Assembly (NCBI RefSeq): GCF_020991275.1
Contig: NZ_JAJLQY010000003.1
Coordinates: 496,001-560,000, forward strand
Direction: 5' to 3'
DNA from: Actinocorallia sp. API 0066
Lineage (GTDB): Bacteria > Actinomycetota > Actinomycetes > Streptosporangiales > Streptosporangiaceae
DNA length: 64,000 nucleotides
Every line of letters starts with the position of its first letter. The stretch's first letter is position 1. Of this stretch, positions 1 through 64,000 are shown piece by piece. Position numbers and translations under genes: made by a program. The notes under the pieces are model-generated. The model did no database searches, was not told the origin of the DNA, and saw only the letters and a list, made by a program, of their open reading frames with translations.

Positions 1-1077
1 GCACATGGTCAGCTCGGACTCCTCCTTGAGGGAGGTGAGGAGGGTCCTGATGTTGTCGGCGTCCTCCAGCGGGTCGGCGCCGCGCTGGATGGTGCCGGAG
101 ATCGGGCAGGTCTCGACCCTGTCGCCGTTGACGCGGACGAACATCTCCGGGGAGGCGCCGACGAGGTACTCGCCGTCCCCGAGGTTGAAGAAGAACTCGT
201 ACGGGGCGGGGTTGGTGTCGCGGAGCCTGTCGAAGAACCGGGCGGGCGACGGACACGGCCCGTGCATGACGTGGCCGGGGACGACCTCGAACAGGTCGCC
301 GCGCAGGAACTTGTCCTTGGCGTCGCGGACGACCTCGGCGTACAGGCCGGGGACGGGCGGCGGCGGCACCTGGGCGGGGACGGGCACCGGCGTGGGCTCG
401 GTGCCGCGCGGCATCCCCTCAGTGGAGCCGGACGGCGTGGCGAAGTCGTAGGAGTAGCGGGTGTAGGACTCGCGCTTGCGGTCGATCACGAGGATCTCGT
501 CGGCCAGGTGGAGGACGAGGTCGCGCTGGTCGGCGGGCCGTTCGATGGCCATCCTGATCGGCTCGAACTGGAAGGACAGGTCGTAGCCGAAGGCCCCGTA
601 CAGGCCCAGGTGGGGGTCGGCGTCGGCCGGGTCGGCGGGGCGGAAGAGGTCGACGACGGCGCGCAGCGCGGTGAAGACGGTGGGTTGGCGGCTGCGCTCC
701 TCCTCGGTGAACACCTCCTCGCTCTGCGGGACGTGGACCTCGAGGGCGCCGGGCTCGTCGGTGGTGACGTCGCCGGTGCCGCGGACGGCGTCGGCGACGA
801 GCGGCAGCAGGAGTTCACCGCGGGCGTTGAGGGCGCGGACGGCGATGGATCTGCCGCGCGCGACGAGTTCGAGCGACGGGTCGACGTACCCCATGGCCCA
901 GCGGCTGTACCGGCCGGGGTACTCCATGCCGGAGCTGAGCACGCCGCCGCGGCGCTGCTCGACGGCGGTGACCAGCCGGGCGAGGAGTTCGGCCTCGCTC
1001 TCGGCGGCGACGGGCGTGGCGGTGCGGGTGACCCGGACGCCTCCGCGGGTCGTGTAGGTCGTGCTCTTGCTGTCCAC
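1..1077 (-). CDS. trpE: Anthranilate synthase (TrpE-type, C-terminal part outside window)
   Basis: Chorismate-to-anthranilate enzyme opening tryptophan synthesis. 359 codons are visible from a GTG at 1077 with a good Shine-Dalgarno (GAAGGAGACC) just upstream; the gene runs off the left edge. The opening (TYTTRGGVRVTRTA) resembles actinobacterial and rhizobial fused TrpE(G) enzymes. Later motifs such as EVVPGH, DGEYLVGASPEMFVR and CPISGTIQRG are typical of the chorismate-utilising domain. Whether a glutaminase (TrpG) domain is fused at the C terminus cannot be seen here. The attenuator just upstream confirms a Trp-regulated biosynthetic enzyme rather than an isochorismate or aminodeoxychorismate synthase. 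Confidence 0.93.
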   Translation of the reverse strand, partial: MDSKSTTYTTRGGVRVTRTATPVAAESEAELLARLVTAVEQRRGGVLSSGMEYPGRYSRWAMGYVDPSLELVARGRSIAVRALNARGELLLPLVADAVRGTGDVTTDEPGALEVHVPQSEEVFTEEERSRQPTVFTALRAVVDLFRPADPADADPHLGLYGAFGYDLSFQFEPIRMAIERPADQRDLVLHLADEILVIDRKRESYTRYSYDFATPSGSTEGMPRGTEPTPVPVPAQVPPPPVPGLYAEVVRDAKDKFLRGDLFEVVPGHVMHGPCPSPARFFDRLRDTNPAPYEFFFNLGDGEYLVGASPEMFVRVNGDRVETCPISGTIQRGADPLEDADNIRTLLTSLKEESELTMC

Positions 1078-1112
1078 CCTGGTCTCCTTCTGGTCCGACG
1101 ACTCGGGGCGGA

Positions 1113-1144
1113 AACACAAGAAGACCGCCCTGAGGGGGGCGGTC
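1113..1144 (-). terminator. trp attenuator hairpin
   Basis: Read on the minus strand, GACCGCCC (1144-1137) pairs with GGGCGGTC (1130-1123) around a 6-nt loop and is followed by a T-rich run (TTCTTGTGTTT). It lies between the leader peptide stop and the trpE start, where a rho-independent attenuator should be. The segment CTGAGGCGG at the leader stop codon can pair with CCGCC and CTCAG of the terminator's left arm, a possible antiterminator. Confidence 0.8.
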
Positions 1145-1177
1145 ACTGTGGTCAGAACACGCTGAACCGGCGCCGCC

Positions 1178-1219
1178 TCAGCGACGCCACCACCACTGGG
1201 TGTTCGATCCGGTCCGCAT
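1178..1219 (-). CDS. trpL: trp operon leader peptide (three tandem Trp codons)
   Basis: A 13-residue frame, MRTGSNTQWWWRR, with three consecutive TGG codons, ends 33 nt before the terminator hairpin that precedes trpE. Ribosome stalling on these codons when charged tRNA-Trp is scarce would allow readthrough into trpE. Trp-rich leaders and attenuation are established for trpE genes in Streptomyces and Corynebacterium. There is no Shine-Dalgarno and the ATG lies only 9 nt from a putative -10 box, so the leader may be translated from a leaderless transcript. Confidence 0.88.
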   Translation of the reverse strand: MRTGSNTQWWWRR

Positions 1220-1228
1220 GATGTGGGC

Positions 1229-1258
1229 AGCGTACCGGAGCGAGGGTCGCGATTTCAA
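1229..1258 (-). promoter_or_regulatory. Candidate trpL/trpE promoter
   Basis: On the minus strand TTGAAA (1258-1253) and TACGCT (1234-1229) are separated by 18 nt, a good match to a housekeeping sigma promoter. Transcription would start only a few bases before the leader ATG at 1219. Confidence 0.55.
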
Positions 1259-1350
1259 AGCGACCACCGTGTCCAACAGGGGTTCTGTTGCGCCCGGATT
1301 ACTGCGAAGATAGCCGAAAGCGATCACTTACACGGGCGAAGGACACGGCC

Positions 1351-1908
1351 TTGGACAGGATCAACACCGAGTTCGAGCTGCGCGGCGTGAACCACGTCGC
1401 GCTGGTGTGCGCCGACATGCGGCGGACGGTCGACTTCTACCAGGGCGTCCTGGGCATGCCGCTGATCAAGACGATCGAGCTGCCGAACGGCTGGGGCCAG
1501 CACTTCTTCTTCGACGTCGGCGGCGGCAACGCCCTCGCGTTCTTCTGGTTCCCGGACGCTCCCGACGCGGTTCCCGGAATCAGCAACCCCAAGACGGTTC
1601 CGGATCAGGGGGAACTGGTGTCGGCCGTCGCCTCCATGAACCACATCGCCTTCGACGTCGCCCCGGAGAGGATCGAGGAGTACCGGGACAAGCTGGTCGC
1701 CAAGGGCGTCGAGGTGGGGATGATCCTCAACCACGACGACAGCGACTTCGGCGTCGCGCCCGGCTGGACCGAGGACGTGTACGTCAGGTCCCTGTACTTC
1801 AAGGACCCCGACGGCGTCCTTGTCGAGTTCGCGGGCTGGACCCGCGCGCTGGACCGGCCCGGCGACGTCGGGCACGAGCCGAGGACGGCGGCCGACCGAA
1901 ACGTCTGA
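1351..1908 (+). CDS. VOC (glyoxalase/extradiol dioxygenase) family protein
   Basis: Small metalloenzyme of the vicinal oxygen chelate fold, 185 aa. Two beta-alpha-beta-beta-beta modules are visible: the first begins VNHVALVCADMRRTVDFYQ, the second begins MNHIAFDV and ends DPDGVLVEFAGW. Metal ligands are expected to be the His of each NH(V/I)A strand and the Glu of LVEF. An in-frame GTG/ATG-type start exists further upstream (1288), but the TTG at 1351 has a GCGAAGGA box 7 nt before it and fits the family N terminus better. The substrate cannot be deduced. It precedes an AhpD-like gene 34 nt downstream, probably in one transcript. Confidence 0.85.
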   Translation: MDRINTEFELRGVNHVALVCADMRRTVDFYQGVLGMPLIKTIELPNGWGQHFFFDVGGGNALAFFWFPDAPDAVPGISNPKTVPDQGELVSAVASMNHIAFDVAPERIEEYRDKLVAKGVEVGMILNHDDSDFGVAPGWTEDVYVRSLYFKDPDGVLVEFAGWTRALDRPGDVGHEPRTAADRNV

Positions 1909-1942
1909 AACCCCCACCCCACCCCCCGCGAGGAGATCCGCC

Positions 1943-2581
1943 GTGCCACGACTGCGCCAGGTCGGCCGCGCCGAGACCGACGACAAGCTCGTCCTGTTCT
2001 TCTACGACCGCCTGTTCGGCCCCGACGTCGATCCGGTCGCCTCGCCCGGGACGGCCACGGGCACGCCGGGCGACTGGTGGACGGTGTTCGCGCTCGACCA
2101 CGCCGTCTTCAAGCACTGCGTGCAGGGCTTCCAGGTGTACCGGGGCGTCAAGCTCGATCCGCTGCTGCGCGAGCTGGGCCAGACCCGGGCGGGCTGGAGC
2201 CGGGGCAGCCAGTTCGTCTACTCCCAGCACTGTAAGCAGATGCGGGCCCTTGGCGTCCCGGAGGCGAAGATCGCGGCTGTCGCGTCCTGGGAGGTCAGCG
2301 ACCAGTTCGACGAGCTGGAGCGGGCCGTCCTGGCCTACACCGACGCCCTGGTCCTGGGCGGCGGCCGCGTCCACGACGAGGTGTTCGCGGTCCTGAAGCG
2401 GCACCTGCCCGACGAGCAGATCCTCGAACTCACCTACACGACGTGCCTCTACGAGATGCACGCGACGATGACCAAGGCACTCCGCCTCGAATGGGACAAC
2501 CGCGAAGACCCGATCACCGAGATCCCCGCACCCGAGGGTTACGGCAGCCGCGACATCGCCGACGACCTCGCGGGCGCCTAG
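1943..2581 (+). CDS. Carboxymuconolactone decarboxylase (AhpD-like) family protein
   Basis: 212-aa all-helical protein. The segment SQHCKQMRALGVPEAKIAAV matches the CMD/AhpD core (His-Cys followed by the helix of the family), so a peroxidase-like or decarboxylase-like role is possible. Only one Cys is present in this motif instead of the CxxC of true AhpD, so alkylhydroperoxidase activity is uncertain. The GTG start follows GAGGAGA at a good distance, 34 nt after the VOC gene, suggesting co-transcription. The physiological substrate is unknown. Confidence 0.83.
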   Translation: MPRLRQVGRAETDDKLVLFFYDRLFGPDVDPVASPGTATGTPGDWWTVFALDHAVFKHCVQGFQVYRGVKLDPLLRELGQTRAGWSRGSQFVYSQHCKQMRALGVPEAKIAAVASWEVSDQFDELERAVLAYTDALVLGGGRVHDEVFAVLKRHLPDEQILELTYTTCLYEMHATMTKALRLEWDNREDPITEIPAPEGYGSRDIADDLAGA

Positions 2582-2716
2582 CCCGTCCGGTGCCGCACCG
2601 AGGCCCGCGCGGGCGGGCAAAGCTCGGGTAAAGACGCGCCGCGCGCGGGTCGGGTATCGGGGGTGATCGGGAATGACCTCCTCGTCTGTGACTTCTGATC
2701 ATCCGGAGGTGGGGCG

Positions 2717-3238
2717 ATGCGCGGCGCTGTGCTCGGCTGGGGTCTCGGGGCGGCGCTGCTGCTGTCGTCGGGGCCCGCGCTGGCCGACGGGGGCCTGGAG
2801 GTCAACCCGAGCAGCGCCAAGCGCGGCCAGACCATCGGGGTGTCCACCGGCGACAACTGCCGGGAGACCGACGGCGAGGCGACCATCAGCTCCTCGGCCT
2901 TCCCCAAGGTGGAGACGACCGTGACGCAGGGCGAGGCGAACGTCTCGGTGACGATCTCCGGCAACGCCGCCTACGAGACCCACCTGATCACGCTCACCTG
3001 CTCGCCGTCCAAACGGAAGATCGAGGGCGCGGTGACGGTCAAGCAGGCGTCCTCGGACCGCTGCTGGCAGGACGAGAACGGCCAGTGGCACGGCCGCTGC
3101 TACGGGCAGGGCCCCGAGACGGGCTTCGGCGGATCGCTCGGGAGCGGGCCGACGGCCACCGGCCTGGCCGGGCTCGGCCTGCTCGGCACCGCCGCCGCCC
3201 TGCTGCTCGTGCGCAGGATCCGCGCCACCCGTGCCTAG
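2717..3238 (+). CDS. Secreted, membrane-anchored protein; candidate sortase substrate
   Basis: 173 aa. Residues 1-24 form a Sec signal peptide (hydrophobic run ending ALADG). The middle is a Thr/Ser-rich beta-like domain with four Cys residues (near NCRE, LTCSP, RCWQ, GRCYG) suggesting two disulfides. The C terminus has a Gly-rich stretch (GFGGSLGSG), one hydrophobic helix and an RRIRATR tail, the architecture of a cell-wall sorting signal but without LPXTG. Good Shine-Dalgarno (GGAGGTGGGG) before the ATG. It overlaps the downstream sortase gene by 8 bp, so the two are translationally linked. Function of the folded domain is unknown. Confidence 0.8.
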   Translation: MRGAVLGWGLGAALLLSSGPALADGGLEVNPSSAKRGQTIGVSTGDNCRETDGEATISSSAFPKVETTVTQGEANVSVTISGNAAYETHLITLTCSPSKRKIEGAVTVKQASSDRCWQDENGQWHGRCYGQGPETGFGGSLGSGPTATGLAGLGLLGTAAALLLVRRIRATRA

Positions 3239-3878
3239 CGCCACGGCCGTCGTCGCCGGGGTGCTGGCGGTCGCGGGGGTGGCGCTGGCCGCGCGCGGCT
3301 GGGAGCACCGGGAGCCGCCCCGGTACCGCGAGTTCGGCGGGCCGCAGGCCATCTGGGACGTCCCGGACGGCGAGGCGATGCCCGCCGCCCTGCCGAAACG
3401 GCTCCGCGTCCCGTCCGCGAAGGTCGACGCGAAGATCGGCACGGTCGGCGAGAACCGGCAGGGCGGCATCGCGGTGCCCGCCGCGTCCCGCGCCGACGAG
3501 GCCGTCTGGTACGACGGCAGCGCCCTGCCCGGCACCCGTGGCTCCGCGATCATCGTCGGGCACTACGACGACAACAAGGGCGGCGCCGTCTTCCACAACG
3601 CGCACCGCATCCGCGCGAACGACAGGATCCTCGTGGACCGCGCCGACGGCAGCGTCGCGGTGTTCCAGGTGGACGCCCTCGAACAGGTGCACAAGGCGCT
3701 GTTCCCCACGCGGCGCGTCTACGGCCGCGTCGGGTACGCGGGCCTGCGCCTGGTCACCTGCGGCGGCACGTTCGACGAGCGGCGCGGCCACTTCCGCGAC
3801 AACGTCATCATCTACGCGCACCTCGTGGAGGCGCGCGGCGCTAGGAAGAAGCCACCGCGGCCGCCGGAAGGCCGCTGA
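3231..3878 (+). CDS. Class F sortase
   Basis: Membrane-anchored transpeptidase of 215 aa. An N-terminal transmembrane segment (residues 4-22) precedes a sortase beta-barrel. Catalytic residues are visible: His111 in VGHYDD, Cys177 in LVTCGG, and Arg about residue 185-189 before DNVIIYA. The TCGG-FD...DNV pattern is typical of actinobacterial class F sortases. GTG start inside the end of the preceding secreted-protein gene (8-bp overlap); that protein is the natural candidate substrate. Its C-terminal tail lacks LPXTG, so recognition would need a different motif, or the pair may have another relationship. Confidence 0.9.
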   Translation: MPSATAVVAGVLAVAGVALAARGWEHREPPRYREFGGPQAIWDVPDGEAMPAALPKRLRVPSAKVDAKIGTVGENRQGGIAVPAASRADEAVWYDGSALPGTRGSAIIVGHYDDNKGGAVFHNAHRIRANDRILVDRADGSVAVFQVDALEQVHKALFPTRRVYGRVGYAGLRLVTCGGTFDERRGHFRDNVIIYAHLVEARGARKKPPRPPEGR

Positions 3879-4443
3879 GCACGAGGTCGGTGAGCGCGGC
3901 GACGACGGAGGCGCGTTCCACGTCGGGGTGGTCGAGCCACCAGTCGCCCGCGTTCTGCACCATGCCGACGATCGCGTGCCCCCACACCTGGGCGCGCGCC
4001 GGGTCGTGCACCCCCGCGTCGGCCAGCAGCAGGTCGGCTATCTCCCGGCCGAGGCTGTGCATCACCGTGGACATGACGCTGTGCGTCGCGGTGTCCTCCG
4101 CCCGCGCCCGGTGCATGAGGAACCGGTAGAAGTGGAGGTTCTCGGCGATGAGCGCCAGGTAGGTGTCGATGCCGTCGTGGACGCGCCCGCGCATCCCGCC
4201 CGCGTCCCTGCGCATCGACTCCCGGATCGCCTCGATGAGCACGCGGCTGTGCCGCTCGGCGAGGGTCTGGTAGAGGCCGCTCTTGTCGCCGAAGTGCCGG
4301 TACAGGATGGGCTTGCTCACGCCCGCCTCAGCCGCGATCGCCGCCATCGACGCCTCGGGGCCCTCCCTGCCGATGACCGCGTCGGCGGCCTCCAGCAGCG
4401 CGCGGCGGCGGTCCGGGTCACGTCTGCTGGTTCGCGCGCTCAC
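3841..4443 (-). CDS. TetR family transcriptional regulator
   Basis: 200-aa repressor-type protein. The N-terminal helix-turn-helix is clear (IAAEAGVSKPILYRHFGDKSG at residues about 36-56); the C-terminal ligand domain is of the TetR_C type with no recognisable ligand. GTG start. A TAACGT hexamer lies 7 nt upstream of the start, so the transcript may be leaderless. An inverted repeat ACGGACC/GGTCCGT overlaps the start codon and suggests autoregulation and possibly control of the divergent nei gene. Its stop overlaps the sortase 3' end (tail-to-tail). Confidence 0.88.
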   Translation of the reverse strand: MSARTSRRDPDRRRALLEAADAVIGREGPEASMAAIAAEAGVSKPILYRHFGDKSGLYQTLAERHSRVLIEAIRESMRRDAGGMRGRVHDGIDTYLALIAENLHFYRFLMHRARAEDTATHSVMSTVMHSLGREIADLLLADAGVHDPARAQVWGHAIVGMVQNAGDWWLDHPDVERASVVAALTDLVLSGLPAAAVASS

Positions 4444-4469
4444 GGACCGTACGTTACGGGTCGGTCCGT
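4442..4469. promoter_or_regulatory. Candidate TetR operator (inverted repeat)
   Basis: ACGGACC (4442-4448) and GGTCCGT (4463-4469) form a perfect 7-bp inverted repeat with a 14-bp spacer that contains the putative -10 of the TetR gene. It sits between two divergent genes (TetR at 4443, nei at 4505). Confidence 0.5.
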
Positions 4470-4504
4470 CCCGGACGCCATTCGGCTCCCGGTATCGTCG
4501 GCCC

Positions 4505-5314
4505 GTGCCCGAAGGTCATGTCATCCACCGGCTCGCGCGCCGCTACGGCGCGTCGTTCGCGGGCCGTCCCGTCGTCGCGGAGAGCCCGCAGGGCAGGTTC
4601 GCGGACGGCGCCGTGCTCCTGGACGGCCAGACCCCCGCTGGGGCGGAGGCGCACGGCAAGCACCTGTTCGTGGAGTTCCCGGCCGGGTGGCTGCACGTCC
4701 ACCTGGGCCTGTACGGGAAGGTCGCCTGGGGCGAGCCGCCCGTGCCCGCGCCGGTCGGGCAGATCCGGCTGCGGCTGGCCAACACGACGGCCTACGCGGA
4801 CCTGCGCGGCCCGACGGTGTGCGAGGTGCTGACGCCCGGCGAGAAGGACGTGCTGCACGCGCGGCTCGGCCCCGACCCGCTGCGCCCCGCCGAGGACGGC
4901 CAGCGCGCCCGCGACGCGATAGCGCGCAGCCGTCAGCCGATCGCGACCCTCCTGATGGACCAGAAGGTGATCTCAGGGGTCGGCAACATCTACCGGGCCG
5001 AGGTGCTGTTCCGGCACCGGCTCGACCCGCTGCTTCCCGGCCGCGACCTCACCGACGAGCAGTGGAAGGCCATCTGGGACGACCTCGTCGTGCTCATGGC
5101 CGACGGCGTCGCGGGCGGCCGGATCGACACGGTGCGTCCCGAGCACCTGCCCGAGGCGATGGGCAGGCCGCCGCGCGAGGACGCGCACGGCGGCGAGGTG
5201 TACGTGTACCGGCGGGCCGGGCTGCCGTGCCTGGTGTGCGGCACCGAGGTCAGGACGGGCACCGTGCAGGCCCGGAACCTGTTCTGGTGCCCGACGTGCC
5301 AGGGCCGCGCCTGA
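4505..5314 (+). CDS. nei: Fpg/Nei family DNA glycosylase/AP lyase
   Basis: Base-excision repair enzyme of 269 aa that removes oxidised bases and nicks the strand. After loss of the initiator the protein starts PEGH, giving the catalytic N-terminal Pro and the adjacent Glu. The H2TH region shows QKVISGVGNIYRAE (about residues 151-165). The C terminus has a zinc finger with Cys-x2-Cys (CLVC) and Cys-x2-Cys (CPTC). The N-terminal sequence (HRLARRYGASFAGRP, SPQGRFADG) resembles mycobacterial Nei1. The GTG at 4505 is fixed by the need for Pro2; no Shine-Dalgarno, and TATCGT lies 6 nt upstream, suggesting a leaderless message. Confidence 0.92.
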   Translation: MPEGHVIHRLARRYGASFAGRPVVAESPQGRFADGAVLLDGQTPAGAEAHGKHLFVEFPAGWLHVHLGLYGKVAWGEPPVPAPVGQIRLRLANTTAYADLRGPTVCEVLTPGEKDVLHARLGPDPLRPAEDGQRARDAIARSRQPIATLLMDQKVISGVGNIYRAEVLFRHRLDPLLPGRDLTDEQWKAIWDDLVVLMADGVAGGRIDTVRPEHLPEAMGRPPREDAHGGEVYVYRRAGLPCLVCGTEVRTGTVQARNLFWCPTCQGRA

Positions 5315-5344
5315 AACGTCAGGGTGCCCGACTAAGATCGGTTC

Positions 5345-6985
<1,641 letters not shown>

Positions 6986-8348
6986 GGGCGGCGGCCCGTC
7001 GCGATGTCGAACTCGCGGTAGGGGTCGCCGAACGAGCCGAGCGCGACGAACTGCCTGCGGAAGAACAGCGCGAACGTCCAGTCCCCCAGGACCCGTGCCT
7101 TGCGGTTCAGCGTCGGCAGGCGCACGAGGTGGTAGGTGCGGTGGATGAACCACGCGGGGAGCCCCCGCACCTTCACCCCGTACAGCTGGGCGACGCCCCG
7201 GTACAGGCCGAGGCTCGCCACCGACCCGACATAGGCGTGTTCGTACGGTTTCAGCGCCTCGCCGCGCAGCGTCGCCACGAGGTTGTCGGCGAGGCGGCGG
7301 GCCTGCCGGACGGCGTGCTGGGCGTTCGGCGCGGTGAACCGGCCCGGCTGGGTGAGGTCGGGGACGGCCGCGTTGTCCCCTGCGGTGAACGCGTCGGGGT
7401 ATCCCTCGACGGTGAGGTTCACCGTCGCCTGGACCCTGCCCTTCTCGTCCAGGGGCAGGTCCGTCGCGCCGACCAGCGGGTGCGGTTTGACGCCCGCCGT
7501 CCACACCAGCGTCGCCGCGTCGAAGACCTGGCCGTCCGACAGCTCCACCCGGCCGCCGACGGCCGAGGTGAGGCGGGTGTCCAACAGCACCTCGATGCCG
7601 CGTTCGCGGAGCTGCTCGACGGTGTAGACGCCCAGCTCGGGGCCGACCTCGGGGAGGATCCGGTCGCTCGCCTCCACCAGGAGCCAGCGGGGCCGGACGG
7701 GCAGGGGCGGCAGCCACTTCAGGTAGTCGCGCGCCATGTCCTCCAGTTCGGCGAGCGCCTCGACGCCCGCGAAGCCGCCGCCGACGAACACGAACGTCAG
7801 GCAGCGGCGGCGCTCCGCCTCGTCGCGGGTGGACGCGGCACGGTCCAGGAGGCCGAGCACCTGGTTGCGCAGCTTGATGGACTCCTCGATCGTCTTGAAC
7901 CCGATGCCGTGCTCGGCCAGGCCCGGGATCGGGAGCGTCCGGGAGACCGAGCCGACCGCGAAGACGAGGTAGTCGTAGTCCACCGACCACGCCTCGCCCG
8001 CGACGATCTCCACGGTGGCGCGGCGTTCGGCGTGCCGGATGCTGGTGACCCGTCCGTTGATCAGCTTGCAGTGGCGCAGGACGCGGCGCAGTGGCACGAT
8101 CACGTGCCGTGGCTCCAGGTTCCCGGCCGCGGCCTCCGGGAGGAAGGGCTGGTAGGTCATGTACCCGTGCGGATCGACGACGGTGATCTCGACCTCACCG
8201 CGTCTCAGCGGGCCGCGCAGCTTCCGCTGGAGTCTGAGCGCGGTGTAAAGGCCCACGTAGCCGCCGCCGACGATCAGAATGCGCTTCGTCATACGGGTCC
8301 CGTGCCCGGTGGACCGGCCCGGAAACAAACAGGAATATCTTCGGATGT

Positions 8349-10265
8349 ATGTCACGATCGGATCAGACGACCTGGAACCGCCCTATACCCCTCATCGGGG
8401 ATGCGACGGCGGCGGTGGAGCGGGCCGCTGATCCTTCCGCCTGGGCCTTCCCCGACGCCGTCCGCGCCGCCTTCTACGACGTCGCCGACGCCCGGCGCGA
8501 CATCCGGCGGTTCCGGCCCGACCCCGTCCCCGACCCGACCCTCCGGCGCGTCCTGGCGGCCGCGCACACCGCGCCGTCCGTCGGGCACAGCCAGCCGTGG
8601 CGGTTCGTGATCGTCCGCGACGCCGCCGTCCGGGACGCGGCGGCGCTCATGGCGGAGCGGGAGAAACTCGCCCAGGCCGACCTCATGGACGAGGAGAGCG
8701 GCCGCCGCCTGCGCGACCTCAGCCTTGAGGGCATCAGGGCCGCGCCGCTCGGCGTCGTCGTCTGCTGCGACCGGCGCACCCCCGCCGCCGGAGTCCTCGG
8801 CCGCGCCACCTTCCCCGACGCCGACCTGTGGTCCTGCGCCTGCGCCATCCAGAACCTCTGGCTCGCCGCCCGCGCCGAAGGGCTCGGCCTCGGCTGGGTC
8901 ACCCTCTTCCAGCCCGCCGAACTCGCCGCCCTGCTCGGGCTCCCACCCGGCGTCACCACCCTCGGCTGGCTCTGCCTCGGCTGGCCCGACGAACGGCCCC
9001 CCTCCCCCGGCCTGGAACGGCGCGGCTGGTCCCGCCGCCTCCCCCTCGACACCGTCACCTTCACCGACCGCTGGCCCGCCGACTCCCCCGACTCCCCGCC
9101 CAACCACCTCCCCGAACCCGACCCGACGCCGGGCGGCGGAGCCTCCACGGCACCCGGACCCGACACGGTGGCCGTATCGGCGCCGAGTGACGGAGCCCTC
9201 GCGGCCCCCGGACCCGACGCGAAGGCCGTGGCCGGGCACGTCTCGGCGCCGGGCGGCGGGGGGTTCTCGGCTCCGGGGCCGGAGGCGGTCGTGGCGGCGC
9301 GGGACGGGGCCGACGCGCTGCTGGCGGTGCCGGGGGCGCTCGGCGTGCTGGACACGGCGCTCGACCGGGTGCTCGCGGTGCGGCCCGCCGGGTTCGCCGG
9401 AGGGTGCCTCGTCGTCGCGGCGGCCGACCACCCGGTGACGCGGCACGGGGTGTCGGCGTTCCCGTCCTCGGTGACCCGGCAGATCCTCGACGCGACACGG
9501 GCCGGGGTCTCCCAGGGCGCCTCGGCGGCGCGGGCGGCGGGCCTCGACGTCATCGCCCTGGACGCGGGCGTGTGGGACGCGGCCCCCGGCGAGCACGAGT
9601 TCGACGGGATCATGGCGGAAGCCGTCAGGGACACGGGGGCGCGGGGCGACCTCGTCACCGAGGACGCGCTCAGCGGCGCCGCCGTCAGGCTCCTCGTGGA
9701 GGCCGGGAAGGCCATCGGCGAGCGGGTGGCCGGGCGCGGGCTCGTGGTGCTCGGCGAGGCCGGGATCGGCAACACGACGCCCGCGGCGGCCCTCGCGGCC
9801 GGGCTGCTTGGGCTGCCCGCCGAGCGGACCGTCGGGCTCGGCGCGGGCTCCGACACCGCGATGGTCGAGCGTAAACGCGAGGTCGTCGCGCGCGCGCTGG
9901 CCAGGGCCGGTGACCGGCGCGACCCCCTCGACCTGCTCGCCGCGCTCGGCGGCGGCGAGTTCGCCGTCCTCACCGGGGTGGTGCTCGGGGCCGCCACGCG
10001 GGGCGCCGCCGTCTTGCTGGACGGGCTGGCGACGTCCGTCGCGGCGCTCACCGCCGTCCGGATCGTGCCGGGCGTCGCCGCGCACCTCGTCGCGGGCCAG
10101 CGCAGCCGGGAGCGCGGGCACCCGCCCGTACTGCGCGCGCTCGGCCTCGAACCGCTGCTCGACCTGCGGTTGCGCGCGGGCGAGGGGGTCGGCGGGGCGA
10201 TGGCCGCCGCGCTGCTGCTCGCCGCGCTCCGCACCAGGACAGAGACCGCCCGCACCACCCCCTGA
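8349..10265 (+). CDS. BluB-CobT fusion: 5,6-dimethylbenzimidazole synthase / nicotinate-nucleotide:DMB phosphoribosyltransferase
   Basis: 638-aa two-domain protein for making and activating the lower ligand of cobalamin. Residues 1 to about 240 are a BluB nitroreductase-fold domain (APSVGHSQPWRFVIV, RAAPLGVVVCCD) that cleaves FMN to DMB. Residues about 318-638 are CobT-like (AAADHPVTRHGVS, GEAGIGNTTPAAAL, LDLRLRAGEG with the catalytic-type Glu), producing alpha-ribazole phosphate. A low-complexity Gly/Ala/Pro linker (about 245-315) carries imperfect repeats of an APGPDxxAV unit. The CobT half is divergent: HRSxExGH-type residues appear as QRSRERGH. A BluB/CobT2 fusion is known in Propionibacterium. 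No cobalamin riboswitch or other cob genes were seen nearby. Confidence 0.9.
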   Translation: MSRSDQTTWNRPIPLIGDATAAVERAADPSAWAFPDAVRAAFYDVADARRDIRRFRPDPVPDPTLRRVLAAAHTAPSVGHSQPWRFVIVRDAAVRDAAALMAEREKLAQADLMDEESGRRLRDLSLEGIRAAPLGVVVCCDRRTPAAGVLGRATFPDADLWSCACAIQNLWLAARAEGLGLGWVTLFQPAELAALLGLPPGVTTLGWLCLGWPDERPPSPGLERRGWSRRLPLDTVTFTDRWPADSPDSPPNHLPEPDPTPGGGASTAPGPDTVAVSAPSDGALAAPGPDAKAVAGHVSAPGGGGFSAPGPEAVVAARDGADALLAVPGALGVLDTALDRVLAVRPAGFAGGCLVVAAADHPVTRHGVSAFPSSVTRQILDATRAGVSQGASAARAAGLDVIALDAGVWDAAPGEHEFDGIMAEAVRDTGARGDLVTEDALSGAAVRLLVEAGKAIGERVAGRGLVVLGEAGIGNTTPAAALAAGLLGLPAERTVGLGAGSDTAMVERKREVVARALARAGDRRDPLDLLAALGGGEFAVLTGVVLGAATRGAAVLLDGLATSVAALTAVRIVPGVAAHLVAGQRSRERGHPPVLRALGLEPLLDLRLRAGEGVGGAMAAALLLAALRTRTETARTTP

Positions 10266-10366
10266 CCCCCCGCACCACCTGCTGAAAGTCTCGTTCTGGT
10301 ATTTCCTGCTGGTAGCGCCCCCGTGAGCACTAAGATCGTGCGGAAACGATCTTTTCGGGAGGCGGC

Positions 10367-11344
10367 GTGCGGACTGTCGATCTGGGCTCGCAGGGGTTCG
10401 AGGTCTCGGCGCAGGGGCTCGGGTGCATGGGCATGAGCCAGTCCTACGGGGTCGCCGACGACACCGTGTCGCTGGCCACCATCGACCGCGCCCTCGAACT
10501 CGGCGTCACGTTCTTCGACACCGCCGACGTCTACGGACTCGCCGGGATCTACGGGTTCGGCGCGAACGAGAAGCTGCTCGGATACGCGCTGCGCGACCGC
10601 CGGGACGAGGCGGTCATCGCCACCAAGTTCGGCATCCGCGACATCACCACCGAGGGCGGACGGATCCAGATCCACCCGGACGGGTCGCCCGAGTACGTCA
10701 GGCGCGCCTGCGAGAGCTCGCTGCGGCGGCTGCGCACCGACCGGATCGACCTGTACTACCTGCACCGGCCCGACCCGAAGACGCCGATCGAGGACACCAT
10801 CGGCGCGATGGCCGAACTCGTCGCCGAAGGCAAGGTCCGGTACCTGGGCGTCTCGGAGGTGTCGGCCGCCGAGCTGGAGCGGGCGCACGCCGTCCACCCG
10901 ATCACCGCGTTGCAGAGCGAGTACTCGCTGTGGACGCGCGGCATCGAGGACGAGATCCTGCCCACCGCGCGCCGTCTCGGCGTCGGCGTCGTGCCGTTCT
11001 CCCCGCTCGGCCGCGGCTTCCTGACGGGCACCGTCACCGGCACCACCGAACTGTCCTCCGACGACATGCGCCACAACATCCCCCGCTTCACCCCCGAGGC
11101 CCTCGACGCCAACCAGGCCCTCGTCGCCACCGTCCGCGACATCGCCGCCGCCCACGGCGCCCTCCCCGGCCAGGTCGCCCTCGCCTGGGTCCACGCCCAG
11201 GGCGACGACCTCGTCCCCATCCCCGGCACCAAACGCCCCACCTACCTGGAACAGAACGCCGCCGCCACCACCCTCACCCTCACCCCCGAAGACCTCACCC
11301 GCCTCAACCCCCTGGCCACCCAGGTAACCGGCTCCCGCTACTGA
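10367..11344 (+). CDS. Aldo/keto reductase
   Basis: NADPH-dependent carbonyl reductase of the AKR13-like group, 325 aa, TIM barrel. The catalytic tetrad is visible: Asp and Tyr in FFDTADVYG, Lys in IATKFG and His in YYLHRPD. A C-terminal cofactor-binding segment PIPGTKRPTYLEQN is present. GTG start after GGGAGGCGGC; a TAAGATC -10-like box is centred about 33 nt upstream. The last 250 bp are very C-rich in the coding strand. Substrate unknown; no partner genes. Confidence 0.9.
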   Translation: MRTVDLGSQGFEVSAQGLGCMGMSQSYGVADDTVSLATIDRALELGVTFFDTADVYGLAGIYGFGANEKLLGYALRDRRDEAVIATKFGIRDITTEGGRIQIHPDGSPEYVRRACESSLRRLRTDRIDLYYLHRPDPKTPIEDTIGAMAELVAEGKVRYLGVSEVSAAELERAHAVHPITALQSEYSLWTRGIEDEILPTARRLGVGVVPFSPLGRGFLTGTVTGTTELSSDDMRHNIPRFTPEALDANQALVATVRDIAAAHGALPGQVALAWVHAQGDDLVPIPGTKRPTYLEQNAAATTLTLTPEDLTRLNPLATQVTGSRY

Positions 11345-11553
11345 CCCAGCCCCCCGCGCCCCTGACGCGACACCCCAAGGCCACCCCCTTTACACAGTAA
11401 GGTTCTTTCCGGCGCCACCTTGATGGCCCGGCCCCGCACCCCAAAGCCTCCCGATAAAAGGGACAGTTGGTGCAAATTTAAATGGATCAGACCTTTCCGC
11501 TGAATTCCATAAAGCACAAGCGAGTACCCTGCACCACCGGTAACTTCACTCCC

Positions 11554-12444
11554 ATGCCTTCACCACATCACGACTCCCTGAACGCGGTTTTCCGGAGACG
11601 TCCGACATTGGCGCTGGAAGTGCTGCACGACCTCTGCGGCGTGCGCATCTCCCCCCATTCCCCGGCCCGGGTCGAGTCCAACGACTTCAACACCCGGCCG
11701 TCAGACGACTTCACCCCCGACACCGTCATCACCGTGGGCCCACCGCGGGCGCCCTCGCACGGCGTCATCGTCGAGATCCAGCAGACCCGGATCGCGGCGA
11801 AGCGCACACAGCTCGCGCGCTACGCGGCCTCGATGTGGCTGCAGATCCGGCGCCCCGTGCACGTCCTGCTCTTCGCCCCCGACGACAAGACCGCCGACTA
11901 CTACGCGGCCCCCATCTCCACGAGCCTGCCCGGCTACACCTTCCACGCCCACTCCGTCGGCCCCGCGCGCCTCCCCGTCGTCACCGACCCGGCCGAGGCA
12001 GCCGCCCATATCGAGATCGCCATGTTCAGCGTCCACGCACACGGACAAACCCACCCGAAAACGATCAACGCCTTCGCGGAAGCCCTCAAGAAGTTCCCCC
12101 AGGAGCACTCCGAGGCTTACGCTAACTTCTGCTGGAACATCTCCGCGCCCGCCATCCGCACGATGCTGGAGGCCGTCATGAAGAACGCCACAGAATTCCC
12201 CCTCTCAGCCAAGATCATCGACGAGGCCCGCCCGGAGATCATCGCCAGGGCCCGGCCCAGGATCATCGCCGAGGCGCGGCCGGAGATCGAGGCTGAGGCC
12301 GTGCTCACGGTGCTCAGCGCCCGCGGCGTGGCCGTCGACGAGGCCACGCGCGAACGCGTCCTGGCCTGCACCGACCTCACGACGCTCGGGGGATGGCTCA
12401 AGGCGAGCGCCACGGCGACCTCGGCCGACGACCTGTTCGGCTGA
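11554..12444 (+). CDS. PD-(D/E)XK nuclease-like (Rpn-related) protein of unknown function
   Basis: 296-aa protein of a family often found in multiple copies in actinomycetes and not functionally assigned. A nuclease-like core is suggested by the Asp of TPDTVITV followed by VIVEIQQTR (E-x-Q pattern of PD-(D/E)XK enzymes) and QLARYAASMW. The C-terminal third is helical with an imperfect repeat (ARPEIIARARPRII, then AEARPEIEAEA), like the tails of Rpn/transposase-like nucleases. An earlier in-frame ATG exists at 11482, but the conserved part begins near PSPHHDSLNAVFRRRP and TAACTT lies 7 nt before the ATG at 11554. Catalysis is inference. Confidence 0.6.
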   Translation: MPSPHHDSLNAVFRRRPTLALEVLHDLCGVRISPHSPARVESNDFNTRPSDDFTPDTVITVGPPRAPSHGVIVEIQQTRIAAKRTQLARYAASMWLQIRRPVHVLLFAPDDKTADYYAAPISTSLPGYTFHAHSVGPARLPVVTDPAEAAAHIEIAMFSVHAHGQTHPKTINAFAEALKKFPQEHSEAYANFCWNISAPAIRTMLEAVMKNATEFPLSAKIIDEARPEIIARARPRIIAEARPEIEAEAVLTVLSARGVAVDEATRERVLACTDLTTLGGWLKASATATSADDLFG

Positions 12445-12459
12445 GCCGAGGAGGGTTCG

Positions 12460-12498
12460 AGCCGCACGGCGTCCGCTCTCGGAGGACGTCGTGCGGCT
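12460..12498. terminator. Bidirectional terminator hairpin
   Basis: AGCCGCACGGCGTCC (12460-12474) and GGACGTCGTGCGGCT (12484-12498) pair in 14 of 15 positions around a 9-nt loop. It lies between two convergent genes ending at 12444 and 12509. Confidence 0.7.
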
Positions 12499-12508
12499 TG
12501 TGGTGTGG

Positions 12509-13690
12509 TCAGCGGGGTGGGGGGTGGAAGGTGGTGGAGAGGGGGCAGTGGGTGCCCTGGTAGATGGTGGGCATGCAGCGGTTGCAGTGGGTGCAGGCGG
12601 AGGTGGCGGAGGGGTTCTGGTGGAGGTGGTTGGGGAGGTCGGGGTCGATGAGGAGGGCGCGGCCCAGGGCGGCGAAGTCGAAGCCCTCCGACATCGCCAG
12701 GTTGAGGGAGGGGCGGTCGGTGAGGCCGCCCAGGAGGATGAGGGGCATCTTGAGTTCGGCGCGGAAGCGGCGCGCTGTGGGGAGGAGGTAGGCGGGCTCG
12801 TAGGGGTAGGTGTGGAGGAAGAAGCGGCCGAAGAGGCGTAGGGCGGTCCGCACGGGTTGGGGGAAGGCGGCGGCGAACTCCTTGACGGGGGCGTCGCCTC
12901 GGAACAGGTACATGGGGTTGAGCAGGGAGCTTCCGGCGGTGAGTTCCAGGGCGTCCAGGTGGCCGTCGGACTCCAGGAGGAGGGCGAAGGCAAGGCCGTC
13001 CGCCTCGGTGAGGCCGCCGCGGACTCCGTCGGACATGTTGATCTTGGCGAGGACCGCGATCCGGTCGCCGACGCGGGCCCTGACCGCCTCGGCGATCTGC
13101 CTTGCCACGCTCGCGCGGTTGACCAGGGAGCCTCCACGGGCGTCCCCGCGCTTGTTCAGGCGAGGGCTCAGGAAGGAACTCGCCAGGTAGTTGTGGCCGA
13201 AGTGGAGTTCGACGGCGTCGAAGCCGCAGTCGGCGGCGAGTGCGGCGGCGTCGGCGTGGGCGCGGGTGATCCTGGCGAGGTCGTCCTCGGTCGCGGCCTG
13301 GACGAACCGGAACGTCAGGGGGCTGAGCCGTCGCGACGCCGACAGCGCGGGCAGGCGGTTGGAGCGGGCGTCGGCGACGGGCCCCGCGTGGCCGATCTGG
13401 GCGGAGATCGCCGCGCCCTCGGCGTGCACGGCCTCGGCCAGCCGGGTGAGGCCGGGAGCGGCCTCGGGGCGCAGGTAAATCTGGCGGCGTTCGGTGCGGC
13501 CCTCCGGTGCGACGGCGCAGTAGGCGACGGTCGTCATGCCGACGCCGCCCGCCGCGATCGTCCGGTGGAAGGAGATGAGGTCGTCGGAGACGAGGGCCTT
13601 GGGGGTGCGGCCCTCGAAGGTGGCCGCCTTGATGAGGCGGTTGCGCAGGTTCAGGGGTCCGAGTCTGGCGGGGCTGAAGGGGTCGGGCAC
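12509..13690 (-). CDS. NADH:flavin oxidoreductase / old yellow enzyme family
   Basis: 393-aa FMN-dependent ene-reductase-type TIM barrel. Substrate- and FMN-site residues fit the family: IKAATFEGRTP near the N terminus, QIGHAGP, VELHFGHNYL with the His/Asn pair type, and GRALLIDPDLPNHL for FMN phosphate. A C-terminal Cys cluster (CTHCNRC plus CPLS) resembles the 4Fe-4S ligands of 2,4-dienoyl-CoA reductase-like members, although the protein lacks the extra flavodoxin/NADPH domains. GTG start. Its 5' end overlaps the TetR gene by 40 bp and both are read leftward, so the regulator is probably co-expressed with it. Confidence 0.87.
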   Translation of the reverse strand: MPDPFSPARLGPLNLRNRLIKAATFEGRTPKALVSDDLISFHRTIAAGGVGMTTVAYCAVAPEGRTERRQIYLRPEAAPGLTRLAEAVHAEGAAISAQIGHAGPVADARSNRLPALSASRRLSPLTFRFVQAATEDDLARITRAHADAAALAADCGFDAVELHFGHNYLASSFLSPRLNKRGDARGGSLVNRASVARQIAEAVRARVGDRIAVLAKINMSDGVRGGLTEADGLAFALLLESDGHLDALELTAGSSLLNPMYLFRGDAPVKEFAAAFPQPVRTALRLFGRFFLHTYPYEPAYLLPTARRFRAELKMPLILLGGLTDRPSLNLAMSEGFDFAALGRALLIDPDLPNHLHQNPSATSACTHCNRCMPTIYQGTHCPLSTTFHPPPR

Positions 13691-14283
13691 GGGGGCGCTC
13701 CGTTCGCGGGGGGTGGGAGGGGCGCGTCGAGTCCCGCGGCGACGAACGCCGCGACGCTCGCGGCGGGCGGCGGGTCGTCCGCCGCGTCGCCGTAGGTGTG
13801 CAGGACGAGGTCACGGGCCAGCCGCCATCGCAAGGCGGCCTCCTCAGGCGGCAGGCCGGGGACGGCGCGGGCGAGGAGGGCGGCCCAGGGTTCGGGGTGG
13901 GACCACGCCGACCGCCACGGCAGCGGATGCCCGGCGCGGACGAGCCGGGCGAGCAGCCCGACGAGCCAGCGCCGCGCCGGGTCGGCGGCGAGCGCGGCCA
14001 GGGGCTCCACGAGGAGGGCGGCGATCCGGGACGCCCGCACGGGCCCGGTGCCGCGCAGGAGGCCGTCGAGTTCCGTCAGCCGGGCGCTCCAGAGGTCGCC
14101 GAGACCGCGTTCCAGGAGCGCGGTGGCCAGCGCCTCCTTGGAGCCGAAGTGGTAGTGCACGGCGGCGGGGTTCATCCCGGCGGCCTTGTTCACGGCGCGC
14201 ACCGACACCGCGTCGTAGCCCTGGGCGGCGAAGAGTTCGGCGGCGGCGTCCAGCAGCCGTCCGGGCGCGTCGGCGATCGTCAC
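13651..14283 (-). CDS. TetR family transcriptional regulator (CerR/DUF1956-like)
   Basis: 210-aa repressor. HTH at residues about 27-47 (VRAVNKAAGMNPAAVHYHFG), followed by a helical ligand domain and a disordered Pro-rich tail. A longer frame starts with TTG at 14319; the GTG at 14283 is preferred because it places the first helix (TIADAPGRLLDAAAELFAAQ) at the usual distance. Overlaps the downstream oxidoreductase start, so it likely controls that gene. A long palindrome is centred about 46 bp upstream of the start. Confidence 0.85.
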   Translation of the reverse strand: MTIADAPGRLLDAAAELFAAQGYDAVSVRAVNKAAGMNPAAVHYHFGSKEALATALLERGLGDLWSARLTELDGLLRGTGPVRASRIAALLVEPLAALAADPARRWLVGLLARLVRAGHPLPWRSAWSHPEPWAALLARAVPGLPPEEAALRWRLARDLVLHTYGDAADDPPPAASVAAFVAAGLDAPLPPPANGAPPCPTPSAPPDSDP

Positions 14284-14311
14284 GCCGCAAGTGCACCACG
14301 CCCGCCCGAGC

Positions 14312-14346
14312 CCGGTCAATCAGTGATGGAATCGCTGATTGACCGG
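14312..14346. promoter_or_regulatory. Large palindromic operator upstream of TetR/old-yellow-enzyme pair
   Basis: CCGGTCAATCAG (14312-14323) and CTGATTGACCGG (14335-14346) are a perfect 12-bp inverted repeat. The 11-bp centre continues the symmetry imperfectly (TGAT...ATCG). This is the size and form of a TetR operator; the regulator gene starts 29 bp away. Confidence 0.72.
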
Positions 14347-14379
14347 TTCCGGCATCGCCCCCACCCCTGGAACTCCGCG

Positions 14380-14841
14380 CTATCCCTGGAACTCCAGGAG
14401 GGGCACGTCGTACATGTGCGGATTCGGCGGGCGGCGCATCGGCGGGTCGGCGACCTCGACGACCATCAGCTCGGCGACGAACTGGACCGTCGCGGCCATG
14501 AGATGGCTGGTGAGGGCCTGCGCCGAACGCTCCTTCATGCCGACCGAGATGTGCACGTGCGGCACCGCCAGGCCCCGCTCAGGGTCCCAGGCGAGGGTCC
14601 CGCAGCCGACGGCCTCGACGTTCGCGGCGTGCACCCGCGTCCACACCGGCGCCATCGGGTCGGCGACCCGCTCGCACGTCCCGATGACCTCGACGGACGA
14701 GAACGCGCCGAGGAACATCGGGATGTAGCCCTGCCTGACGTCGTTGTCGGCGCAGAAGGCGGCGAGCGCGGTGAAGAAGTCGTCGCCCGGGTCGAAGACG
14801 ACGCCGAACGTGCGGCCCGCTTTCAGCTCACTGCTGCGCAT
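14380..14841 (-). CDS. PPC/DUF296 domain protein
   Basis: 153-aa single-domain protein of the PPC (plant and prokaryote conserved, PD1-like) family, which forms trimers. Conserved points seen are GVVFDPGDDFFTAL, GYIPMFLGAFSS, HVHISVGM (possible metal-binding His pair) and a C-terminal YDVPLLEF. Annotated DNA-binding in plants only when fused to AT-hooks, absent here, so a small-molecule or enzyme role is equally likely. ATG after GGAGGGAGCGC. It overlaps the end of the amidase gene by 14 bp and is the last gene of the leftward operon starting at 19198. Confidence 0.82.
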   Translation of the reverse strand: MRSSELKAGRTFGVVFDPGDDFFTALAAFCADNDVRQGYIPMFLGAFSSVEVIGTCERVADPMAPVWTRVHAANVEAVGCGTLAWDPERGLAVPHVHISVGMKERSAQALTSHLMAATVQFVAELMVVEVADPPMRRPPNPHMYDVPLLEFQG

Positions 14842-16222
14842 GCGCTCCCTCCAGGTCGGCGACGTCGGGTCCGCCGCCCGTCGCGGCGATGGCGGGCGCG
14901 GCGCCCACCGGCGTCCCGCAGAACGCGGCGGCGGCCGACGCCAGCAGCGCGTCCTTCCCGGCGGGCGCGAGCAGGGTGAGCCCGTGCGGACGGCCCGCAG
15001 GGGTCATCCCGCCGGGCACCGCGATCCCGGCGAGGTCGAGCAGGTTCGCGAACGTGCTGTAGTGGCCGAGCACCTTGTTACGGCCGATCGGGTCCTCGCG
15101 CATCTCCTTGTGCGTGAAGGTCGTCGGCACGGTGGGCACCGCGAGCGCGTCGATCCGCTTCCAGGTGTCGCGGGTGAGGGCCCGTAGCTCCTGGAGGCGG
15201 TGCGCGTCGGCGAAAGCGTCGGCGGCCGTCATCGACGACCCGGGCCGCAGCACCCTGCGCGTCACCGGGTGGACGGCCTCGGGGTGCCGTTCGGTGAACG
15301 CGCCCACGGCGGTGAGCCTTTCGGCCAGCCAGGCGCCCCCGTACAGGAGCCTGCCCGCCTGGAGGAAGGGGTCGAACTCGATCTGCACGAGGGTGTGGCC
15401 GAGGTCGCGCAGCCGGGCCAGGACCTCCTTGAACGCCACCGCCGCCGCCCCGTCGCCGAAGAACTCCAGGCGGCGCGGCACCCCGACCCGCAGCGGCCCG
15501 GACGCCGTCAACCCGCCGACCGGCAGTTGACGCGACCACGGGTCGCCCGCGACGGGCCCGGCGATGACCGACAGGACCGTCCAGGCGTCCGGCACCGACC
15601 CCGCGAAGACGCTCGCGCAGTCCAGCGAGGCGCACGCCGGAACCATGCCCAGCGTGGACACCAGCCCCCGCGACGGCTTCAGCCCGACCGTCCCGGTGAA
15701 CGCCGCGGGCACCCGGCCGGACCCGGCCGTGTCGGTGCCGAGCGCGAACGACACGAGGCCCGCGCCGACCGCGACCGCCGACCCGGAGCTCGACCCTCCC
15801 GAGATGAGGCCCGGCACGAGCGGCGACTCGCACGACCCGTACGGGCTGCGGGTGCCCGACAGGCCGGTGGCGAACTGGTCGAGGTTGGTCTTGCCGAGGA
15901 GCAGCGCCCCCGCCGCGCGCAGCCGGTCCACGACGGGCGCGGAGACGTCGGGCGTGTAGGCGTACCCGGGGCACGCCGCGGTGGTGGGCAGCCCCGCGAC
16001 GTCGATGTTGTCCTTGACCGCGAAGGGCACCCCGTACAGGGGTCCGTCCGGCAGGGCGGCGGCCTCGGCGAGCACCTCCGCGCGCGGCCGGAGCGTGATC
16101 CAGACGTGGTCCTCGCCCCGCGCCTCGATCCTGTCGTAGACCTCGTTGACCACGTCCTCCGGCCGGGCCGTCCCGGTGCCGTAGCACCGGGACAGCTCCG
16201 CCACCGACAGCGAGCCGGTCAT
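14828..16222 (-). CDS. Allophanate hydrolase-type amidase (AtzF-like, amidase domain only)
   Basis: 464-aa amidase-signature enzyme. The Ser-cisSer-Lys triad is visible: Lys in [10 protein letters not shown], cis-Ser in GGSSSGSA and nucleophile in [12 protein letters not shown]; the last matches AtzF/DUR1 allophanate hydrolases closely. Full-length AtzF enzymes have about 600 aa with an extra C-terminal domain; this protein ends after the amidase domain ([23 protein letters not shown] followed by a short tail). ATG at 16222 after GGGAGGCAC; the open frame continues upstream but without family similarity. It overlaps the upstream hydrolase stop by 4 bp, and would deamidate allophanate released from biuret. 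Confidence 0.85.
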
Positions 16223-16914
16223 GTGCCTCCCAAGGTGTCGAGCAGGGCCGACGACGGCGCGATCGCCCCGAACACGCCGCCCTGCATGGTGATCATCTTC
16301 AGCGCCGCCTCGTAGTTGCCGACGTCGGTCGCGCCCGTGCAGTCGGTGAGCAGCAGGCACTCGTATCCCCTGTCGTTGGCGTCGCGCATCGTCGTGTGCA
16401 CGCACACGTCGGTGGTGATGCCGGTGAGGATGAGGTGCGTGATGCCGCGCGTCCGCAGCAGCAGATCGAGGTCGGTGGCGTAGAACGAGCCCTTGCCCGG
16501 CTTGTCGATGACGAGTTCGCCTTCGACGGGCGCGACCTCGGGCACGATCTCCCAGCCGGGTTCGCCCCGGACGAGGATGCGTCCCTGCGGCCCCTCGTCG
16601 CCGATGCCCGCGCCGATGCCCTTGGACCGCCAGAGCTTGTTCGGCGGGCAGTCCGCGAGGTCGGGCCGGTGCCCCTCGCGGGTGTGGATGACGGTGAAGC
16701 CGAGCGGCCGCACCGCGTCCAGCACCCGGGCGGTGGGCTCCAGGCCCGCGCGGGTGAGCTCCAGGTCGTAGCCCATGGCGTCGACGTACCCGCCCTTGCC
16801 GCAGAAGTCCACCTGCCAGTCGATGCAGATGACCGCGGTCTTCTCGGGCGTGAACGTCCCGTCGTAGGGCCAGGCGTAGGGCTGCGCCATCACTGGACCG
16901 TACTGAGCGCTCAT
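16219..16914 (-). CDS. Isochorismatase-family cysteine hydrolase (biuret amidohydrolase-like), copy 2
   Basis: 231-aa amidohydrolase. Catalytic Asp in [11 protein letters not shown], Lys in [12 protein letters not shown] and nucleophilic Cys in [12 protein letters not shown] are all present. The motif set ([17 protein letters not shown] near the C terminus) fits the biuret/ureidoacrylate/carbamoyl-amidase branch rather than true isochorismatases. Starts with ATG overlapping the permease stop (ATGA) and ends by overlapping the amidase start, so it is translationally coupled to both. About half identical by eye to the copy at 18533-19198. Substrate is inferred from the adjacent allophanate hydrolase. 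Confidence 0.85.
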
Positions 16915-18536
16915 TTCGCCGCCGTAACGTCCGCGTCAGCGGCGGGTACGCTCTCGGCGGCCGGTTCCGGCCCGGACTCCTCGGCGGCCGCCTTCTTCTT
17001 CGCGGCGGCGTCGTAGAGGCCGAACAGGAGGAGGACGATCCCGGCGAAGACGTAGCCCAGCGCGACCTGTCCTTCGGCGTTCCACTCGACCTTCTCGGCG
17101 TGCACGAGGCCGATGAAGGACAGGACGGCGCCCGCGCCCGCGTAGCCCGCCGCCCAGACGAACCTCCGGTCGATGATGAACGCGACGATCGCGCCGAGCA
17201 CGAGTCCGGCGAGGATCGCGCCACCGCCGAGCAGCTTCAGCCCCTCGTAGACGACGCCGGCCCCGGCCAGCGCGTCGTAGCCGAGTTCGTGCGCCGACGT
17301 CCCGGCGGCCGACAGCACGTTGTCCATCTGTCCGACCGCCCACGAGGCGACGTTCGGGAGCAGCGCCATGACGACGGCGATGGCGTGCGCCTTCGGCACC
17401 TCCTGGAACGCCTGGGCGCCGATGAGCAGGCCGATGTACAGCAGGATCGGGACGATCGCGGGGGTCGGGAGCAGCGCGCCGAGCAGCGCGAAGAACCCGA
17501 GGAAGCAGAACAGCGCGATGACGACGCCCGTGGCGAGCGAGTACGACGACCTGCCTCCGGCCGCCTTCCAGCCCGGGTGGCCGATGTACACGGCGGGCGG
17601 GAAGGGCGAGCCGAGCCCCGCGCCGACGACGGCCCCGAGCCCGTCGGCCAGGAGCACGGCGCGGAGGTTGTACTCGTCGCCCGCGACGGCGGCGCTCTCC
17701 ACGTTGGTCATGCCCTCGGTGAAGTTGTAGATGCCGAGGGGGATGGCCGTGGCGAGCAGCGGCGAGACCTCCTTGAGGCCGTCCATCAGGAGGTCGATCT
17801 GGAGGGTCGGCAGGCCGATCGCGATGTCCTTGGCGGCCGCGGTGACGTTCGCGGGCTCCATGTAGCCGCCCGCCCAGCCGATGGCGGTGCCGACGAGCAG
17901 GGCGGCGAGGCCGACGGGGAGGCCGAACGGGAGCTTCAGGTCGGTGAAGAACCCGATGAGCAGGATGACGAGGACGGGCAGCGCGATCCAGGCCGCCTCG
18001 AACATCTGCCCGGTGGGCCGCATCGAGATGAAGGCGATGGAGATGCCCGCCAGGGTGCCGAGCATCGCCGCCTGCGGCGTGTACTTCCTGATGTACGGCC
18101 CGACGAACGCGCCGAGGATGACGATCAGGCCGATGATGAGCGACCAGGCCAGGCCCGCCGCCCACGCGGCGAGCGGGTCCTTGGTGGCCAGGTAGATCGG
18201 CAGCATGATCACGAACGTGACGATGAACATGTGCGGGACGGACGGCCCGTACGGCATCGCGCACACGTCGGTGCGTCCTTCACGCGCCGCCAGACGACGC
18301 GCGAGGTAGGTGTAGTACACGTTGCCGATGAGCATCTGGATGCCGAGCGCCGGAAGGATGACGCCGTAGACGTCGCTTCCGGGGATGTTGACGACGCCCA
18401 GGCACAGGCCGGTCAGGACCAGCACGTTGACCATGACGTTGAAGCCGAGGCCGAAGAACGCGTTGGTGTCGCCCGCCACCCAGAAGGGGAGCTTGAAGGG
18501 CTGTTCTTGCTCTGGCTGCTTGGTCTCGGTGCTCAT
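16911..18536 (-). CDS. NCS2-type permease (xanthine/uracil permease-like)
   Basis: 541-aa membrane protein with about a dozen hydrophobic helices ([44 protein letters not shown] and others) and a charged Ala/Glu-rich cytoplasmic tail. Fits the solute carrier 23/NCS2 superfamily that imports purines, pyrimidines and related ureido compounds; it is not a close AzgA relative. Placed between two isochorismatase-type hydrolases with ATGA overlaps at both ends, so it very probably imports their substrate or precursor. The substrate itself cannot be read from sequence. Confidence 0.85.
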
Positions 18537-19198
18537 GCGAGCGCCTCCAGGAAGTGCTTGGCGGGGGCGGTCCAGCCGAAGATGCCGCCCTGCGCGGAGA
18601 TCATGTGCAGTCCCGCGTCCTGGAACTCCGGGAAGTAGGAGCCGACGCAGTCGGACAGGACGAGGCACTCGTAGCCCCGGTCGTTGGCCTCCCGGACGGT
18701 GGTGTGGACGCACACCTCGGTGGTCACCCCCGTCACGACGAGGCTCGTGATGCCGTTGGTCTCCAGGAGGTCCTGGAGGCCGGTGGCGTAGAACGAGCCT
18801 TTGCCCGGTTTGTCGATGACGATCTCGTCCGGGAGGGGCCTCAGCTCGTCGATGATGTCGTGGCCGTACTCGCCGCGGATGAGGATGCGGCCCTTGGGCC
18901 CCGGGTCCCCGATCCGCAGGGACGGCTCGCCCCGGTTGAGCTTGGCCGGGGGGCAGTCGGACAGGTCGGGCAGGTGGCCCTCCCTCGTGTGGATCACGAG
19001 CAGCCCGGCGGCCCGTGCGGCGTCGAGCACCTCGCGCAGCGGCGGGATGACCCGGCGCAGCAGCGAGACGTCGTTGCCCAGCGTCTCGCCGAAGCCGCCG
19101 GGCTCGACGAAGTCACGCTGCATGTCGATGATCAGCAGTGCGGTGGTCGTGAGGTCGAAGCCGAACGGGTACGGTTCGGCCTCTACGGACGCGGTCAT
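18533..19198 (-). CDS. Isochorismatase-family cysteine hydrolase (biuret amidohydrolase-like), copy 1
   Basis: 221-aa amidohydrolase heading the operon. Catalytic Asp (LIIDMQRDFVEPGG), Lys ([12 protein letters not shown]) and Cys (TGVTTEVCVHTT) are intact. Differs from copy 2 around the N-terminal substrate loop (RDFVEPGGFGETLG versus [14 protein letters not shown]), which suggests a different substrate of similar type. ATG start; a perfect 14-bp palindrome 46 bp upstream is the likely site for the GntR regulator encoded next door. Overlaps the permease start by 4 bp. Confidence 0.85.
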   Translation of the reverse strand: MTASVEAEPYPFGFDLTTTALLIIDMQRDFVEPGGFGETLGNDVSLLRRVIPPLREVLDAARAAGLLVIHTREGHLPDLSDCPPAKLNRGEPSLRIGDPGPKGRILIRGEYGHDIIDELRPLPDEIVIDKPGKGSFYATGLQDLLETNGITSLVVTGVTTEVCVHTTVREANDRGYECLVLSDCVGSYFPEFQDAGLHMISAQGGIFGWTAPAKHFLEALA

Positions 19199-19243
19199 GG
19201 CGGCTCCCTCTCCCCCGAATCCGTGGATGCCTTACTGATCGTC

Positions 19244-19257
19244 GATTGTCGACAATC
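19244..19257. promoter_or_regulatory. GntR-type operator of the hydrolase/permease operon
   Basis: GATTGTCGACAATC is a perfect 14-bp palindrome with the TTGTcgACAA core expected of FCD-type GntR regulators. It lies between the operon start (19198) and the stop of the GntR gene (19325), in an otherwise empty 126-bp gap. Confidence 0.72.
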
Positions 19258-19324
19258 ACATGTCAGCGACGGACCTCGTCCGTTACGCCGGGGTAAAAGG
19301 CGGGATCGCGGGAGAAAGCGGGAG

Positions 19325-19960
19325 TCAGCCCGCGTAGGTGCGGGCGCCGTGGGAGGCCAGCGCGGCCAGCGCGACGGCCGGGTCGCCCGTGGCGAGCGCC
19401 TCGTACAGGCGCCGGTGCCGGGCGACGCCCTCGCTGGGCGCGCGCAGCACCTCGGCCTCCAGCCTCAGGTTGGCCGCCATGTAGAGCTGGAGCTTGAGGA
19501 TCACCGGCTCGTAGGCCAGCACGAGCTGGCGGTGGCCGGACAGCGCGACGAGCGCCAGATGGAACCTGTGGTGCGCGTCGTTCTCGGCCAGCACGTCGCC
19601 CTCGGCGGCGGCGCCGTCCATCTCCTCCAGGGCGCCGGCGAGGTCGGCCAGGACGACGGGGCCCGGCAGCGCCTGTTCGACCGCGTACCGCTCCAGCACG
19701 TCGCGCAGGCCGAACAGCTCGTCCACGTCGTGGGAGGACAGCTCCGCCACCCGCACGCCCCGGCGCGGCAGGTGCTCCACCAGGCCCTGCTGGCCGAGCA
19801 GCCGCAGCGCCTCGCGCAGCGGCGCCCTGCTGATCCCGAACCTGGTGGTCAGCTGCTCCTCGATGAGCCTGTCGCCGGGGCCGAGCTCACCGGAGAGGAT
19901 GTCCGCGCGGACGCGCTCCATCACCAGCTCGACAAGGCTGGCGGGCTGAAGCTCGTCCAT
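19325..19960 (-). CDS. GntR family (FadR/FCD) transcriptional regulator
   Basis: 211-aa regulator. The winged HTH is at residues about 8-70 (VMERVRADILSGELGPGDRL, TRFGISRAPLREALRLL). The C-terminal FCD domain has the metal-binding type His residues (HHRFHLAL, HRRLYEAL). ATG start with AGGGGAG upstream. It reads in the same direction as, and directly upstream of, the two-hydrolase/permease/amidase operon, which has a perfect GntR-like palindrome in its promoter; that operon is its likely target, with a ureido-type compound as inducer. Confidence 0.9.
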   Translation of the reverse strand: MDELQPASLVELVMERVRADILSGELGPGDRLIEEQLTTRFGISRAPLREALRLLGQQGLVEHLPRRGVRVAELSSHDVDELFGLRDVLERYAVEQALPGPVVLADLAGALEEMDGAAAEGDVLAENDAHHRFHLALVALSGHRQLVLAYEPVILKLQLYMAANLRLEAEVLRAPSEGVARHRRLYEALATGDPAVALAALASHGARTYAG

Positions 19961-19994
19961 GCGGCACGACTCCCCTACGTCTGCGCGGGCGGCC

Positions 19995-20636
19995 TCACGG
20001 TGTCGCGGGGCGCCGGTATCTCAGGAAGAGATGGTCTCCATCCTGCCTTACCGCCGCGAGAGCCATCCCCCCGTCCAGGGCCGGGCCCCGGACGATCCTG
20101 GGCGCGGCGCCGCCCACGAGGTGCGGGGAGAGCGTCAGGCACAGCTCGTCGAGAAGCCCGGCGGCGGCGATCCCGCCCAGGACCGTCGGGCCTCCCTCGC
20201 ACAGCAGCCGGGTGAGGCCGCGCCCGTGCAACGCGGCGACGGCGGCGGTGAAATCCACCGACTCCTCCCCCGCGACGATCACCTCGGCCCGCTCCCGCGC
20301 CTCCGCGAGCCGGGGTGAGCGGGCCGTGGCGACGATCAGGACACGGCCGTCGAAGAGCGGCGCGGCGAGGTCCAGGTCGAGCGAGCGGGAGACGATCACC
20401 AGGGGGACGGGCGCGGGCCCGTACCCCTCGGCCCGCACCGTCTGCGCGCCCACGACGACCGCGTCCGCCATGTCGCGCAGTGCCAGGAACAGCCGCCGGT
20501 CCGTCTTGTTGCCGAGCCCGCCCGACAGGCCCGCGCGCGCCGCCGCGCCGTCGAGGCTGGCGATCATGTTGGCGCGCAGCCACGGGCCGTCCGGGTGGGC
20601 GTAGTCGGCGAGCAGGTCGGGCGGCAGGTCGGACAT
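19995..20636 (-). CDS. RibD C-terminal/dihydrofolate reductase-fold reductase (pyrimidine reductase family)
   Basis: 213-aa NADPH-dependent reductase related to the reductase half of RibD. Recognisable parts are RANMIASLDGAAA, a GNKTDRRLFLALRDMADAVVVGAQTVRAEGYGP segment (pieces of the NADPH and substrate site) and LLCEGGPTVLGGI near residue 150. No deaminase domain. Many actinomycetes have stand-alone members outside riboflavin operons with unknown substrates. It lies 35 nt upstream of the GntR gene in the same direction. Confidence 0.8.
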   Translation of the reverse strand: MSDLPPDLLADYAHPDGPWLRANMIASLDGAAARAGLSGGLGNKTDRRLFLALRDMADAVVVGAQTVRAEGYGPAPVPLVIVSRSLDLDLAAPLFDGRVLIVATARSPRLAEARERAEVIVAGEESVDFTAAVAALHGRGLTRLLCEGGPTVLGGIAAAGLLDELCLTLSPHLVGGAAPRIVRGPALDGGMALAAVRQDGDHLFLRYRRPATP

Positions 20637-20649
20637 GCCGCCCAGGGTC

Positions 20650-21486
20650 TCAGACGGACGCGGCGTGCCCGGCCACGAGGTCGGCGATCTCGTCCGGGCG
20701 GGCGGCGGGCGCCCAATGGCCGGTCTTCAGCCTGCGGACGCTGAGGTGCTTGGTGAACGGCGTGCAGGAGGCCGCCAGAGCGGGCGTGACGAACGCGTCG
20801 TCCTCCAGGACCACCAGCTGTACCGGCACGTCCGTGCGCCGCTCCCTGGGCCGCAGGACGCGCGACAGGATGTTCGCCCGGTAGAGGTTGACGCCGTACT
20901 GGCCGTCCAGCGCGACGGTCGGCGCGAAGTGCGGCGTGCTCATCCCCTCGGACCGCGCGACGACCTTGGCGCCCAGGCCCGTCCGCCAGGACAGCGCGGG
21001 CAGGAAAGGCAGGTGGAAGAAGGCGATGTACCAGGAGTGCAGGCCCTGCTTGAGGCCGCGCAGGGTGGTCGCGTGCGCCCGGTTCCAGCGGCCCGCGTGG
21101 TCGAGGCTCGGCCCGGAGATCGACGTGTAGGACAGGAAGCGCTCCGGCATCGTCGTCACCGCCTCCCAGCCCTGGATCGAACCCCAGTCGTGCCCGACGA
21201 GGTGGACGGGCGCGCCGGGGCTCACGTCGTCGGCCACCGCCGCCAGGTCGCGCATCAGGTGTTCGAACCGGTAGGCGGCCCTGCCCCTGGGACGGTCCGA
21301 CGCGCCGGCGCCGCGCACGTCGTAGGTGACGACCCGGTACCGGTCGGCGAGCCGGGACGCGACGCCGTCCCAGACGGTGTGCGTGTCGGGGTAGCCGTGC
21401 ACGAGCAGGATCGTCGGGGCGCCGGGGTCGCCCTGGACCTGGACGGCGAGGTCGACGCCGTCACCGCGGACGATTTTGTTGGACAT
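20650..21486 (-). CDS. Alpha/beta hydrolase (epoxide hydrolase-like)
   Basis: 278-aa alpha/beta-hydrolase. The oxyanion motif HGYPDT, the nucleophile elbow GHDWGSIQ (Asp nucleophile, as in epoxide hydrolases and haloalkane dehalogenases) and a C-terminal His (TGHWAP) are present. Resembles the hydrolase half of mycobacterial EphD-type proteins (SISGPSLDH region), but the fused SDR domain of EphD is missing. Precedes the reductase gene by 13 nt in the same direction; the two may form a small operon. Confidence 0.85.
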   Translation of the reverse strand: MSNKIVRGDGVDLAVQVQGDPGAPTILLVHGYPDTHTVWDGVASRLADRYRVVTYDVRGAGASDRPRGRAAYRFEHLMRDLAAVADDVSPGAPVHLVGHDWGSIQGWEAVTTMPERFLSYTSISGPSLDHAGRWNRAHATTLRGLKQGLHSWYIAFFHLPFLPALSWRTGLGAKVVARSEGMSTPHFAPTVALDGQYGVNLYRANILSRVLRPRERRTDVPVQLVVLEDDAFVTPALAASCTPFTKHLSVRRLKTGHWAPAARPDEIADLVAGHAASV

Positions 21487-21593
21487 ATTGCCAATTAGAG
21501 GGGTCCGGCCGCCGGTGGGTCAAGTCCGGGTCCCCCGAACGCATCGGTACACTGACAGGGATTTACGTGACCATGACGAAAGAGGCAGAGCAC

Positions 21594-21806
21594 ATGTCCG
21601 CTGGTGGATCGCACGCCGGAGACCCCAAGTCCTGGTTCGCGGTGTCCGTCGTAATGATCGGCTTCATCGTCGGCGGCGTCGGGTTGCCCCTCGGCAACTG
21701 GGTGCTGTTCTGGGCGGGCGTCGCCATCGTCGCCGCGGGCACCGTGCTCGGCGCCGTCGTCCGGATCATGGCCGACGTGGTCGTCGCCGTCCCGCCCAAG
21801 ATCTGA
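21594..21806 (+). CDS. Small membrane protein, HGxxPAAW family
   Basis: 70-aa protein with two transmembrane helices (VSVVMIGFIVGGVGLPL and WVLFWAGVAIVAAGTVLGAVV) after a short SHAGDPKSW segment that corresponds to the family HGxxPAAW motif. Family function is unknown. Starts further upstream are open (GTG 21567, ATG 21573), but the ATG at 21594 has an AGAGG box at good distance. A TACACT -10-like box lies at 21549-21554. Its stop overlaps the next start (TGATG), so the next two genes are probably co-transcribed. Confidence 0.75.
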   Translation: MSAGGSHAGDPKSWFAVSVVMIGFIVGGVGLPLGNWVLFWAGVAIVAAGTVLGAVVRIMADVVVAVPPKI

Positions 21807-21979
21807 TGTTCCACCGTCGGTCGCTCGACGAGGAGATCGCCCACCGGCAGGCCAAACGCGGCCCGCTGGCCGAGGGCAGGCACTTCGAGCACGGCCCCGC
21901 GAAGTTCATCTTCGTCAGCCTCATCAGCGTCACCATGGTGGCGCACGTCGTCGCCCTGGTACTGCTCAAGTACACCTGA
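21806..21979 (+). CDS. 57-aa single-pass membrane protein
   Basis: Starts MFHRRSLDEEIAHRQ, with a charged N-terminal half and one C-terminal transmembrane helix (FIFVSLISVTMVAHVVALVLL) ending KYT. The ATG overlaps the upstream stop and a GGAGG follows shortly after its stop for the next gene, so it sits inside a three-gene transcript. No known family recognised. The overlap geometry, charge pattern and clean helix support it as real. Confidence 0.7.
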   Translation: MFHRRSLDEEIAHRQAKRGPLAEGRHFEHGPAKFIFVSLISVTMVAHVVALVLLKYT

Positions 21980-21988
21980 CGGAGGTCC

Positions 21989-22555
21989 GTGCGCGCAGCG
22001 GCCGTCCTCACTACCGCGCTCATCCTGGTGGGCGCGGTCCTCGCCGTTCCCGCGGCCGCCGCGCCCGCGTCGCGCTGCGCGGCCGGGACCTGGCGGCTGG
22101 CCAAGGCCGACCTCACCGTGCGGCAGTCCGCCAAGACGAAGCTGCGCATCACCGGGGGCGCGGGCGCCGTCCTCGTCCTGGGCGGCGGCAAGGCGACGCA
22201 CCGCTACGCGGGCTCGGCCAAGCTGAAGGAGAGCGGCACCTCGGGCGGCGCGCAGGTCGCCGGGTGGCTCCGCTACCGGGGCACGCTCCGCCTCAAGGCC
22301 AAGGTCACCGGGACCCGGCTCACCGCCACCGTCTCCAGCGCGACCGGCAACGCCACGCTGAAGCTCCGCCAGACCCGCCCCCTCCAGCTCGACCCGGCGC
22401 CCCGCGGCCTCGCCGCGCTGCTGAAGTCCGGCGAGTTCAGCGGCGTCCCGTACAACGCGCAGGTCACCTGCTCGCGCACCGCGCTCAAGCTCCGCCAGAC
22501 CGGCACCAGCGGCGGCGCCGCCTTCACCGGCGCCTGGAGCTACCGCCGCGTCTGA
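21989..22555 (+). CDS. Secreted protein of unknown function
   Basis: 188 aa with a Sec signal peptide (residues 1-25, VLTTALILVGAVLAVPAAAA) and a mature part rich in Thr, Gly and Lys with alternating beta-strand pattern. Two Cys residues (SRCAAG and VTCSRT) could form one disulfide. Two similar segments (KLKESGTSGGAQVAGWLRYRG and KLRQTGTSGGAAFTGAWSYR) suggest an internally duplicated beta-barrel. GTG start after ACGGAGGTCC. Convergent with the DUF2306 gene (16-bp overlap). No function assigned. Confidence 0.72.
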   Translation: MRAAAVLTTALILVGAVLAVPAAAAPASRCAAGTWRLAKADLTVRQSAKTKLRITGGAGAVLVLGGGKATHRYAGSAKLKESGTSGGAQVAGWLRYRGTLRLKAKVTGTRLTATVSSATGNATLKLRQTRPLQLDPAPRGLAALLKSGEFSGVPYNAQVTCSRTALKLRQTGTSGGAAFTGAWSYRRV

Positions 22556-23289
22556 CGCCGCCCGCGCCGCAGGTACAGCTCGGCGACGATCAGGTTGGGC
22601 ACCCAGCACAGGAACGTCACGGCCGTGTAGGCGCGGTCGAAGGCGAGCTCCTCCGCCACACCGACCTGGGCCATGATCAGAAGCGGAGTCCACACGCGGA
22701 GCATCACGCCCGCGTAGGTGAGGGCGAACAGGCGGATCGCCCAGCGGCGGTGCGCGGGGACGTCACGGCGGCGGATCGCCCGGAACGCGGCGACGGCGCA
22801 GGCCAGCCACGCGAGGCCGAGCAGCCCGAACCCGGCGACCCCGACCGCGCCCGCGCCGTTGTAGGGAGCGATGACGAGGCCCGCCGCCCCCGCCAGCAGG
22901 ATCGCGATCAACACGACGCGTCCCACGCCCCGGTGCGCGCCCGTCCGGCGGGCCCGCAGCCGTGACGAGAGCTGGAGGGGGCTCAGCAGCAGGGCGAGGC
23001 CGCCGCACACGATGTGGACGTAGAAGGCCGCCTGCACCGCCATGGGCCGTCCCGCGACGTGCGCGGCGGTGCCGTGGTCGTCGGCGGCGAGCGAGTCGAG
23101 CGAGCTGAGCAGGTAGGGCAGCGGGGCGAGCAGGGCGATGGCCACGGCGCTGAGCGCGAGCCACCAGCCGCCCGCCCTACGGGCCGCCCGACTGCCGGGC
23201 TGTGTTTGATGTGCCCGGAAGACGGCCGCTTCGCGACCCCGACTTCGTCGGGAGCGGCCGTCTCCGGGCTGGTTCTGGGTCGTCGTCAT
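22540..23289 (-). CDS. DUF2306 family membrane protein
   Basis: 249-aa integral membrane protein. After a basic, hydrophilic N terminus there are seven or eight hydrophobic helices. The conserved DUF2306 layout is seen: HIVCGGLALLLSPLQL, RRTGAHRGVGRVVL, and RRRDVPAHRRWAIRLFALT with His/Arg residues at helix ends that may bind haem or a quinone. ATG at 23289 chosen because it is the first start that leaves a normal-length N terminus. Function unknown. Confidence 0.8.
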   Translation of the reverse strand: MTTTQNQPGDGRSRRSRGREAAVFRAHQTQPGSRAARRAGGWWLALSAVAIALLAPLPYLLSSLDSLAADDHGTAAHVAGRPMAVQAAFYVHIVCGGLALLLSPLQLSSRLRARRTGAHRGVGRVVLIAILLAGAAGLVIAPYNGAGAVGVAGFGLLGLAWLACAVAAFRAIRRRDVPAHRRWAIRLFALTYAGVMLRVWTPLLIMAQVGVAEELAFDRAYTAVTFLCWVPNLIVAELYLRRGRRQTRR

Positions 23290-23377
23290 GGACGGCACGC
23301 TAGGAACCGGCGGCGTCCGCGCGCCTCCCTCAGCCGAGTGATGTCGGGAATGCTGGTGTTCGGGCAGGATGCGGGGT

Positions 23378-24415
23378 ATGCGCATCTGGCTGGCCGCGGG
23401 GTTCCTCGTGCTGGCGGGGCTGGCGACGCTGGCCACCCCGCCCGCGCCGCCCTACCGCGACCTGGACGCCCTCGGCCTGACGCTGAGCGCCCTCGCGGCC
23501 CTCAGCCTCGTCTGGGTGCGCTCGGCGCCGCTGCGGGCCTTCGTCGCCGCCTGCGCGGTGCTCGTGGCCAACGCCGCGCTCGGCTACCCGGCGACGCTCG
23601 TGCACTGGCCGCTCTGGGTCGCGCTGTTCGCCTGCTTCGCGCTGGACCGCGACGTCAGGTGGCGGATCGGCTGCGGAGCGCTCTTCGCCGTCGCGCTCAC
23701 CGGGTTCTTCGTCCTGGACCGTGAGCCCGGCGAGACGCTGTCGGGCATCGCCGTCGGTGTGTTCATCGCCACCGTGGGCGGCGACGCCGTACGCAGCCGT
23801 CGCGCGGCCGCCGAGGCCGACCGGGCGAGGCTGCTGCTGGAGGAGCGCACCCGGCTGGCCCGCGAGCTGCACGACGCGCTGGGCCACGCCGTCAACGTCA
23901 TGGTGATGCAGGCGGCGGTGGGGCGCCGGGTGCAGGCCACCGATCCGGGGTTCGGCGCGGAGGCGCTGCGGCACATCGAGACGCTCGGCCGCGGCGCGCT
24001 GGAGGAGCTGGACCAGGTGATCCAGGCGCTCTCCCCGGACGGCGAGACGCCCGGCATGACCGATCTCGCGGCGCTCGCCGACCGGGTGCGCGCAGCCGGG
24101 CGCGCCCTCGACCTCAACGTCGGCGCGGTCGACCTCACGCCCGACGGAGCGCGCGCGCTTCACCGGATCGTCCAGGAGGCGGTGACCAACGCGCTCCGCC
24201 ACACCGACGCGGGACGGATAAGGCTGAGCCTCGCCCAGGCGGGCGACCGGGTGCGGCTGGAGGTGCTCAACGAAGGCCGGGGCTTCCCCTCGCCCGAGCC
24301 GGGCCGGGGCCTCGCCAACATGCGCCGCCGCGCCGACGCGCAGGGCGGCGAGTTCCACGCGGGCCCGGTGCCCGGCGGGTTCGCGGTGCGCGTCACCCTC
24401 CCGGCGGCGCCGTGA
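23378..24415 (+). CDS. Two-component sensor histidine kinase (HisKA_3/DesK type)
   Basis: 345-aa membrane kinase. Five or six N-terminal helices (about residues 1-135) have no large extracellular domain. The HisKA_3 dimerisation motif is LARELHDALGHAVNVMV with the phosphorylatable His near residue 165. The ATPase domain shows an N-box (QEAVTNALRHT) and G-box (GRGLANMRRR). ATG at 23378 has AGGA 8 nt upstream; an ATG 9 nt earlier is possible. Overlaps the response regulator by 4 bp (GTGA). The next transcript downstream is the lasso peptide cluster. Confidence 0.9.
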   Translation: MRIWLAAGFLVLAGLATLATPPAPPYRDLDALGLTLSALAALSLVWVRSAPLRAFVAACAVLVANAALGYPATLVHWPLWVALFACFALDRDVRWRIGCGALFAVALTGFFVLDREPGETLSGIAVGVFIATVGGDAVRSRRAAAEADRARLLLEERTRLARELHDALGHAVNVMVMQAAVGRRVQATDPGFGAEALRHIETLGRGALEELDQVIQALSPDGETPGMTDLAALADRVRAAGRALDLNVGAVDLTPDGARALHRIVQEAVTNALRHTDAGRIRLSLAQAGDRVRLEVLNEGRGFPSPEPGRGLANMRRRADAQGGEFHAGPVPGGFAVRVTLPAAP

Positions 24416-25056
24416 TCCGGGTGTTCCTCGCCGACGACGAGCCGCTGGTCCGCACCACGCTGCGGGCGCTGCTCGCGGCCGAACCCGGCCTGACCGTCGT
24501 CGGCGAGGCGGCCAGCGGCCACCGGACGGTCGAGGGGGTGCGCGCGCTGCGCCCCGACGTGGTGCTCATGGACGTGCGGATGCCGGGCTGGGACGGGGTA
24601 CGGGCGACCCGCGAGATCGCCGCGTGGGATCCGCCTCGCCCGCGCGTCCTGGTGCTCACCACGTTCGACCTCGACGACATCGTGGACGACGCGATCGCCG
24701 CCGGGGCCGACGGGTTCCTGTTGAAGCGGGCGACCCCTGAGGAGATCGTCTCGGCGGTGCGCACGGTGGCTTCCGGGGACGCCGTCCTTGCGCCGCGCGT
24801 CACGCGCCGTCTCCTACGCGACCTGGCGGCCCGGCCGCGCCCCGCGCCGCTGCCCGTGCCGCTCACCGACCGGGAGGAGGCGGTGCTGCGCGCGCTCACC
24901 GAGGGCCTGTCGAACCCGGAGATCGCGGACGCGCTCACCATCTCACTGGAGACGGTGAAGACCCACATCAAGAGCATCCTGCTCAAGCTCGGGGTGCGGG
25001 ACCGAACCCAGGCGGTCATCTGGGCATACCGGACGGGCTTCGCCAACGAACACTGA
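24412..25056 (+). CDS. LuxR/NarL-family response regulator
   Basis: 214-aa partner of the upstream kinase. Receiver domain: acidic pocket FLADDEP, phosphorylated Asp in LMDVRMPG, Thr in VLTTFD and Lys in FLLKRATP. The C-terminal LuxR HTH runs from about residue 148 (LTDREEAVLRAL, NPEIADAL, ETVKTHIKSILLKLG). GTG start overlapping the kinase stop. Its stop lies 91 bp before the lasso precursor gene, making that promoter a plausible target, though this is only positional evidence. Confidence 0.92.
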   Translation: MIRVFLADDEPLVRTTLRALLAAEPGLTVVGEAASGHRTVEGVRALRPDVVLMDVRMPGWDGVRATREIAAWDPPRPRVLVLTTFDLDDIVDDAIAAGADGFLLKRATPEEIVSAVRTVASGDAVLAPRVTRRLLRDLAARPRPAPLPVPLTDREEAVLRALTEGLSNPEIADALTISLETVKTHIKSILLKLGVRDRTQAVIWAYRTGFANEH

Positions 25057-25147
25057 ACCCGTCACCCGTGATGTTTCCCTAAAGAGAGGGATATAACTCG
25101 CGGCCCGCTTTCTACCCTCGGAGCGCAGGCACCGAAGGGAGAAAGAC
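25057..25147 (+). promoter_or_regulatory. Candidate promoter/leader of lasso peptide operon
   Basis: The 91-bp gap contains TATAAC (25092-25097) as a possible -10, directly preceded by a small inverted repeat TCCCT (25076-25080)/AGGGA (25087-25091) that could be a regulator site, and a Shine-Dalgarno GAAGGGAG 5-6 nt before the precursor ATG. No clear -35 is present, which would fit an activator-dependent promoter. Confidence 0.4.
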
Positions 25148-25300
25148 ATGCAGCCTCGCACCGACGGCCCCGTCCCCGTGGACGCGGTCTACGAACCGCC
25201 GCTGCTCACCGAGGTCGGCGGGTTCACCCGGCTGACCCTCGGCGGCGGCTACCTCGGCCTCGACAACTTCTGGCAGACCGACTGGTACGCCCGGCGGTGA
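25148..25300 (+). CDS. Lasso peptide precursor
   Basis: 50-aa precursor. The leader matches the actinobacterial consensus YxxPxLxxxGxFxxxTxG exactly: Tyr15, Pro18, Leu20, Gly24, Phe26, Thr30 and Gly32. With Thr30 at the penultimate leader position, cleavage after Leu31 gives a 19-residue core GGGYLGLDNFWQTDWYARR. Gly1 amine and Asp8 side chain would form an 8-residue macrolactam ring; bulky Trp11, Trp15 or Tyr16 could hold the thread. No Cys, so class II. ATG follows GAAGGGAG. The stop overlaps the cyclase start (GTGA). I do not recognise the core as any described lasso peptide, from memory only. Confidence 0.93.
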   Translation: MQPRTDGPVPVDAVYEPPLLTEVGGFTRLTLGGGYLGLDNFWQTDWYARR

Positions 25301-27132
25301 CCGCCGACTGGCTCGCCGTCGTCCCCGACGGCAGGGCGGGGAGCGCGGTCGCGGCCGGGCTCCCCGCCTCGCGGGTGCTCCGCCACGCGTCCGGACGGCC
25401 GTGGCTGCTCGCCTCAGGGCGGCGCGCGGCGGAGATCACCGAGGCGCGGGCGGGCGGCCTGCGCGCCGCCGTCATCGGGCCGTGCGGGACGGACGCGGAC
25501 GGCCTCGCCCGGCTGCTCCGCCGCGTCCGCTCCCTCACCGACGTGGACCGCCTCGCCTCCCGGCTGTCCGGAAGCCATCACCTTGCCGTCTCACTTGATG
25601 GGAGGGTGCGCTTTCAGGGCACGGTCGCGCAGGTCCGGCGGGTGTTCTCGCGGCGTGTCGGCGGGGTCGTCGTCGCGGCGGACCGTGCCGACGTGCTCGC
25701 CGCGCTGCCGCCGTCCGCCGGGATCGACGACACGGCGCTGGCGCTGCGGCTGCTGTACCCGCTGGTGCCGCCGCCGCTCGCGGGCCTGCCCCTGTGGCGC
25801 GGGGTGCGGGCGCTGCCCGGCGACCACTGGCTCGGCCTCGACGGCGACGGAAGCGTCCGTGAGGTGCGCTGGTGGTATCCCCCGGAGCCTCGCCTTTTGT
25901 TGGACTCGGGTGCCGGACTCCTGCGGGAACGGCTTACCGAGGCCGTCGCGGCGCGGCGTGCCGAACGGCTCAGCGCCGACCTCTCCGGCGGGCTCGACTC
26001 CTCGACCCTGTGCTTCCTCGCCGCAGGGCGGGGCGCGGCCCTGACGACGCTGCGGGAGGCCGTCACCGATCCGGGCAACGACGACGCCCGGTGGGCCGCC
26101 CTGTGCGCCGCACGGCTGCCCGACGCCGCGCACACCGTGTTCGCCCCGACCGACCTGCCCGGCAGGTACGCGGGGCTCGACGGGCCCGCCGACCCGGAGG
26201 AGCCGTTCCCCTGGGTCCGCTCGCGGGCCGACCTCGCCGCGCTCGCCGGACACGCGGGCCGGGCCGGAACCGTCCACCTGGCCGGGCACGGCGGCGACGA
26301 ACTCCTCACCGTGCCTCCGTCGCACCTGCACGACCTCGCCGGGCGGGCTCCCCTGCGCGCGCTGGCCGCCCTGCGTAGGCAGCGCGCCCGGTGGGGGTGG
26401 CGGCGGCGCGACCTGCTCGCGCTCCTCGACCGGACGGGCTACGCCGCCTGGCTGGCACGGGCCGCGCCGCACGTCGAGGATCGGGAGCCCCGCCTCGCGC
26501 CGTTCGCCTGGGGCACGCACGGGATGATGCCGCCCTGGGCGACCCCGGACGCCGTCGCCCTCGTGCGGGACGCCCTGCGGGAGGCCGCCTCCGATCGTCC
26601 CGAGCCGCTCGCCCCGCAGCGCGCCCACCACACCCAGCTCCACTTCGCCGCCCTGTGCGGACGGGCCGTCAGGCTGGCCGGACGCCACCACGACGCCCAC
26701 GGCACCGCGCTCTCAGCCCCCTACCTGGACGACAGGGTGATCGAGGCCGCTCTCGCCGTCGACCTCGCCGCGCGGGCGCGTGCCGACACCGTCAAACCCG
26801 TACTCGCCGCGGCGGTGCGCGGCACCGTCCCGGACGCGCTGCTCACCCGGCGCACCAAGGGCGAGTTCAGCGCCGAGGTGTTCACCGCCCTGCACCGGCG
26901 GCGGGCCGACGTGCTGGCGCTGCTCAACGACCCTCTGCTGGCCGGACGCGGCCTGGTCCGCGCGTCCGCCGCCCGCGCCGCCGTGTTCGCCGTGGGCCCC
27001 ACCGCGGGCCCGCTCTGGCACCTGGACATGACCCTCGCCTGCGAGACCTGGCTACGCGCGCGCCCTCCCGTCGTCGCCGCGCCCCCCGCCCCGTCCCCAC
27101 CCGACCGATCGGAGGAGACATGCTCACCCTGA
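25297..27132 (+). CDS. Lasso peptide cyclase (asparagine synthetase-like, LasC/McjC)
   Basis: 611-aa enzyme that adenylates the core Asp8 side chain and closes the isopeptide bond to Gly1. The N-terminal part (about 1-200) is a degenerate glutaminase-like domain without the N-terminal Cys, as in other lasso cyclases. The ATP-pyrophosphatase loop SADLSGGLDSSTLCF lies near residue 230; LAGHGGDELL and later RTKGEFSAEVF are further synthetase motifs. GTG start overlaps the precursor stop by 4 bp and its own end overlaps the RRE gene by 13 bp, so production is tightly coupled. Confidence 0.93.
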   Translation: MTADWLAVVPDGRAGSAVAAGLPASRVLRHASGRPWLLASGRRAAEITEARAGGLRAAVIGPCGTDADGLARLLRRVRSLTDVDRLASRLSGSHHLAVSLDGRVRFQGTVAQVRRVFSRRVGGVVVAADRADVLAALPPSAGIDDTALALRLLYPLVPPPLAGLPLWRGVRALPGDHWLGLDGDGSVREVRWWYPPEPRLLLDSGAGLLRERLTEAVAARRAERLSADLSGGLDSSTLCFLAAGRGAALTTLREAVTDPGNDDARWAALCAARLPDAAHTVFAPTDLPGRYAGLDGPADPEEPFPWVRSRADLAALAGHAGRAGTVHLAGHGGDELLTVPPSHLHDLAGRAPLRALAALRRQRARWGWRRRDLLALLDRTGYAAWLARAAPHVEDREPRLAPFAWGTHGMMPPWATPDAVALVRDALREAASDRPEPLAPQRAHHTQLHFAALCGRAVRLAGRHHDAHGTALSAPYLDDRVIEAALAVDLAARARADTVKPVLAAAVRGTVPDALLTRRTKGEFSAEVFTALHRRRADVLALLNDPLLAGRGLVRASAARAAVFAVGPTAGPLWHLDMTLACETWLRARPPVVAAPPAPSPPDRSEETCSP

Positions 27133-27377
27133 GACCCCACGTCGTGACCGCCGACACCAACGGCCTGACCGTCCTCCTGGACGCCCGCTCAGGCCGCTAC
27201 TGGCAGCTCAACCAGACCGGCAGCACCGCCCTACGCGCCCTCCTCGCGGGCCGCCCCCCGGCCCAGGTCGCCGCCGACATCGCCGCCCACTCCCACACCC
27301 CCGAAACCACCGTGGCCACCGACATCGCAACCCTCATCCACGCCCTCATCACAGAACGCCTGGCCACCGATGAGTGA
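27120..27377 (+). CDS. Lasso peptide RRE protein (PqqD-like, LasB1)
   Basis: 85-aa RiPP recognition element that binds the precursor leader (the YxxP region) and presents it to the peptidase. The PqqD-like winged-helix pattern is visible: TLLLDARSGRYWQLNQTGSTALRALL written here as VLLDARSGRYWQLN then GSTALRALL, followed by helices (AADIAAH, VATDIATLIHALI). ATG after CGGAGGAGAC. It overlaps the cyclase by 13 bp and the peptidase gene by 8 bp. In actinobacteria the RRE and peptidase are separate genes, as here. Confidence 0.92.
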   Translation: MLTLRPHVVTADTNGLTVLLDARSGRYWQLNQTGSTALRALLAGRPPAQVAADIAAHSHTPETTVATDIATLIHALITERLATDE

Positions 27378-27813
27378 ACCCATGGCCCTGGAACTCCCGC
27401 CTCCCGTCACCCGCCGCTCCCGAGCCATCGCCCGCCTCGCCGTCGCCCTCGCCACCCCCCTCTCCCACCTCGCTCCCGCCCGCCTCGCCACCGTCCTTCG
27501 CGCCGCCCGCCACAAAGCGCCCCCCGCCTCCCGGGACCTCGCCGCCACCGCCCGCGACGCCGTCGTGGCCGTCAGCGCCCACTGCGCGGGCCAGGGCTGC
27601 CTACGCCGCTCCATCGCCGCCGCCCTCTACTGCCGCCTCCACGGCGCCTGGCCCACCTGGCACGTAGGCGTCCGCACCACCCCCTTCCGAGCCCACGCCT
27701 GGATCGAAGCCCAAGGCACCCCGGTGAACGAACCCTTCCCGCCCGCCTACTACACCCCCATCCTCACCGTCCCCCCACTGACGGGCCTTCCGAAACGGGG
27801 GGTCAGAGGTTGA
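27370..27813 (+). CDS. Lasso peptide leader peptidase (transglutaminase-like, LasB2)
   Basis: 147-aa cysteine protease that removes the leader after Leu31. Catalytic Cys in GQGCLRRSIA, His in FRAHAWIEA and a downstream acidic/Asn position (TPVNEPFP) match B2 proteins of lasso clusters. The coding strand of this gene is strikingly C-rich. The gene is last in the operon; its 3' end overlaps a convergent HAD gene by 11 bp, leaving no space for a downstream exporter. Confidence 0.92.
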   Translation: MSEPMALELPPPVTRRSRAIARLAVALATPLSHLAPARLATVLRAARHKAPPASRDLAATARDAVVAVSAHCAGQGCLRRSIAAALYCRLHGAWPTWHVGVRTTPFRAHAWIEAQGTPVNEPFPPAYYTPILTVPPLTGLPKRGVRG

Positions 27814-28441
27814 GGAGGTGGAGGGCGGCCAGGAGGGAGTCGACTACGGGGGCGCCGGTTTGTTCCAGGTCGGTGCGGCGTTGCATGCCGCCGGTGTAGA
27901 GGATGGCGCGGGCGCCGATGTGGGCGGCGGCCACCGCGTCGTCGGCGGCGTCGCCGATGACGGTGAGGTCGGCGGGGGCGATGCCGAGAGCGGCGGCGTG
28001 GCGGACCATGTGCTCGGCCTTGCCGCCGCCCGGAGCGCCTACGAGGCCGTCCACGCGGGTGAAGTAGGAGGTGATGTCGAAGCTTCCGACCGCGCCGGTG
28101 AGGTGGGCGTGCCCGGCCATCGAGAGGATCGACTGGGTGCGTCCGGCGCTCGCCACGAGGTCGAGCGCGGCGCGCGCCTCGGCGGCCAGCGGCGCGGTGG
28201 GCATCAGCCGCTCGTAGTGCGCGTGGAACTGGGTGTCCAGGTACTCCCACTCGCCCTCGCGCAGCGGCCGCCCCAGCAGCCGCTCGTAGGCGACCCAGAT
28301 CGGCCGCGTGTAGGCCGCGACGACCTCAGGCCCGGTGACGCCCTCCGCCTCGGTGCCCTTGAACACCTCGTACGTCGCCCCCAGGACGACGTCCCGATCG
28401 TCGAACAGCGTCCCGTTCCAGTCCCACACCACGTGCTTCAC
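27803..28441 (-). CDS. HAD-family hydrolase (phosphoglycolate phosphatase-like)
   Basis: 212-aa phosphatase. Motif I DWNGTLFDD, with the nucleophilic and acid/base Asp replaced in its second position by Asn (DWN instead of DxD), motif II Ser in ILSMAG and motif IV IGDAADDAVAA are visible. The DWNGTL form occurs in a HAD subgroup annotated as phosphoglycolate phosphatase-like, so the Asn may be family-typical rather than inactivating. ATG start; convergent overlap with the lasso peptidase gene. Substrate unknown. Confidence 0.85.
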   Translation of the reverse strand: MKHVVWDWNGTLFDDRDVVLGATYEVFKGTEAEGVTGPEVVAAYTRPIWVAYERLLGRPLREGEWEYLDTQFHAHYERLMPTAPLAAEARAALDLVASAGRTQSILSMAGHAHLTGAVGSFDITSYFTRVDGLVGAPGGGKAEHMVRHAAALGIAPADLTVIGDAADDAVAAAHIGARAILYTGGMQRRTDLEQTGAPVVDSLLAALHLLNL

Positions 28442-28515
28442 CGGCCCAGTTTAGGCGCGCCCCCAGAACCCGCGTCCACCGGATTTCCACGCGGAAGGCG
28501 GAGCGGCCGGACACG

Positions 28516-28547
28516 AACGGCGGCCCCGTCGCCCCGGAGCCGCCGTT
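28516..28547 (-). terminator. Candidate terminator hairpin after yceI
   Basis: AACGGCGGC (28516-28524) and GCCGCCGTT (28539-28547) are a perfect 9-bp inverted repeat with a 14-nt loop, 63 bp beyond the yceI stop on the minus strand. No U-tract is obvious. Confidence 0.45.
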
Positions 28548-28609
28548 GGTCTGTGGGGAACTGTCCTGAAGCGCCCCGCGCCGACCCACAACGCCGGGGG
28601 CGGCGCGAT

Positions 28610-29161
28610 CTACCCGGCGCTCTTGATGGCGGAGATCTCGAACTCCAGGGTGATCTTCTCGCTGACGAGGACGCCGCCGGTTTCGAGGGCGGCGTTGAAG
28701 GTGACGCCGAAGTCGCTGCGGTTGATCGTGGTGGCGCCCTCGAAGCCGATGCGGTCGTTGCCGAACGGGTCCTTGGCGGCGCCCTGGTACTCGAAGTCGA
28801 TCGTGACGGGCTTGGTGACCGCCTTGATCGTCAGGTCGCCGCTGACGCGGAAGACGTCGTCCTTGATCTGCTCGACGGAGGTGGACCGGAAGGTGATCTC
28901 CGGGTAGGTCTCCACCTCGAGGAAGTCGTTGGTGCGCAGGTGCCCGTCGCGCTGCTCGTTGCGCGTGTCGATGCTGGCGGTGGCGATCTTGACCTCGACG
29001 GACGAGGCGGCCGGGTCGGCGCCGTTGACCTGGGCCGTCCCGGAGAACTCGTTGAACGCGCCGCGGACCTTGGTGACCATCGCGTGCCGGGCGGAGAAGC
29101 CGATCCGGGTGTGCGCCGGGTCGAGCGTGTAGGTGCCGGTGAGCTCGGTGAGGTCGGACAT
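28610..29161 (-). CDS. YceI family lipid-binding-type protein
   Basis: 183-aa lipocalin-like beta-barrel; family members bind polyisoprenoids or similar hydrophobic molecules. Typical positions are visible: GTYTLDPAHTRIGFSARHAMVTKVRGAF at the start, then TIKAVTKPVTIDFEY and FEGATTINRSDFGV. No signal peptide, so this is a cytoplasmic YceI, common in actinomycetes. ATG after GAGGAGTC. Divergent from a MarR gene with a perfect 16-bp palindrome between them, so it is almost certainly under that MarR's control. Confidence 0.93.
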   Translation of the reverse strand: MSDLTELTGTYTLDPAHTRIGFSARHAMVTKVRGAFNEFSGTAQVNGADPAASSVEVKIATASIDTRNEQRDGHLRTNDFLEVETYPEITFRSTSVEQIKDDVFRVSGDLTIKAVTKPVTIDFEYQGAAKDPFGNDRIGFEGATTINRSDFGVTFNAALETGGVLVSEKITLEFEISAIKSAG

Positions 29162-29192
29162 CGTTGACTCCTCGGGATCTGCGTGGGAAAGA

Positions 29193-29208
29193 AGTTGAAC
29201 GTTCAACT
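29193..29208. promoter_or_regulatory. Perfect MarR operator between yceI and marR
   Basis: AGTTGAACGTTCAACT is a perfect 16-bp palindrome with the TTGAAC/GTTCAA half-sites expected of MarR proteins. It lies 31 bp upstream of yceI and 45 bp upstream of the MarR start, well placed to control both. Confidence 0.8.
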
Positions 29209-29253
29209 CTGAGCATACGCAGCTTTGGTGACGTGTCAAGTAAACTGACGTCC

Positions 29254-29784
29254 ATGACTCGATGGCTCTCCGACCTGGAACAACACGCGTGGCGCGGGCT
29301 CATGCAGATGCACGCGGAGGTCTGGGCCGCCGTCACCAGGGACCTCCAGGCCGACTCGGGCCTGTCCGCCGGCGACTACGCCGTCCTGGTGCCCCTCAGC
29401 GAGCAGGACGACCACCGGCTACGCGTCACCGAACTCGCCCGCGCGATGCGGTGGGAGCGCAGCCGCCTGTCCCACCAGTTGTCGCGGATGGAGAAACGCG
29501 GCCTGATCGTGCGCAGGGAGTGCCCCGAGGACGCGCGCGGCGCGTTCGCCGAGATCACCGAGCACGGCCGCACGGTGATCACCACGGCGGCGCCGCACCA
29601 CGTGGCGAGCGTGCGCAGGCACTTCTTCGACGCGCTCACCCCCGAGCGGGTCGCCCAGCTCTCGGCGATCTCCGACGCCGTCCTGGCCGGGCTCGGCGGG
29701 CCGGACGGGCCGGACGGCCCGGGCGGATCAGAGGCCGAGCCGTGCCCTCAGTCGTCCTCGGACGGGATGAACGGGAGCACCTGA
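29254..29784 (+). CDS. MarR family transcriptional regulator
   Basis: 176-aa regulator with winged HTH (VTELARAMRWERSRLSHQLSRMEKRGLIVRR split over residues about 62-92) and dimerisation helices at both ends. The C-terminal tail is Gly/Pro/Asp-rich with a GGPDGPDGPGG repeat. ATG at 29254 chosen: TRWLSDLEQ is the standard opening of this subgroup, and a TAAACT -10-like box stands 7 nt upstream without a Shine-Dalgarno, indicating a leaderless mRNA. The stop lies within the end of the convergent gene below (37-bp overlap). Confidence 0.9.
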   Translation: MTRWLSDLEQHAWRGLMQMHAEVWAAVTRDLQADSGLSAGDYAVLVPLSEQDDHRLRVTELARAMRWERSRLSHQLSRMEKRGLIVRRECPEDARGAFAEITEHGRTVITTAAPHHVASVRRHFFDALTPERVAQLSAISDAVLAGLGGPDGPDGPGGSEAEPCPQSSSDGMNGST

Positions 29785-30083
29785 GTCTCCACCGAGCCGT
29801 GCTCCCTGATGCCCCGCTCCAGGGCGGCGACCCGGTGGTGCAGGGCGCCGTTCTCGCGGAGCAGCTCGTCGTTGTCGGCGCGCAGCGCGGCGAGCCGACG
29901 GGCGGTGCGCCACAGCGCCGCGGCGGCGCCGAGGAGGATCCCGACGGCGAGCGCGCCGAGCGCGGGCAGCCACAGCGCCCCCGCCCCGGCGACGAGCAGC
30001 AGGACCACCGCGCCGAGCGCTCTGCCGTGGCGCTCCGCCCGGTCCCACGCCCTGTCCACGCTCCTCGGAATCCGCACCCGCAC
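29748..30083 (-). CDS. Small membrane protein with C-terminal coiled coil
   Basis: 111-aa hypothetical protein. A basic amphipathic N terminus (RVRIPRSVDRAWDRAERHGR) is followed by two transmembrane helices (about residues 23-62, GAVVLLLVAGAGALWLPALGALAVGILL) and a leucine-heptad coiled coil (LAALRADNDELLRENGALHHRVAALE). The GTG at 30083 has a strong GGAGGGGG box; the open frame upstream of it is Arg-rich junk. Coiled coils of this kind often mediate partner binding, but no function is known. Confidence 0.65.
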   Translation of the reverse strand: MRVRIPRSVDRAWDRAERHGRALGAVVLLLVAGAGALWLPALGALAVGILLGAAAALWRTARRLAALRADNDELLRENGALHHRVAALERGIREHGSVETQVLPFIPSEDD

Positions 30084-30244
30084 CTGGCCCCCTCCGTGAC
30101 GTCTCCAGCCTGCCGAAGGACAACGGCGGACGCGAACCGGGGTGTTCCCGTTCCGGCGGGATGCCGGGAATCTCACACGGTACCGCCTCCCAGGCCGGAA
30201 GAACCCCACCCAAAATGATCTTGTAAAAGGCTAAGATCGGGGGG

Positions 30245-30754
30245 ATGAGCACTCCCCCGCACCGCCCGAGCGCCCGTGTCCTGCTGGTGGACGAGCAGGA
30301 CAGGCTGCTGCTGTTCCTCGACGGGCTCAAGGACAAGTTCTGGCTCACCCCCGGCGGCGGGCTCGACCCCGGCGAGACGGTCGAGCAGGCGGCGGCGCGC
30401 GAGCTGTTCGAGGAGACCGGCCTCAGCGTCGAGCCCGCCGCGCTCGGGCCCGTGGTGGCGACGGCGTCGGGGTACTACATCGGCGAGTGGGACGGGGTGC
30501 TGCGCACCGCCACCGACACCTACTTCTTCCTGCGGACCGAGCACTTCGAGCCGGACACCGCCGGGTTCACCGACTACGAGCGGCAGACCGTCGACGAGCA
30601 CCGCTGGTGGCCGCTCGCCGACATCGTGGCCGCGCCGCCCACCGTCGTCCCGTGGGGCCTGTCCGGGCTGCTGCCGGGCCTGCTGTCCGGACGGCCCCCG
30701 CAGGCGCCCGTCGCGCTCCCCTGGCACCACCCGGGCGTCGGCCCCGCTCTGTGA
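30245..30754 (+). CDS. Nudix hydrolase
   Basis: 169-aa pyrophosphohydrolase. The Nudix box is complete: GGGLDPGETVEQAA then ARELFEETGL (G-x5-E-x7-REUxEExGU), with the metal-binding Glu residues present. The substrate-specific C terminus (RWWPLADI) resembles ADP-ribose/NUDT-like members but does not fix a substrate. ATG lies 7 nt after a TAAGAT box, so the mRNA is probably leaderless. Confidence 0.9.
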   Translation: MSTPPHRPSARVLLVDEQDRLLLFLDGLKDKFWLTPGGGLDPGETVEQAAARELFEETGLSVEPAALGPVVATASGYYIGEWDGVLRTATDTYFFLRTEHFEPDTAGFTDYERQTVDEHRWWPLADIVAAPPTVVPWGLSGLLPGLLSGRPPQAPVALPWHHPGVGPAL

Positions 30755-32465
30755 CGGACAGCGGGCGGCGGACGGCGGAAATAACGGGACGGCGCGCCGG
30801 GTTGGGCCGGACATGAGCACCCCGTACACCGACGCCCCGTACGCGGACTTCACCACCATCCGCCGTCTCCTGTGGGACTCCAGGACATGGGCCTTCGTGG
30901 GCCTCAACGACGACCCCGAGCGGACGGTCCACAGCCAGGCCCGGCTGCTCCAGGGGCGCGGCAAGCGCATCATCCCCGTGCACCCGACGGCGACGACGGT
31001 GCTCGGTGAGCCCGTCTACCGGAGCCTCGCCGAGGTGCCCGAGCCGATCGACGTCGTCGGCGTGTACCGCAGGACGCCGGAGGCGGGCGCCGTCGTCGAC
31101 GAGGCGATCGCGGCGGGCGCCAAGGCGGTGTGGCTGCCCCTGGACGTCATCGACGAGGCGGCCGCCGCGCGGGCCACCGCCGCCGGGCTCGACGTGGTGA
31201 TGAACCGCTGTCCGGCCGTCGAGTGGACCGTCAGGCACCGCCGCTAATTCGTCGGCGCCGGGCGGGTTCAAGGCGAGCCAGCCGTGCAGCGCCAGGTGTA
31301 GTTCCAGCCGCCCCGCCGGGTCGTAGATGCTCTCGCCCAGGAGCCCTTCGAGCTGCCGCACGCGGTAGCGGATGGTCTGGGCGTGCATGTGGAGGCGCTG
31401 GGCCACCTCGGTGGCGTTGAAGCCCGACTCCAGGCACGCCAGCAGCGTCTCGGCGAGCACCCGGCGCTGGCGCGGCCGCAGGTGCAGCAGCGGGCCGAGC
31501 CTGCGGGCCGCGACGCGCCCCACCAGGTCCGCGTGCGGCACGATGGCGAGCGACGGCACGTGCTCGTCCGCGACGAGCACGCCCTCGCCCGGCAGCAGCC
31601 CGCGCCGCACCAGGTCGAGCGCGCGCCGCGCCCACTCCCGGGAGCGCGCCGCCTCGGCGGGCGGCACCGGCGGCCCGGCCGCCGCGTACCACTCGCCCAG
31701 GCCGTGCTCCAGCATGCGGCGGCGGCCGGGGCCGTCCGGGTCGGGCACGACCAGGCACGGCTCGGCGAGGTGCAGGCCGACGAGGACCTCCGACGGCAGC
31801 GCGGGCCGCCGCGCGGGCCCGCCGTCGCGCTCGTGCAGCGCCACGACGGCGACGGTCTGCGGCACGGTCCAGCCGGTCTTCACCGCGAGTTCCCGCACCT
31901 CCTTGAGCGCGCGTTCGCCGCCCTCCAGGAGCAGCTCCAGCATCCTGCGGCGACGGCCCTGGAACTCCCCCACCTCACGGGCGCCCGCCTCGGCGTGCCC
32001 GGCGGCGACGGCCTCGGCGAGGAAGTCGATGTAGGTGAGCACCGACGTGGTGATCTGCCCGACGACGGTGCCGGGCAGCTCGAACCCGCGCTCGGCGTTG
32101 CGCCGCGTGATGTGGTCGATCGCGGCGCGGGTGCCGACGCGGGCGGCGCTCTGCCACGCCTCCATCGATCTGCCCTCGCGTGCCTCCCCCACCCCGATCT
32201 CACGGAAGAACGCCAGTGTCTCGCGGGAGTCCACGGCGGGGTCGGCGACCATGTCGAACCAGTGTCCGAGCGCGATGTCCATCGAGAGCCGCATGACCTC
32301 GGCGTAGCGCGGGTCGTGCGGCCTGACGTACTCGGGGATCGCCTTCTCTATCGCGGCGACGCCCTCGGTGGTCATGGCAGGGAGTTCTGGCCGGTACAGG
32401 GCCACGAGCCGGTCGAGGGCCTCCCGGTGGGTCTCGTAGTCCAAGACCCCTTGGAGCAGCCCCAC
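30567..32465 (-). CDS. PucR-family HTH regulator with anomalous antisense C-terminal extension
   Basis: Residues 1 to about 405 form a complete PucR-type regulator: an N-terminal sensory domain, a GGDEF-like middle and the C-terminal HTH (ETLLACLESGFNATEVAQ, MHAQTIRYRVRQLEGLLGE). Family members stop a few residues after LHLALHGWLALNP, near 31260. Here no stop is in frame and the frame continues for about 225 residues of low-quality His/Arg/Gly/Asp-rich sequence antisense to the whole CoA-binding gene and half the Nudix gene. An out-of-frame TAG lies at the expected end, so a 1-nt slip or sequencing error would restore normal length. The N-terminal 405 residues are secure; the extension is doubtful. 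Confidence 0.7.
   Translation of the reverse strand: MGLLQGVLDYETHREALDRLVALYRPELPAMTTEGVAAIEKAIPEYVRPHDPRYAEVMRLSMDIALGHWFDMVADPAVDSRETLAFFREIGVGEAREGRSMEAWQSAARVGTRAAIDHITRRNAERGFELPGTVVGQITTSVLTYIDFLAEAVAAGHAEAGAREVGEFQGRRRRMLELLLEGGERALKEVRELAVKTGWTVPQTVAVVALHERDGGPARRPALPSEVLVGLHLAEPCLVVPDPDGPGRRRMLEHGLGEWYAAAGPPVPPAEAARSREWARRALDLVRRGLLPGEGVLVADEHVPSLAIVPHADLVGRVAARRLGPLLHLRPRQRRVLAETLLACLESGFNATEVAQRLHMHAQTIRYRVRQLEGLLGESIYDPAGRLELHLALHGWLALNPPGADELAAVPDGPLDGRTAVHHHVEPGGGGPRGGRLVDDVQGQPHRLGARRDRLVDDGARLRRPAVHADDVDRLGHLGEAPVDGLTEHRRRRRVHGDDALAAPLEQPGLAVDRPLGVVVEAHEGPCPGVPQETADGGEVRVRGVGVRGAHVRPNPARRPVISAVRRPLSVTERGRRPGGARGARRAPAGAVRTAGPAAARTGPTGRRWAARPRCRRAATSGARRRSAARSR
30813..31247 (+). 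CDS. CoA-binding domain protein (YccU-like)
   Basis: 144-aa Rossmann-fold protein of the CoA_binding_2 family. Visible features: WAFVGLNDDPERTVHS (nucleotide/CoA phosphate loop), GKRIIPVHPTA, VVGVYRRTPEAG and AVWLPLDVID, ending with a conserved Cys segment MNRCPAVEW. Probably binds CoA or a similar dinucleotide; physiological role unknown. ATG start 58 nt after the Nudix stop. It lies antisense to the anomalous PucR extension, and its own codon pattern and family match are convincing. Confidence 0.85.
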   Translation: MSTPYTDAPYADFTTIRRLLWDSRTWAFVGLNDDPERTVHSQARLLQGRGKRIIPVHPTATTVLGEPVYRSLAEVPEPIDVVGVYRRTPEAGAVVDEAIAAGAKAVWLPLDVIDEAAAARATAAGLDVVMNRCPAVEWTVRHRR

Positions 32466-32856
32466 GCCACGTCTCTCCTCTCGACCAGGGAAAGAGCAAA
32501 GTTACTCCGCGTTGCGTCCGGGTTTCAACAGCGGTACGGGGAAATGTGCCGTGGCACGGGGCCGGTCCGGCAGATCCGATCACACGAACAGGTGTGAACA
32601 CCGTGCCGGGTGGTGAGGACGTGATCAAGGGCGGAGGCGGCCATGTCGCGGAAGGGGTGGCCGCCTCCCGCCCCTTACCTCCCCGTAACAAACCCCCGGT
32701 AAATGCAACGGAACCGAGATTCGTCCGCTTCTTCTCCGCCGGGTGACCGAGCACTAAGATCACGGTAAGCGGACAGCAGCAGGTCATCAGCCTGTTCCCA
32801 CCCTCTCGCCACGCCGCCTCCCCTTTTGGCATGCCTTGACGAGAGGTGCCCCTTCT
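32466..32856. other. 391-bp divergent intergenic region
   Basis: No gene seen. It separates the PucR gene (leftward) from the large glycosyltransferase (rightward). Contents: CACAC/GTGTG repeat at 32581-32595; a strong stem GGAGGCGGCCA (32633-32643)/TGGCCGCCTCC (32658-32668) with partly paired flanks; and a TAAGAT -10-like hexamer at 32756-32761, about 95 nt before the GTG at 32857. The lower G+C of 32670-32760 fits a promoter zone. Confidence 0.5.
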
Positions 32857-35800
32857 GTGCCCATCCTGAGCGTCGTCGTTCCGTTTCACAATGTGGCCGA
32901 ATACCTGGATGCCTGCCTTTTCTCCCTTGCCTCCCAGACCGTAACGGATCTGGAAGTGATAATGGTCGACGACGGTTCCACGGACGACGGCGCGCGCGTC
33001 GCCGAGTCCTGGACGGCACGCGACGAACGTTTTTTCCTCGTCCGGCGCGAGCACGGGGGGCCCGGCGCGGCCCGCAACACCGGCGTCGCCCGCGCGCGCG
33101 GCGCCTTCCTCGCCTTCGCCGACGGCGACGACATCGTCCCGCCCGACGCCTACGACCTCATGCTGCGCACCCTGGAGCGCACCGGCTCCGACGTCGTGTC
33201 GGGCGGCGTGCAGCGGATCGGCTCCTTCGGCACCAAGCCGTCCCACCTGCACGGACGCGCCATCGAGGCCGAACGGTTGAGCACCCACATCACCAGGACG
33301 CCGAGCCTCCTTTATGACGTGACGATGTGGAACAAGGTGATCCGGCGCAGCCTCTGGGACGAGCACGGCCTCGCCTTCCCTGAGGGCGTCCTGTACGAGG
33401 ACATCCAGCTCGCGATAAGGCTGCACTGCCTGGCCCGGCGGGTGGACGTCATCACCGAGCCGATCTACCTGTGGCGTGAGCGGTCGGGCGGCAACCCGTC
33501 GATCACCCAGCGCCGTGACGCGCCGGAGAACCTGCGCGACCGGGTGGCGGCGCTGCTGAACATCGACTCCTTCCTGGCCGGGCACGCGCCGCGCGGGCTG
33601 CGCCGCGCGCACCACCACAAGGCGCTCACCAACGACCTGCCGCTGTACTTCAAGGAACTGCACCGGGTTGGCGACGACTACCGCGACCTGTTCCTGGACC
33701 GGGTGAACGCCTACCTCGACCGGGTGCCGCGCCGCGCCTACCGGCAGTTGCCCTCCGGCGAGAAGCTCAGGTTCCACCTGACGCGGCGACGGCGCATGGC
33801 CGACCTGCTGGAACTGCTCGCCTGGCAGCGGGCCGCCAAGCCGGGCGCGCTGCCCGTGGTGCGCGAGCGGCTCCGGCTGTACGCCGACCTGCCCTTCCGC
33901 GGCGACAAGGAGATCCCGGCGCGGGTGTTCCGGCTCACCGCGGCCGAGACCAGGCCCGTCACGCGCGTCGACGAGGTCGCCTGGAGCGACGGGCGGCTGC
34001 GGCTCGCGGGCCGCGCCTACGTGCCCTACCGGGACCTGGACGACCGGCGGCACACCTCCAAGTTCCTCGTGCTGCGCGCGCCCGGCAGGCTGCCGCGCCT
34101 GGTGCGGATGCGCAGCGAGCTGCACCCCGAGGCCACCGCCCGCTCCGGCCAGGACCGCTACGTCTACGACTGGTCCGGGTTCTCCTGCGCGGTGGACCCG
34201 GCCAGGCTCTCCGGCGAGTGGCGCTGCCATGTCGTCGTGCGCGGCCACGGGCTGGTGCGCTCGGCCCCGCTCACCGTGCCGGTGCGCGGCAGGCCCCAGC
34301 GCCCGCCCTACGCCGAGCTGGGCCGCGACGTGCGGATGGTGACGCGGTGGTCGGGCGACCAGCTGTGCGTCTCGGTGCAGCCGCTCCGGGTGCTGGCCAC
34401 CGGCTTCCGCCTCGACGGCGACGCGCTGGAGCTCACCACCCGGCTGCGCGAGCCCGCCGAGCGGGCCGAGCTGCTGGTGAAGCGCGGCGCGACCGTGCTG
34501 GAGCTGCCCGCCGAGCTCACCGGGAGCCGCTGCGCCGCCCGGCTGCCGCTGGACGCGCTCGTGGACACCGAGAGCCCCGACGACTACGCGTCCTGGGAGA
34601 CGTACCTGCGGCTCGACGGCGGCGAGCCCGTCCGGATCGCGGTGACCGACCGGCTGCCGGAGGAGCGGTTCACCTACCGCGCCCGCGAGGTGGCCGTGCT
34701 GCACACCCGCGACGGCAACCTCTCGCTCGCCGAGCGGACCTTCCGGCCCGTCATCGAGACCGAGGAGTGGACCGAGGACGGCGTGCTGGTGCTGCGCGGC
34801 TCCTACCTCGGGCCCGGCCCGCTCGTGGCGGTGCTGCGCAGGCGCGGCACCGGCGACCTGCACACCTTCCCCTTCACCCAGGACGGCGCCCGCTTCGAGG
34901 TGCGGCTCGCGCTGCGCGAGGCGGAGGCGTTCGGGCGGCGCGCCCCGCTGCTCGACGGCACCTGGGACATCACCGTGCGGGAGCAGGCCCCGCGCGAGGA
35001 CCGGCTCATCTACACCAAGTTCGACCACGGGCACCTGCCGAACCTCGCCGAGAAGCCCGTCGTGTTCGACGGCAAGCGGCTGCGGTTCCTGTGCTCGCAG
35101 TTCGACACGCCCGTCATCGAGGTGGAGGCCGACTCGCGGCCGGACGAGCGCGGCGCGTACTCCCAGCGCCTGCTCCAGCAGCGGTACTACCCGCTGCACC
35201 GCGACCTGCGGATGCGCGACCAGCTCGTGTTCGTGAGCTGGAAGGGCAAGCAGTGCTCGGACAACCCGCGCGCCGTCGCCGACGAGCTGCGCCGCCGGGG
35301 CGACGACCGCGAGCACATCTGGGTGGTGCGCGACACCGCGCTGGAGACGCCGCCGGGCGCGACGGTCGTGCGGCAGTGGAGCCGCGACTACTACCGGGCC
35401 CTCGCGCGCTCCAAGTACGTGATCGCCAACGACGACATGCCCGCCTCGTACGTCAAGCGCGACGGCCAGGTGTACCTGCAGACGTGGCACGGCACCCCGC
35501 TGAAGAAGATCGGCTTCGACATCGGGCAGGTGCGGTTCGCCAGCGGCGACGCCTACCTGGAGCACCTGGAGCGGGACGTCGCCAAGTGGGACATGATGCT
35601 CTCGCCGAACCCGTTCGCCACGCCGATCCTGCGCGGCGCGTTCCGGTTCGACGGTGAGGTGCTGGAGACCGGATACCCGCGCAACGACCTGCTGCACTCG
35701 CCTGACGCGCCGCGGGTGGCCGCGCGGGTCCGGGCGCGGCTGGGCATCCCCGTGGGCAAGAAGGTGGTGCTGTACGCGCCGACGTGGCGTGACGACCAGT

Positions 35801-36294
35801 TCTACGGCGGCGGCCGCTACCGGTTCGACAACCGCCTCGACCTGCTGCGGGCCCGCAAGGAGATGGGCGAGGACCACGTGTTCCTCGTGCGCGGCCACCA
35901 CCTCATCGCCGACGACCTGTACGACCCGTCCTACGGCGACTTCGTCATCAACGTCTCCGCCTACCCCGACATCACCGACCTGTACCTGATCAGCGACGTG
36001 CTCATCACCGACTACTCCTCGGCGATGTTCGACTTCGCGGGCACCGGCAGGCCGATGCTGTTCTTCACCTACGACCTGGAGACCTACCGGGACAAGCTGC
36101 GTGGCTTCTACTTCGACTTCGCCGAGCGGGCCCCGGGGCCGCTGCTCACCACGTCCGACGAGGTGCTGGACGCCCTGGGCGACCTCGCCACCGTGGCGGG
36201 CGCGCACGCGGCGGCGTACCAGCGCTTCGCCGCCGACTTCCACCCGGTGGGCGCCGCGCCGGCCGCGAGCCTGGTGGCCGACCGGCTCTGCTGA
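32857..36294 (+). CDS. Bifunctional GT2 glycosyltransferase / CDP-glycerol glycerophosphotransferase (teichoic-acid type)
   Basis: 1145-aa cell-surface polymer enzyme. Residues about 1-210 are a family-2 glycosyltransferase: SVVVPFHNVAEYLDACL, VDDGSTDDG, and the acidic metal motif FADGDDI. The middle (about 370-760) is beta-rich and unassigned. Residues about 790-1130 are a CDP-glycerol:poly(glycerophosphate) transferase (TagB/TagF): TWHGTPLKKIGFD, YPRNDLL, YAPTWRD, RGHHLI, DVLITDYSSAMFDF. It would add sugar and polyol-phosphate units to a wall teichoic acid-like polymer. GTG at 32857 has a GAGAGG box; a TTG 21 nt earlier is possible. No other tag genes are adjacent. Confidence 0.92.
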   Translation: MPILSVVVPFHNVAEYLDACLFSLASQTVTDLEVIMVDDGSTDDGARVAESWTARDERFFLVRREHGGPGAARNTGVARARGAFLAFADGDDIVPPDAYDLMLRTLERTGSDVVSGGVQRIGSFGTKPSHLHGRAIEAERLSTHITRTPSLLYDVTMWNKVIRRSLWDEHGLAFPEGVLYEDIQLAIRLHCLARRVDVITEPIYLWRERSGGNPSITQRRDAPENLRDRVAALLNIDSFLAGHAPRGLRRAHHHKALTNDLPLYFKELHRVGDDYRDLFLDRVNAYLDRVPRRAYRQLPSGEKLRFHLTRRRRMADLLELLAWQRAAKPGALPVVRERLRLYADLPFRGDKEIPARVFRLTAAETRPVTRVDEVAWSDGRLRLAGRAYVPYRDLDDRRHTSKFLVLRAPGRLPRLVRMRSELHPEATARSGQDRYVYDWSGFSCAVDPARLSGEWRCHVVVRGHGLVRSAPLTVPVRGRPQRPPYAELGRDVRMVTRWSGDQLCVSVQPLRVLATGFRLDGDALELTTRLREPAERAELLVKRGATVLELPAELTGSRCAARLPLDALVDTESPDDYASWETYLRLDGGEPVRIAVTDRLPEERFTYRAREVAVLHTRDGNLSLAERTFRPVIETEEWTEDGVLVLRGSYLGPGPLVAVLRRRGTGDLHTFPFTQDGARFEVRLALREAEAFGRRAPLLDGTWDITVREQAPREDRLIYTKFDHGHLPNLAEKPVVFDGKRLRFLCSQFDTPVIEVEADSRPDERGAYSQRLLQQRYYPLHRDLRMRDQLVFVSWKGKQCSDNPRAVADELRRRGDDREHIWVVRDTALETPPGATVVRQWSRDYYRALARSKYVIANDDMPASYVKRDGQVYLQTWHGTPLKKIGFDIGQVRFASGDAYLEHLERDVAKWDMMLSPNPFATPILRGAFRFDGEVLETGYPRNDLLHSPDAPRVAARVRARLGIPVGKKVVLYAPTWRDDQFYGGGRYRFDNRLDLLRARKEMGEDHVFLVRGHHLIADDLYDPSYGDFVINVSAYPDITDLYLISDVLITDYSSAMFDFAGTGRPMLFFTYDLETYRDKLRGFYFDFAERAPGPLLTTSDEVLDALGDLATVAGAHAAAYQRFAADFHPVGAAPAASLVADRLC

Positions 36295-36698
36295 GGCGAG
36301 CTCCTGGGCGGCGGCACCCGCCGCGGCCCGGGAGCACCGCGCCGCAGCGCGCAGGCGATCTGATAGGGCAGCGAGGCCAGGTAGGCGCAGATGAGGTCGA
36401 GCATGAGCGGGCTGCCGTACCCCTCCGGCCTGGTGTGCAGCCCCGCCACCACCATCCCCAGATACCCGCAGCCGACCGCCCAGCCCGGCCACCCCCAGCC
36501 GCCGCCCGACGCGCAGCGCCACAGCACATAGCCGACGCCCGCCAGGTAGCCGAGCGAGGGCCCGAACACCAGCACGACAGCGCTCCGCCCCGTCCCCCGA
36601 CCGGCGAGCTCCCACAGGACCGGCGCCCCGAACACCGTCGCCAGCGCCGCCACCGCCAGCGCCGCAAGACAAGCGCCCCCCACCACAACTCCTCGCAC
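36108..36698 (-). CDS. Small integral membrane protein, C terminus antisense to the glycosyltransferase
   Basis: 196-aa frame. Residues 1 to about 120 are convincing: four hydrophobic helices (GACLAALAVAALATVFG, AVVLVFGPSLGYLAGVGYVLW, WAVGCGYLGMVVAGL, MLDLICAYLASLPYQIACAL). The rest (from about residue 124) is Ser/Arg/Pro-rich and lies antisense to the last 187 bp of the glycosyltransferase gene, so the natural end may differ. GTG start; no Shine-Dalgarno. Function unknown. Confidence 0.45.
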   Translation of the reverse strand: MRGVVVGGACLAALAVAALATVFGAPVLWELAGRGTGRSAVVLVFGPSLGYLAGVGYVLWRCASGGGWGWPGWAVGCGYLGMVVAGLHTRPEGYGSPLMLDLICAYLASLPYQIACALRRGAPGPRRVPPPRSSPQQSRSATRLAAGAAPTGWKSAAKRWYAAACAPATVARSPRASSTSSDVVSSGPGARSAKSK

Positions 36699-36768
36699 CC
36701 GCCAGAGCCAAGCCCCCGGCGCGTCCGTTCACCCGCCGCGACGCGCCGTCTTGACCGACTCCGGCTCT

Positions 36769-36972
36769 TCAAACGAGGAACGTGATGAACTCCTCCAGCG
36801 AGATGAGGCCGTCGTTGTCGGTGTCGGCCTTGCCGAAGATCGCGTCCTTCTCCTCGTCGCTGATCGGCTCGCCGTTGCGCTCGTACAGCCGGACCAGCTC
36901 CGCGGGCGAGATCTGCCCGTCGTTGTTGGTGTCCACGACCGGGAACAGCTGCCTTGCCTGCGCCTCGTTCAT
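36769..36972 (-). CDS. Small EF-hand calcium-binding protein
   Basis: 67-aa protein made of one EF-hand pair. Loop 1 is DTNNDGQISPAE (residues about 14-25) and loop 2 is DTDNDGLISLEE (about 50-61); both keep Asp at positions 1, 3 (Asn in loop 1), 5, the central Gly and the position-12 Glu. Flanking helices (ARQLFPVV, EKDAIFGKA, FITFLV) complete the fold. ATG with an AAGGGA box upstream. A calmodulin-like calcium sensor or buffer; no neighbour suggests a target. Confidence 0.88.
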   Translation of the reverse strand: MNEAQARQLFPVVDTNNDGQISPAELVRLYERNGEPISDEEKDAIFGKADTDNDGLISLEEFITFLV

Positions 36973-37150
36973 CGTCTTCGTCCCTTCTTTCCGGTTGGTG
37001 CCGGGCGGGTGCTCCCCGCCCCGACGGCCCCGCCGCGGCTCCGTCCGCGACTGATCAAAACCCTAACGCGCCCCACCGACACTTCGAGTTTTTCCACAGG
37101 CCGATCTCGCTCCGCCGCGCGAGCGCGCCGCCGGGTCCGCGCCCCCGGCG

Positions 37151-38314
37151 TCAACACGGGTTGTCGTCGGAGCCGGTGGCGATGCGGTACGCGGTTTCCA
37201 TGAGGGCGGCGGGGGTGTCCTGATCGTCGGCGTTGGTGGCGGTGCCGGTGATCGTGAGGTCGCGGGACGGCACATATCCGGCGAAGGCGCCGAAGAAGCC
37301 GGTGTGGTACCAGGCGTCGTCGCCGTCGAGGTCGGTGCGGCGGAGTCCGAGGGCGTAGGAGTCGTCGCTTTCGGGGGTTGTCGTGAGGAACGCGGCGCGG
37401 GACGCCTCGGTGAGGAAGTCGCCGGTGATGACGGCGCGCAGGAAGGCGGCGAGGTCCTCGGCCGTGGAGACGAGGCCGCCGCCTCCGTGCGTGTCGAACG
37501 TGGGGTTCCAGTCGCCCGTGTCGGCGCCCCCGATGACGGCGTGCGCGTGCACCCGTTCCGCGCCGGGCCGCTCCAGCCGGGTGGCGGTGAGGTCGAGCGG
37601 TTCGGTGACCAGGGTGCGGTAGGCGTCGGCGAGGGACCCGCCCGTGACGCGCTCGATGACCATCCCGACGAGCACGTAGCCGGTGTCGGAGTAGTGGAAA
37701 CCCTCGCCGGGCGGGAAGTAGGGCTGCCCCCGCTCGACGGCCCAGTCGACGAGTTCGCGGGCCGTCCATGTCCGCTGCGGCTCGTCCTGGACGCGGGCCA
37801 GCCACTCCTCGTCGGTGGCGTAGTCGTACAGGCCGGCGGTGTGGTCGAGCAGCCGCCTGAGGGTGATCCGCTCGGCGACCGACGTCCCGTCCCAGACGGC
37901 CACCCGGGCGACGAGGTCGGCGTCGAGGTGGGTGCCGATCGGGTCGTCGAGCCCGAGCACGCCGCGTTCGGCGAGGCGCAGGGCGGCGACGGCGGTGAAC
38001 GCCTTGGTCACGCTCGCGGTCCGGAACGGGTCGCCGGGCCGGAGCGCCCTGCCGCCGGGCGCGAAGACCCCGGCCGCGCCCGTGTAGGCGATCCCCGGCC
38101 CTTCCAGCCGCAGCAGGGCCCCGTGGTCGTCGCCGGAGGCCGACTCCAGCAGGCAGGCGTACCGCTGGTCGGCGGGAGGCGGCGGCCCGGTAGCCTCGCG
38201 CACCCTCCAGACGACGACGGCCACCGCCGTCACCACCAGCGCGGCGACCGCCACCACAGCACCGACGCGTGCCGCCCTACCTGCCACGGGCACTCCACTC
38301 AACGGATCCGGCAC
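37151..38314 (-). CDS. Membrane-anchored serine hydrolase (beta-lactamase/D-alanyl-D-alanine carboxypeptidase-like)
   Basis: 387-aa extracellular serine hydrolase. An N-terminal membrane anchor (about residues 16-38) is followed by a class C beta-lactamase-like fold. Active-site motifs: nucleophile in SVTK (about 98), YSDTGY in place of YxN, and HTGFFGAF in place of KTG. Such variants are common in actinomycete esterases, D-aminopeptidases and DD-peptidases, so antibiotic hydrolysis is not implied. ATG start (MPDPLSG). Stands alone. Confidence 0.87.
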   Translation of the reverse strand: MPDPLSGVPVAGRAARVGAVVAVAALVVTAVAVVVWRVREATGPPPPADQRYACLLESASGDDHGALLRLEGPGIAYTGAAGVFAPGGRALRPGDPFRTASVTKAFTAVAALRLAERGVLGLDDPIGTHLDADLVARVAVWDGTSVAERITLRRLLDHTAGLYDYATDEEWLARVQDEPQRTWTARELVDWAVERGQPYFPPGEGFHYSDTGYVLVGMVIERVTGGSLADAYRTLVTEPLDLTATRLERPGAERVHAHAVIGGADTGDWNPTFDTHGGGGLVSTAEDLAAFLRAVITGDFLTEASRAAFLTTTPESDDSYALGLRRTDLDGDDAWYHTGFFGAFAGYVPSRDLTITGTATNADDQDTPAALMETAYRIATGSDDNPC

Positions 38315-38409
38315 CGGGCCCGACCAGCACAGCCCGCTCGCCGCGACGCTAGTCCCGTTTCATCACCGTACGGTGCCCGGAAAGCCGCGATCCGGCCGCA
38401 TCCGCGCGG

Positions 38410-39234
38410 TCAGCGCGCCGCGTTCTTGACGAAGACCTCACGGGAGCCGTCGGCCGCCTTGTCCCCGGTGAAGTAGCCGCCCCGGATGTGCCGCCGGGTG
38501 GTGTCGTCGTCGGAGGCGCGGGCGGCCGAGTGCCAGAGGTAGGCGTCGTGCAGGAGGAGGTCGCCCCGCTCGCAGTAGACGGCGACCTCTCCGGGGATCT
38601 TCTCGAAGCCGAGCGGCATGGGGAAGGGCGCGGGGCTGGAGGTGTGCCCCCCGAAGGGCCGGGACGCCTCGGGCAGCGGCACGTTGCGGGGCGCCGGGGT
38701 GGCCCACAGGTGGCTTCCCGGCACGACGCGCAGGAACCCGTTGGCGGGGCTCGTCGCGTCGATGTGCAGGGTGAACGCGGTGGACGGCCAGATCGCCAGG
38801 TTGGGGGCGGCCTGCCAGTCCGCGTGCCAGCCGATCCGGGAGTAGCCGGACTCCCGTCCCGGCCGGGCGTCCTGATAGACGACGCCGAAGCGGTGCGCGT
38901 CGTTCAGCCAGCAGTCCGCGCCCAGCAGCCGCCGTAGCAGCGCGACGAGAGCGGGTTCGGTGACGGCGGCCAGGACGGCGGGCGACAGCTCGTTGACGTA
39001 CTCGACGTAGTTGGCGAAGGCCGCGGCTTTGCTTTCGTCGTCGAGGAAGGCGGTGGAGCCGTACCGGGGCGGCAGCGCGCCCGCGACGACGTCGGACTGC
39101 GCGCCGACGCAGTCGGCCTCCACACGCTGGAGGACGTCCTCGGAGTACAGGCCACGGATGAGCGCGAAGCCGTGGGCGCGGTAGTGCCGCTCGATCGCGT
39201 CGAGGTCGGTGACGGAGAAGGCTGCGGGTTCCAT
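38410..39234 (-). CDS. Phytanoyl-CoA dioxygenase family protein (Fe(II)/2-oxoglutarate)
   Basis: 274-aa non-haem iron oxygenase. The 2-His-1-carboxylate triad is visible as His and Asp in IGWHADWQ (about 137-139) and a distal His in YLWHSAARAS, with a 2-oxoglutarate-binding Arg nearby in RRHIRGGYF. The GSHLWATP segment (about 177) is the family's PGSH motif. Natural substrates of bacterial members range from secondary metabolites to ectoine; none can be chosen here. Divergent from the acyl-CoA synthetase gene, so a shared lipid role is conceivable. Confidence 0.88.
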   Translation of the reverse strand: MEPAAFSVTDLDAIERHYRAHGFALIRGLYSEDVLQRVEADCVGAQSDVVAGALPPRYGSTAFLDDESKAAAFANYVEYVNELSPAVLAAVTEPALVALLRRLLGADCWLNDAHRFGVVYQDARPGRESGYSRIGWHADWQAAPNLAIWPSTAFTLHIDATSPANGFLRVVPGSHLWATPAPRNVPLPEASRPFGGHTSSPAPFPMPLGFEKIPGEVAVYCERGDLLLHDAYLWHSAARASDDDTTRRHIRGGYFTGDKAADGSREVFVKNAAR

Positions 39235-39371
39235 GTCCGGAAGGTAACCCGTGCCGGTTTCCGGCCTTCTGTACTCCTGTTAAAGGACTGCTACCCCTAC
39301 ATAAGTACAGACTTACATGACGGCGGGAAGCCGGGGTACGTTGGGGTTCCCGCAGGGAAGGAGCCCACCCC

Positions 39372-40964
39372 ATGCCGTCCTTCAACCTCGCCGACCTCTT
39401 CGAGATCGTCGCGGACGCCGCGCCCGACCGCCTCGCCCTCGTCGCCGGAGACGCCCGCCGCACCTACGCCGACCTGGAGGCCCGCGCCAACCGTGCCGCC
39501 GCCGCCCTGGCCGCCGCAGGGGTCGGCCCCGGAGACCGCGTGGCGATCCTCTCCTACAACCGCGCGGAGTGGCTCGAAGCACAGATCGCCGCTTTCAAGC
39601 TCCGCGCGGCCGCCGTGAACGTGAACTACCGCTACACGGCGGGCGAACTCGCCCACGTCATCGCGGATTCCGGCGCCAAGGCGCTCGTCGCCGAACGCTC
39701 CCTGGCGGCCCGGCTCAACGGCGTCCGGGACACCCTCCCCGAGTTGCGCCAGATCCTCCTCATCGAGGACGGCGACGACAGCGACGTCCCGGGAGCCGAG
39801 GGCTACGAGGAGGCCCTCGCGGCGGCCTCCCCGGAGCGGGTATCGGCCGAGCGGTCGGGGGACGACCTGTTCCTCCTGTACACGGGCGGCACGACGGGCC
39901 TGCCGAAGGGCGTCATGTGGCGCGCGGAGGACATGTTCTTCCAGGCGATGGGCGGCGGCCGGATGATCGGCGACCCCGTCACCCGGCCGGAGGAGGCGGG
40001 CGAGAACGCGGCGGCGGGCGGTCTGACGATCATGGTGACGGCCCCGCTCATGCACGCGGCGGGCATCTGGATCTCGTGGGCGGCCTTCACCTCGGGCTCC
40101 ACCCTTGTCCTGTGGACGGGCCGCAGCTTCGATACGACAGCCGTCCTACGGGTCGCGGAAGCAGAGCAGGTCCAGGTGATGAACCTGGTCGGCGACGCGA
40201 TGGCCCGCCCGATCGCCGACCTGCTCAGCGCGGACGCGGCGGCGTTCGACCTGTCGTCGCTGCTCGTCCTGGCCTGCGGCGGCTCCGCGACCTCCCCCGA
40301 CGTCAAGGAGCGGCTGACGGCGGCGCTCCCCCACCTCATGACGGTCCTGGACGCCATGGGCGGCTCCGAGACGGGCGTGGCGGCCGCCGGGGTCGAGCCG
40401 GACGAGCACGGCAACGCGAGGTTCGCCGGACGTCCCGGCATGGCCGTCCTCGACGAGAAGCTCCGCCCGATCCAGCCGGGTTCGAACGAGATCGGGGTGT
40501 TCGCCCGCAGCGGCCGCATCCCGATCGGCTACTGGAACGACCCGGACAAAACGGCAGCGACGTTCGTCACCGACGCCGACGGAGTCCGTTGGGCGCTCCA
40601 GGGCGACATGGCCAGGGTGGACGCCGAAGGGTTCATGGTCCTGCTCGGTCGCGGCTCCACGGTGATCAACTCCGGCGGCGAGAAGGTCTACGCCGAGGAG
40701 GTCGAGACGGCCGTCAAGTCCCATCCGTCCGTCTATGACGCGCTCGTCGTGGGTGTCCCGGACGAGCGGTTCGGGCAGCGTGTCGCCGCCGTGGTCGCCA
40801 CGACCGCCCCGCTGGACGCCGAGGAGTTGCGCGACCACTGCCGCCGCACCCTCGCCGGGTACAAGGTGCCGCGCGAGGTCCGCTTTGTGGCGGAGGTCAG
40901 GCGGACGCCGACAGGCAAGGCCGACTACCGGTGGGCCAAGCAGGCGGCGCTCGAAGGGGCCTGA
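39372..40964 (+). CDS. Acyl-CoA synthetase (FadD-like, ANL superfamily)
   Basis: 530-aa adenylate-forming ligase activating a carboxylic acid to its CoA thioester. Motifs: phosphate loop LLYTGGTTGLPKGV (about 170), MGGSETG acyl/ATP motif (about 334), QGDMARVDAEGF hinge region and the catalytic Lys in PTGKADYRW near the C terminus. GSTVINSGGEKVYAEEVE is typical of FadD-type enzymes. ATG after GGGAAGGAG at 12 nt. Acid specificity is not readable. Confidence 0.92.
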   Translation: MPSFNLADLFEIVADAAPDRLALVAGDARRTYADLEARANRAAAALAAAGVGPGDRVAILSYNRAEWLEAQIAAFKLRAAAVNVNYRYTAGELAHVIADSGAKALVAERSLAARLNGVRDTLPELRQILLIEDGDDSDVPGAEGYEEALAAASPERVSAERSGDDLFLLYTGGTTGLPKGVMWRAEDMFFQAMGGGRMIGDPVTRPEEAGENAAAGGLTIMVTAPLMHAAGIWISWAAFTSGSTLVLWTGRSFDTTAVLRVAEAEQVQVMNLVGDAMARPIADLLSADAAAFDLSSLLVLACGGSATSPDVKERLTAALPHLMTVLDAMGGSETGVAAAGVEPDEHGNARFAGRPGMAVLDEKLRPIQPGSNEIGVFARSGRIPIGYWNDPDKTAATFVTDADGVRWALQGDMARVDAEGFMVLLGRGSTVINSGGEKVYAEEVETAVKSHPSVYDALVVGVPDERFGQRVAAVVATTAPLDAEELRDHCRRTLAGYKVPREVRFVAEVRRTPTGKADYRWAKQAALEGA

Positions 40965-40994
40965 CCCGCCCACGGGGGCCGTGGCTGCGTCACA

Positions 40995-41690
40995 ATGAGT
41001 CTCCTCGGGGCCGAGCGCGGGGAGATGCGGGTGGAGCGGTTGGACGACCTGCGACGATGGTGGCTTGCGCTGTCGGCGATCCAGGTGGAATGGGGCGGCG
41101 GCAGCCACGACGCGCTACGGATGGACGAAGGGTCGGCCGACGCCTACCGCAGGGCGCTCCACGACAACTGGGGCGTCGACTCCACCGCGTCGCTGCTGGA
41201 CATGGCGCGCTGGCTGACGACGTCGGGCCACGCCCGCGAGTACCGGCGGCACCTGGGCCGCGCCCCCCTGGCCTGGGACGCGGCCCGGCTCGTGTTCCTC
41301 GTGCGCGCCGCCTATTCGGCGGGCCTGCTCGCCGACGAGGAGGCCGCCTGGGAGCTGTGCGAGCGGATGACGGTGCCCGTCCTGTGCCACTACTCGTCGT
41401 GGCAGGGGTACGCGGAGGACTTCCTGGCCGCGCGGCGGGTCTGGGTGGGCGACGGCCTGCACGACCCGCAGCACGCCAACCGCCAGGAGGAGTTCGCCAG
41501 GGCCGCCGAGCGGCTGCTCGACCCAGCGAACGGCGCGAGCCCGTGGCGGCGGCTCGCGTTCGCGGCGCCCGCGCCCTACCTGGTGGTCCGCAGGCCGCCC
41601 GTGGGAGGGCGCGCCGAAGCGGCCGAGGGCGGCGCGACGGAGAACCGGAACGCGGCGCTCAGGCGCGGCTTCGGGGTGCCGCTGCACTGA
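40995..41690 (+). CDS. DUF1266 domain protein
   Basis: 231-aa soluble protein of unknown function. The DUF1266 core is seen in WDAARLVFLVRAAYSAGLLADEEAA then CHYSSWQGYAEDFLAARRVW (about residues 95-155): a Trp-rich helical domain often encoded near contractile-injection or polymorphic-toxin loci but also alone. A C-terminal 45-residue tail is Gly/Arg-rich and probably disordered. ATG at 40995, 31 nt after the acyl-CoA synthetase stop; a CACAAT box overlaps the start. Confidence 0.75.
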   Translation: MSLLGAERGEMRVERLDDLRRWWLALSAIQVEWGGGSHDALRMDEGSADAYRRALHDNWGVDSTASLLDMARWLTTSGHAREYRRHLGRAPLAWDAARLVFLVRAAYSAGLLADEEAAWELCERMTVPVLCHYSSWQGYAEDFLAARRVWVGDGLHDPQHANRQEEFARAAERLLDPANGASPWRRLAFAAPAPYLVVRRPPVGGRAEAAEGGATENRNAALRRGFGVPLH

Positions 41691-41749
41691 CGACAAAGTT
41701 GCGCACTCCGAAATTTTGCGTGATGCGAAGATTTTCACCCTATAAATGA

Positions 41750-41764
41750 TTGCGCGCCGCGCAA
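41750..41764. promoter_or_regulatory. TetR operator at the exporter-operon promoter
   Basis: TTGCGCG-C-CGCGCAA is a perfect 7-1-7 inverted repeat. It lies immediately after a TATAAA box (41741-41746) and 5 bp before the TetR start at 41769, so a bound repressor would cover the transcription start. Similar half-sites (TTGCG) occur at 41699 and 41716. Confidence 0.68.
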
Positions 41765-41768
41765 GGCC

Positions 41769-42383
41769 ATGGATACCTTGTCCGGCGTGAACGAGGGGCT
41801 GCGCGAGCGCAAGAAGCAGGCGACCCGCCGCGCGCTCGGCGAGGCGGCCCTACGGCTCGCCCTCGAACACGGGCCCGAGAACGTCAGGGTGGAGGAGATC
41901 GCCGCGGCGGCGGGCGTGTCCACCCGGACGTACAACAACTACTTCACCAGCCGTGAGGCGGCCATCTGCGCCGTCGGAGTGGAGCGCGCGCGCCGGCTGG
42001 GCGACTCGCTACGGGCCCGCCCCGAGGACGAACCTCTGGCCGACGCGTGCGTCAACGCCTATCTGGCCCACTACCGGGGCCAGGAGGACCCGGACCGCGA
42101 GGCGATGCTGATGATCTTCTCGCACCCGTCGCTGCACGTGGAGTTCCTGCGCGACGCCGCGGCGATGTCGGGGCCGCTCGTCGAGGCCATCGCCGCGCGC
42201 TGCGGCCTCGACCCGAGGACCGACCCCTTCCCGCTGCTCCTGGCCACCACCCTGGGCAACGCGGTCAGGATCGCCACCCTGTTCTGGCTCGACGGCGACG
42301 GCTCCCACCCCTTCATCGAGGTGCTACGCGAGACGCTGGAGCGGGTCGCCCCCGTCGCCGCCGCCTACGAGCGCACCCGCTGA
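41769..42383 (+). CDS. TetR family regulator of ABC exporter operon
   Basis: 204-aa repressor. Opening LRERKKQATRRALGEAALRLAL and HTH IAAAAGVSTRTYNNYFTSREA are classic. The ATG at 41769 is used; a GTG at 41787, closer to EGLRERKK, is a realistic alternative. Located 33 bp upstream of two overlapping ABC exporter genes, in the same direction, with a palindrome over the promoter: a standard arrangement for substrate-induced efflux. Confidence 0.9.
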   Translation: MDTLSGVNEGLRERKKQATRRALGEAALRLALEHGPENVRVEEIAAAAGVSTRTYNNYFTSREAAICAVGVERARRLGDSLRARPEDEPLADACVNAYLAHYRGQEDPDREAMLMIFSHPSLHVEFLRDAAAMSGPLVEAIAARCGLDPRTDPFPLLLATTLGNAVRIATLFWLDGDGSHPFIEVLRETLERVAPVAAAYERTR

Positions 42384-42416
42384 CCCACCCTTCTACCCCC
42401 AGAGCGAGAAACCCCT

Positions 42417-44150
42417 GTGCTGATCCGACTCGTCACCGCGACACTGCGGCCCTACCGGCGCGACCTCGCCGTGCTCGTGGGGCTGCAGTTCCTCGCGACC
42501 CTCGGCATGCTCTACCTGCCGACGCTCAACGCCGACATCATCGACCACGGGGTCGTCGTCGGCGACACCGGCTACATCATGCGCGCGGGCGGCGTCATGC
42601 TGCTCGTGTCGGTGGCGCAGCTCGCCTGCTCGGTCGGCGGCGTGTACTTCGCCGCCCGCACCGCCGCCGCGCTCGGCCGCGACCTGCGCCGCGGCCTGTT
42701 CCGCCGGGTCCAGGACTTCTCGGCCCGCGAGGTCGGCCAGTTCGGCACCCCGTCGCTCATCACCCGGACGACCAACGACGTCCAACAGGTGCAGATGCTC
42801 GTGCTCATGGCGCTCACCATGGCGGTGGCCGCGCCCATCATGGGCATCGGCAGCATCCTCATGGCGCTGCGCCAGGACGCCCCGCTGTCCCTGCTGCTCG
42901 TGGTCATCCTGCCGCTGCTCGCCGCGGTGCTGGCCTGGGCGCTGACCAGGATGCACCCGCTGTTCTGGAGCATCCAGGGCAGACTCGACGACCTCAACCA
43001 GATCCTGCGCGAGCAGATCACCGGCGTGCGGGTGGTGCGGGCGTTCGTCCGCGACTCCCAGGAGACGGCGAGGTTCGCCAGGTCCAACGACGAACTCCTC
43101 GACGTCTCCCAGCGGGCCGGGTACTTCATGGGCACCCTGTTCCCGCTGATCCTCGGGGTGGTGAACGTGGCGAGCGTCGCCGTCCTGTGGTTCGGCGGGC
43201 ACCGGATCGCGGACGGCGACATGCAGGTCGGGGCGCTCACCGCGTTCCTGTCGTACCTGATGCAGACGATGTTCTCCGTGATGATGGCGATGTTCATGTT
43301 CATGATGGCGCCGCGCGCCTCCGTCTGCGCCGAGCGTATCCAGGAGGTCCTGGACACCCGCTCCAGCGTCACGCCGCCCGTCGCGCCCGTCACCGAGACG
43401 CCGCTGCGCGGCACGGTCGAGCTGCGCGACGTCGCGTTCGGCTATCCCGGCGCGGAGGAGCCGGTGCTGCGCGGGGTGAGCCTCACCGCGCGGCCCGGCG
43501 AGACGGTGGCGATCATCGGCTCGACGGGCAGCGGCAAGACCACGCTGCTCAACCTCATCCCCCGGCTGTTCGACGCGACCGGCGGCACCGTCGTGCTGGA
43601 CGGGGTCGACGTACGGGAGCTCGACCCGGTCCGGCTCGCGCGGATCGTCGGGCTCGTCCCGCAACGTCCCTACCTGTTCTCCGGCACGATCGCGTCGAAC
43701 CTGCGCTACGGCAACCCCGACGCCACCGACGCGGACCTCTGGCACGCGCTGGAGATCGCCCAGGCGAAGGACTTCGTGGAACGGATGCCCGAGGGGCTGG
43801 AGACCCCCGTCGCGCAGGGCGGCACGACCGTCTCGGGCGGCCAGCGCCAGCGGCTCGCGATCGCCCGCGCGCTCGTGCACAAGCCCGAGGTGTTCCTGTT
43901 CGACGACTCCTTCTCCGCGCTCGACTACACCACCGACGCCCGGCTCCGCGCCGCGCTTGCCGCTGAGACGTCCGACGCCACCGTGATCATCGTGGCGCAG
44001 CGCGTCAGCACCATCCGGCACGCCGACCGGATCGTGGTCCTCGACCACGGCGAGATCGTCGGCGTCGGCACCCACACCGCGCTCATGGCGGACAACGAGA
44101 CCTACCGGGAGATCGTGCTCTCCCAGCTCACCGAGCAGGAGGCGGCATGA
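42417..44150 (+). CDS. ABC exporter half-transporter A (degenerate ATP-site subunit)
   Basis: 577-aa type IV ABC exporter: six membrane helices (about 1-310) then an ATPase domain. Walker A GSTGSGKTT and a canonical signature VSGGQRQRL are intact, but Walker B ends FLFDD (Asp instead of catalytic Glu) and the switch His is Gln (VAQRVSTI). It therefore contributes the non-catalytic site of a heterodimer with the next gene, as in TM287/288 or BmrCD. GTG start; the stop overlaps the partner's ATG (ATGA). Lipid or drug export is likely. Confidence 0.93.
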   Translation: MLIRLVTATLRPYRRDLAVLVGLQFLATLGMLYLPTLNADIIDHGVVVGDTGYIMRAGGVMLLVSVAQLACSVGGVYFAARTAAALGRDLRRGLFRRVQDFSAREVGQFGTPSLITRTTNDVQQVQMLVLMALTMAVAAPIMGIGSILMALRQDAPLSLLLVVILPLLAAVLAWALTRMHPLFWSIQGRLDDLNQILREQITGVRVVRAFVRDSQETARFARSNDELLDVSQRAGYFMGTLFPLILGVVNVASVAVLWFGGHRIADGDMQVGALTAFLSYLMQTMFSVMMAMFMFMMAPRASVCAERIQEVLDTRSSVTPPVAPVTETPLRGTVELRDVAFGYPGAEEPVLRGVSLTARPGETVAIIGSTGSGKTTLLNLIPRLFDATGGTVVLDGVDVRELDPVRLARIVGLVPQRPYLFSGTIASNLRYGNPDATDADLWHALEIAQAKDFVERMPEGLETPVAQGGTTVSGGQRQRLAIARALVHKPEVFLFDDSFSALDYTTDARLRAALAAETSDATVIIVAQRVSTIRHADRIVVLDHGEIVGVGTHTALMADNETYREIVLSQLTEQEAA

Positions 44151-46099
44151 CCGGGGAAGAACGCCCGCAGACCAAACCCCAGCAGCGCCCGCCCGGGCCC
44201 GCCGCCTGGATGGCCGGGCCGACCCTGGAGAAGTCCTCGGACTTCGTCGGCTCGGCCAAACGGCTGCTGCGCGACATGCGACCCGAACGCGGCCTCATCA
44301 TCGCCGGGACGGTCCTCGGCGCTGTCAGCGTCATCCTCACCGTGCTCGGTCCGCGGGTGCTCGGCGCGGCCACCGACCTGATCTTCGACGGCGCCGTGTC
44401 CGCCAAGCTCCCCGAGGGGCTCAGCAAGGCCGAGGCCATCGCCCAGCTTCGGGCCTCCGGCGAGGACACGTTCGCCGACATGGTCGCCGCGATGGACGTC
44501 GTCCCCGGCACCGGCATCGACTTCGGCACGGTCGGCGGCGTGCTCCTCGTCGTCCTGGGGATCTACCTCGTCGCCGCGGCGCTGGGCATCGTCCAGGGGC
44601 GGCTCACCGCCGCCGTCGTCCAGCGGTCCATGCACCGGCTGCGCGAACGCGTCCAGGCCAAGCTGGCGCGGCTGCCGCTCAGCTACTTCGACGGACGGCA
44701 GCGCGGCGAGGTGCTGAGCCGGGTCACCAACGACATCGACAACCTCTCCCAGACGCTCCAGCAGACGCTCAGCATGGCGGTGAACTCGATCCTCACCATC
44801 GTCGGCGTGCTCGCGATGATGCTGTGGATCTCGCCGCTGCTCGCGCTCATCGCCCTCGTGACGGTGCCGCTGACGGTGTTCGTCACGGCGAAGATCGGCG
44901 GCCGGTCCAAGCCGCAGTTCGTCCAGCAGTGGGCCAGCACCGGCAAGCTCAACGGGCACATCGAGGAGATGTACGGCGGGCACGCGCTCGTCACCGCGTT
45001 CGGCCGCAAGGAGGAGTCGGCGGAGGCGTTCACCGAGCAGAACGAGAGCCTCTACCGCGCGTCCTTCAAGGCCCAGTTCATCTCCGGGCTCATCCAGCCC
45101 GCGACCATGCTCATCGGCAACCTCAACTACGTGCTCGTCGCCGTCATCGGCGGCCTGCGGGTGGCGAACGGGTCGCTGTCGCTGGGCGAGGTGCAGGCTT
45201 TTGTCCAGTACTCACGGCAGTTCACCCAGCCGCTCACCCAGGTCGCGAGCATGGCGAACCTGCTGCAGTCGGGCATCGCGTCGGCCGAGCGGGTGTACGA
45301 GCTGCTCGACGCCGAGGAGCAGCGCCCCGAGCCGGACCAGGCGGCCGTCGTCGCCGAGCCGCGCGGAAGGGTCGCGTTCGAGGACGTGTCGTTCTCGTAC
45401 GCGCCCGACAAACCGCTCATCGAGCACCTCTCGCTCACCGTGGAGCCGGGCCAGACCGTCGCGATCGTCGGGCCGACCGGTGCGGGCAAGACCACGCTGG
45501 TCAACCTGCTCATGCGGTTCTACGAGGTGACAGGCGGGCGGATCACCCTGGACGGCGTGGACATCGCCGCGATGGACCGGGCCGACCTGCGCGCCCGCAC
45601 CGGCATGGTGCTCCAGGACGCGTGGCTGTTCGGCGGCACCATCGCCGAGAACATCGGGTACGGCGACGTCACCGCGTCCCGCGAGCGGATCGTCGAGGCG
45701 GCCAGGGCCACCCAGGTCGACCACTTCGTGCGGACCCTGCCCGACGGCTACGACACCGTCCTCGACGACGAGGGCGGCACCGTCAGCGCCGGGGAGAAAC
45801 AGCTCCTCACCATCGCCCGCGCGTTCCTCGCCGAACCCGCGATCCTCATCCTGGACGAGGCGACGAGCTCGGTGGACACCCGCACCGAGGTGCTCATCCA
45901 GCGGGCGATGCGGAGCCTGCGGCAGGGCAGGACCAGCTTCGTCATCGCGCACCGGCTGTCCACCATCCGGGACGCCGACCTCATCCTCGTCATGGAGGAC
46001 GGCTCGATCGTCGAGCAGGGCACGCACGACGAGCTGATCGCGGCGGGCGGCGCCTACCAGCGGCTGTACGCGGCGCAGTTCGCGGAGGCGCTCACCTGA
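44147..46099 (+). CDS. ABC exporter half-transporter B (catalytic Walker B subunit)
   Basis: 650-aa partner with a longer N terminus (Pro/Gln-rich, about 40 residues) and an extra insert in the first extracellular loop (about 85-125). ATPase motifs: Walker A GPTGAGKTT, Walker B ILILDE with the catalytic Glu, switch His in IAHRLSTI, but a degenerate signature VSAGEKQLL. Complementary to subunit A, giving one consensus and one degenerate nucleotide site. Overlaps the upstream gene by 4 bp; a strong hairpin follows its stop. Confidence 0.93.
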   Translation: MTGEERPQTKPQQRPPGPAAWMAGPTLEKSSDFVGSAKRLLRDMRPERGLIIAGTVLGAVSVILTVLGPRVLGAATDLIFDGAVSAKLPEGLSKAEAIAQLRASGEDTFADMVAAMDVVPGTGIDFGTVGGVLLVVLGIYLVAAALGIVQGRLTAAVVQRSMHRLRERVQAKLARLPLSYFDGRQRGEVLSRVTNDIDNLSQTLQQTLSMAVNSILTIVGVLAMMLWISPLLALIALVTVPLTVFVTAKIGGRSKPQFVQQWASTGKLNGHIEEMYGGHALVTAFGRKEESAEAFTEQNESLYRASFKAQFISGLIQPATMLIGNLNYVLVAVIGGLRVANGSLSLGEVQAFVQYSRQFTQPLTQVASMANLLQSGIASAERVYELLDAEEQRPEPDQAAVVAEPRGRVAFEDVSFSYAPDKPLIEHLSLTVEPGQTVAIVGPTGAGKTTLVNLLMRFYEVTGGRITLDGVDIAAMDRADLRARTGMVLQDAWLFGGTIAENIGYGDVTASRERIVEAARATQVDHFVRTLPDGYDTVLDDEGGTVSAGEKQLLTIARAFLAEPAILILDEATSSVDTRTEVLIQRAMRSLRQGRTSFVIAHRLSTIRDADLILVMEDGSIVEQGTHDELIAAGGAYQRLYAAQFAEALT

Positions 46100-46104
46100 G
46101 ACGC

Positions 46105-46140
46105 GTGCGGCCGACCGCCACGGGGGACGGTCGGCCGCAC
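46105..46140. terminator. Strong bidirectional terminator hairpin
   Basis: GTGCGGCCGACCG (46105-46117) and CGGTCGGCCGCAC (46128-46140) form a perfect 13-bp stem with a 10-nt loop between the convergent exporter operon (ends 46099) and aldo/keto reductase gene (ends 46170). No U-tract, as is usual in this G+C range. Confidence 0.75.
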
Positions 46141-46169
46141 GGATCTCACCGGCTCACTGGTTCACTGGT

Positions 46170-47165
46170 TCACCAGGCGAACGCCTCCGGGCTGGGGCCG
46201 GGGCCGGGGAACAGCTCGTCGAGGGCGGCCAGGAACTCGTCGTCCAGCTTCAGCTCCGCGGCGCGCAGCGCGGACGCCAGTTGCCCGTCGGTGCGCGGGC
46301 CCACGATCGGGCCGGTGACGCCGGGACGGCTGAGCAGCCACGCTAGGCCGACGTCGCCGGGGTCGAGGTCGTGCTTGGCGCTCAGCGCCTCGTACGCCTC
46401 GATCTTGGCGCGGTTGGCCGGGTCGGCGAGGTACTCCTCGCTGCGCCCTCCGAGCGACCTGCCGCCGGTGCCCTCCGCCTGCTTGCGCAGCACCCCGCCG
46501 AGCAGACCCCCGTGCAGCGGCGACCACGGGATCACGCCGAGCCCGTAGACCTCGGCCGCCGGGATGACCTCCATCTCCGCGCGCCGCTCGATCAGGTTGT
46601 AGATGCACTGCTCGGAGACGAGGCCGAGCGAGCCGCGCCGGTCGGCCTTCTCGTTGGCCTGGGCGATGGCCCAGCCGGGGAAGTTCGACGACCCGACGTA
46701 GAGCACCTTGCCCTGCTGGACGAGCACGTCCAGGGCCTGCCAGATCTCCTCCCAGGGCGTGTCCCTGTCCACGTGGTGGAACTGGTACAGGTCGATGTGG
46801 TCCGTCTGGAGGCGCTTCAGCGACGCCTCCACCGCGCGGCGGATATTGAGCGCGGAAAGCTTGTCCTCGTTAGGCCACGTCTTGCCTTCGGCACTCATCG
46901 ACCCGTACACCTTGGTGGCCAGGACGGTCCTGTCCCGCCGTCCGCCCCCGCCTGCGAACCAGGTGCCGAGAATCTCCTCGGTACGCCCCTTGTTCTCCCC
47001 CCACCCGTACACGTTCGCCGTGTCGAAGAAATTGACGCCCGCGTCCAGCGCGGCGTCCATGATCCTGTGGCTCTCGGCCTCTCCGGTGACGGGCCCGAAG
47101 TTCATCGTGCCGAGCACGATCCTGCTCACGCGGAGCCCGGTACGTCCCAGGTGCACATAGTCCAT
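46170..47165 (-). CDS. Aldo/keto reductase
   Basis: 331-aa NADPH-dependent reductase. Tetrad residues: Asp/Tyr in FFDTANVYG, Lys in LATKVYG, His in YQFHHVD. LSRPGVTGPIVGPRT provides the cofactor phosphate site. ATG at 47165 (MDYVHLGRTGLRVS) matches the conserved family start; the open frame begins 69 nt earlier. Subgroup resembles YajO/PhsAKR-type reductases with broad carbonyl specificity. Different subgroup from the one at 10367. Confidence 0.9.
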   Translation of the reverse strand: MDYVHLGRTGLRVSRIVLGTMNFGPVTGEAESHRIMDAALDAGVNFFDTANVYGWGENKGRTEEILGTWFAGGGGRRDRTVLATKVYGSMSAEGKTWPNEDKLSALNIRRAVEASLKRLQTDHIDLYQFHHVDRDTPWEEIWQALDVLVQQGKVLYVGSSNFPGWAIAQANEKADRRGSLGLVSEQCIYNLIERRAEMEVIPAAEVYGLGVIPWSPLHGGLLGGVLRKQAEGTGGRSLGGRSEEYLADPANRAKIEAYEALSAKHDLDPGDVGLAWLLSRPGVTGPIVGPRTDGQLASALRAAELKLDDEFLAALDELFPGPGPSPEAFAW

Positions 47166-47230
47166 GAACTGATGAAACCCCACCGCGCACGCCCTATTCC
47201 CAAGGCGGTGCGAACTTTCGGCATCCGTTC

Positions 47231-47872
47231 TCACGCGTCGCTGGAACCGGTGACGACCATGCCGCCGGGGTCGACGACGTCGTAGTCCTCCAACGTCACG
47301 TGCAGTTGCGCGGCCCGCAGCAGGCGGATACGGGGGTCGTCGTGGACGATGGTGACGGCGGCGCCGGGCATCAGACCGAACGGGGTGGGCTGGTACAGCA
47401 TGCCCGAGATCGCGGCCGGAGCGACCCGCCGGGGACGCAACACCACATACCCGTCACGCAGATGCGGACACAACCGGCCCGACCGCTCCACACACCCCGG
47501 ACACACCGGCGGATGAGCCGTCATGACCGGCGCAGGCCACGGCCCCTCCGCGCTCTCGTACTCCTTCCGCGAGAGCATCCACAACGCGTTCTTCCCACAG
47601 GGCGTCCCGCACACCTGACACAGCCGACGGCGCATCGCCCGACGGTGCCGCAGGAAGTGCACGGACTTGAACTCCGGAACCCCCACCCCCGGACTGAACC
47701 CGATCCGCGTCCACAACACCCCCGCCCCGTCCCGATCCACCACGCTCTCATCCGCATAAGCGATCCGCCCGTCCCGAATCACCATCGAGACCGGCGGGAT
47801 TTCTTCCGACGACCACGACGTGATGTACGGCACCGCCCGCCACCGCGCCAGATTCACCCCGGACATGTGCAC
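47231..47872 (-). CDS. Cys-rich putative zinc-binding protein of unknown function
   Basis: 213 aa. Contains two cysteine clusters, LCQVCGTPCG (about residues 84-93) and VCPGC...LCPH (about 123-136), which could hold one or two Zn ions. Flanks are beta-rich (YVVLRPRRVAP, AVTIVHDDPRIRLL). Proteins of this kind recur in actinomycetes next to HTH and anti-sigma-like ATPase genes, as here, but I know of no function. Two ATG codons at the start (MHMSG); the second cannot be excluded. Confidence 0.65.
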   Translation of the reverse strand: MHMSGVNLARWRAVPYITSWSSEEIPPVSMVIRDGRIAYADESVVDRDGAGVLWTRIGFSPGVGVPEFKSVHFLRHRRAMRRRLCQVCGTPCGKNALWMLSRKEYESAEGPWPAPVMTAHPPVCPGCVERSGRLCPHLRDGYVVLRPRRVAPAAISGMLYQPTPFGLMPGAAVTIVHDDPRIRLLRAAQLHVTLEDYDVVDPGGMVVTGSSDA

Positions 47873-47936
47873 ACACCTTCCTCAAAGCCGGGACAGCCAT
47901 CCGATTCGGATCGGAGGCTCGCGTCCGTGCGGCAGT

Positions 47937-48404
47937 TCACTTTCGGTTCCCGCCCTTTGCGAAGTGCTCGTCATAGAGTCTGTCGAGTGTCTCCGTCGCG
48001 TTCTGGACGAGAATCTGTGCGGTCTTCTTGAAGATCCCGTGGTCTTCGAGGGAGATGCGCATGGCTTCCTGGATCATCCCCATGGCGACCGCACGCGGGA
48101 CCGCGTCATGCGGCAGCCGGATGGTTTCCGGGGCGCTCTTCCCGATGAGGTCGCGATAGGCCAGCCAGCGCACCAGTTCCTTGCTGCACGCGGCCCTTCG
48201 GGCCTTCATCTCCGCCAGAATCCTGTCGACATCCGCGCGGCACACGTAGAGGAAACGGTCGGCCGGGTCCTTGTGGTGTCGGACCAAACCTTGCCGACAC
48301 CAATTACGGAGCCGTTCGCGATGGATGGACATAAGCGTCGCCGCTTCGTTGACGGTGTAGAAACCATCGTCGAACCAGGACGGCTCGGCCTCAGAGGACA
48401 ACAT
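47937..48404 (-). CDS. HTH (MerR/excisionase-like) DNA-binding protein
   Basis: 155 aa. N-terminal winged-helix pattern FYTVNEAATLMSIHRERLRNWCRQGLV followed by RFLYVCRADVDRILAE is that of MerR/Xis-type HTH proteins. The C-terminal part is helical (AVAMGMIQEAMRISLEDHGIFKKTAQILVQNATETLDRLYDEHF in shorter runs) and unassigned. ATG at 48404 with GGAAGG upstream. G+C is lower than the flanking core genes. Co-directional with the Cys-rich gene and preceded by the ATPase gene, forming a small accessory cluster. Confidence 0.65.
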   Translation of the reverse strand: MLSSEAEPSWFDDGFYTVNEAATLMSIHRERLRNWCRQGLVRHHKDPADRFLYVCRADVDRILAEMKARRAACSKELVRWLAYRDLIGKSAPETIRLPHDAVPRAVAMGMIQEAMRISLEDHGIFKKTAQILVQNATETLDRLYDEHFAKGGNRK

Positions 48405-48430
48405 GACCCTTCCGGAGAATCGTGCTCGGG

Positions 48431-48934
48431 CTAGGTGAACTTCGGGCGGTAGATCGCGTACACCCATTTCCCGCCGCCCTCGGTCGACCGGGTGCCCACC
48501 CGGGCGGCGGAACCGGCCACGAGCCGGAGGCCCCAGCCGCCGAACTCGTGGTCGTCGGGAAGGGCGTCGATCTCCTCAAGCGTCAGGGCCGAGTCGTCCA
48601 TCTTCGGCATTTCCGGACTGCCGTCCCACGCGGCGATCGTGATTTCCCGTGCCCTCGGCGCCAGAACGGCACGAAAACCCACCCTCGCCAGAGGCGTCTC
48701 CCGGCAGGCGTTCGTCACCAACTCGACGGCCGCGAGCGACAGCTCCCCAACGGACTCCCGAGCGACGCCCCACCACATCAACCGGTTGGTCACCATCTCC
48801 CGCACCGTCGGCGGAACATCCGGAGCCGGAAGCGTCACCAACTCAAGAACAAGGTCACCCGCATTGCGCGGCGCGGCCGGTACAACATGCGCACTGTGTA
48901 CGAATATGGGAGAATGTGTCCAGATAAGGCTCAT
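48431..48934 (-). CDS. Anti-sigma factor-like ATP-binding protein (HATPase_c, RsbW/SpoIIAB-like)
   Basis: 167-aa GHKL-fold protein. N-box AAVELVTNACRET (about 70), G1-like DDHEFGGWGLRLV (about 135) and a C-terminal strand KWVYAIYRP are visible. In actinomycetes such single-domain proteins act as serine kinase anti-sigma factors or unknown regulators, often beside DUF397/XRE pairs. ATG at 48934 follows AAGGCGGGG; a longer frame from 49051 is open but overlaps the likely promoter of the divergent XRE gene. Confidence 0.78.
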   Translation of the reverse strand: MSLIWTHSPIFVHSAHVVPAAPRNAGDLVLELVTLPAPDVPPTVREMVTNRLMWWGVARESVGELSLAAVELVTNACRETPLARVGFRAVLAPRAREITIAAWDGSPEMPKMDDSALTLEEIDALPDDHEFGGWGLRLVAGSAARVGTRSTEGGGKWVYAIYRPKFT

Positions 48935-49077
48935 CGCGTCCCCGCCTTGGTGATCATGGATAGATGCGCGGCGATCGGGACCGATCCTGACGTCCGACCA
49001 CGTGGGACGGAACCAGGCATCTCCTTTGAGGAAACGGGCGCTAGGCATCACGCGTCCTCTGGGGTTAGCCTCGCCTC

Positions 49078-50202
49078 ATGGAAGCTCAGACCCTTCCCGA
49101 CGCACTTAGAATGATCATGAAGGAAGAAGGATGGAGCCAGGCGCGCCTAGCGAGAGAGATGGGAGTACTGACCACGTGGGTATCCAGAGTGGTCAAGGGG
49201 CAGCGCGACACTTCGGTAGGCAACGCGATTGAGCTATTGGGACGGCTGGGCTACGAGGTAGTCATCCGGCGGAAGAGGGACGAGGCGGAAGTGAAACGAC
49301 GCGCATTCATGGCCAGTGCGGCGACTGTGGCACTTGTGCCCAGTGCCAGCGGCAATCCGTATCGAGATCCGGAATACGTTCAAGTCCTTAGCGAAAGGGT
49401 CGAGACGAACCTCTACGGCTCGGGTGGGCTTGCGGCCGTCGAAGACGCCGCGAAGCACCTACGCCGCATCAAGGCAATTACCGCCGATGTCAAAGATGCT
49501 CGGTTTCTGAGTGCCGCATCGTCTCTTGCACGGCAGGTCTCTCTAGTCGAATACGATGCCCGCCGACTCCCGCAGGCGAAGGATGCTGGGAAAATCGCCG
49601 TGGTTTTCGCACGGGCCGCGAAGGACCGCACTGGCGAGGTCGGAGCACTCAACGAGCTATCCATGTTCAGTGCGTACGAGGGCGACGGGCTCCATGGCCA
49701 GCTGTACGCACGGCAGGCTCTGACTGTTCCTGACGTGACGCCGGAGGAAGAAGCGGCCGCACACGTCAACTTCGGCAGGGCTCTCGGGCTGCTCAATGAG
49801 AAGCGGAGTTCTGCTCTGCACCTTGACCGCGCCCGCGAGATCGGCGACGGTCTCGACCACTTCCAACGTCTGAACCTGATCGGCAATGTAGGTGTTGCCC
49901 TACATGACCAAGCCGCATGGGCTCCGGCGCACAACGCGTTCAAGGAAGCCGTGAACGGCCTCGCGCCGTCGTCACCATGGCTTGCGGCAAACCTGATGGC
50001 CCGCCAGGTCCAAGCGGCTCTCAAGGCTTCACAGCCACTCCTGGCCGCTGACCTGATGGAAACGTTGGGGCGCCTCGCACCGTTGGTGTCGTCGGCACGC
50101 TTGCACACGTACCTAACCGAGATCGCGGCTCTCTCGGGTCCATGGAAGGACATTCCCGAGGTACGAGCCATGCGGGAACAACTCCGAACACTGCTGACCT
50201 AG
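49078..50202 (+). CDS. XRE-family HTH regulator with TPR-like C terminus
   Basis: 374 aa. HTH at residues about 8-60 (MIMKEEGWSQARLAREMGV, TTWVSRVVKGQRD), then a Tat/lipid-like hydrophobic stretch RRAFMASAATVALVPSASG (about 72-90), then alpha-helical TPR-like repeats to the end (ALNELSMFSAYEGD, AHVNFGRALGLLNEKR, LNLIGNVGVALHDQAAW). This layout is common in actinomycete transcriptional regulators that bind peptides or partner proteins. Codon usage is clearly less G+C-biased than neighbours, suggesting acquired DNA. Divergent from the ATPase gene. Confidence 0.8.
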   Translation: MEAQTLPDALRMIMKEEGWSQARLAREMGVLTTWVSRVVKGQRDTSVGNAIELLGRLGYEVVIRRKRDEAEVKRRAFMASAATVALVPSASGNPYRDPEYVQVLSERVETNLYGSGGLAAVEDAAKHLRRIKAITADVKDARFLSAASSLARQVSLVEYDARRLPQAKDAGKIAVVFARAAKDRTGEVGALNELSMFSAYEGDGLHGQLYARQALTVPDVTPEEEAAAHVNFGRALGLLNEKRSSALHLDRAREIGDGLDHFQRLNLIGNVGVALHDQAAWAPAHNAFKEAVNGLAPSSPWLAANLMARQVQAALKASQPLLAADLMETLGRLAPLVSSARLHTYLTEIAALSGPWKDIPEVRAMREQLRTLLT

Positions 50203-50565
50203 CAAGACACAAGTCGAACCCAGCATGGACCTCGTGAACGTCAGAGGTCCACTGTCGGTGACATGCCCCACCGGAACTTCCGGCCAGTCGGCCATCGGGC
50301 CGCTCGTCGTGACGATGCACACTGCCCCGTACGTCTCGGGGTAGGCCGATGACGCCGGTGCTATCGCCTCCCCCGCCATCAGCGCCTAGGCTGGTGGACA
50401 CCAAGCCCAAACCAGCCGCCGCGATCCAGCCCCGTTCCTTGACATCTTCACATCACCAAGATCTTCAGCGCCACACCGGTCTCGCGTGCACTACCGGAGG
50501 TCCGCTGAAAAACACGGCACAACACCCCCGCAAACACCGGCCCCGACCTGCGGCTTTACCCTGGG
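50203..50565 (+). other. Gene-free region preceding CRISPR array (possible leader)
   Basis: 363 bp between the XRE gene and the first CRISPR repeat. An ORF at 50349-50642 runs into the array and has no coding character. The region is less G+C-rich than average and lies on the side of the array with the perfect repeats, as a leader should. No promoter could be assigned securely. Confidence 0.4.
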
Positions 50566-50926
50566 GTCCTCATAGCCCCTACAAGGGATCGCAACACCTC
50601 TTCGGCGACGCGCGTCTCGTCCCAGTCCGGGTGTCCTCATAGCCCCTACAAGGGATCGCAACGATTTATAAGCCCTTCCGCCAGGGCTTGGAATTCGTCG
50701 TCCTCATAGCCCCTACAAGGGATCGCAACGGAAACTCCGACCAGCAAATAGACAGCGATTCGTCTAGTCCTCATAGCCCCTACAAGGGATCGCAACGTCA
50801 AGACCGCTCCGCCATGTCCGCAAGTGACGATGTCCTCATCGCCCCTACTAGGGATCGCAACTGCAGCCGACGACCGACTCCCCGGCGCCGCAGCTCGTCC
50901 TCATCGCCCCTGCAAGGGGATTCGAG
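50566..50926 (+). CRISPR. Six-repeat CRISPR array, no cas genes in window
   Basis: 30-bp repeats begin at 50566, 50633, 50700, 50767, 50832 and 50897. They start GTCCTCATAGCCCC and end ACAAGGGATCGCAAC in the first four copies, which are identical. Copy 5 has two substitutions and copy 6 diverges at the 3' end. Spacers are 37, 37, 37, 35 and 35 bp. The repeat can form a small CCCT-ACA-AGGG stem. Decay at the right end places the leader on the left. Repeat and spacer sizes suit type I-A/B or III systems rather than I-E. No cas gene was found anywhere in the 64 kb. Confidence 0.95.
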
Positions 50927-51149
50927 CCTGTGTTGGGCTGTCCCGTGATGCGTTCTGCACGATAAGGATCGGTCAGTTGCACTGGTCATCGGCGGTCTGG
51001 CCGCCTCCGTTGGACTCCGATCGGCTCGTGCTTGGGTTCGGCTCGGGGTGGGCGGGTTGGGCGGGGGCACAGAGGTGGGGGTGGGGGGGTTCGTTGGGGG
51101 GTGGGGGGCGAGTAGGTTCCGGGCAGGAGACGGGTGATCGTGGGAGGTT
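50927..51149 (+). other. G-rich low-complexity intergenic stretch
   Basis: No gene. From about 51040 to 51120 the plus strand carries repeated G runs (for example GGGGGTGGGGGGG and GGGGGGTGGGGGG), with G-quadruplex potential just upstream of the serine hydrolase gene. The strong G bias continues about 400 bp into that gene. Confidence 0.6.
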
Positions 51150-52316
51150 GTGGTGACGGGTCAGGGTGTTGGTGTTGTTCAGGGGGACTGTGCGGCGGGG
51201 TTTGAGGGGGTTCGGGAGGCGTTTGAGGGGAGTTTTGTGGAGAGGGGGGAACTGGGGGCGGGGGTTGCGGTTCTGGTTGAGGGGGAAGTGGTGGTGGATT
51301 TGTGGGGTGGGTGGGCGGATGAGGGGAGGAGTCGGGTTTGGGAGCGGGACACGGTGGTGAACGTGTGGTCCACGACCAAAGGGGTGACGGCGCTGTGTGC
51401 GCATGTGCTGGTGGAGAGGGGGTTGTTGGAGTTGGATGCGCCTGTCGCGGCGTATTGGCCGGAGTTTGGGGCGGCGGGGAAGGAGTCCGTCCTGGTGCGG
51501 CATCTGTTGTCGCATCGGGCGGGGTTGGCGGGGTTGCGGCAGCCGCACACGTTGGAGCAGCTGTACGACTGGGAGCTGACGACGTCGCGGCTGGCCGCCA
51601 TGGCGCCGTGGTGGGAGCCGGGGACAGTATCCGGCTATCACGTGCTCACCTACGGCTACCTGGTGGGTGAGGTGATCCGGCGGGTGACCGGGCTGATGCC
51701 TGGTGAGTTCCTGCGCCGTGAGGTCACCGGGCCGCTGGGCGTCGACTTCACGATCGGGCTGCCGGAGCAGGACGCGGGGCGGGCCGCCGAGCTCGTGCAC
51801 CAGGCGGCCCCGTCCGACAGCGAGCAGGGCACCGTGTTCGCCCAGATGGCGCCGGTGGCGATCGCGGCGCTGGTGAACCCGGCGGCGGGCGCGGCCGAGG
51901 CCAACACGGCGGCGTGGCGGGCCGCCGAGATCCCCGCCGCGAACGGCCACGGCACCGCGCGGGCCGTCGCCGCGCTGTACGACGTGTTCACCGGACGGCC
52001 AGGGCCGGACCGGCTGCTGTCGCCCGAGGCCGTCGAACGGGCCCGCGAGGGGCAGGGCGCCTGCCACGACCTGGTGCTCGGCTCGGCCTTCCCGCACGAG
52101 ACGGAACTGGGGCTCGGCCTCTGGCTGAGCGGGGCGAACCACTCCTACGGCCCGAACCCGCGCGCCTTCGGCCATGACGGCTACGGCGGCTCATTCGGCA
52201 TGGCCGACCCGGAAGCGGGCGTCTCCATCGGTTACGTGATGAACCGGATGGGCCCGAACATCGCCGACGACCCACGCAAACGAGCCCTCATCGCAGCCGT
52301 CTACGACGCCCTGTAG
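51150..52316 (+). CDS. Serine hydrolase (class C beta-lactamase-like esterase)
   Basis: 388-aa cytoplasmic serine hydrolase, no signal peptide. Nucleophile Ser in WSTTKGVT (about 76), Tyr in SGYHVLTYGYLVGE (about 173) in the esterase form of YxN, and HDGYGGSFG replacing KTG near the C terminus. This set is typical of EstB-like esterases and of hydrolases in secondary metabolism. GTG at 51150 follows GGGAGG; an adjacent GTG at 51153 is equivalent. The first third uses G-ending codons almost exclusively, unlike the remainder. Confidence 0.87.
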   Translation: MVTGQGVGVVQGDCAAGFEGVREAFEGSFVERGELGAGVAVLVEGEVVVDLWGGWADEGRSRVWERDTVVNVWSTTKGVTALCAHVLVERGLLELDAPVAAYWPEFGAAGKESVLVRHLLSHRAGLAGLRQPHTLEQLYDWELTTSRLAAMAPWWEPGTVSGYHVLTYGYLVGEVIRRVTGLMPGEFLRREVTGPLGVDFTIGLPEQDAGRAAELVHQAAPSDSEQGTVFAQMAPVAIAALVNPAAGAAEANTAAWRAAEIPAANGHGTARAVAALYDVFTGRPGPDRLLSPEAVERAREGQGACHDLVLGSAFPHETELGLGLWLSGANHSYGPNPRAFGHDGYGGSFGMADPEAGVSIGYVMNRMGPNIADDPRKRALIAAVYDAL

Positions 52317-52370
52317 CCGCGCCCCCGCCGCGGCGCCCGCGCCGCCCCACGATCTCCCGCTCGTGGGTGC

Positions 52371-53816
52371 TCATGCGCGGGTGCGGTACAGGGCCGACAG
52401 GAACCGGATCAGCAGGGCTTCTCGGGTGATGGCGGGCAGCGCGTCGAGTACGGCGTTGACCATGCCCATCTCCATCGGACCGTCGCCTTCAAGGTCGGCG
52501 CCGACGGCGGCGAGCAGCCCGGCGAAGCCCGCGTCGTCGACGGTGTCCAGGTCGAGGTCGGCCAGCAGCGCCACAAGGTCGGCGGGCACCTCCACCGGGC
52601 CCGCTTCGATCGCCTCCGCAGCGGCCTTGGCAAGGATGTCCAGGAGTGCGTCTACTCCAGTGAGGCTGACGCCCGTCAGGGTGAGGTGCACGTTGGCCGG
52701 GATGCCGGGGAACGAGAGTTGCGGCTGGATGAACCACCCGTGTGCGCGCGCCTTGTCCGACAGGACGAAGACGTCCAGGCGCGGGTCGTCGGAGGCCAGT
52801 GCGACGAGCGAGGCGTCCGGCGTGCCCAGCACGCGCAGCCCGGGGATCTCCGCGACGCCCTCGATGAGCCGCCGGGCCGCCGTGACGGCGTGCGCGGCGA
52901 GGTCCCGGTATCCCGCCGCGCCGACCGCGTGCAGCGTCGCCCAGGCGCCGCCGAGCGGCCCCGCGCCCTTGCTGGACTGGACGGTCGAGTTGATGATCGT
53001 GTACCCGGGCCAGCCTGCGGACGCGAAGTAGGCGTGGCGGCGCAACGCCTCGTCGGCGAACAGCAGCACCGAGGCGCCCTTGGGCGCGTACCCGTACTTG
53101 TGCAGGTCGCACGACAGCGAGGTGACGCCGGGGACGGACAGGTCGAAGGGCGGCACGGCGTGGCCCGCGTCCCGCATCCACGGCAGCAGCCACCCGCCGA
53201 CGCACGCGTCCACGTGGCACGGGATGCCGCGCGCGGCGGCGAGCGCGGCGATCTCCGCGACGGGGTCGATGACGCCCTGCGGGTAGGACGGCGCGGACAC
53301 GACGACAAGGACGGTCCGGTCGGTCAAAGCGGCCTCGACCGCCGCCGGGTCGGCCCGGAACGTCGTGGTGTCCACCGGCACCGCGACGAGTTCCACGCCG
53401 AGGTAGTGGGCCGCCTTGTGGAACGCGGGGTGCGCGGTGACGGGCGCGACGATCCGCGGCCGGTCCACGCCCGCCGCGTCCCGCGCCGCCTTCACCGCGA
53501 GGATGATCGACTCGGTGCCGCCGCTGGTGAAGATACCCGGTGTGGCGGGGCTTCCGCCGAGCTTGGCCGCGACGATGCCCACGACGTCCTTCTCCAGCGC
53601 GACGATGCTCGGGAAGGCCGTCGGGTCGAGGCCGTTGACCTCAAGCATCTCCAGGTAAGCCCGTGCGGCGACCTCGTGGACCTCCGGCCGTCCCGTGTCG
53701 TAGACGTAGGCCGTCACCTTGCCTCCGCGTACCGGAAGGTCTGCCTTCTTGAGCCGGGCCAGCGCGGCGAGCAGGTCGGCGCCGGAGCGCCCGTTCTCGG
53801 CGAGCAAGAGATGCAC
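52371..53816 (-). CDS. PLP-dependent decarboxylase/lyase (sphingosine-1-phosphate lyase-like)
   Basis: 481-aa fold-type I PLP enzyme. Features: GIFTSGGTESIILAVKAARD (PLP phosphate site), HVDACVGGWLLPW (Asp binding the pyridine N) and the Schiff-base Lys in SCDLHKYGYAPKG. The overall pattern is closer to sphingosine-1-phosphate lyase/tyrosine decarboxylase-like proteins than to glutamate decarboxylase. An extra 90-residue C-terminal region (PVEVPADLVALLADLD to the end) is unassigned. GTG start. It lies 21 bp after the MFS_2 transporter gene in the same direction, suggesting a joint role in uptake and cleavage of an amine or sphingoid compound. Confidence 0.83.
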   Translation of the reverse strand: MHLLLAENGRSGADLLAALARLKKADLPVRGGKVTAYVYDTGRPEVHEVAARAYLEMLEVNGLDPTAFPSIVALEKDVVGIVAAKLGGSPATPGIFTSGGTESIILAVKAARDAAGVDRPRIVAPVTAHPAFHKAAHYLGVELVAVPVDTTTFRADPAAVEAALTDRTVLVVVSAPSYPQGVIDPVAEIAALAAARGIPCHVDACVGGWLLPWMRDAGHAVPPFDLSVPGVTSLSCDLHKYGYAPKGASVLLFADEALRRHAYFASAGWPGYTIINSTVQSSKGAGPLGGAWATLHAVGAAGYRDLAAHAVTAARRLIEGVAEIPGLRVLGTPDASLVALASDDPRLDVFVLSDKARAHGWFIQPQLSFPGIPANVHLTLTGVSLTGVDALLDILAKAAAEAIEAGPVEVPADLVALLADLDLDTVDDAGFAGLLAAVGADLEGDGPMEMGMVNAVLDALPAITREALLIRFLSALYRTRA

Positions 53817-53837
53817 CTTTCTTCGGGGGGCCTGCTG

Positions 53838-55184
53838 TCAGGCGTTCTGGGTGAGGCTCTGGTGCGCCGCCGCACGCCGCGCGTACACGACAAGCAGGGG
53901 CGCGCTCACCGCGAGCAGGAGCGCGGGCACGAGGGTGAAGCCCACAGTCAGCCCGCTCAGGGCCGTCGCGGACTGCGCGACCTTCTCCGAGTCGTCGCTG
54001 GAGACGAACCCCGTCACCGCCAGGACGAGCGCGTAGACACCACTTCCCAGGGCCATCGCGCCCGTCTCGGCCGCCGTCCAGACGCCGGTGAACGCGCCGG
54101 ACTGCGCCTGCCCGGTGCGTCCGGCGTCGGCGTGGACGGTCTCGGGCAGCAGCGACAGCGGGAAGAGCTGGAGCGCCGCGTACCCGGCCCCGACGAGCGC
54201 GGTGAGCGCGAACACGGGCAGTTTCACCCCGGCGGTGAGCGCCGGGTGCAGGCCGAGCGCGGCGGCCGTGAACAGCGCGACGGCGGCCAGGTAGCAGGGC
54301 ACCGCGCCGAACCTCCGGCCGAGCCGGCTCCACACCGGGACGGCGACGGCGCTGAGCCCGACCATGCAGACGAACAGGACGGTGGTGAGGCCGTCGTCGC
54401 CGAGCCGGTATTCGGCGACGTAGGGCGCGCCCGCCAGCATCACCGCGACAGCGAGGGACTGCACCGTGAACGCGCCGAGCAACGCGAAGAACGGCCGGTT
54501 GCCTCGGGCGAGCCGCAGCGCGGCGGCGAACCCGAGCTGGCGCGGGCCGGGCGACGACCTGATCCACCGGGTGGAGAGCGTGGAGCCGAGGAGCGCGGCG
54601 GCCAGCGCCGTGCCGATGACCACGCCCATGAGGAGGTAGCCGCCGCGTCCGTCGCCGCCGAGCCCGACGAGCGCGGGCGCGAGGCCCCCGGCGAGCAGGA
54701 TGCCGAACGTCAGCGCGACGATCCGCCAGGCCATCGCGCGGGACCGCTGTTCGGGCAGATCGGAGATCTCCGCAGGAAGCGCCACGTAGGGCACCTGGAA
54801 GGCGGCGAACGCGCTCGCGGCCAGCAGGAACGCGGCCATCGCCCAAGCGGCGCCCGCTCCCCCGGTGAAGGGCGAGGCGAACATGAGCGCGAACAGCACG
54901 GGCAGCGTCGCCGCGCCCAGCAGCAACAGCCTTGTGCGGCTTCCGGTGCGCACCGCCTCGCGGTCGCTGAGCGCGCCCACCCACGGGTTCAGGAGGACGT
55001 CCCACGCCTTGGGCAGCACGAGGACGACGCCCGCGACGGCGGCGGGCACGCCGAGCGAGTCGGTCAGGTAGTACAGCAGGAGCAGGCCGGGCACCGCGCT
55101 GAAGATCCCCGTGCCCACGGAGCCGACGGCGTAGCCGAACAGCCTGCCGCGCGGGACGGGCGCGGCCGGGAGGGCGTCGTTCAT
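53838..55184 (-). CDS. MFS_2/GPH-type transporter
   Basis: 448-aa protein with 12 predicted helices. GPH/MFS_2 markers: the N-terminal GYAVGSVGTGIFSAVPGLLLLYYL and the loop DVLLNPWVGALSDREAVRTGSRTR, with the cation-site Asp and the basic loop. Members move sugars or glucuronides with Na+/H+, and the eukaryotic MFSD2A branch moves lysophospholipids. Upstream of the SPL-like decarboxylase and 42 bp downstream of a TetR gene in the same orientation, so probably one regulated operon. Confidence 0.85.
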   Translation of the reverse strand: MNDALPAAPVPRGRLFGYAVGSVGTGIFSAVPGLLLLYYLTDSLGVPAAVAGVVLVLPKAWDVLLNPWVGALSDREAVRTGSRTRLLLLGAATLPVLFALMFASPFTGGAGAAWAMAAFLLAASAFAAFQVPYVALPAEISDLPEQRSRAMAWRIVALTFGILLAGGLAPALVGLGGDGRGGYLLMGVVIGTALAAALLGSTLSTRWIRSSPGPRQLGFAAALRLARGNRPFFALLGAFTVQSLAVAVMLAGAPYVAEYRLGDDGLTTVLFVCMVGLSAVAVPVWSRLGRRFGAVPCYLAAVALFTAAALGLHPALTAGVKLPVFALTALVGAGYAALQLFPLSLLPETVHADAGRTGQAQSGAFTGVWTAAETGAMALGSGVYALVLAVTGFVSSDDSEKVAQSATALSGLTVGFTLVPALLLAVSAPLLVVYARRAAAHQSLTQNA

Positions 55185-55226
55185 GGCATCACTTTCCGAT
55201 CGCGAGGGGGAGGCGGGCGCGCGACG

Positions 55227-55841
55227 TCATGGGGCGGGCTCCAGGCCGAGGAGCCCGTCGGTGAGGCGGTGCAGGGCGGCGCGGAAGCGGGCGAGCGCCT
55301 CGGGGTCGTCGGTGCGGCGGCGCCTGCCCTGGGCGTCGGGGACGCCGCCGCGCGCGAACCCGTGCACGGTCCAGATGACGGACCAGATCGCGTACTCCAC
55401 GTCGGCGCCGGGCGCGGCGACGGGGCGGGCCAGCGCGACGAGGCCGGTGACGAGCGGGTGGACGTGCGCGGCCTCGAAGGAGGCGACGTCGGCGGCGTCG
55501 GACAGCCACCGGTGCATCCACAGCGCGGGGATCTGCGGGTGGGCGACGCAGAAGTCCAGGTAGCGGTCCACGACGAGGTGGACGTCGGCCGGGCCGGAGA
55601 GCAGGCCGGGCCGCGCGCAGGCCGCGAGCGCGGCTTCCAGGGCCGCCCGTTCGGCTTCGGCGGCCCTGGTCATGACGGCGAAGTAGAGGTCGCGTTTGCC
55701 GCCGACGTGGTAGTTGACCGTGGCGATGTTGAGGTCTGCCGCGTCGGCGATGCGCCGGGTGGAGGCGCCGTCGAACCCGCGCTCGGCGAACAGCCGGGTG
55801 GCCGCGTCGAGGATGCGGGTGACGGCGGGCTCCAGATTCAT
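55227..55841 (-). CDS. TetR family transcriptional regulator
   Basis: 204 aa. HTH STRRIADAADLNIATVNYHVGGK (about 25-47), a form usual in regulators of lipid or amine metabolism; C-terminal TetR domain with Trp/His-rich pocket (ALWMHRWLSDAAD). ATG at 55841. Directly upstream of the MFS_2 and PLP-lyase genes and likely their regulator. An imperfect repeat TCAA-TCGT-TTGA at 55873-55884 is a weak operator candidate. Confidence 0.85.
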   Translation of the reverse strand: MNLEPAVTRILDAATRLFAERGFDGASTRRIADAADLNIATVNYHVGGKRDLYFAVMTRAAEAERAALEAALAACARPGLLSGPADVHLVVDRYLDFCVAHPQIPALWMHRWLSDAADVASFEAAHVHPLVTGLVALARPVAAPGADVEYAIWSVIWTVHGFARGGVPDAQGRRRRTDDPEALARFRAALHRLTDGLLGLEPAP

Positions 55842-55894
55842 ACCGAGAAGGTAGGATAAATCCCTCGCCCGGTCAATCGTTTGATGGAGAGAGC

Positions 55895-57076
55895 TCAGAG
55901 CCGTTCGAGCAGTGTCGCGTTGGCCAGGCCGCCCGCCTCGCACATGATCTGCACCGCGTACCGCGCGTCGTGCCTGTGCAGGGCGTGGACGAGCGTCGTC
56001 ATGATCCGCGCGCCGCTCGCGCCGAGCGGGTGGCCGACGGCGATGGCGCCGCCGTGCACGTTGAGCTTGGCCGGGTCCACGCCGGTCTCCTGGAGCCAGG
56101 CGAGCGGCACGCTGGCGAACGCCTCGTTCACCTCGAACAGGTCGATCTCGGACAGCGGGACGCCCGTCCTGCGCACGAGCCTCTCGGTCGCGGGCAGAAT
56201 CGCGGTGAGCATCATGAGCGGGTCGTCGCCCGCCACCGCGAAGCCACTCAGCCGGGCCAGCGGACGCATGCCGAGCCGGGCCGCCGTCTCGCCGCTCATG
56301 ATGAGCAGGGCGGCCGCGCCGTCGTTGATCGGGCTGCTGTTGCCCGCCGTCACCGACCAGCCGATCTGCGGGAACCGCTCGGCGAAGTGCGGGTGCTCGA
56401 AGGCGGGCCGCAGCCCCGCGAGGATCTCCGGCGTAGTGGACGGCCTGATCGACTCGTCCGCCGTGACCAGCCCCGACGGGGTCGGCACCGGCGTGATCTC
56501 GGCGTCGAACCAGCCCCGCGCGGCGGCGTGCGCGGCCTTGGCGTGCGACTCGGCCGAGAACGCGTCGAGCGCGGCCCGGCTCAGCCCCCACTTGGCGGCG
56601 ATCAGTTCGGCCGAGATGCCCTGTGGGACGAGCCCGTCGGAGAACAGCTCGGCGACGCCGGGCCCGAACGGGTCGGTGCCGGGCGGCACGTTGGAGCCCA
56701 TCGGCACCCGGCTCATCGACTCCACGCCGCACGCGACGGCGATGTCGTAGGCGCCGGAGATCACGCCCTGGGCGGCGAAGTGCACCGCCTGCTGGGACGA
56801 GCCGCACTGCCGGTCCACCGTGGTGGCCGGGACGGTCTCGGGCAGCCCGGCCGAGAGCCAGGCGTACCGCGTGGTGTTAGCGGCCTGCTCGCCCACCTGG
56901 CTGACCGTGCCGCCGATGACGTCGTCGACCAGCGCCGGGTCGATCCCGCTCCGGGTGACCAGCGCGCGCAGGGTGTGCGCGAGCAGCTCGACCGGGTGCA
57001 CCTCGGCGAGGGCGCCGCCCGGCTTGCCCCTGCCCACCGGCGTCCTGACGGCTTCGACGATGACCGCGTCCCGCAT
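55895..57076 (-). CDS. Acetyl-CoA acyltransferase (thiolase)
   Basis: 393-aa degradative-type thiolase. Acyl-enzyme Cys in TTVDRQCGSSQQA (about 90), His in NVHGGAIAVGHPLGASGAR (about 348) and the second Cys in IMCEAGGLANATLL (about 380), where most thiolases have CGGG; the CEAGG variant occurs in steroid and branched acyl thiolases of actinobacteria. ATG at 57076. Upstream lie three GGTTG/CAACC inverted repeats, so expression is probably regulated by a specific factor. No other beta-oxidation genes adjoin it. Confidence 0.9.
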   Translation of the reverse strand: MRDAVIVEAVRTPVGRGKPGGALAEVHPVELLAHTLRALVTRSGIDPALVDDVIGGTVSQVGEQAANTTRYAWLSAGLPETVPATTVDRQCGSSQQAVHFAAQGVISGAYDIAVACGVESMSRVPMGSNVPPGTDPFGPGVAELFSDGLVPQGISAELIAAKWGLSRAALDAFSAESHAKAAHAAARGWFDAEITPVPTPSGLVTADESIRPSTTPEILAGLRPAFEHPHFAERFPQIGWSVTAGNSSPINDGAAALLIMSGETAARLGMRPLARLSGFAVAGDDPLMMLTAILPATERLVRRTGVPLSEIDLFEVNEAFASVPLAWLQETGVDPAKLNVHGGAIAVGHPLGASGARIMTTLVHALHRHDARYAVQIMCEAGGLANATLLERL

Positions 57077-57098
57077 GGCCCGCTCCCCACATCAATAA

Positions 57099-57174
57099 GT
57101 TGGAAAACCCAACCCATTATGCGCCCAGAAGGTTGGAAAAGGCAACCCTCGTTCGGTTGTCGAGGAAACCCAAC
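57099..57174. promoter_or_regulatory. Three GGTTG...CAACC inverted repeats between thiolase and amt
   Basis: GTTGG-AAAAC-CCAAC at 57099-57113, GGTTG-GAAAAGG-CAACC at 57131-57147, and GGTTG...CCAAC at 57155-57174. The first two share the GTTGGAAAA half and are about 32 bp apart (three helical turns), consistent with cooperative repressor or activator binding. Confidence 0.55.
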
Positions 57175-57260
57175 GTTTACCGGCAAGTCACACGAAGCCG
57201 GGCGACGGAAACGCGGCGGGTGGAACCATGGCGCGGGGCGTTCCGGATCGGAGGTTGCGG

Positions 57261-58541
57261 ATGCCTTTTGACTTCTCCACCGTCGATTCCGGCGCCACCG
57301 CCTGGGTGCTCGCCAGTTCCGCGCTCGTGCTGTTCATGACACCGGGTGTCGCGTTCCTTTACGGCGGCATGGTCAGGGCCAAGAACGTGCTCAACACCAT
57401 GCTGCAGAGCTTCACCGTGATGGCGCTGGTCGGCGTCACCTGGGTGGCGGTCTCCTACTCGCTCGCGTTCGGCGGCGGCAGCGAGGTGATCGGCGGCCTG
57501 CACTTCGCGGGCCTGTCCAACATGGACGAGGTCGTGCCGGGCTTCACCGGCGACTCCGCCCAGTCGATCCCGCCGATCGCGTTCGCCGTCTTCCAGATGA
57601 TGTTCGCGATCATCACCCCCGCGCTGATCACCGGCTCGGCGGTCGAACGCTGGCGGTTCGGGGCGTTCGTCCCGTTCATCGTGCTGTGGTCGGTGCTGGT
57701 GTACGCGCCCGTAGCGCACTGGGTGTTCTCACCGGACGGCTGGGCCTACAAGCTCGGCGCGCTGGACTTCGCGGGCGGCACCGTCGTGCACTGCAACGCG
57801 GGTGCGGCGGGCCTCGCCGTCGCCGTCGTGCTCGGCCGTCGCACCGGCTGGCCGCGCGCCCACATCGCCCCGCACAACGTGCCCTTCATCCTGCTCGGTG
57901 CGGCGATGCTGTGGTTCGGGTGGTTCGGGTTCAACGCCGGATCCGCCCTCCAGGCCGACTCCGTCGCCGTCTGGGCGTTCGCCAACACCAACACCGCGAC
58001 GGCCGCCGCGCTGCTCACCTGGCTCGTCGTCGAGCGCATCCGGTACGGCAAGCCGACCGCGCTCGGCGCGGCCTCCGGCGTCGTCGCGGGCCTCGTCGCG
58101 ATCACCCCGGCCGCCGGGTTCGTGGACGCCAAGGGCGCGCTGGCCATCGGGGTGCTCGCCGGGCTCGGCTGCTGCCTCGCCGTCCCGCTGAAGAGCCGCC
58201 TGAAGATCGACGACTCGCTCGACGTGGGCGGGCTGCACCTGGTCGGCGGCGTCATCGGCTCGCTGTGCGTCGGGCTCTTCGCCACCACCGAGATCAACCC
58301 GGGCGGGGCGAACGGCCTCGCCTACGGCGGCGACGCGCACCAGCTCGTCCTGCAGGTCGCGGTGGTCGCGGCGGTGACGGGCTACAGCTTCTTCGTCACT
58401 TACTTCATCGCGCTGGTCCTGGACAAGCTGCCGTCCCGGCGCAACCGCGTCTCGTCGCAGGACGAGACGGCGGGCCTGGACTTCGCGCTGCACGGCGAGA
58501 CGGCCTACGAGAGCGACCGCCTGCACGGCGGCGCGCCCTGA
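57261..58541 (+). CDS. amt: Ammonium transporter (Amt)
   Basis: 426-aa channel with 11 helices. Family residues: Trp/Phe vestibule near SVLVYAPVAHWVFSPDGW, HCNAGAAGLA and the pore His pair in GTVVHCNAG and GGLHLVGGVIGSL. The N terminus is short (ATG at 57261 after CGGAGGTTGCGG). The C-terminal tail (DETAGLDFALHGETAYESD) carries the cytosolic region where GlnK regulates activity. Unusually the downstream gene is a convergent marR, not glnK/glnD. Confidence 0.95.
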   Translation: MPFDFSTVDSGATAWVLASSALVLFMTPGVAFLYGGMVRAKNVLNTMLQSFTVMALVGVTWVAVSYSLAFGGGSEVIGGLHFAGLSNMDEVVPGFTGDSAQSIPPIAFAVFQMMFAIITPALITGSAVERWRFGAFVPFIVLWSVLVYAPVAHWVFSPDGWAYKLGALDFAGGTVVHCNAGAAGLAVAVVLGRRTGWPRAHIAPHNVPFILLGAAMLWFGWFGFNAGSALQADSVAVWAFANTNTATAAALLTWLVVERIRYGKPTALGAASGVVAGLVAITPAAGFVDAKGALAIGVLAGLGCCLAVPLKSRLKIDDSLDVGGLHLVGGVIGSLCVGLFATTEINPGGANGLAYGGDAHQLVLQVAVVAAVTGYSFFVTYFIALVLDKLPSRRNRVSSQDETAGLDFALHGETAYESDRLHGGAP

Positions 58542-58545
58542 CGGC

Positions 58546-59025
58546 TCAGCACACCCCGATGTGCGGGGGCGGGCCGTCAGGGTCGAGCTTGCCCAGCATC
58601 GCCCGGCAGATCTCGCCGAGCTGCGCCGCCTGCTCGGGCGTGAGCTGGTCGAACAGGTTGCGGCGCACCGCCTCCACGTGGCCCGGCGCCGCCTCGACGA
58701 CGACCGCGTAACCCGCGTCGGTAAGGGTGGCGATCGTGGTGCGGCCGTCCTCGGGGTGGCGGTGCCGGGTGACCCAGCCCTGCTCCTCCAGCTTGCGCAC
58801 CGCGTGCGACAGCTTGCTGGCCGACCCCCGGGTGATCCGCGCCAGCTCGGTCATGGTGCGGGAGCGCTCCGGCGCCTCCGACAGCATCGCGAGGATGACG
58901 TAGTAGCTCTGCGGTAGGCCCGAATCCTGCTGGAGCTGGCGGTCGAGCGCCTCGCCCAGCAGCTGCGAGGCCCACAGATAGGCCCGCCACGTCGTCTGCT
59001 CCTCGTCGCTGAGCCACCGCACCAT
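58546..59025 (-). CDS. MarR family transcriptional regulator
   Basis: 159 aa. The winged HTH is TELARITRGSASKLSHAVRKLEEQGWV split around residue 65; dimer helices flank it. ATG at 59025 lies 7 nt after TAGAAT (minus strand), without a Shine-Dalgarno, suggesting a leaderless transcript. Convergent with amt (4-bp gap). The DHA2 exporter further upstream has its own TetR, so this MarR's target is unclear. Confidence 0.9.
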   Translation of the reverse strand: MVRWLSDEEQTTWRAYLWASQLLGEALDRQLQQDSGLPQSYYVILAMLSEAPERSRTMTELARITRGSASKLSHAVRKLEEQGWVTRHRHPEDGRTTIATLTDAGYAVVVEAAPGHVEAVRRNLFDQLTPEQAAQLGEICRAMLGKLDPDGPPPHIGVC

Positions 59026-59065
59026 GGGGACGATTCTACGGATCTCGCGCGGGCGCGGGGCGCCG

Positions 59066-59209
59066 TCACGGCGGCTCCACCGGCGGCGGACCCTCCTCCT
59101 CGGTGAGGCGGGCGAACATCAGGAAGCGCGCGACCAGCTGCGGGTCGTCCAGGCGCAGGCGTTCTGCTATGTCGGCGAGGATCTTACGCTGCCGGCCGGG
59201 GGTCATCAT
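59066..59209 (-). CDS. Small DUF3040-like protein
   Basis: 47-aa frame. MTPGRQRKILADIAERLRLDDPQLVARF matches, in order, the soluble helix of DUF3040 proteins (ExxxLxEIExxLxxDDPxxAxR), but the transmembrane part of that family is absent and the protein ends in Glu/Pro. Two adjacent ATG codons (59209, 59206). Overlaps no other gene; 41 nt before the MarR start, same direction. Short length limits certainty. Confidence 0.5.
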   Translation of the reverse strand: MMTPGRQRKILADIAERLRLDDPQLVARFLMFARLTEEEGPPPVEPP

Positions 59210-59321
59210 GGCGCACCTGCCCCAACTCTGGTGATAAGCGGATATACCCACCAGGGACGCGTGCGACTCGTCCCAGATCCCGCAAAAGTTCACCTATAAG
59301 CAAGCACTTACTTTGTCGTGG

Positions 59322-60887
59322 TCAGGGCTCCTTGGCGGCGGCGTTGGCGGCCTCGATTTCCTCGGGGAGGTCGAAGGTCTCACGGAGGACGGGGGGCCTG
59401 AGGAAGACGGCCGCCAGGAGGCCGACGAGGGTGACGCCGGTGGCGACGAGGAAGATGTGGCCGGTCGCGTCGCCATAGGCGGCACGGACGATCTCCTGGA
59501 TCGGAGCGGGCATCGCGGCGACGTCCAGGGTGCCGCCGCCTTGGTCGCCGGTGGTCGGGATGCCGGCCTTGGCGAGACCGTCCTTGATCTCGGCGGCGAC
59601 GCGGGCGGCGAGCACGGCGCCGAGGATGGACACGCCCATCGTGCCGCCGAGCGAGCGGAAGAACGTCATGGCGCCGCTCGCCGCGCCGACGTCCCGCATC
59701 GAGACACCGTTCTGTACGACGAGGACGAGGTTCTGCATCGTCATGCCGACACCGACGCCGATCGCCGCCATGTAGACGCCGAGCAGCACGAGCGACGTCT
59801 TGTGGTCCATCGTGGACATGCCGACGAACCCGGCGAACAGCACGACGAGGCCGATGATGACGTGCGGGCGGACCTGCCCCGTCCGGGAGATGACGCGCCC
59901 CGACACCGCCGAGGAGACGAGCACGCCGAGCATCATCGGGAACGTCAGGAGGCCCGCCACGGTGGGCGAGTAGCCACGGCCGATCTGGAAGTACTGGCCG
60001 AGGAACACCGCGCCGCCGAACATCGCCATGCCGACGGCGAGGCTGGCGACGATGGCGAGCGCGGGCGTGCGCCGCCGCACCACGTGCAGCGGCACGACGG
60101 GCTGCGGGGCGCGCGCCTCGACCCGGACGGACGCGCCGAGCAGGACGACGGTGCCGCCGACCATCGCCGCGGTCTGCCAGGAGAGCCAGGCGTACTCGTC
60201 GCCGACGAACGTCACCCAGATGAGCAGCAGGCTGACTCCGGCGGCGATGAGCGTCGCGCCCAGGTAGTCGATCTTCACGTCGTCGCGCCTGAGCGTCGGC
60301 AGGCGCAGCGAGCGGTGCAGGACGAGGGAGGCGACGGCGAGGAACGGCAGCATGATGAAGAAGCACCAGCGCCAGCCGAGCGGCGAGTCCGCGATGACGC
60401 CGCCGAGCACCGGGCCGCCGACCGTCGCCAGCGCCATGACGCCGCCGAGGTAGCCGTTGTACTTGCCGCGCTCCCGAGGCGGGATGAGCGCGGCGATGAC
60501 GACCTGCACGAGGATCTGCACCGCGCCCATGCCGACGCCCTGGATCGCGCGGAAGCCGATGAGCTGCCCCGTGCTCTGCGCGAGCCCGCACGCGACGGAG
60601 GAGACGGCGAACAGCACGATGCCGGTCTGGAGCAGCGCTTTTTTGTCGAAGAGGTCGGCGAGCCTGCCCCACAGGGGCGTCGTCGCGGTGGTGGCGAGGA
60701 GGGCCGCGGTGACGACCCACGTGTACTGCGACTGGGTGCCGCCGAGGTCCCCGAGGATCTGCGGCAGCGCGACCGACACGACGGTCGCGCTCAGCAGGCC
60801 CACGCCCAGCACGGCGAGCAGCGCGCCGAACGGTCTCATGATCTCCCGGTGGGTCATCCGATCCCCCGGTGTGTCGACTTGTGCCAA
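59322..60887 (-). CDS. DHA2-type MFS multidrug exporter (EmrB/QacA-like)
   Basis: 521-aa drug:proton antiporter with 14 predicted helices. Motif A-like loop WGRLADLFDKKALLQTG and motif C-like VGGPVLGGVIADSPLGWRW are visible. TTG at 60887 has a strong GGAGGAG box 8 nt upstream; the ATG at 60857 (MTHREIMRPF) is the alternative and has a weaker site. Divergent from a TetR gene, with a 30-bp near-perfect palindrome over the shared promoter region, a standard drug-inducible efflux arrangement. Confidence 0.9.
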   Translation of the reverse strand: MAQVDTPGDRMTHREIMRPFGALLAVLGVGLLSATVVSVALPQILGDLGGTQSQYTWVVTAALLATTATTPLWGRLADLFDKKALLQTGIVLFAVSSVACGLAQSTGQLIGFRAIQGVGMGAVQILVQVVIAALIPPRERGKYNGYLGGVMALATVGGPVLGGVIADSPLGWRWCFFIMLPFLAVASLVLHRSLRLPTLRRDDVKIDYLGATLIAAGVSLLLIWVTFVGDEYAWLSWQTAAMVGGTVVLLGASVRVEARAPQPVVPLHVVRRRTPALAIVASLAVGMAMFGGAVFLGQYFQIGRGYSPTVAGLLTFPMMLGVLVSSAVSGRVISRTGQVRPHVIIGLVVLFAGFVGMSTMDHKTSLVLLGVYMAAIGVGVGMTMQNLVLVVQNGVSMRDVGAASGAMTFFRSLGGTMGVSILGAVLAARVAAEIKDGLAKAGIPTTGDQGGGTLDVAAMPAPIQEIVRAAYGDATGHIFLVATGVTLVGLLAAVFLRPPVLRETFDLPEEIEAANAAAKEP

Positions 60888-60928
60888 CTCGGTTCTCCTC
60901 CGCTGTGGTCGAGCGCACGGCAGCCTAT

Positions 60929-60958
60929 TGCACGTGATGCAAGTTTGCATCCCGTGCA
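60929..60958. promoter_or_regulatory. 30-bp TetR operator between exporter and regulator
   Basis: TGCACGTGATGCAA (60929-60942), GT, TTGCATCCCGTGCA (60945-60958): the 14-bp arms match in 13 positions. It lies 41 bp upstream of the exporter start and 43 bp upstream of the TetR start. Confidence 0.8.
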
Positions 60959-61001
60959 GTTATTCCGCGACGGTGCGCCCGAACACCCCTAGGATGGGGA
61001 C

Positions 61002-61580
61002 ATGAGCGGAACGCAGGGCCTGCGCGAGCGGAAGAAGGCCGAGACGCGGCTGGCCGTGCACCGCGCGGCGCTGGGCCTCGCCGTCGAGAAGGGCTACGAC
61101 GGCGTCACCGTCGAGGAGATCGCGGACACCGCGAACATCTCCCGGCGCACGTTCTTCAACTACTTCTCCGACAAGGCCGACGCGATGATGTACGGCGAGG
61201 AGGAACGGCACCGCAGGCTCGTCGCGACACTGCGCGACCGGCCCGCCGAGGAGTCCGGCTGGGTCGCGCTGCGCGCCGCGACCCTCGAACTGTTCGGCTC
61301 GTTCGACTCCCCCGACCGCGAGTGGATCGCGCGCACCCGGCTGGCCCGCCGCCACCCGCTACTGCTCGCCCGCCAGCTCGCCAACCTCATCCACCTGGAA
61401 CAGCAGCTCGCGACACTCGTCGCCGAACGCGACGGCGACACCGGCGTCCGGCCGCGCGTCATGGTCTCCTCGCTGCTCGCCGCCCTGCGCGCGGCCACCA
61501 ACGTCTGGCTCGACGACGAGGCGGGCTCGCTCGCCGAGGCGATCGAAGAGGGGCTCGACGTCCTGGCCGGGCCGTACTGA
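61002..61580 (+). CDS. TetR repressor of DHA2 exporter
   Basis: 192 aa. LRERKKAETRLAVHRAALGLAVEKGY and HTH IADTANISRRTFFNYFSDKAD are typical of TetR repressors next to DHA2 exporters. TAGGAT lies 6 nt before the ATG and no Shine-Dalgarno is present (leaderless). Divergent from the exporter and separated from it by a large palindrome, so autoregulation plus exporter repression is the expected circuit. Confidence 0.92.
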   Translation: MSGTQGLRERKKAETRLAVHRAALGLAVEKGYDGVTVEEIADTANISRRTFFNYFSDKADAMMYGEEERHRRLVATLRDRPAEESGWVALRAATLELFGSFDSPDREWIARTRLARRHPLLLARQLANLIHLEQQLATLVAERDGDTGVRPRVMVSSLLAALRAATNVWLDDEAGSLAEAIEEGLDVLAGPY

Positions 61581-61598
61581 CGGGGCCGTACGGACGGG

Positions 61599-62192
61599 TC
61601 AGGCGCGCACCGAGCGCCAGATCCGCTCGGGCAGCAGCCTCGCCGCCTCGTCCAGGTCGAGGCCCGGCGCCCCGGAGAGCCACCGTCTGACGGTCTCGGC
61701 GACCGGGCCGATGAGCAGCATCTCCACGTAAGCGGGCGGCAGATCCACCAGATCGCCCGCCGCGACGTAAGGGGCCAGCCAGTCCGTCATCCGGGCCAGC
61801 AGCGGGCCCTTCACCGCGGCGACGGTCGCGGTGTGCGCGGGCAGGAAGGCGGCGTAGGCGCTGGTGTGGATGAACGCGATCTCGGCGCGGTGCTCGCGCG
61901 CGAACGCCAGATAGGCGGCGGGAACCGCGCGGACCCCGTCGGCCGCGTTCGGCTGCGCCTCCAGGGCGAGCGTCACCTCGGTGAGCAGCGCGCCCATGCA
62001 GCGCGCGTACAGGGCGGCGGCGAGCCCGTCGAAGCTGCCGAAGTGGTGGTAGAGGCTGCCGCTGCTGACGCCGCTCTCCTTGATGACGGCGCTCATCGTG
62101 AAGCCCTCGCGGCCGTGCGCGGCGAAGACGGCGAGCGCCGTGTCCAGCAGGCGCCCGACCGTCTCGGGGGTGGTGCGGTGCCTAGGCGACAT
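61599..62192 (-). CDS. TetR family regulator of SDR gene
   Basis: 197 aa. HTH SAVIKESGVSSGSLYHHFGSFDG (about 33-55) of the FadR/QacR-like type. Its ATG lies within the last codons of the SDR gene (11-bp overlap), so the pair is co-transcribed from the promoter at about 63000, where a long palindrome is found. Ligand unknown. Confidence 0.9.
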   Translation of the reverse strand: MSPRHRTTPETVGRLLDTALAVFAAHGREGFTMSAVIKESGVSSGSLYHHFGSFDGLAAALYARCMGALLTEVTLALEAQPNAADGVRAVPAAYLAFAREHRAEIAFIHTSAYAAFLPAHTATVAAVKGPLLARMTDWLAPYVAAGDLVDLPPAYVEMLLIGPVAETVRRWLSGAPGLDLDEAARLLPERIWRSVRA

Positions 62193-62991
62193 CGAACTCC
62201 GCGGCGGCGTCCCGCCACAGCCTGCGCGCCAGCGCCGTGTCCGTCGCGGGGGCGAGGAGCTCCTCGGGCTTCTCCTCGTTGTAGTACGTGCCCGACCTGG
62301 GCGCGTCCTCCAGCGCGAGCCGCACGACGGGCCTGGCGCCCGCCTCGGGCGTCCCCCACGAACGCTTGACGAGCCTCAGCAGCAGGCCGAGGGGGCCCGA
62401 GCGGGCGCCGAGGTTGGTGTTGACGACGCCGGGATGCACCGCGGTGATGGACACCCCCGCATCCTGCCACCGGTCCGCCCACAGCGGGACCGTCAGCAGG
62501 TTCGCCAGCTTGGTGTCGGCGTAGGTGCGGATCGTGCTGAAGTCCAGACCCTTCGGGGTGCGCTCGGGGTCCACCTTGCCCTTGAGGTACAGCCCTGCGG
62601 TCACCTGCACGACGCGTCCCCCGTTGGCCTTCAGGAGGTCCTCCAGGAGGTGGTTCAGGAGGAACGGCGCAAGGTGGTTGGTGAAGTACGCCTGCTCGAA
62701 GCCGTCCTCGTTCAGCGCCTTCTTACTCGGCCAGACGCCCGCGTTCTGCACCAGGACGTCGAGGTCGGGGGCGTGCTCGCGCAGCGCGGCGGCCGTCGCG
62801 CGGACGCCCCTGGCGGTGCCGAGGTCGCCGACGACGAGGCCCGCCAGGCCGCCGATCTCCGCGACCGCCCGCTCGCCCTGCTCCCTGTCGCGGGTGACGA
62901 GGACGACGCGGTGGCCGTCCCGCGCCAGCGCCGTCGCCGTCGCCCGTCCGATTCCGCGCCCCGCGCCCGTGATGACCACCGTCTTCGCCAT
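62182..62991 (-). CDS. Short-chain dehydrogenase/reductase
   Basis: 269-aa SDR. Cofactor loop TGAGRGIG (about 8-15), NAG in LVQNAGVW and the Tyr-x3-Lys pair in TYADTKLAN (about 161-165) are present. The catalytic Ser region reads VTAGLYLKG, where most SDRs have VSS, so the Ser is apparently missing or replaced by Thr; activity may be altered. Similar to WW-domain oxidoreductase/retinol dehydrogenase-like SDRs. Co-transcribed with the TetR that overlaps its end. Confidence 0.9.
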   Translation of the reverse strand: MAKTVVITGAGRGIGRATATALARDGHRVVLVTRDREQGERAVAEIGGLAGLVVGDLGTARGVRATAAALREHAPDLDVLVQNAGVWPSKKALNEDGFEQAYFTNHLAPFLLNHLLEDLLKANGGRVVQVTAGLYLKGKVDPERTPKGLDFSTIRTYADTKLANLLTVPLWADRWQDAGVSITAVHPGVVNTNLGARSGPLGLLLRLVKRSWGTPEAGARPVVRLALEDAPRSGTYYNEEKPEELLAPATDTALARRLWRDAAAEFDVA

Positions 62992-63012
62992 GGGTGGGAC
63001 CCTACGGTATTT

Positions 63013-63040
63013 CAGAGAGGTTCTCTAGAGATCCTCTCTG
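63013..63040. promoter_or_regulatory. 28-bp palindromic operator of SDR/TetR operon
   Basis: CAGAGAGGTTCTCT (63013-63026) abuts AGAGATCCTCTCTG (63027-63040); arms match in 13 of 14 positions. The site is 22 bp upstream of the SDR start, ideal for repression by the TetR encoded in the same operon. Confidence 0.78.
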
Positions 63041-63055
63041 GAAAATCGCCCCGGC

Positions 63056-63673
63056 TCACGCGCTGACGTTCAGACCGAGGTTCGTCACCAGGTGGGCGGC
63101 CTGGGCGAGGTCCACCGTGGCGCCGCGCAGCGCCACCGCGTTCGGGTCCAGCTCGCCCAGCTCGCTGCCGCGCAGGTCGCACTCCAGCAGCGACGCGGTG
63201 CGCAGCCACGCCGCCGACAGGTCGCAGTCGCGCAGCGTCGAACCGTCAAGCCGCGCGCCGGTCAGATCCGCCTCCCGCAACCGCACCCCGGTGAACACGC
63301 TGCCCCGCAGATCCGCGCCCGGCATGCCCACGAACGACCAGTCCCCGCCGTCCACCTTCAGCAGCCCGTACTGACACCCGTCGAACATGCTGCCCGCCGC
63401 CTTGCACCCGGTGAACGCGGCGTCGAAGAACGAGCACCGGACGAACGCGCAGTTCACGTAGGCGCTCTCGGCGTGCGTCGAGGCGTTGAACCTCGTGTTC
63501 CGGAACGTGCACTCCTCGAACCTGCACCCCCGCACATCGACCTCCATCAGATCGACGTCCACGAACAGCACCCGGTGGAACTCCTCCCCCTCCAGATCAC
63601 GCCACTCCCACTCCCCCGCCGTGACGGTGGACTCCGGCGGCAGCGCCGCCCTCCCACCCCTGCGATCAGCCAT
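63056..63673 (-). CDS. Pentapeptide repeat protein
   Basis: 205-aa right-handed quadrilateral beta-helix protein. Repeats of the A(D/N)LxX form run through residues about 45-105 (FEECTFRNTRFNAS, VNCAFVRCSFFDAAF) and 118-180 (ADLRGSVF, READLTGARLDGSTLRDCDLSAA, LLECDLRGSELGEL) with a break between them, as in Qnr/MfpA-like gyrase-protecting proteins. Gyrase binding is not demonstrated by sequence. ATG at 63673. Ends 16 bp from the SDR operator. Confidence 0.88.
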   Translation of the reverse strand: MADRRGGRAALPPESTVTAGEWEWRDLEGEEFHRVLFVDVDLMEVDVRGCRFEECTFRNTRFNASTHAESAYVNCAFVRCSFFDAAFTGCKAAGSMFDGCQYGLLKVDGGDWSFVGMPGADLRGSVFTGVRLREADLTGARLDGSTLRDCDLSAAWLRTASLLECDLRGSELGELDPNAVALRGATVDLAQAAHLVTNLGLNVSA

Positions 63674-63741
63674 GTGACGACACTAGACACGGCCGGTGAC
63701 AAAACGCGGCGGCCCCGTCGCGGCGCCCCACCGGGGCCGCG

Positions 63742-64000
63742 TCACCGCGCCCAGTCGGGCCGGTACGCCGGGTGGTGCGCGTACTGGGCGGCGAAGGTGC
63801 GCAGCAGCGTGGACAGCAGCGCCAGCTCGGGCGAGTCGCCGCCCTTCAGGCTGAGCTTCTCGAACCTCTCGATCACGGTCCGGTGCGCGGCGACGGCCCC
63901 GAGCACTCGCTGCGGGTCCATCCGCGCGATGTGCTCGGCGTAGGAGGCGTTCTCCGCGCGGGCGACGAACCCCAGCCGCTCCCAGTCCGTCCGGCCGGCC
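63742..64000 (-). CDS. DUF6221 family protein (N terminus outside window)
   Basis: The last 85 codons are visible. The segment ENASYAEHIARMDPQRVLGAVAAHRTVIERF followed by LLRTFAAQYAHHPAYRPDW-stop matches, in shorter pieces, the C terminus of DUF6221 proteins (HIARxDPxRVLAxVxAxRxIV and yadHPDYrxxW). Actinomycete-specific, often phage or accessory-element associated, function unknown. Confidence 0.75.
   Translation of the reverse strand, partial: AGRTDWERLGFVARAENASYAEHIARMDPQRVLGAVAAHRTVIERFEKLSLKGGDSPELALLSTLLRTFAAQYAHHPAYRPDWAR

Follow-up and report, generated by a model that had tools for sequence, protein, structure and literature searches.

A predicted class II lasso peptide operon with a new core on a thinly sampled cyclase branch

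Lasso peptides are antibacterial in many cases, and an ABC exporter gene (D) is an optional component of their clusters. In the window, i.e. the whole 64,000-nucleotide stretch analyzed here, which belongs to a 7.0-Mb genome in 44 contigs, a four-gene set of the lasso type lies at positions 25148–27813 on the + strand in the order A-C-E-B, with neighbouring genes overlapping. Does this set form a complete operon, what would its product be, and to which lineage of lasso peptides does it belong?

The operon and its predicted product

The features of the operon are as follows.

25148–25300, + strand: precursor gene A, encoding a 31-aa leader and a 19-aa core followed by a stop (translation, NF033521)
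25241–25297, + strand: putative core peptide GGGYLGLDNFWQTDWYARR, with predicted cut site and ring
25297–27132, + strand: lasso macrolactam cyclase C, asparagine-synthetase-like, with a GTG start (PF00733)
27120–27377, + strand: RRE/PqqD-like leader-binding protein E (B1) (NF033530)
27370–27813, + strand: leader peptidase B2, a transglutaminase-like cysteine protease (NF033537, PF13471)

The products of A, C, E and B2 each exceed the cut-off of a Pfam or NCBIfam model, which was counted in favour of the operon reading. The precursor matched the leader model NF033521 with 28.7 bits (cut-off 19), E matched NF033530 with 83.2 bits (cut-off 70), and B2 matched both NF033537 (102.1 bits, cut-off 33) and PF13471 (89.5 bits). 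The cyclase matched PF00733 (117.2 bits, cut-off 21; 1.7e-33) and did not reach the thresholds set for lasso cyclases by NCBIfam (NF033561, 204.1 of 300 bits; NF033535, 33.3 of 525 bits); these shortfalls were counted against the operon reading, as were its best identity of 51% to another cyclase and its long branch. Membership in the albusnodin family was rejected on the score of this NF033561 match and on that of the albusnodin precursor model NF033525 (16.6 bits, under the cut-off of 30). Since NF033521 exceeds its cut-off at one place in the whole 7.0-Mb genome, namely the window precursor, and PF13471 also matches once genome-wide, the lasso observation is not due to chance.

The cyclase has an intact SGGLDSS stretch, with Asp234 conserved in 91 of 93 aligned subjects (the window among them). 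In B2, Cys77 is conserved in 82 of 83 aligned subjects and His109 and Glu121 in all 83 (window counted), and E retains a G-x-Y-x-x-L-N stretch, each position of which is conserved in 73 to 76 of 77. We take these residues to be those doing the chemistry in their families. The GTG start of the cyclase sits within the precursor stop (a 4-nt GTGA overlap), and across 25148–27813 the frames are open, the motifs intact and the overlaps compact. The original prediction had thus described the gene set correctly: translation of 25148–25300 is identical to the 50-aa precursor given there, its agreement with the leader consensus is borne out by the NF033521 score, and the overlapping cyclase, RRE and peptidase genes are present.

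The leader ends in YEPPLLTEVGGFTRLTL and carries, as lasso precursors do, Thr at position -2, and Asp8 is the lone acid at core positions 7–9; these two features predict that the leader is cleaved off ahead of Gly1 and that the lactam joins Gly1 to Asp8. The core lacks Cys and therefore falls into class II. Judged from the sequence, the predicted product is a class II peptide with a Gly1-Asp8 ring and an 11-residue tail, with a computed lactam mass of 2256.050 Da ([M+2H]2+ 1129.032). The same class and ring had been proposed earlier, together with hand-calculated values of 2256.05 Da and 1129.03; the computation confirms the latter, and the lone Asp8, the absence of Cys and the motifs of B2, E and C support the former. 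The terminal Arg-Arg could be trimmed, which would shift the mass to 2099.949 or 1943.848 Da (computed) after loss of one or two Arg residues.

By analogy with the known families, we infer how the window peptide would be cleaved, cyclized, threaded and plugged: i) E would bind the leader stretch YEPPLLTEVGGF, ii) B2 would cleave after Leu at -1, with Thr at -2, using its Cys-His-Glu site, iii) C would activate Asp8 and condense it with the amine of Gly1, closing a ring of eight residues around the tail threaded through it, and iv) Trp15, Tyr16 and the Arg-Arg end would be the likely plugs.

Upstream region and control

Four features upstream of the precursor may bear on the control of the operon.

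23369–24415, + strand: sensor histidine kinase (HisKA_3/HATPase_c, Pfam), a possible regulator linked to the operon by position
24412–25056, + strand: NarL/LuxR-type response regulator (PF00072 and PF00196)
25074–25093, + strand: palindrome TTTCCCT-N6-AGGGATA, role putative
25108–25145, + strand: hairpin in the 5' RNA, pairing the precursor's purine-rich ribosome-binding site, role putative

The response regulator gene ends 91 nt upstream of the precursor. A regulator match on the same strand in the 3.5 kb preceding the cyclase was found in 6 of 93 cyclase loci, the window counted, and in L137, the nearest relative found for the window cluster (see below), there was none; a conserved lasso-linked two-component system was therefore rejected. 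The 5' region of the precursor (25060–25147) contains two hairpins, the second of which pairs the ribosome-binding site. This second hairpin has 17-nt arms that are 82% complementary. The fold of 25100–25150 has an energy of -20.6 kcal/mol (z -2.60), with 2 of 200 shuffles equally stable, and that of 25060–25150 has a z of -4.18, with none of 200 shuffles equally stable. The L137 5' region has no unusually stable fold (z 0.81 and -0.56). The palindrome at 25074–25093 is the single such site in the window when both strands are read, as judged by a search pattern derived from the site itself, and may be part of the first hairpin or a possible operator. No Rfam family matched up to an E value of 1 in 22400–28600, and no sigma-70-like promoter was found in 23100–28600. 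The neighbouring histidine kinase and response regulator, together with the hairpin at the ribosome-binding site, may control the operon. Neither the two-component genes nor this hairpin nor the relative L137 figured in the original prediction.

Relatives and novelty of the core

Within the family, the precursor had matches in at least 18 of 341 genomes at an E value of 0.001, the window's own among them, and the cyclase in at least 87 of 341 at 1e-40. An order-wide precursor search returned the same 18 genomes (of 345), and at least 7 of 394 genomes in a sample of the class matched at an E value of 0.01. These counts are lower bounds because few first-look candidates were scored per genome (three for the cyclase, and no more than 17 for the genus of genome G631, the genome carrying L137). 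Among the three genomes of the window's genus, the precursor was found in the window's own only; another species of this genus (G002) has a citrulassin-type cluster (L112) instead. A two-row profile gave matches in at least 47 of 392 genomes of the G631 genus, at 65 places (E value 0.001), of which 30 were taken as loci, 29 of them new; among the cores compared from these loci, that of G631 was the only one resembling the window's.

The loci fetched for comparison numbered 80, comprising 79 of the 108 cyclase places beside the window's (the strongest 78 and one more) and one place from the precursor search. In 76 of them the cyclase is preceded by a precursor recognized by its leader pattern, and the cores include citrulassin-type and LP2006-type sequences, with LP2006 itself exact in L092. 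Several other loci are worth noting: 1) L080, L081, L107 and L123 have lasso-like cyclases and no precursor recognized by the leader pattern used. 2) L055 (G244) carries three tandem LP2006-type precursors with differing cores ahead of one cyclase. 3) L059 (G293) has a lasso-type leader and a core, GAPPGDVPGRPPRPFPFCSHQA, with Asp at 6 and no acid at 7–9, next to a cyclase free of stops; this core may represent either an odd ring or a decayed core. 4) L155, L158, L171, L084 and L088 encode rings with two adjacent cysteines (e.g. FGCCGRWLDNPFGYGWFDF and MTCCGKWADSIWGYFFD) and tails lacking Cys, the first three with two such precursors each.

No core near-identical to that of the window was found in the 341 family genomes, in the class and one-genus samples, in one genome-contig scan or in open-access text. 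Genome-contig scans with B2 and with the precursor, which depend on exact matches of eight residues and may omit the genome of the window itself, gave no confirmed relative, and the precursor had no match in a search of plasmids. The stretches GGGYLGLD, LGLDNFW and NFWQTDWY are absent from open-access main texts, a scope outside which supplementary catalogues lie, and no such core stands in the printed part of the PMC12427821 table, which lists named lasso peptides. The novelty claimed for the core in the original prediction thus held within the genomes, contig scan and main texts searched. Since the genome is public, it is quite possible that an automated list already includes the core. The machinery is ordinary and known, and only the peptide is new within the searches made. 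The literature drawn on comprises passages of PMC7549694, PMC6784204, PMC5974421, PMC12427821 and PMC13352647.

Lineage of the cluster and comparison with known systems

The closest of 123 distinct core candidates, which include chance pattern matches, was GGCDYGNDNHYQTMCPSP of G631, with a BLOSUM score of 31 over 13 positions (the next scored 21). When the core was shuffled 5000 times with Gly1 and Asp8 left in place, 13 of the shuffles scored as well, a figure flattered by the choice of the best of many. The corresponding locus, L137, in a genome of the same class as the window, has a cyclase 51% identical to that of the window, the same A-C-E-B order and the same 4-nt GTGA overlap of precursor and cyclase, and the two cores share Gly1, Gly2, Gly6, Asp8, Asn9, Gln12 and Thr13. 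In contrast to the Cys-free window core, that of L137 has one Cys in its ring (Cys3) and another in its tail (Cys15), from which a class III product is predicted, and it has a Pro-rich end where the window has DWYARR. No match to the window kinase or regulator was found in the 13 kb of L137 that was read.

A careful tree was built from 62 of 92 cyclase rows, after removal of those that were long, of near copies and of most rows of the citrulassin type. In it, the window and L137 are joined at 100/98 and group with the anantin-like cluster L161 at 95/91, apart from a class IV/siamycin clade (split 99/98). A quick 91-row tree (without L114) also joined the window and L137 (98) and left their deeper place unresolved. 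It is possible, though we lean against it, that the two form a small core lineage of their own, described by G-G-x-x-x-G-x-D-N-x-[WY]-Q-T, whose sister synthetases produce a Cys-free peptide (class II) in one case and a peptide with a ring-tail disulfide (class III) in the other, and that the window operon is gated by the hairpin at the ribosome site and by a two-component system of its own. If true, disulfide class can change while the enzyme lineage is unchanged.

A different placement would make the window a member of the class IV (LP2006/felipeptin-type) lineage minus the tail disulfide. The window core keeps Gly6, the acid at 8 and the Asn9 and Trp11 of LP2006, and over positions 1–13 it scored a mean BLOSUM of 10.4 against 27 class IV-like cores, a set chosen by the pattern Gly6, acid at 8 and Cys13, and -4.6 against the other cores; moreover, in a quick tree without L137 the long branch of the window cyclase lies next to a clade of 31 rows, 27 of which have cores containing Cys, the set of 32 being supported at 95. 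However, among 5000 shuffles that retained Gly1 and Asp8, the mean was reached by 239 and the best score by 662, and GKDWWGDDWYGQLY, a core from another clade, scored higher (17.0). This shuffle test and the careful tree with L137 weaken the class IV reading, which we consider quite improbable. Because the core resemblance to class IV is weak and the careful tree separates the two, we hold that the window represents a putative class II lineage of its own, and not class IV.

Whether the cluster is active is a separate matter, as the genes could be intact and yet silent or decaying, either unexpressed or with a product that is not exported. The ribosome-binding site inside a hairpin and the restriction of the precursor to one of three genomes of the genus are compatible with this, as is the finding that none of 10 flanking proteins (19995–30754, Pfam scan; three of the 10 without any family) belongs to a transporter family, for which reason peptide export is unexplained. 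The open frames, intact motifs and compact overlaps argue otherwise, and L137 likewise showed no transporter family among seven ORFs scanned, only three of which matched any family; a silent cluster thus appears unlikely. Since topology is not visible in sequence, the product might also be an unthreaded branched-cyclic or linear peptide, but B2 and E fall in lasso-specific NCBIfam families and the cyclase in the matching asparagine-synthetase-like group, which makes such a product very improbable. Taken as gene content and motifs, the window very likely carries a complete class II lasso peptide operon, one that is probably functional.

The window cluster leaves knowledge of lasso biosynthesis unchanged and adds one well-formed core that the searches made did not find elsewhere. 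Its cyclase sits on a long branch with few sampled members, next to a relative of another predicted disulfide class. For these reasons the cluster is a sensible candidate for heterologous expression and for probing the tolerance of lasso synthetases to changes in tail and disulfide.

Among characterized peptides, the class IV members LP2006 and the felipeptins (sequences as given in the part of PMC12427821 consulted) share with the window core Gly1, Gly6 and an acid at 8, giving an 8-residue ring. They differ in having Cys13 and Cys17 in the tail, the two cysteines that mark class IV, where the window has Thr13 and Ala17. The window cyclase also lies outside the clade of their cyclases in the careful tree, although placement in that class IV-rich clade is no part of the formal definition. 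Anantin (GFIGWGNDIFGHYSGDF, listed in the same part of PMC12427821) belongs to class II. An anantin-like core, GFIGWGKDIFGHYGGGF, is otherwise unlike that of the window (BLOSUM score 3), but the anantin-type class II peptides and the predicted window peptide have in common a Cys-free core with Gly1, Gly6 and Asp8.
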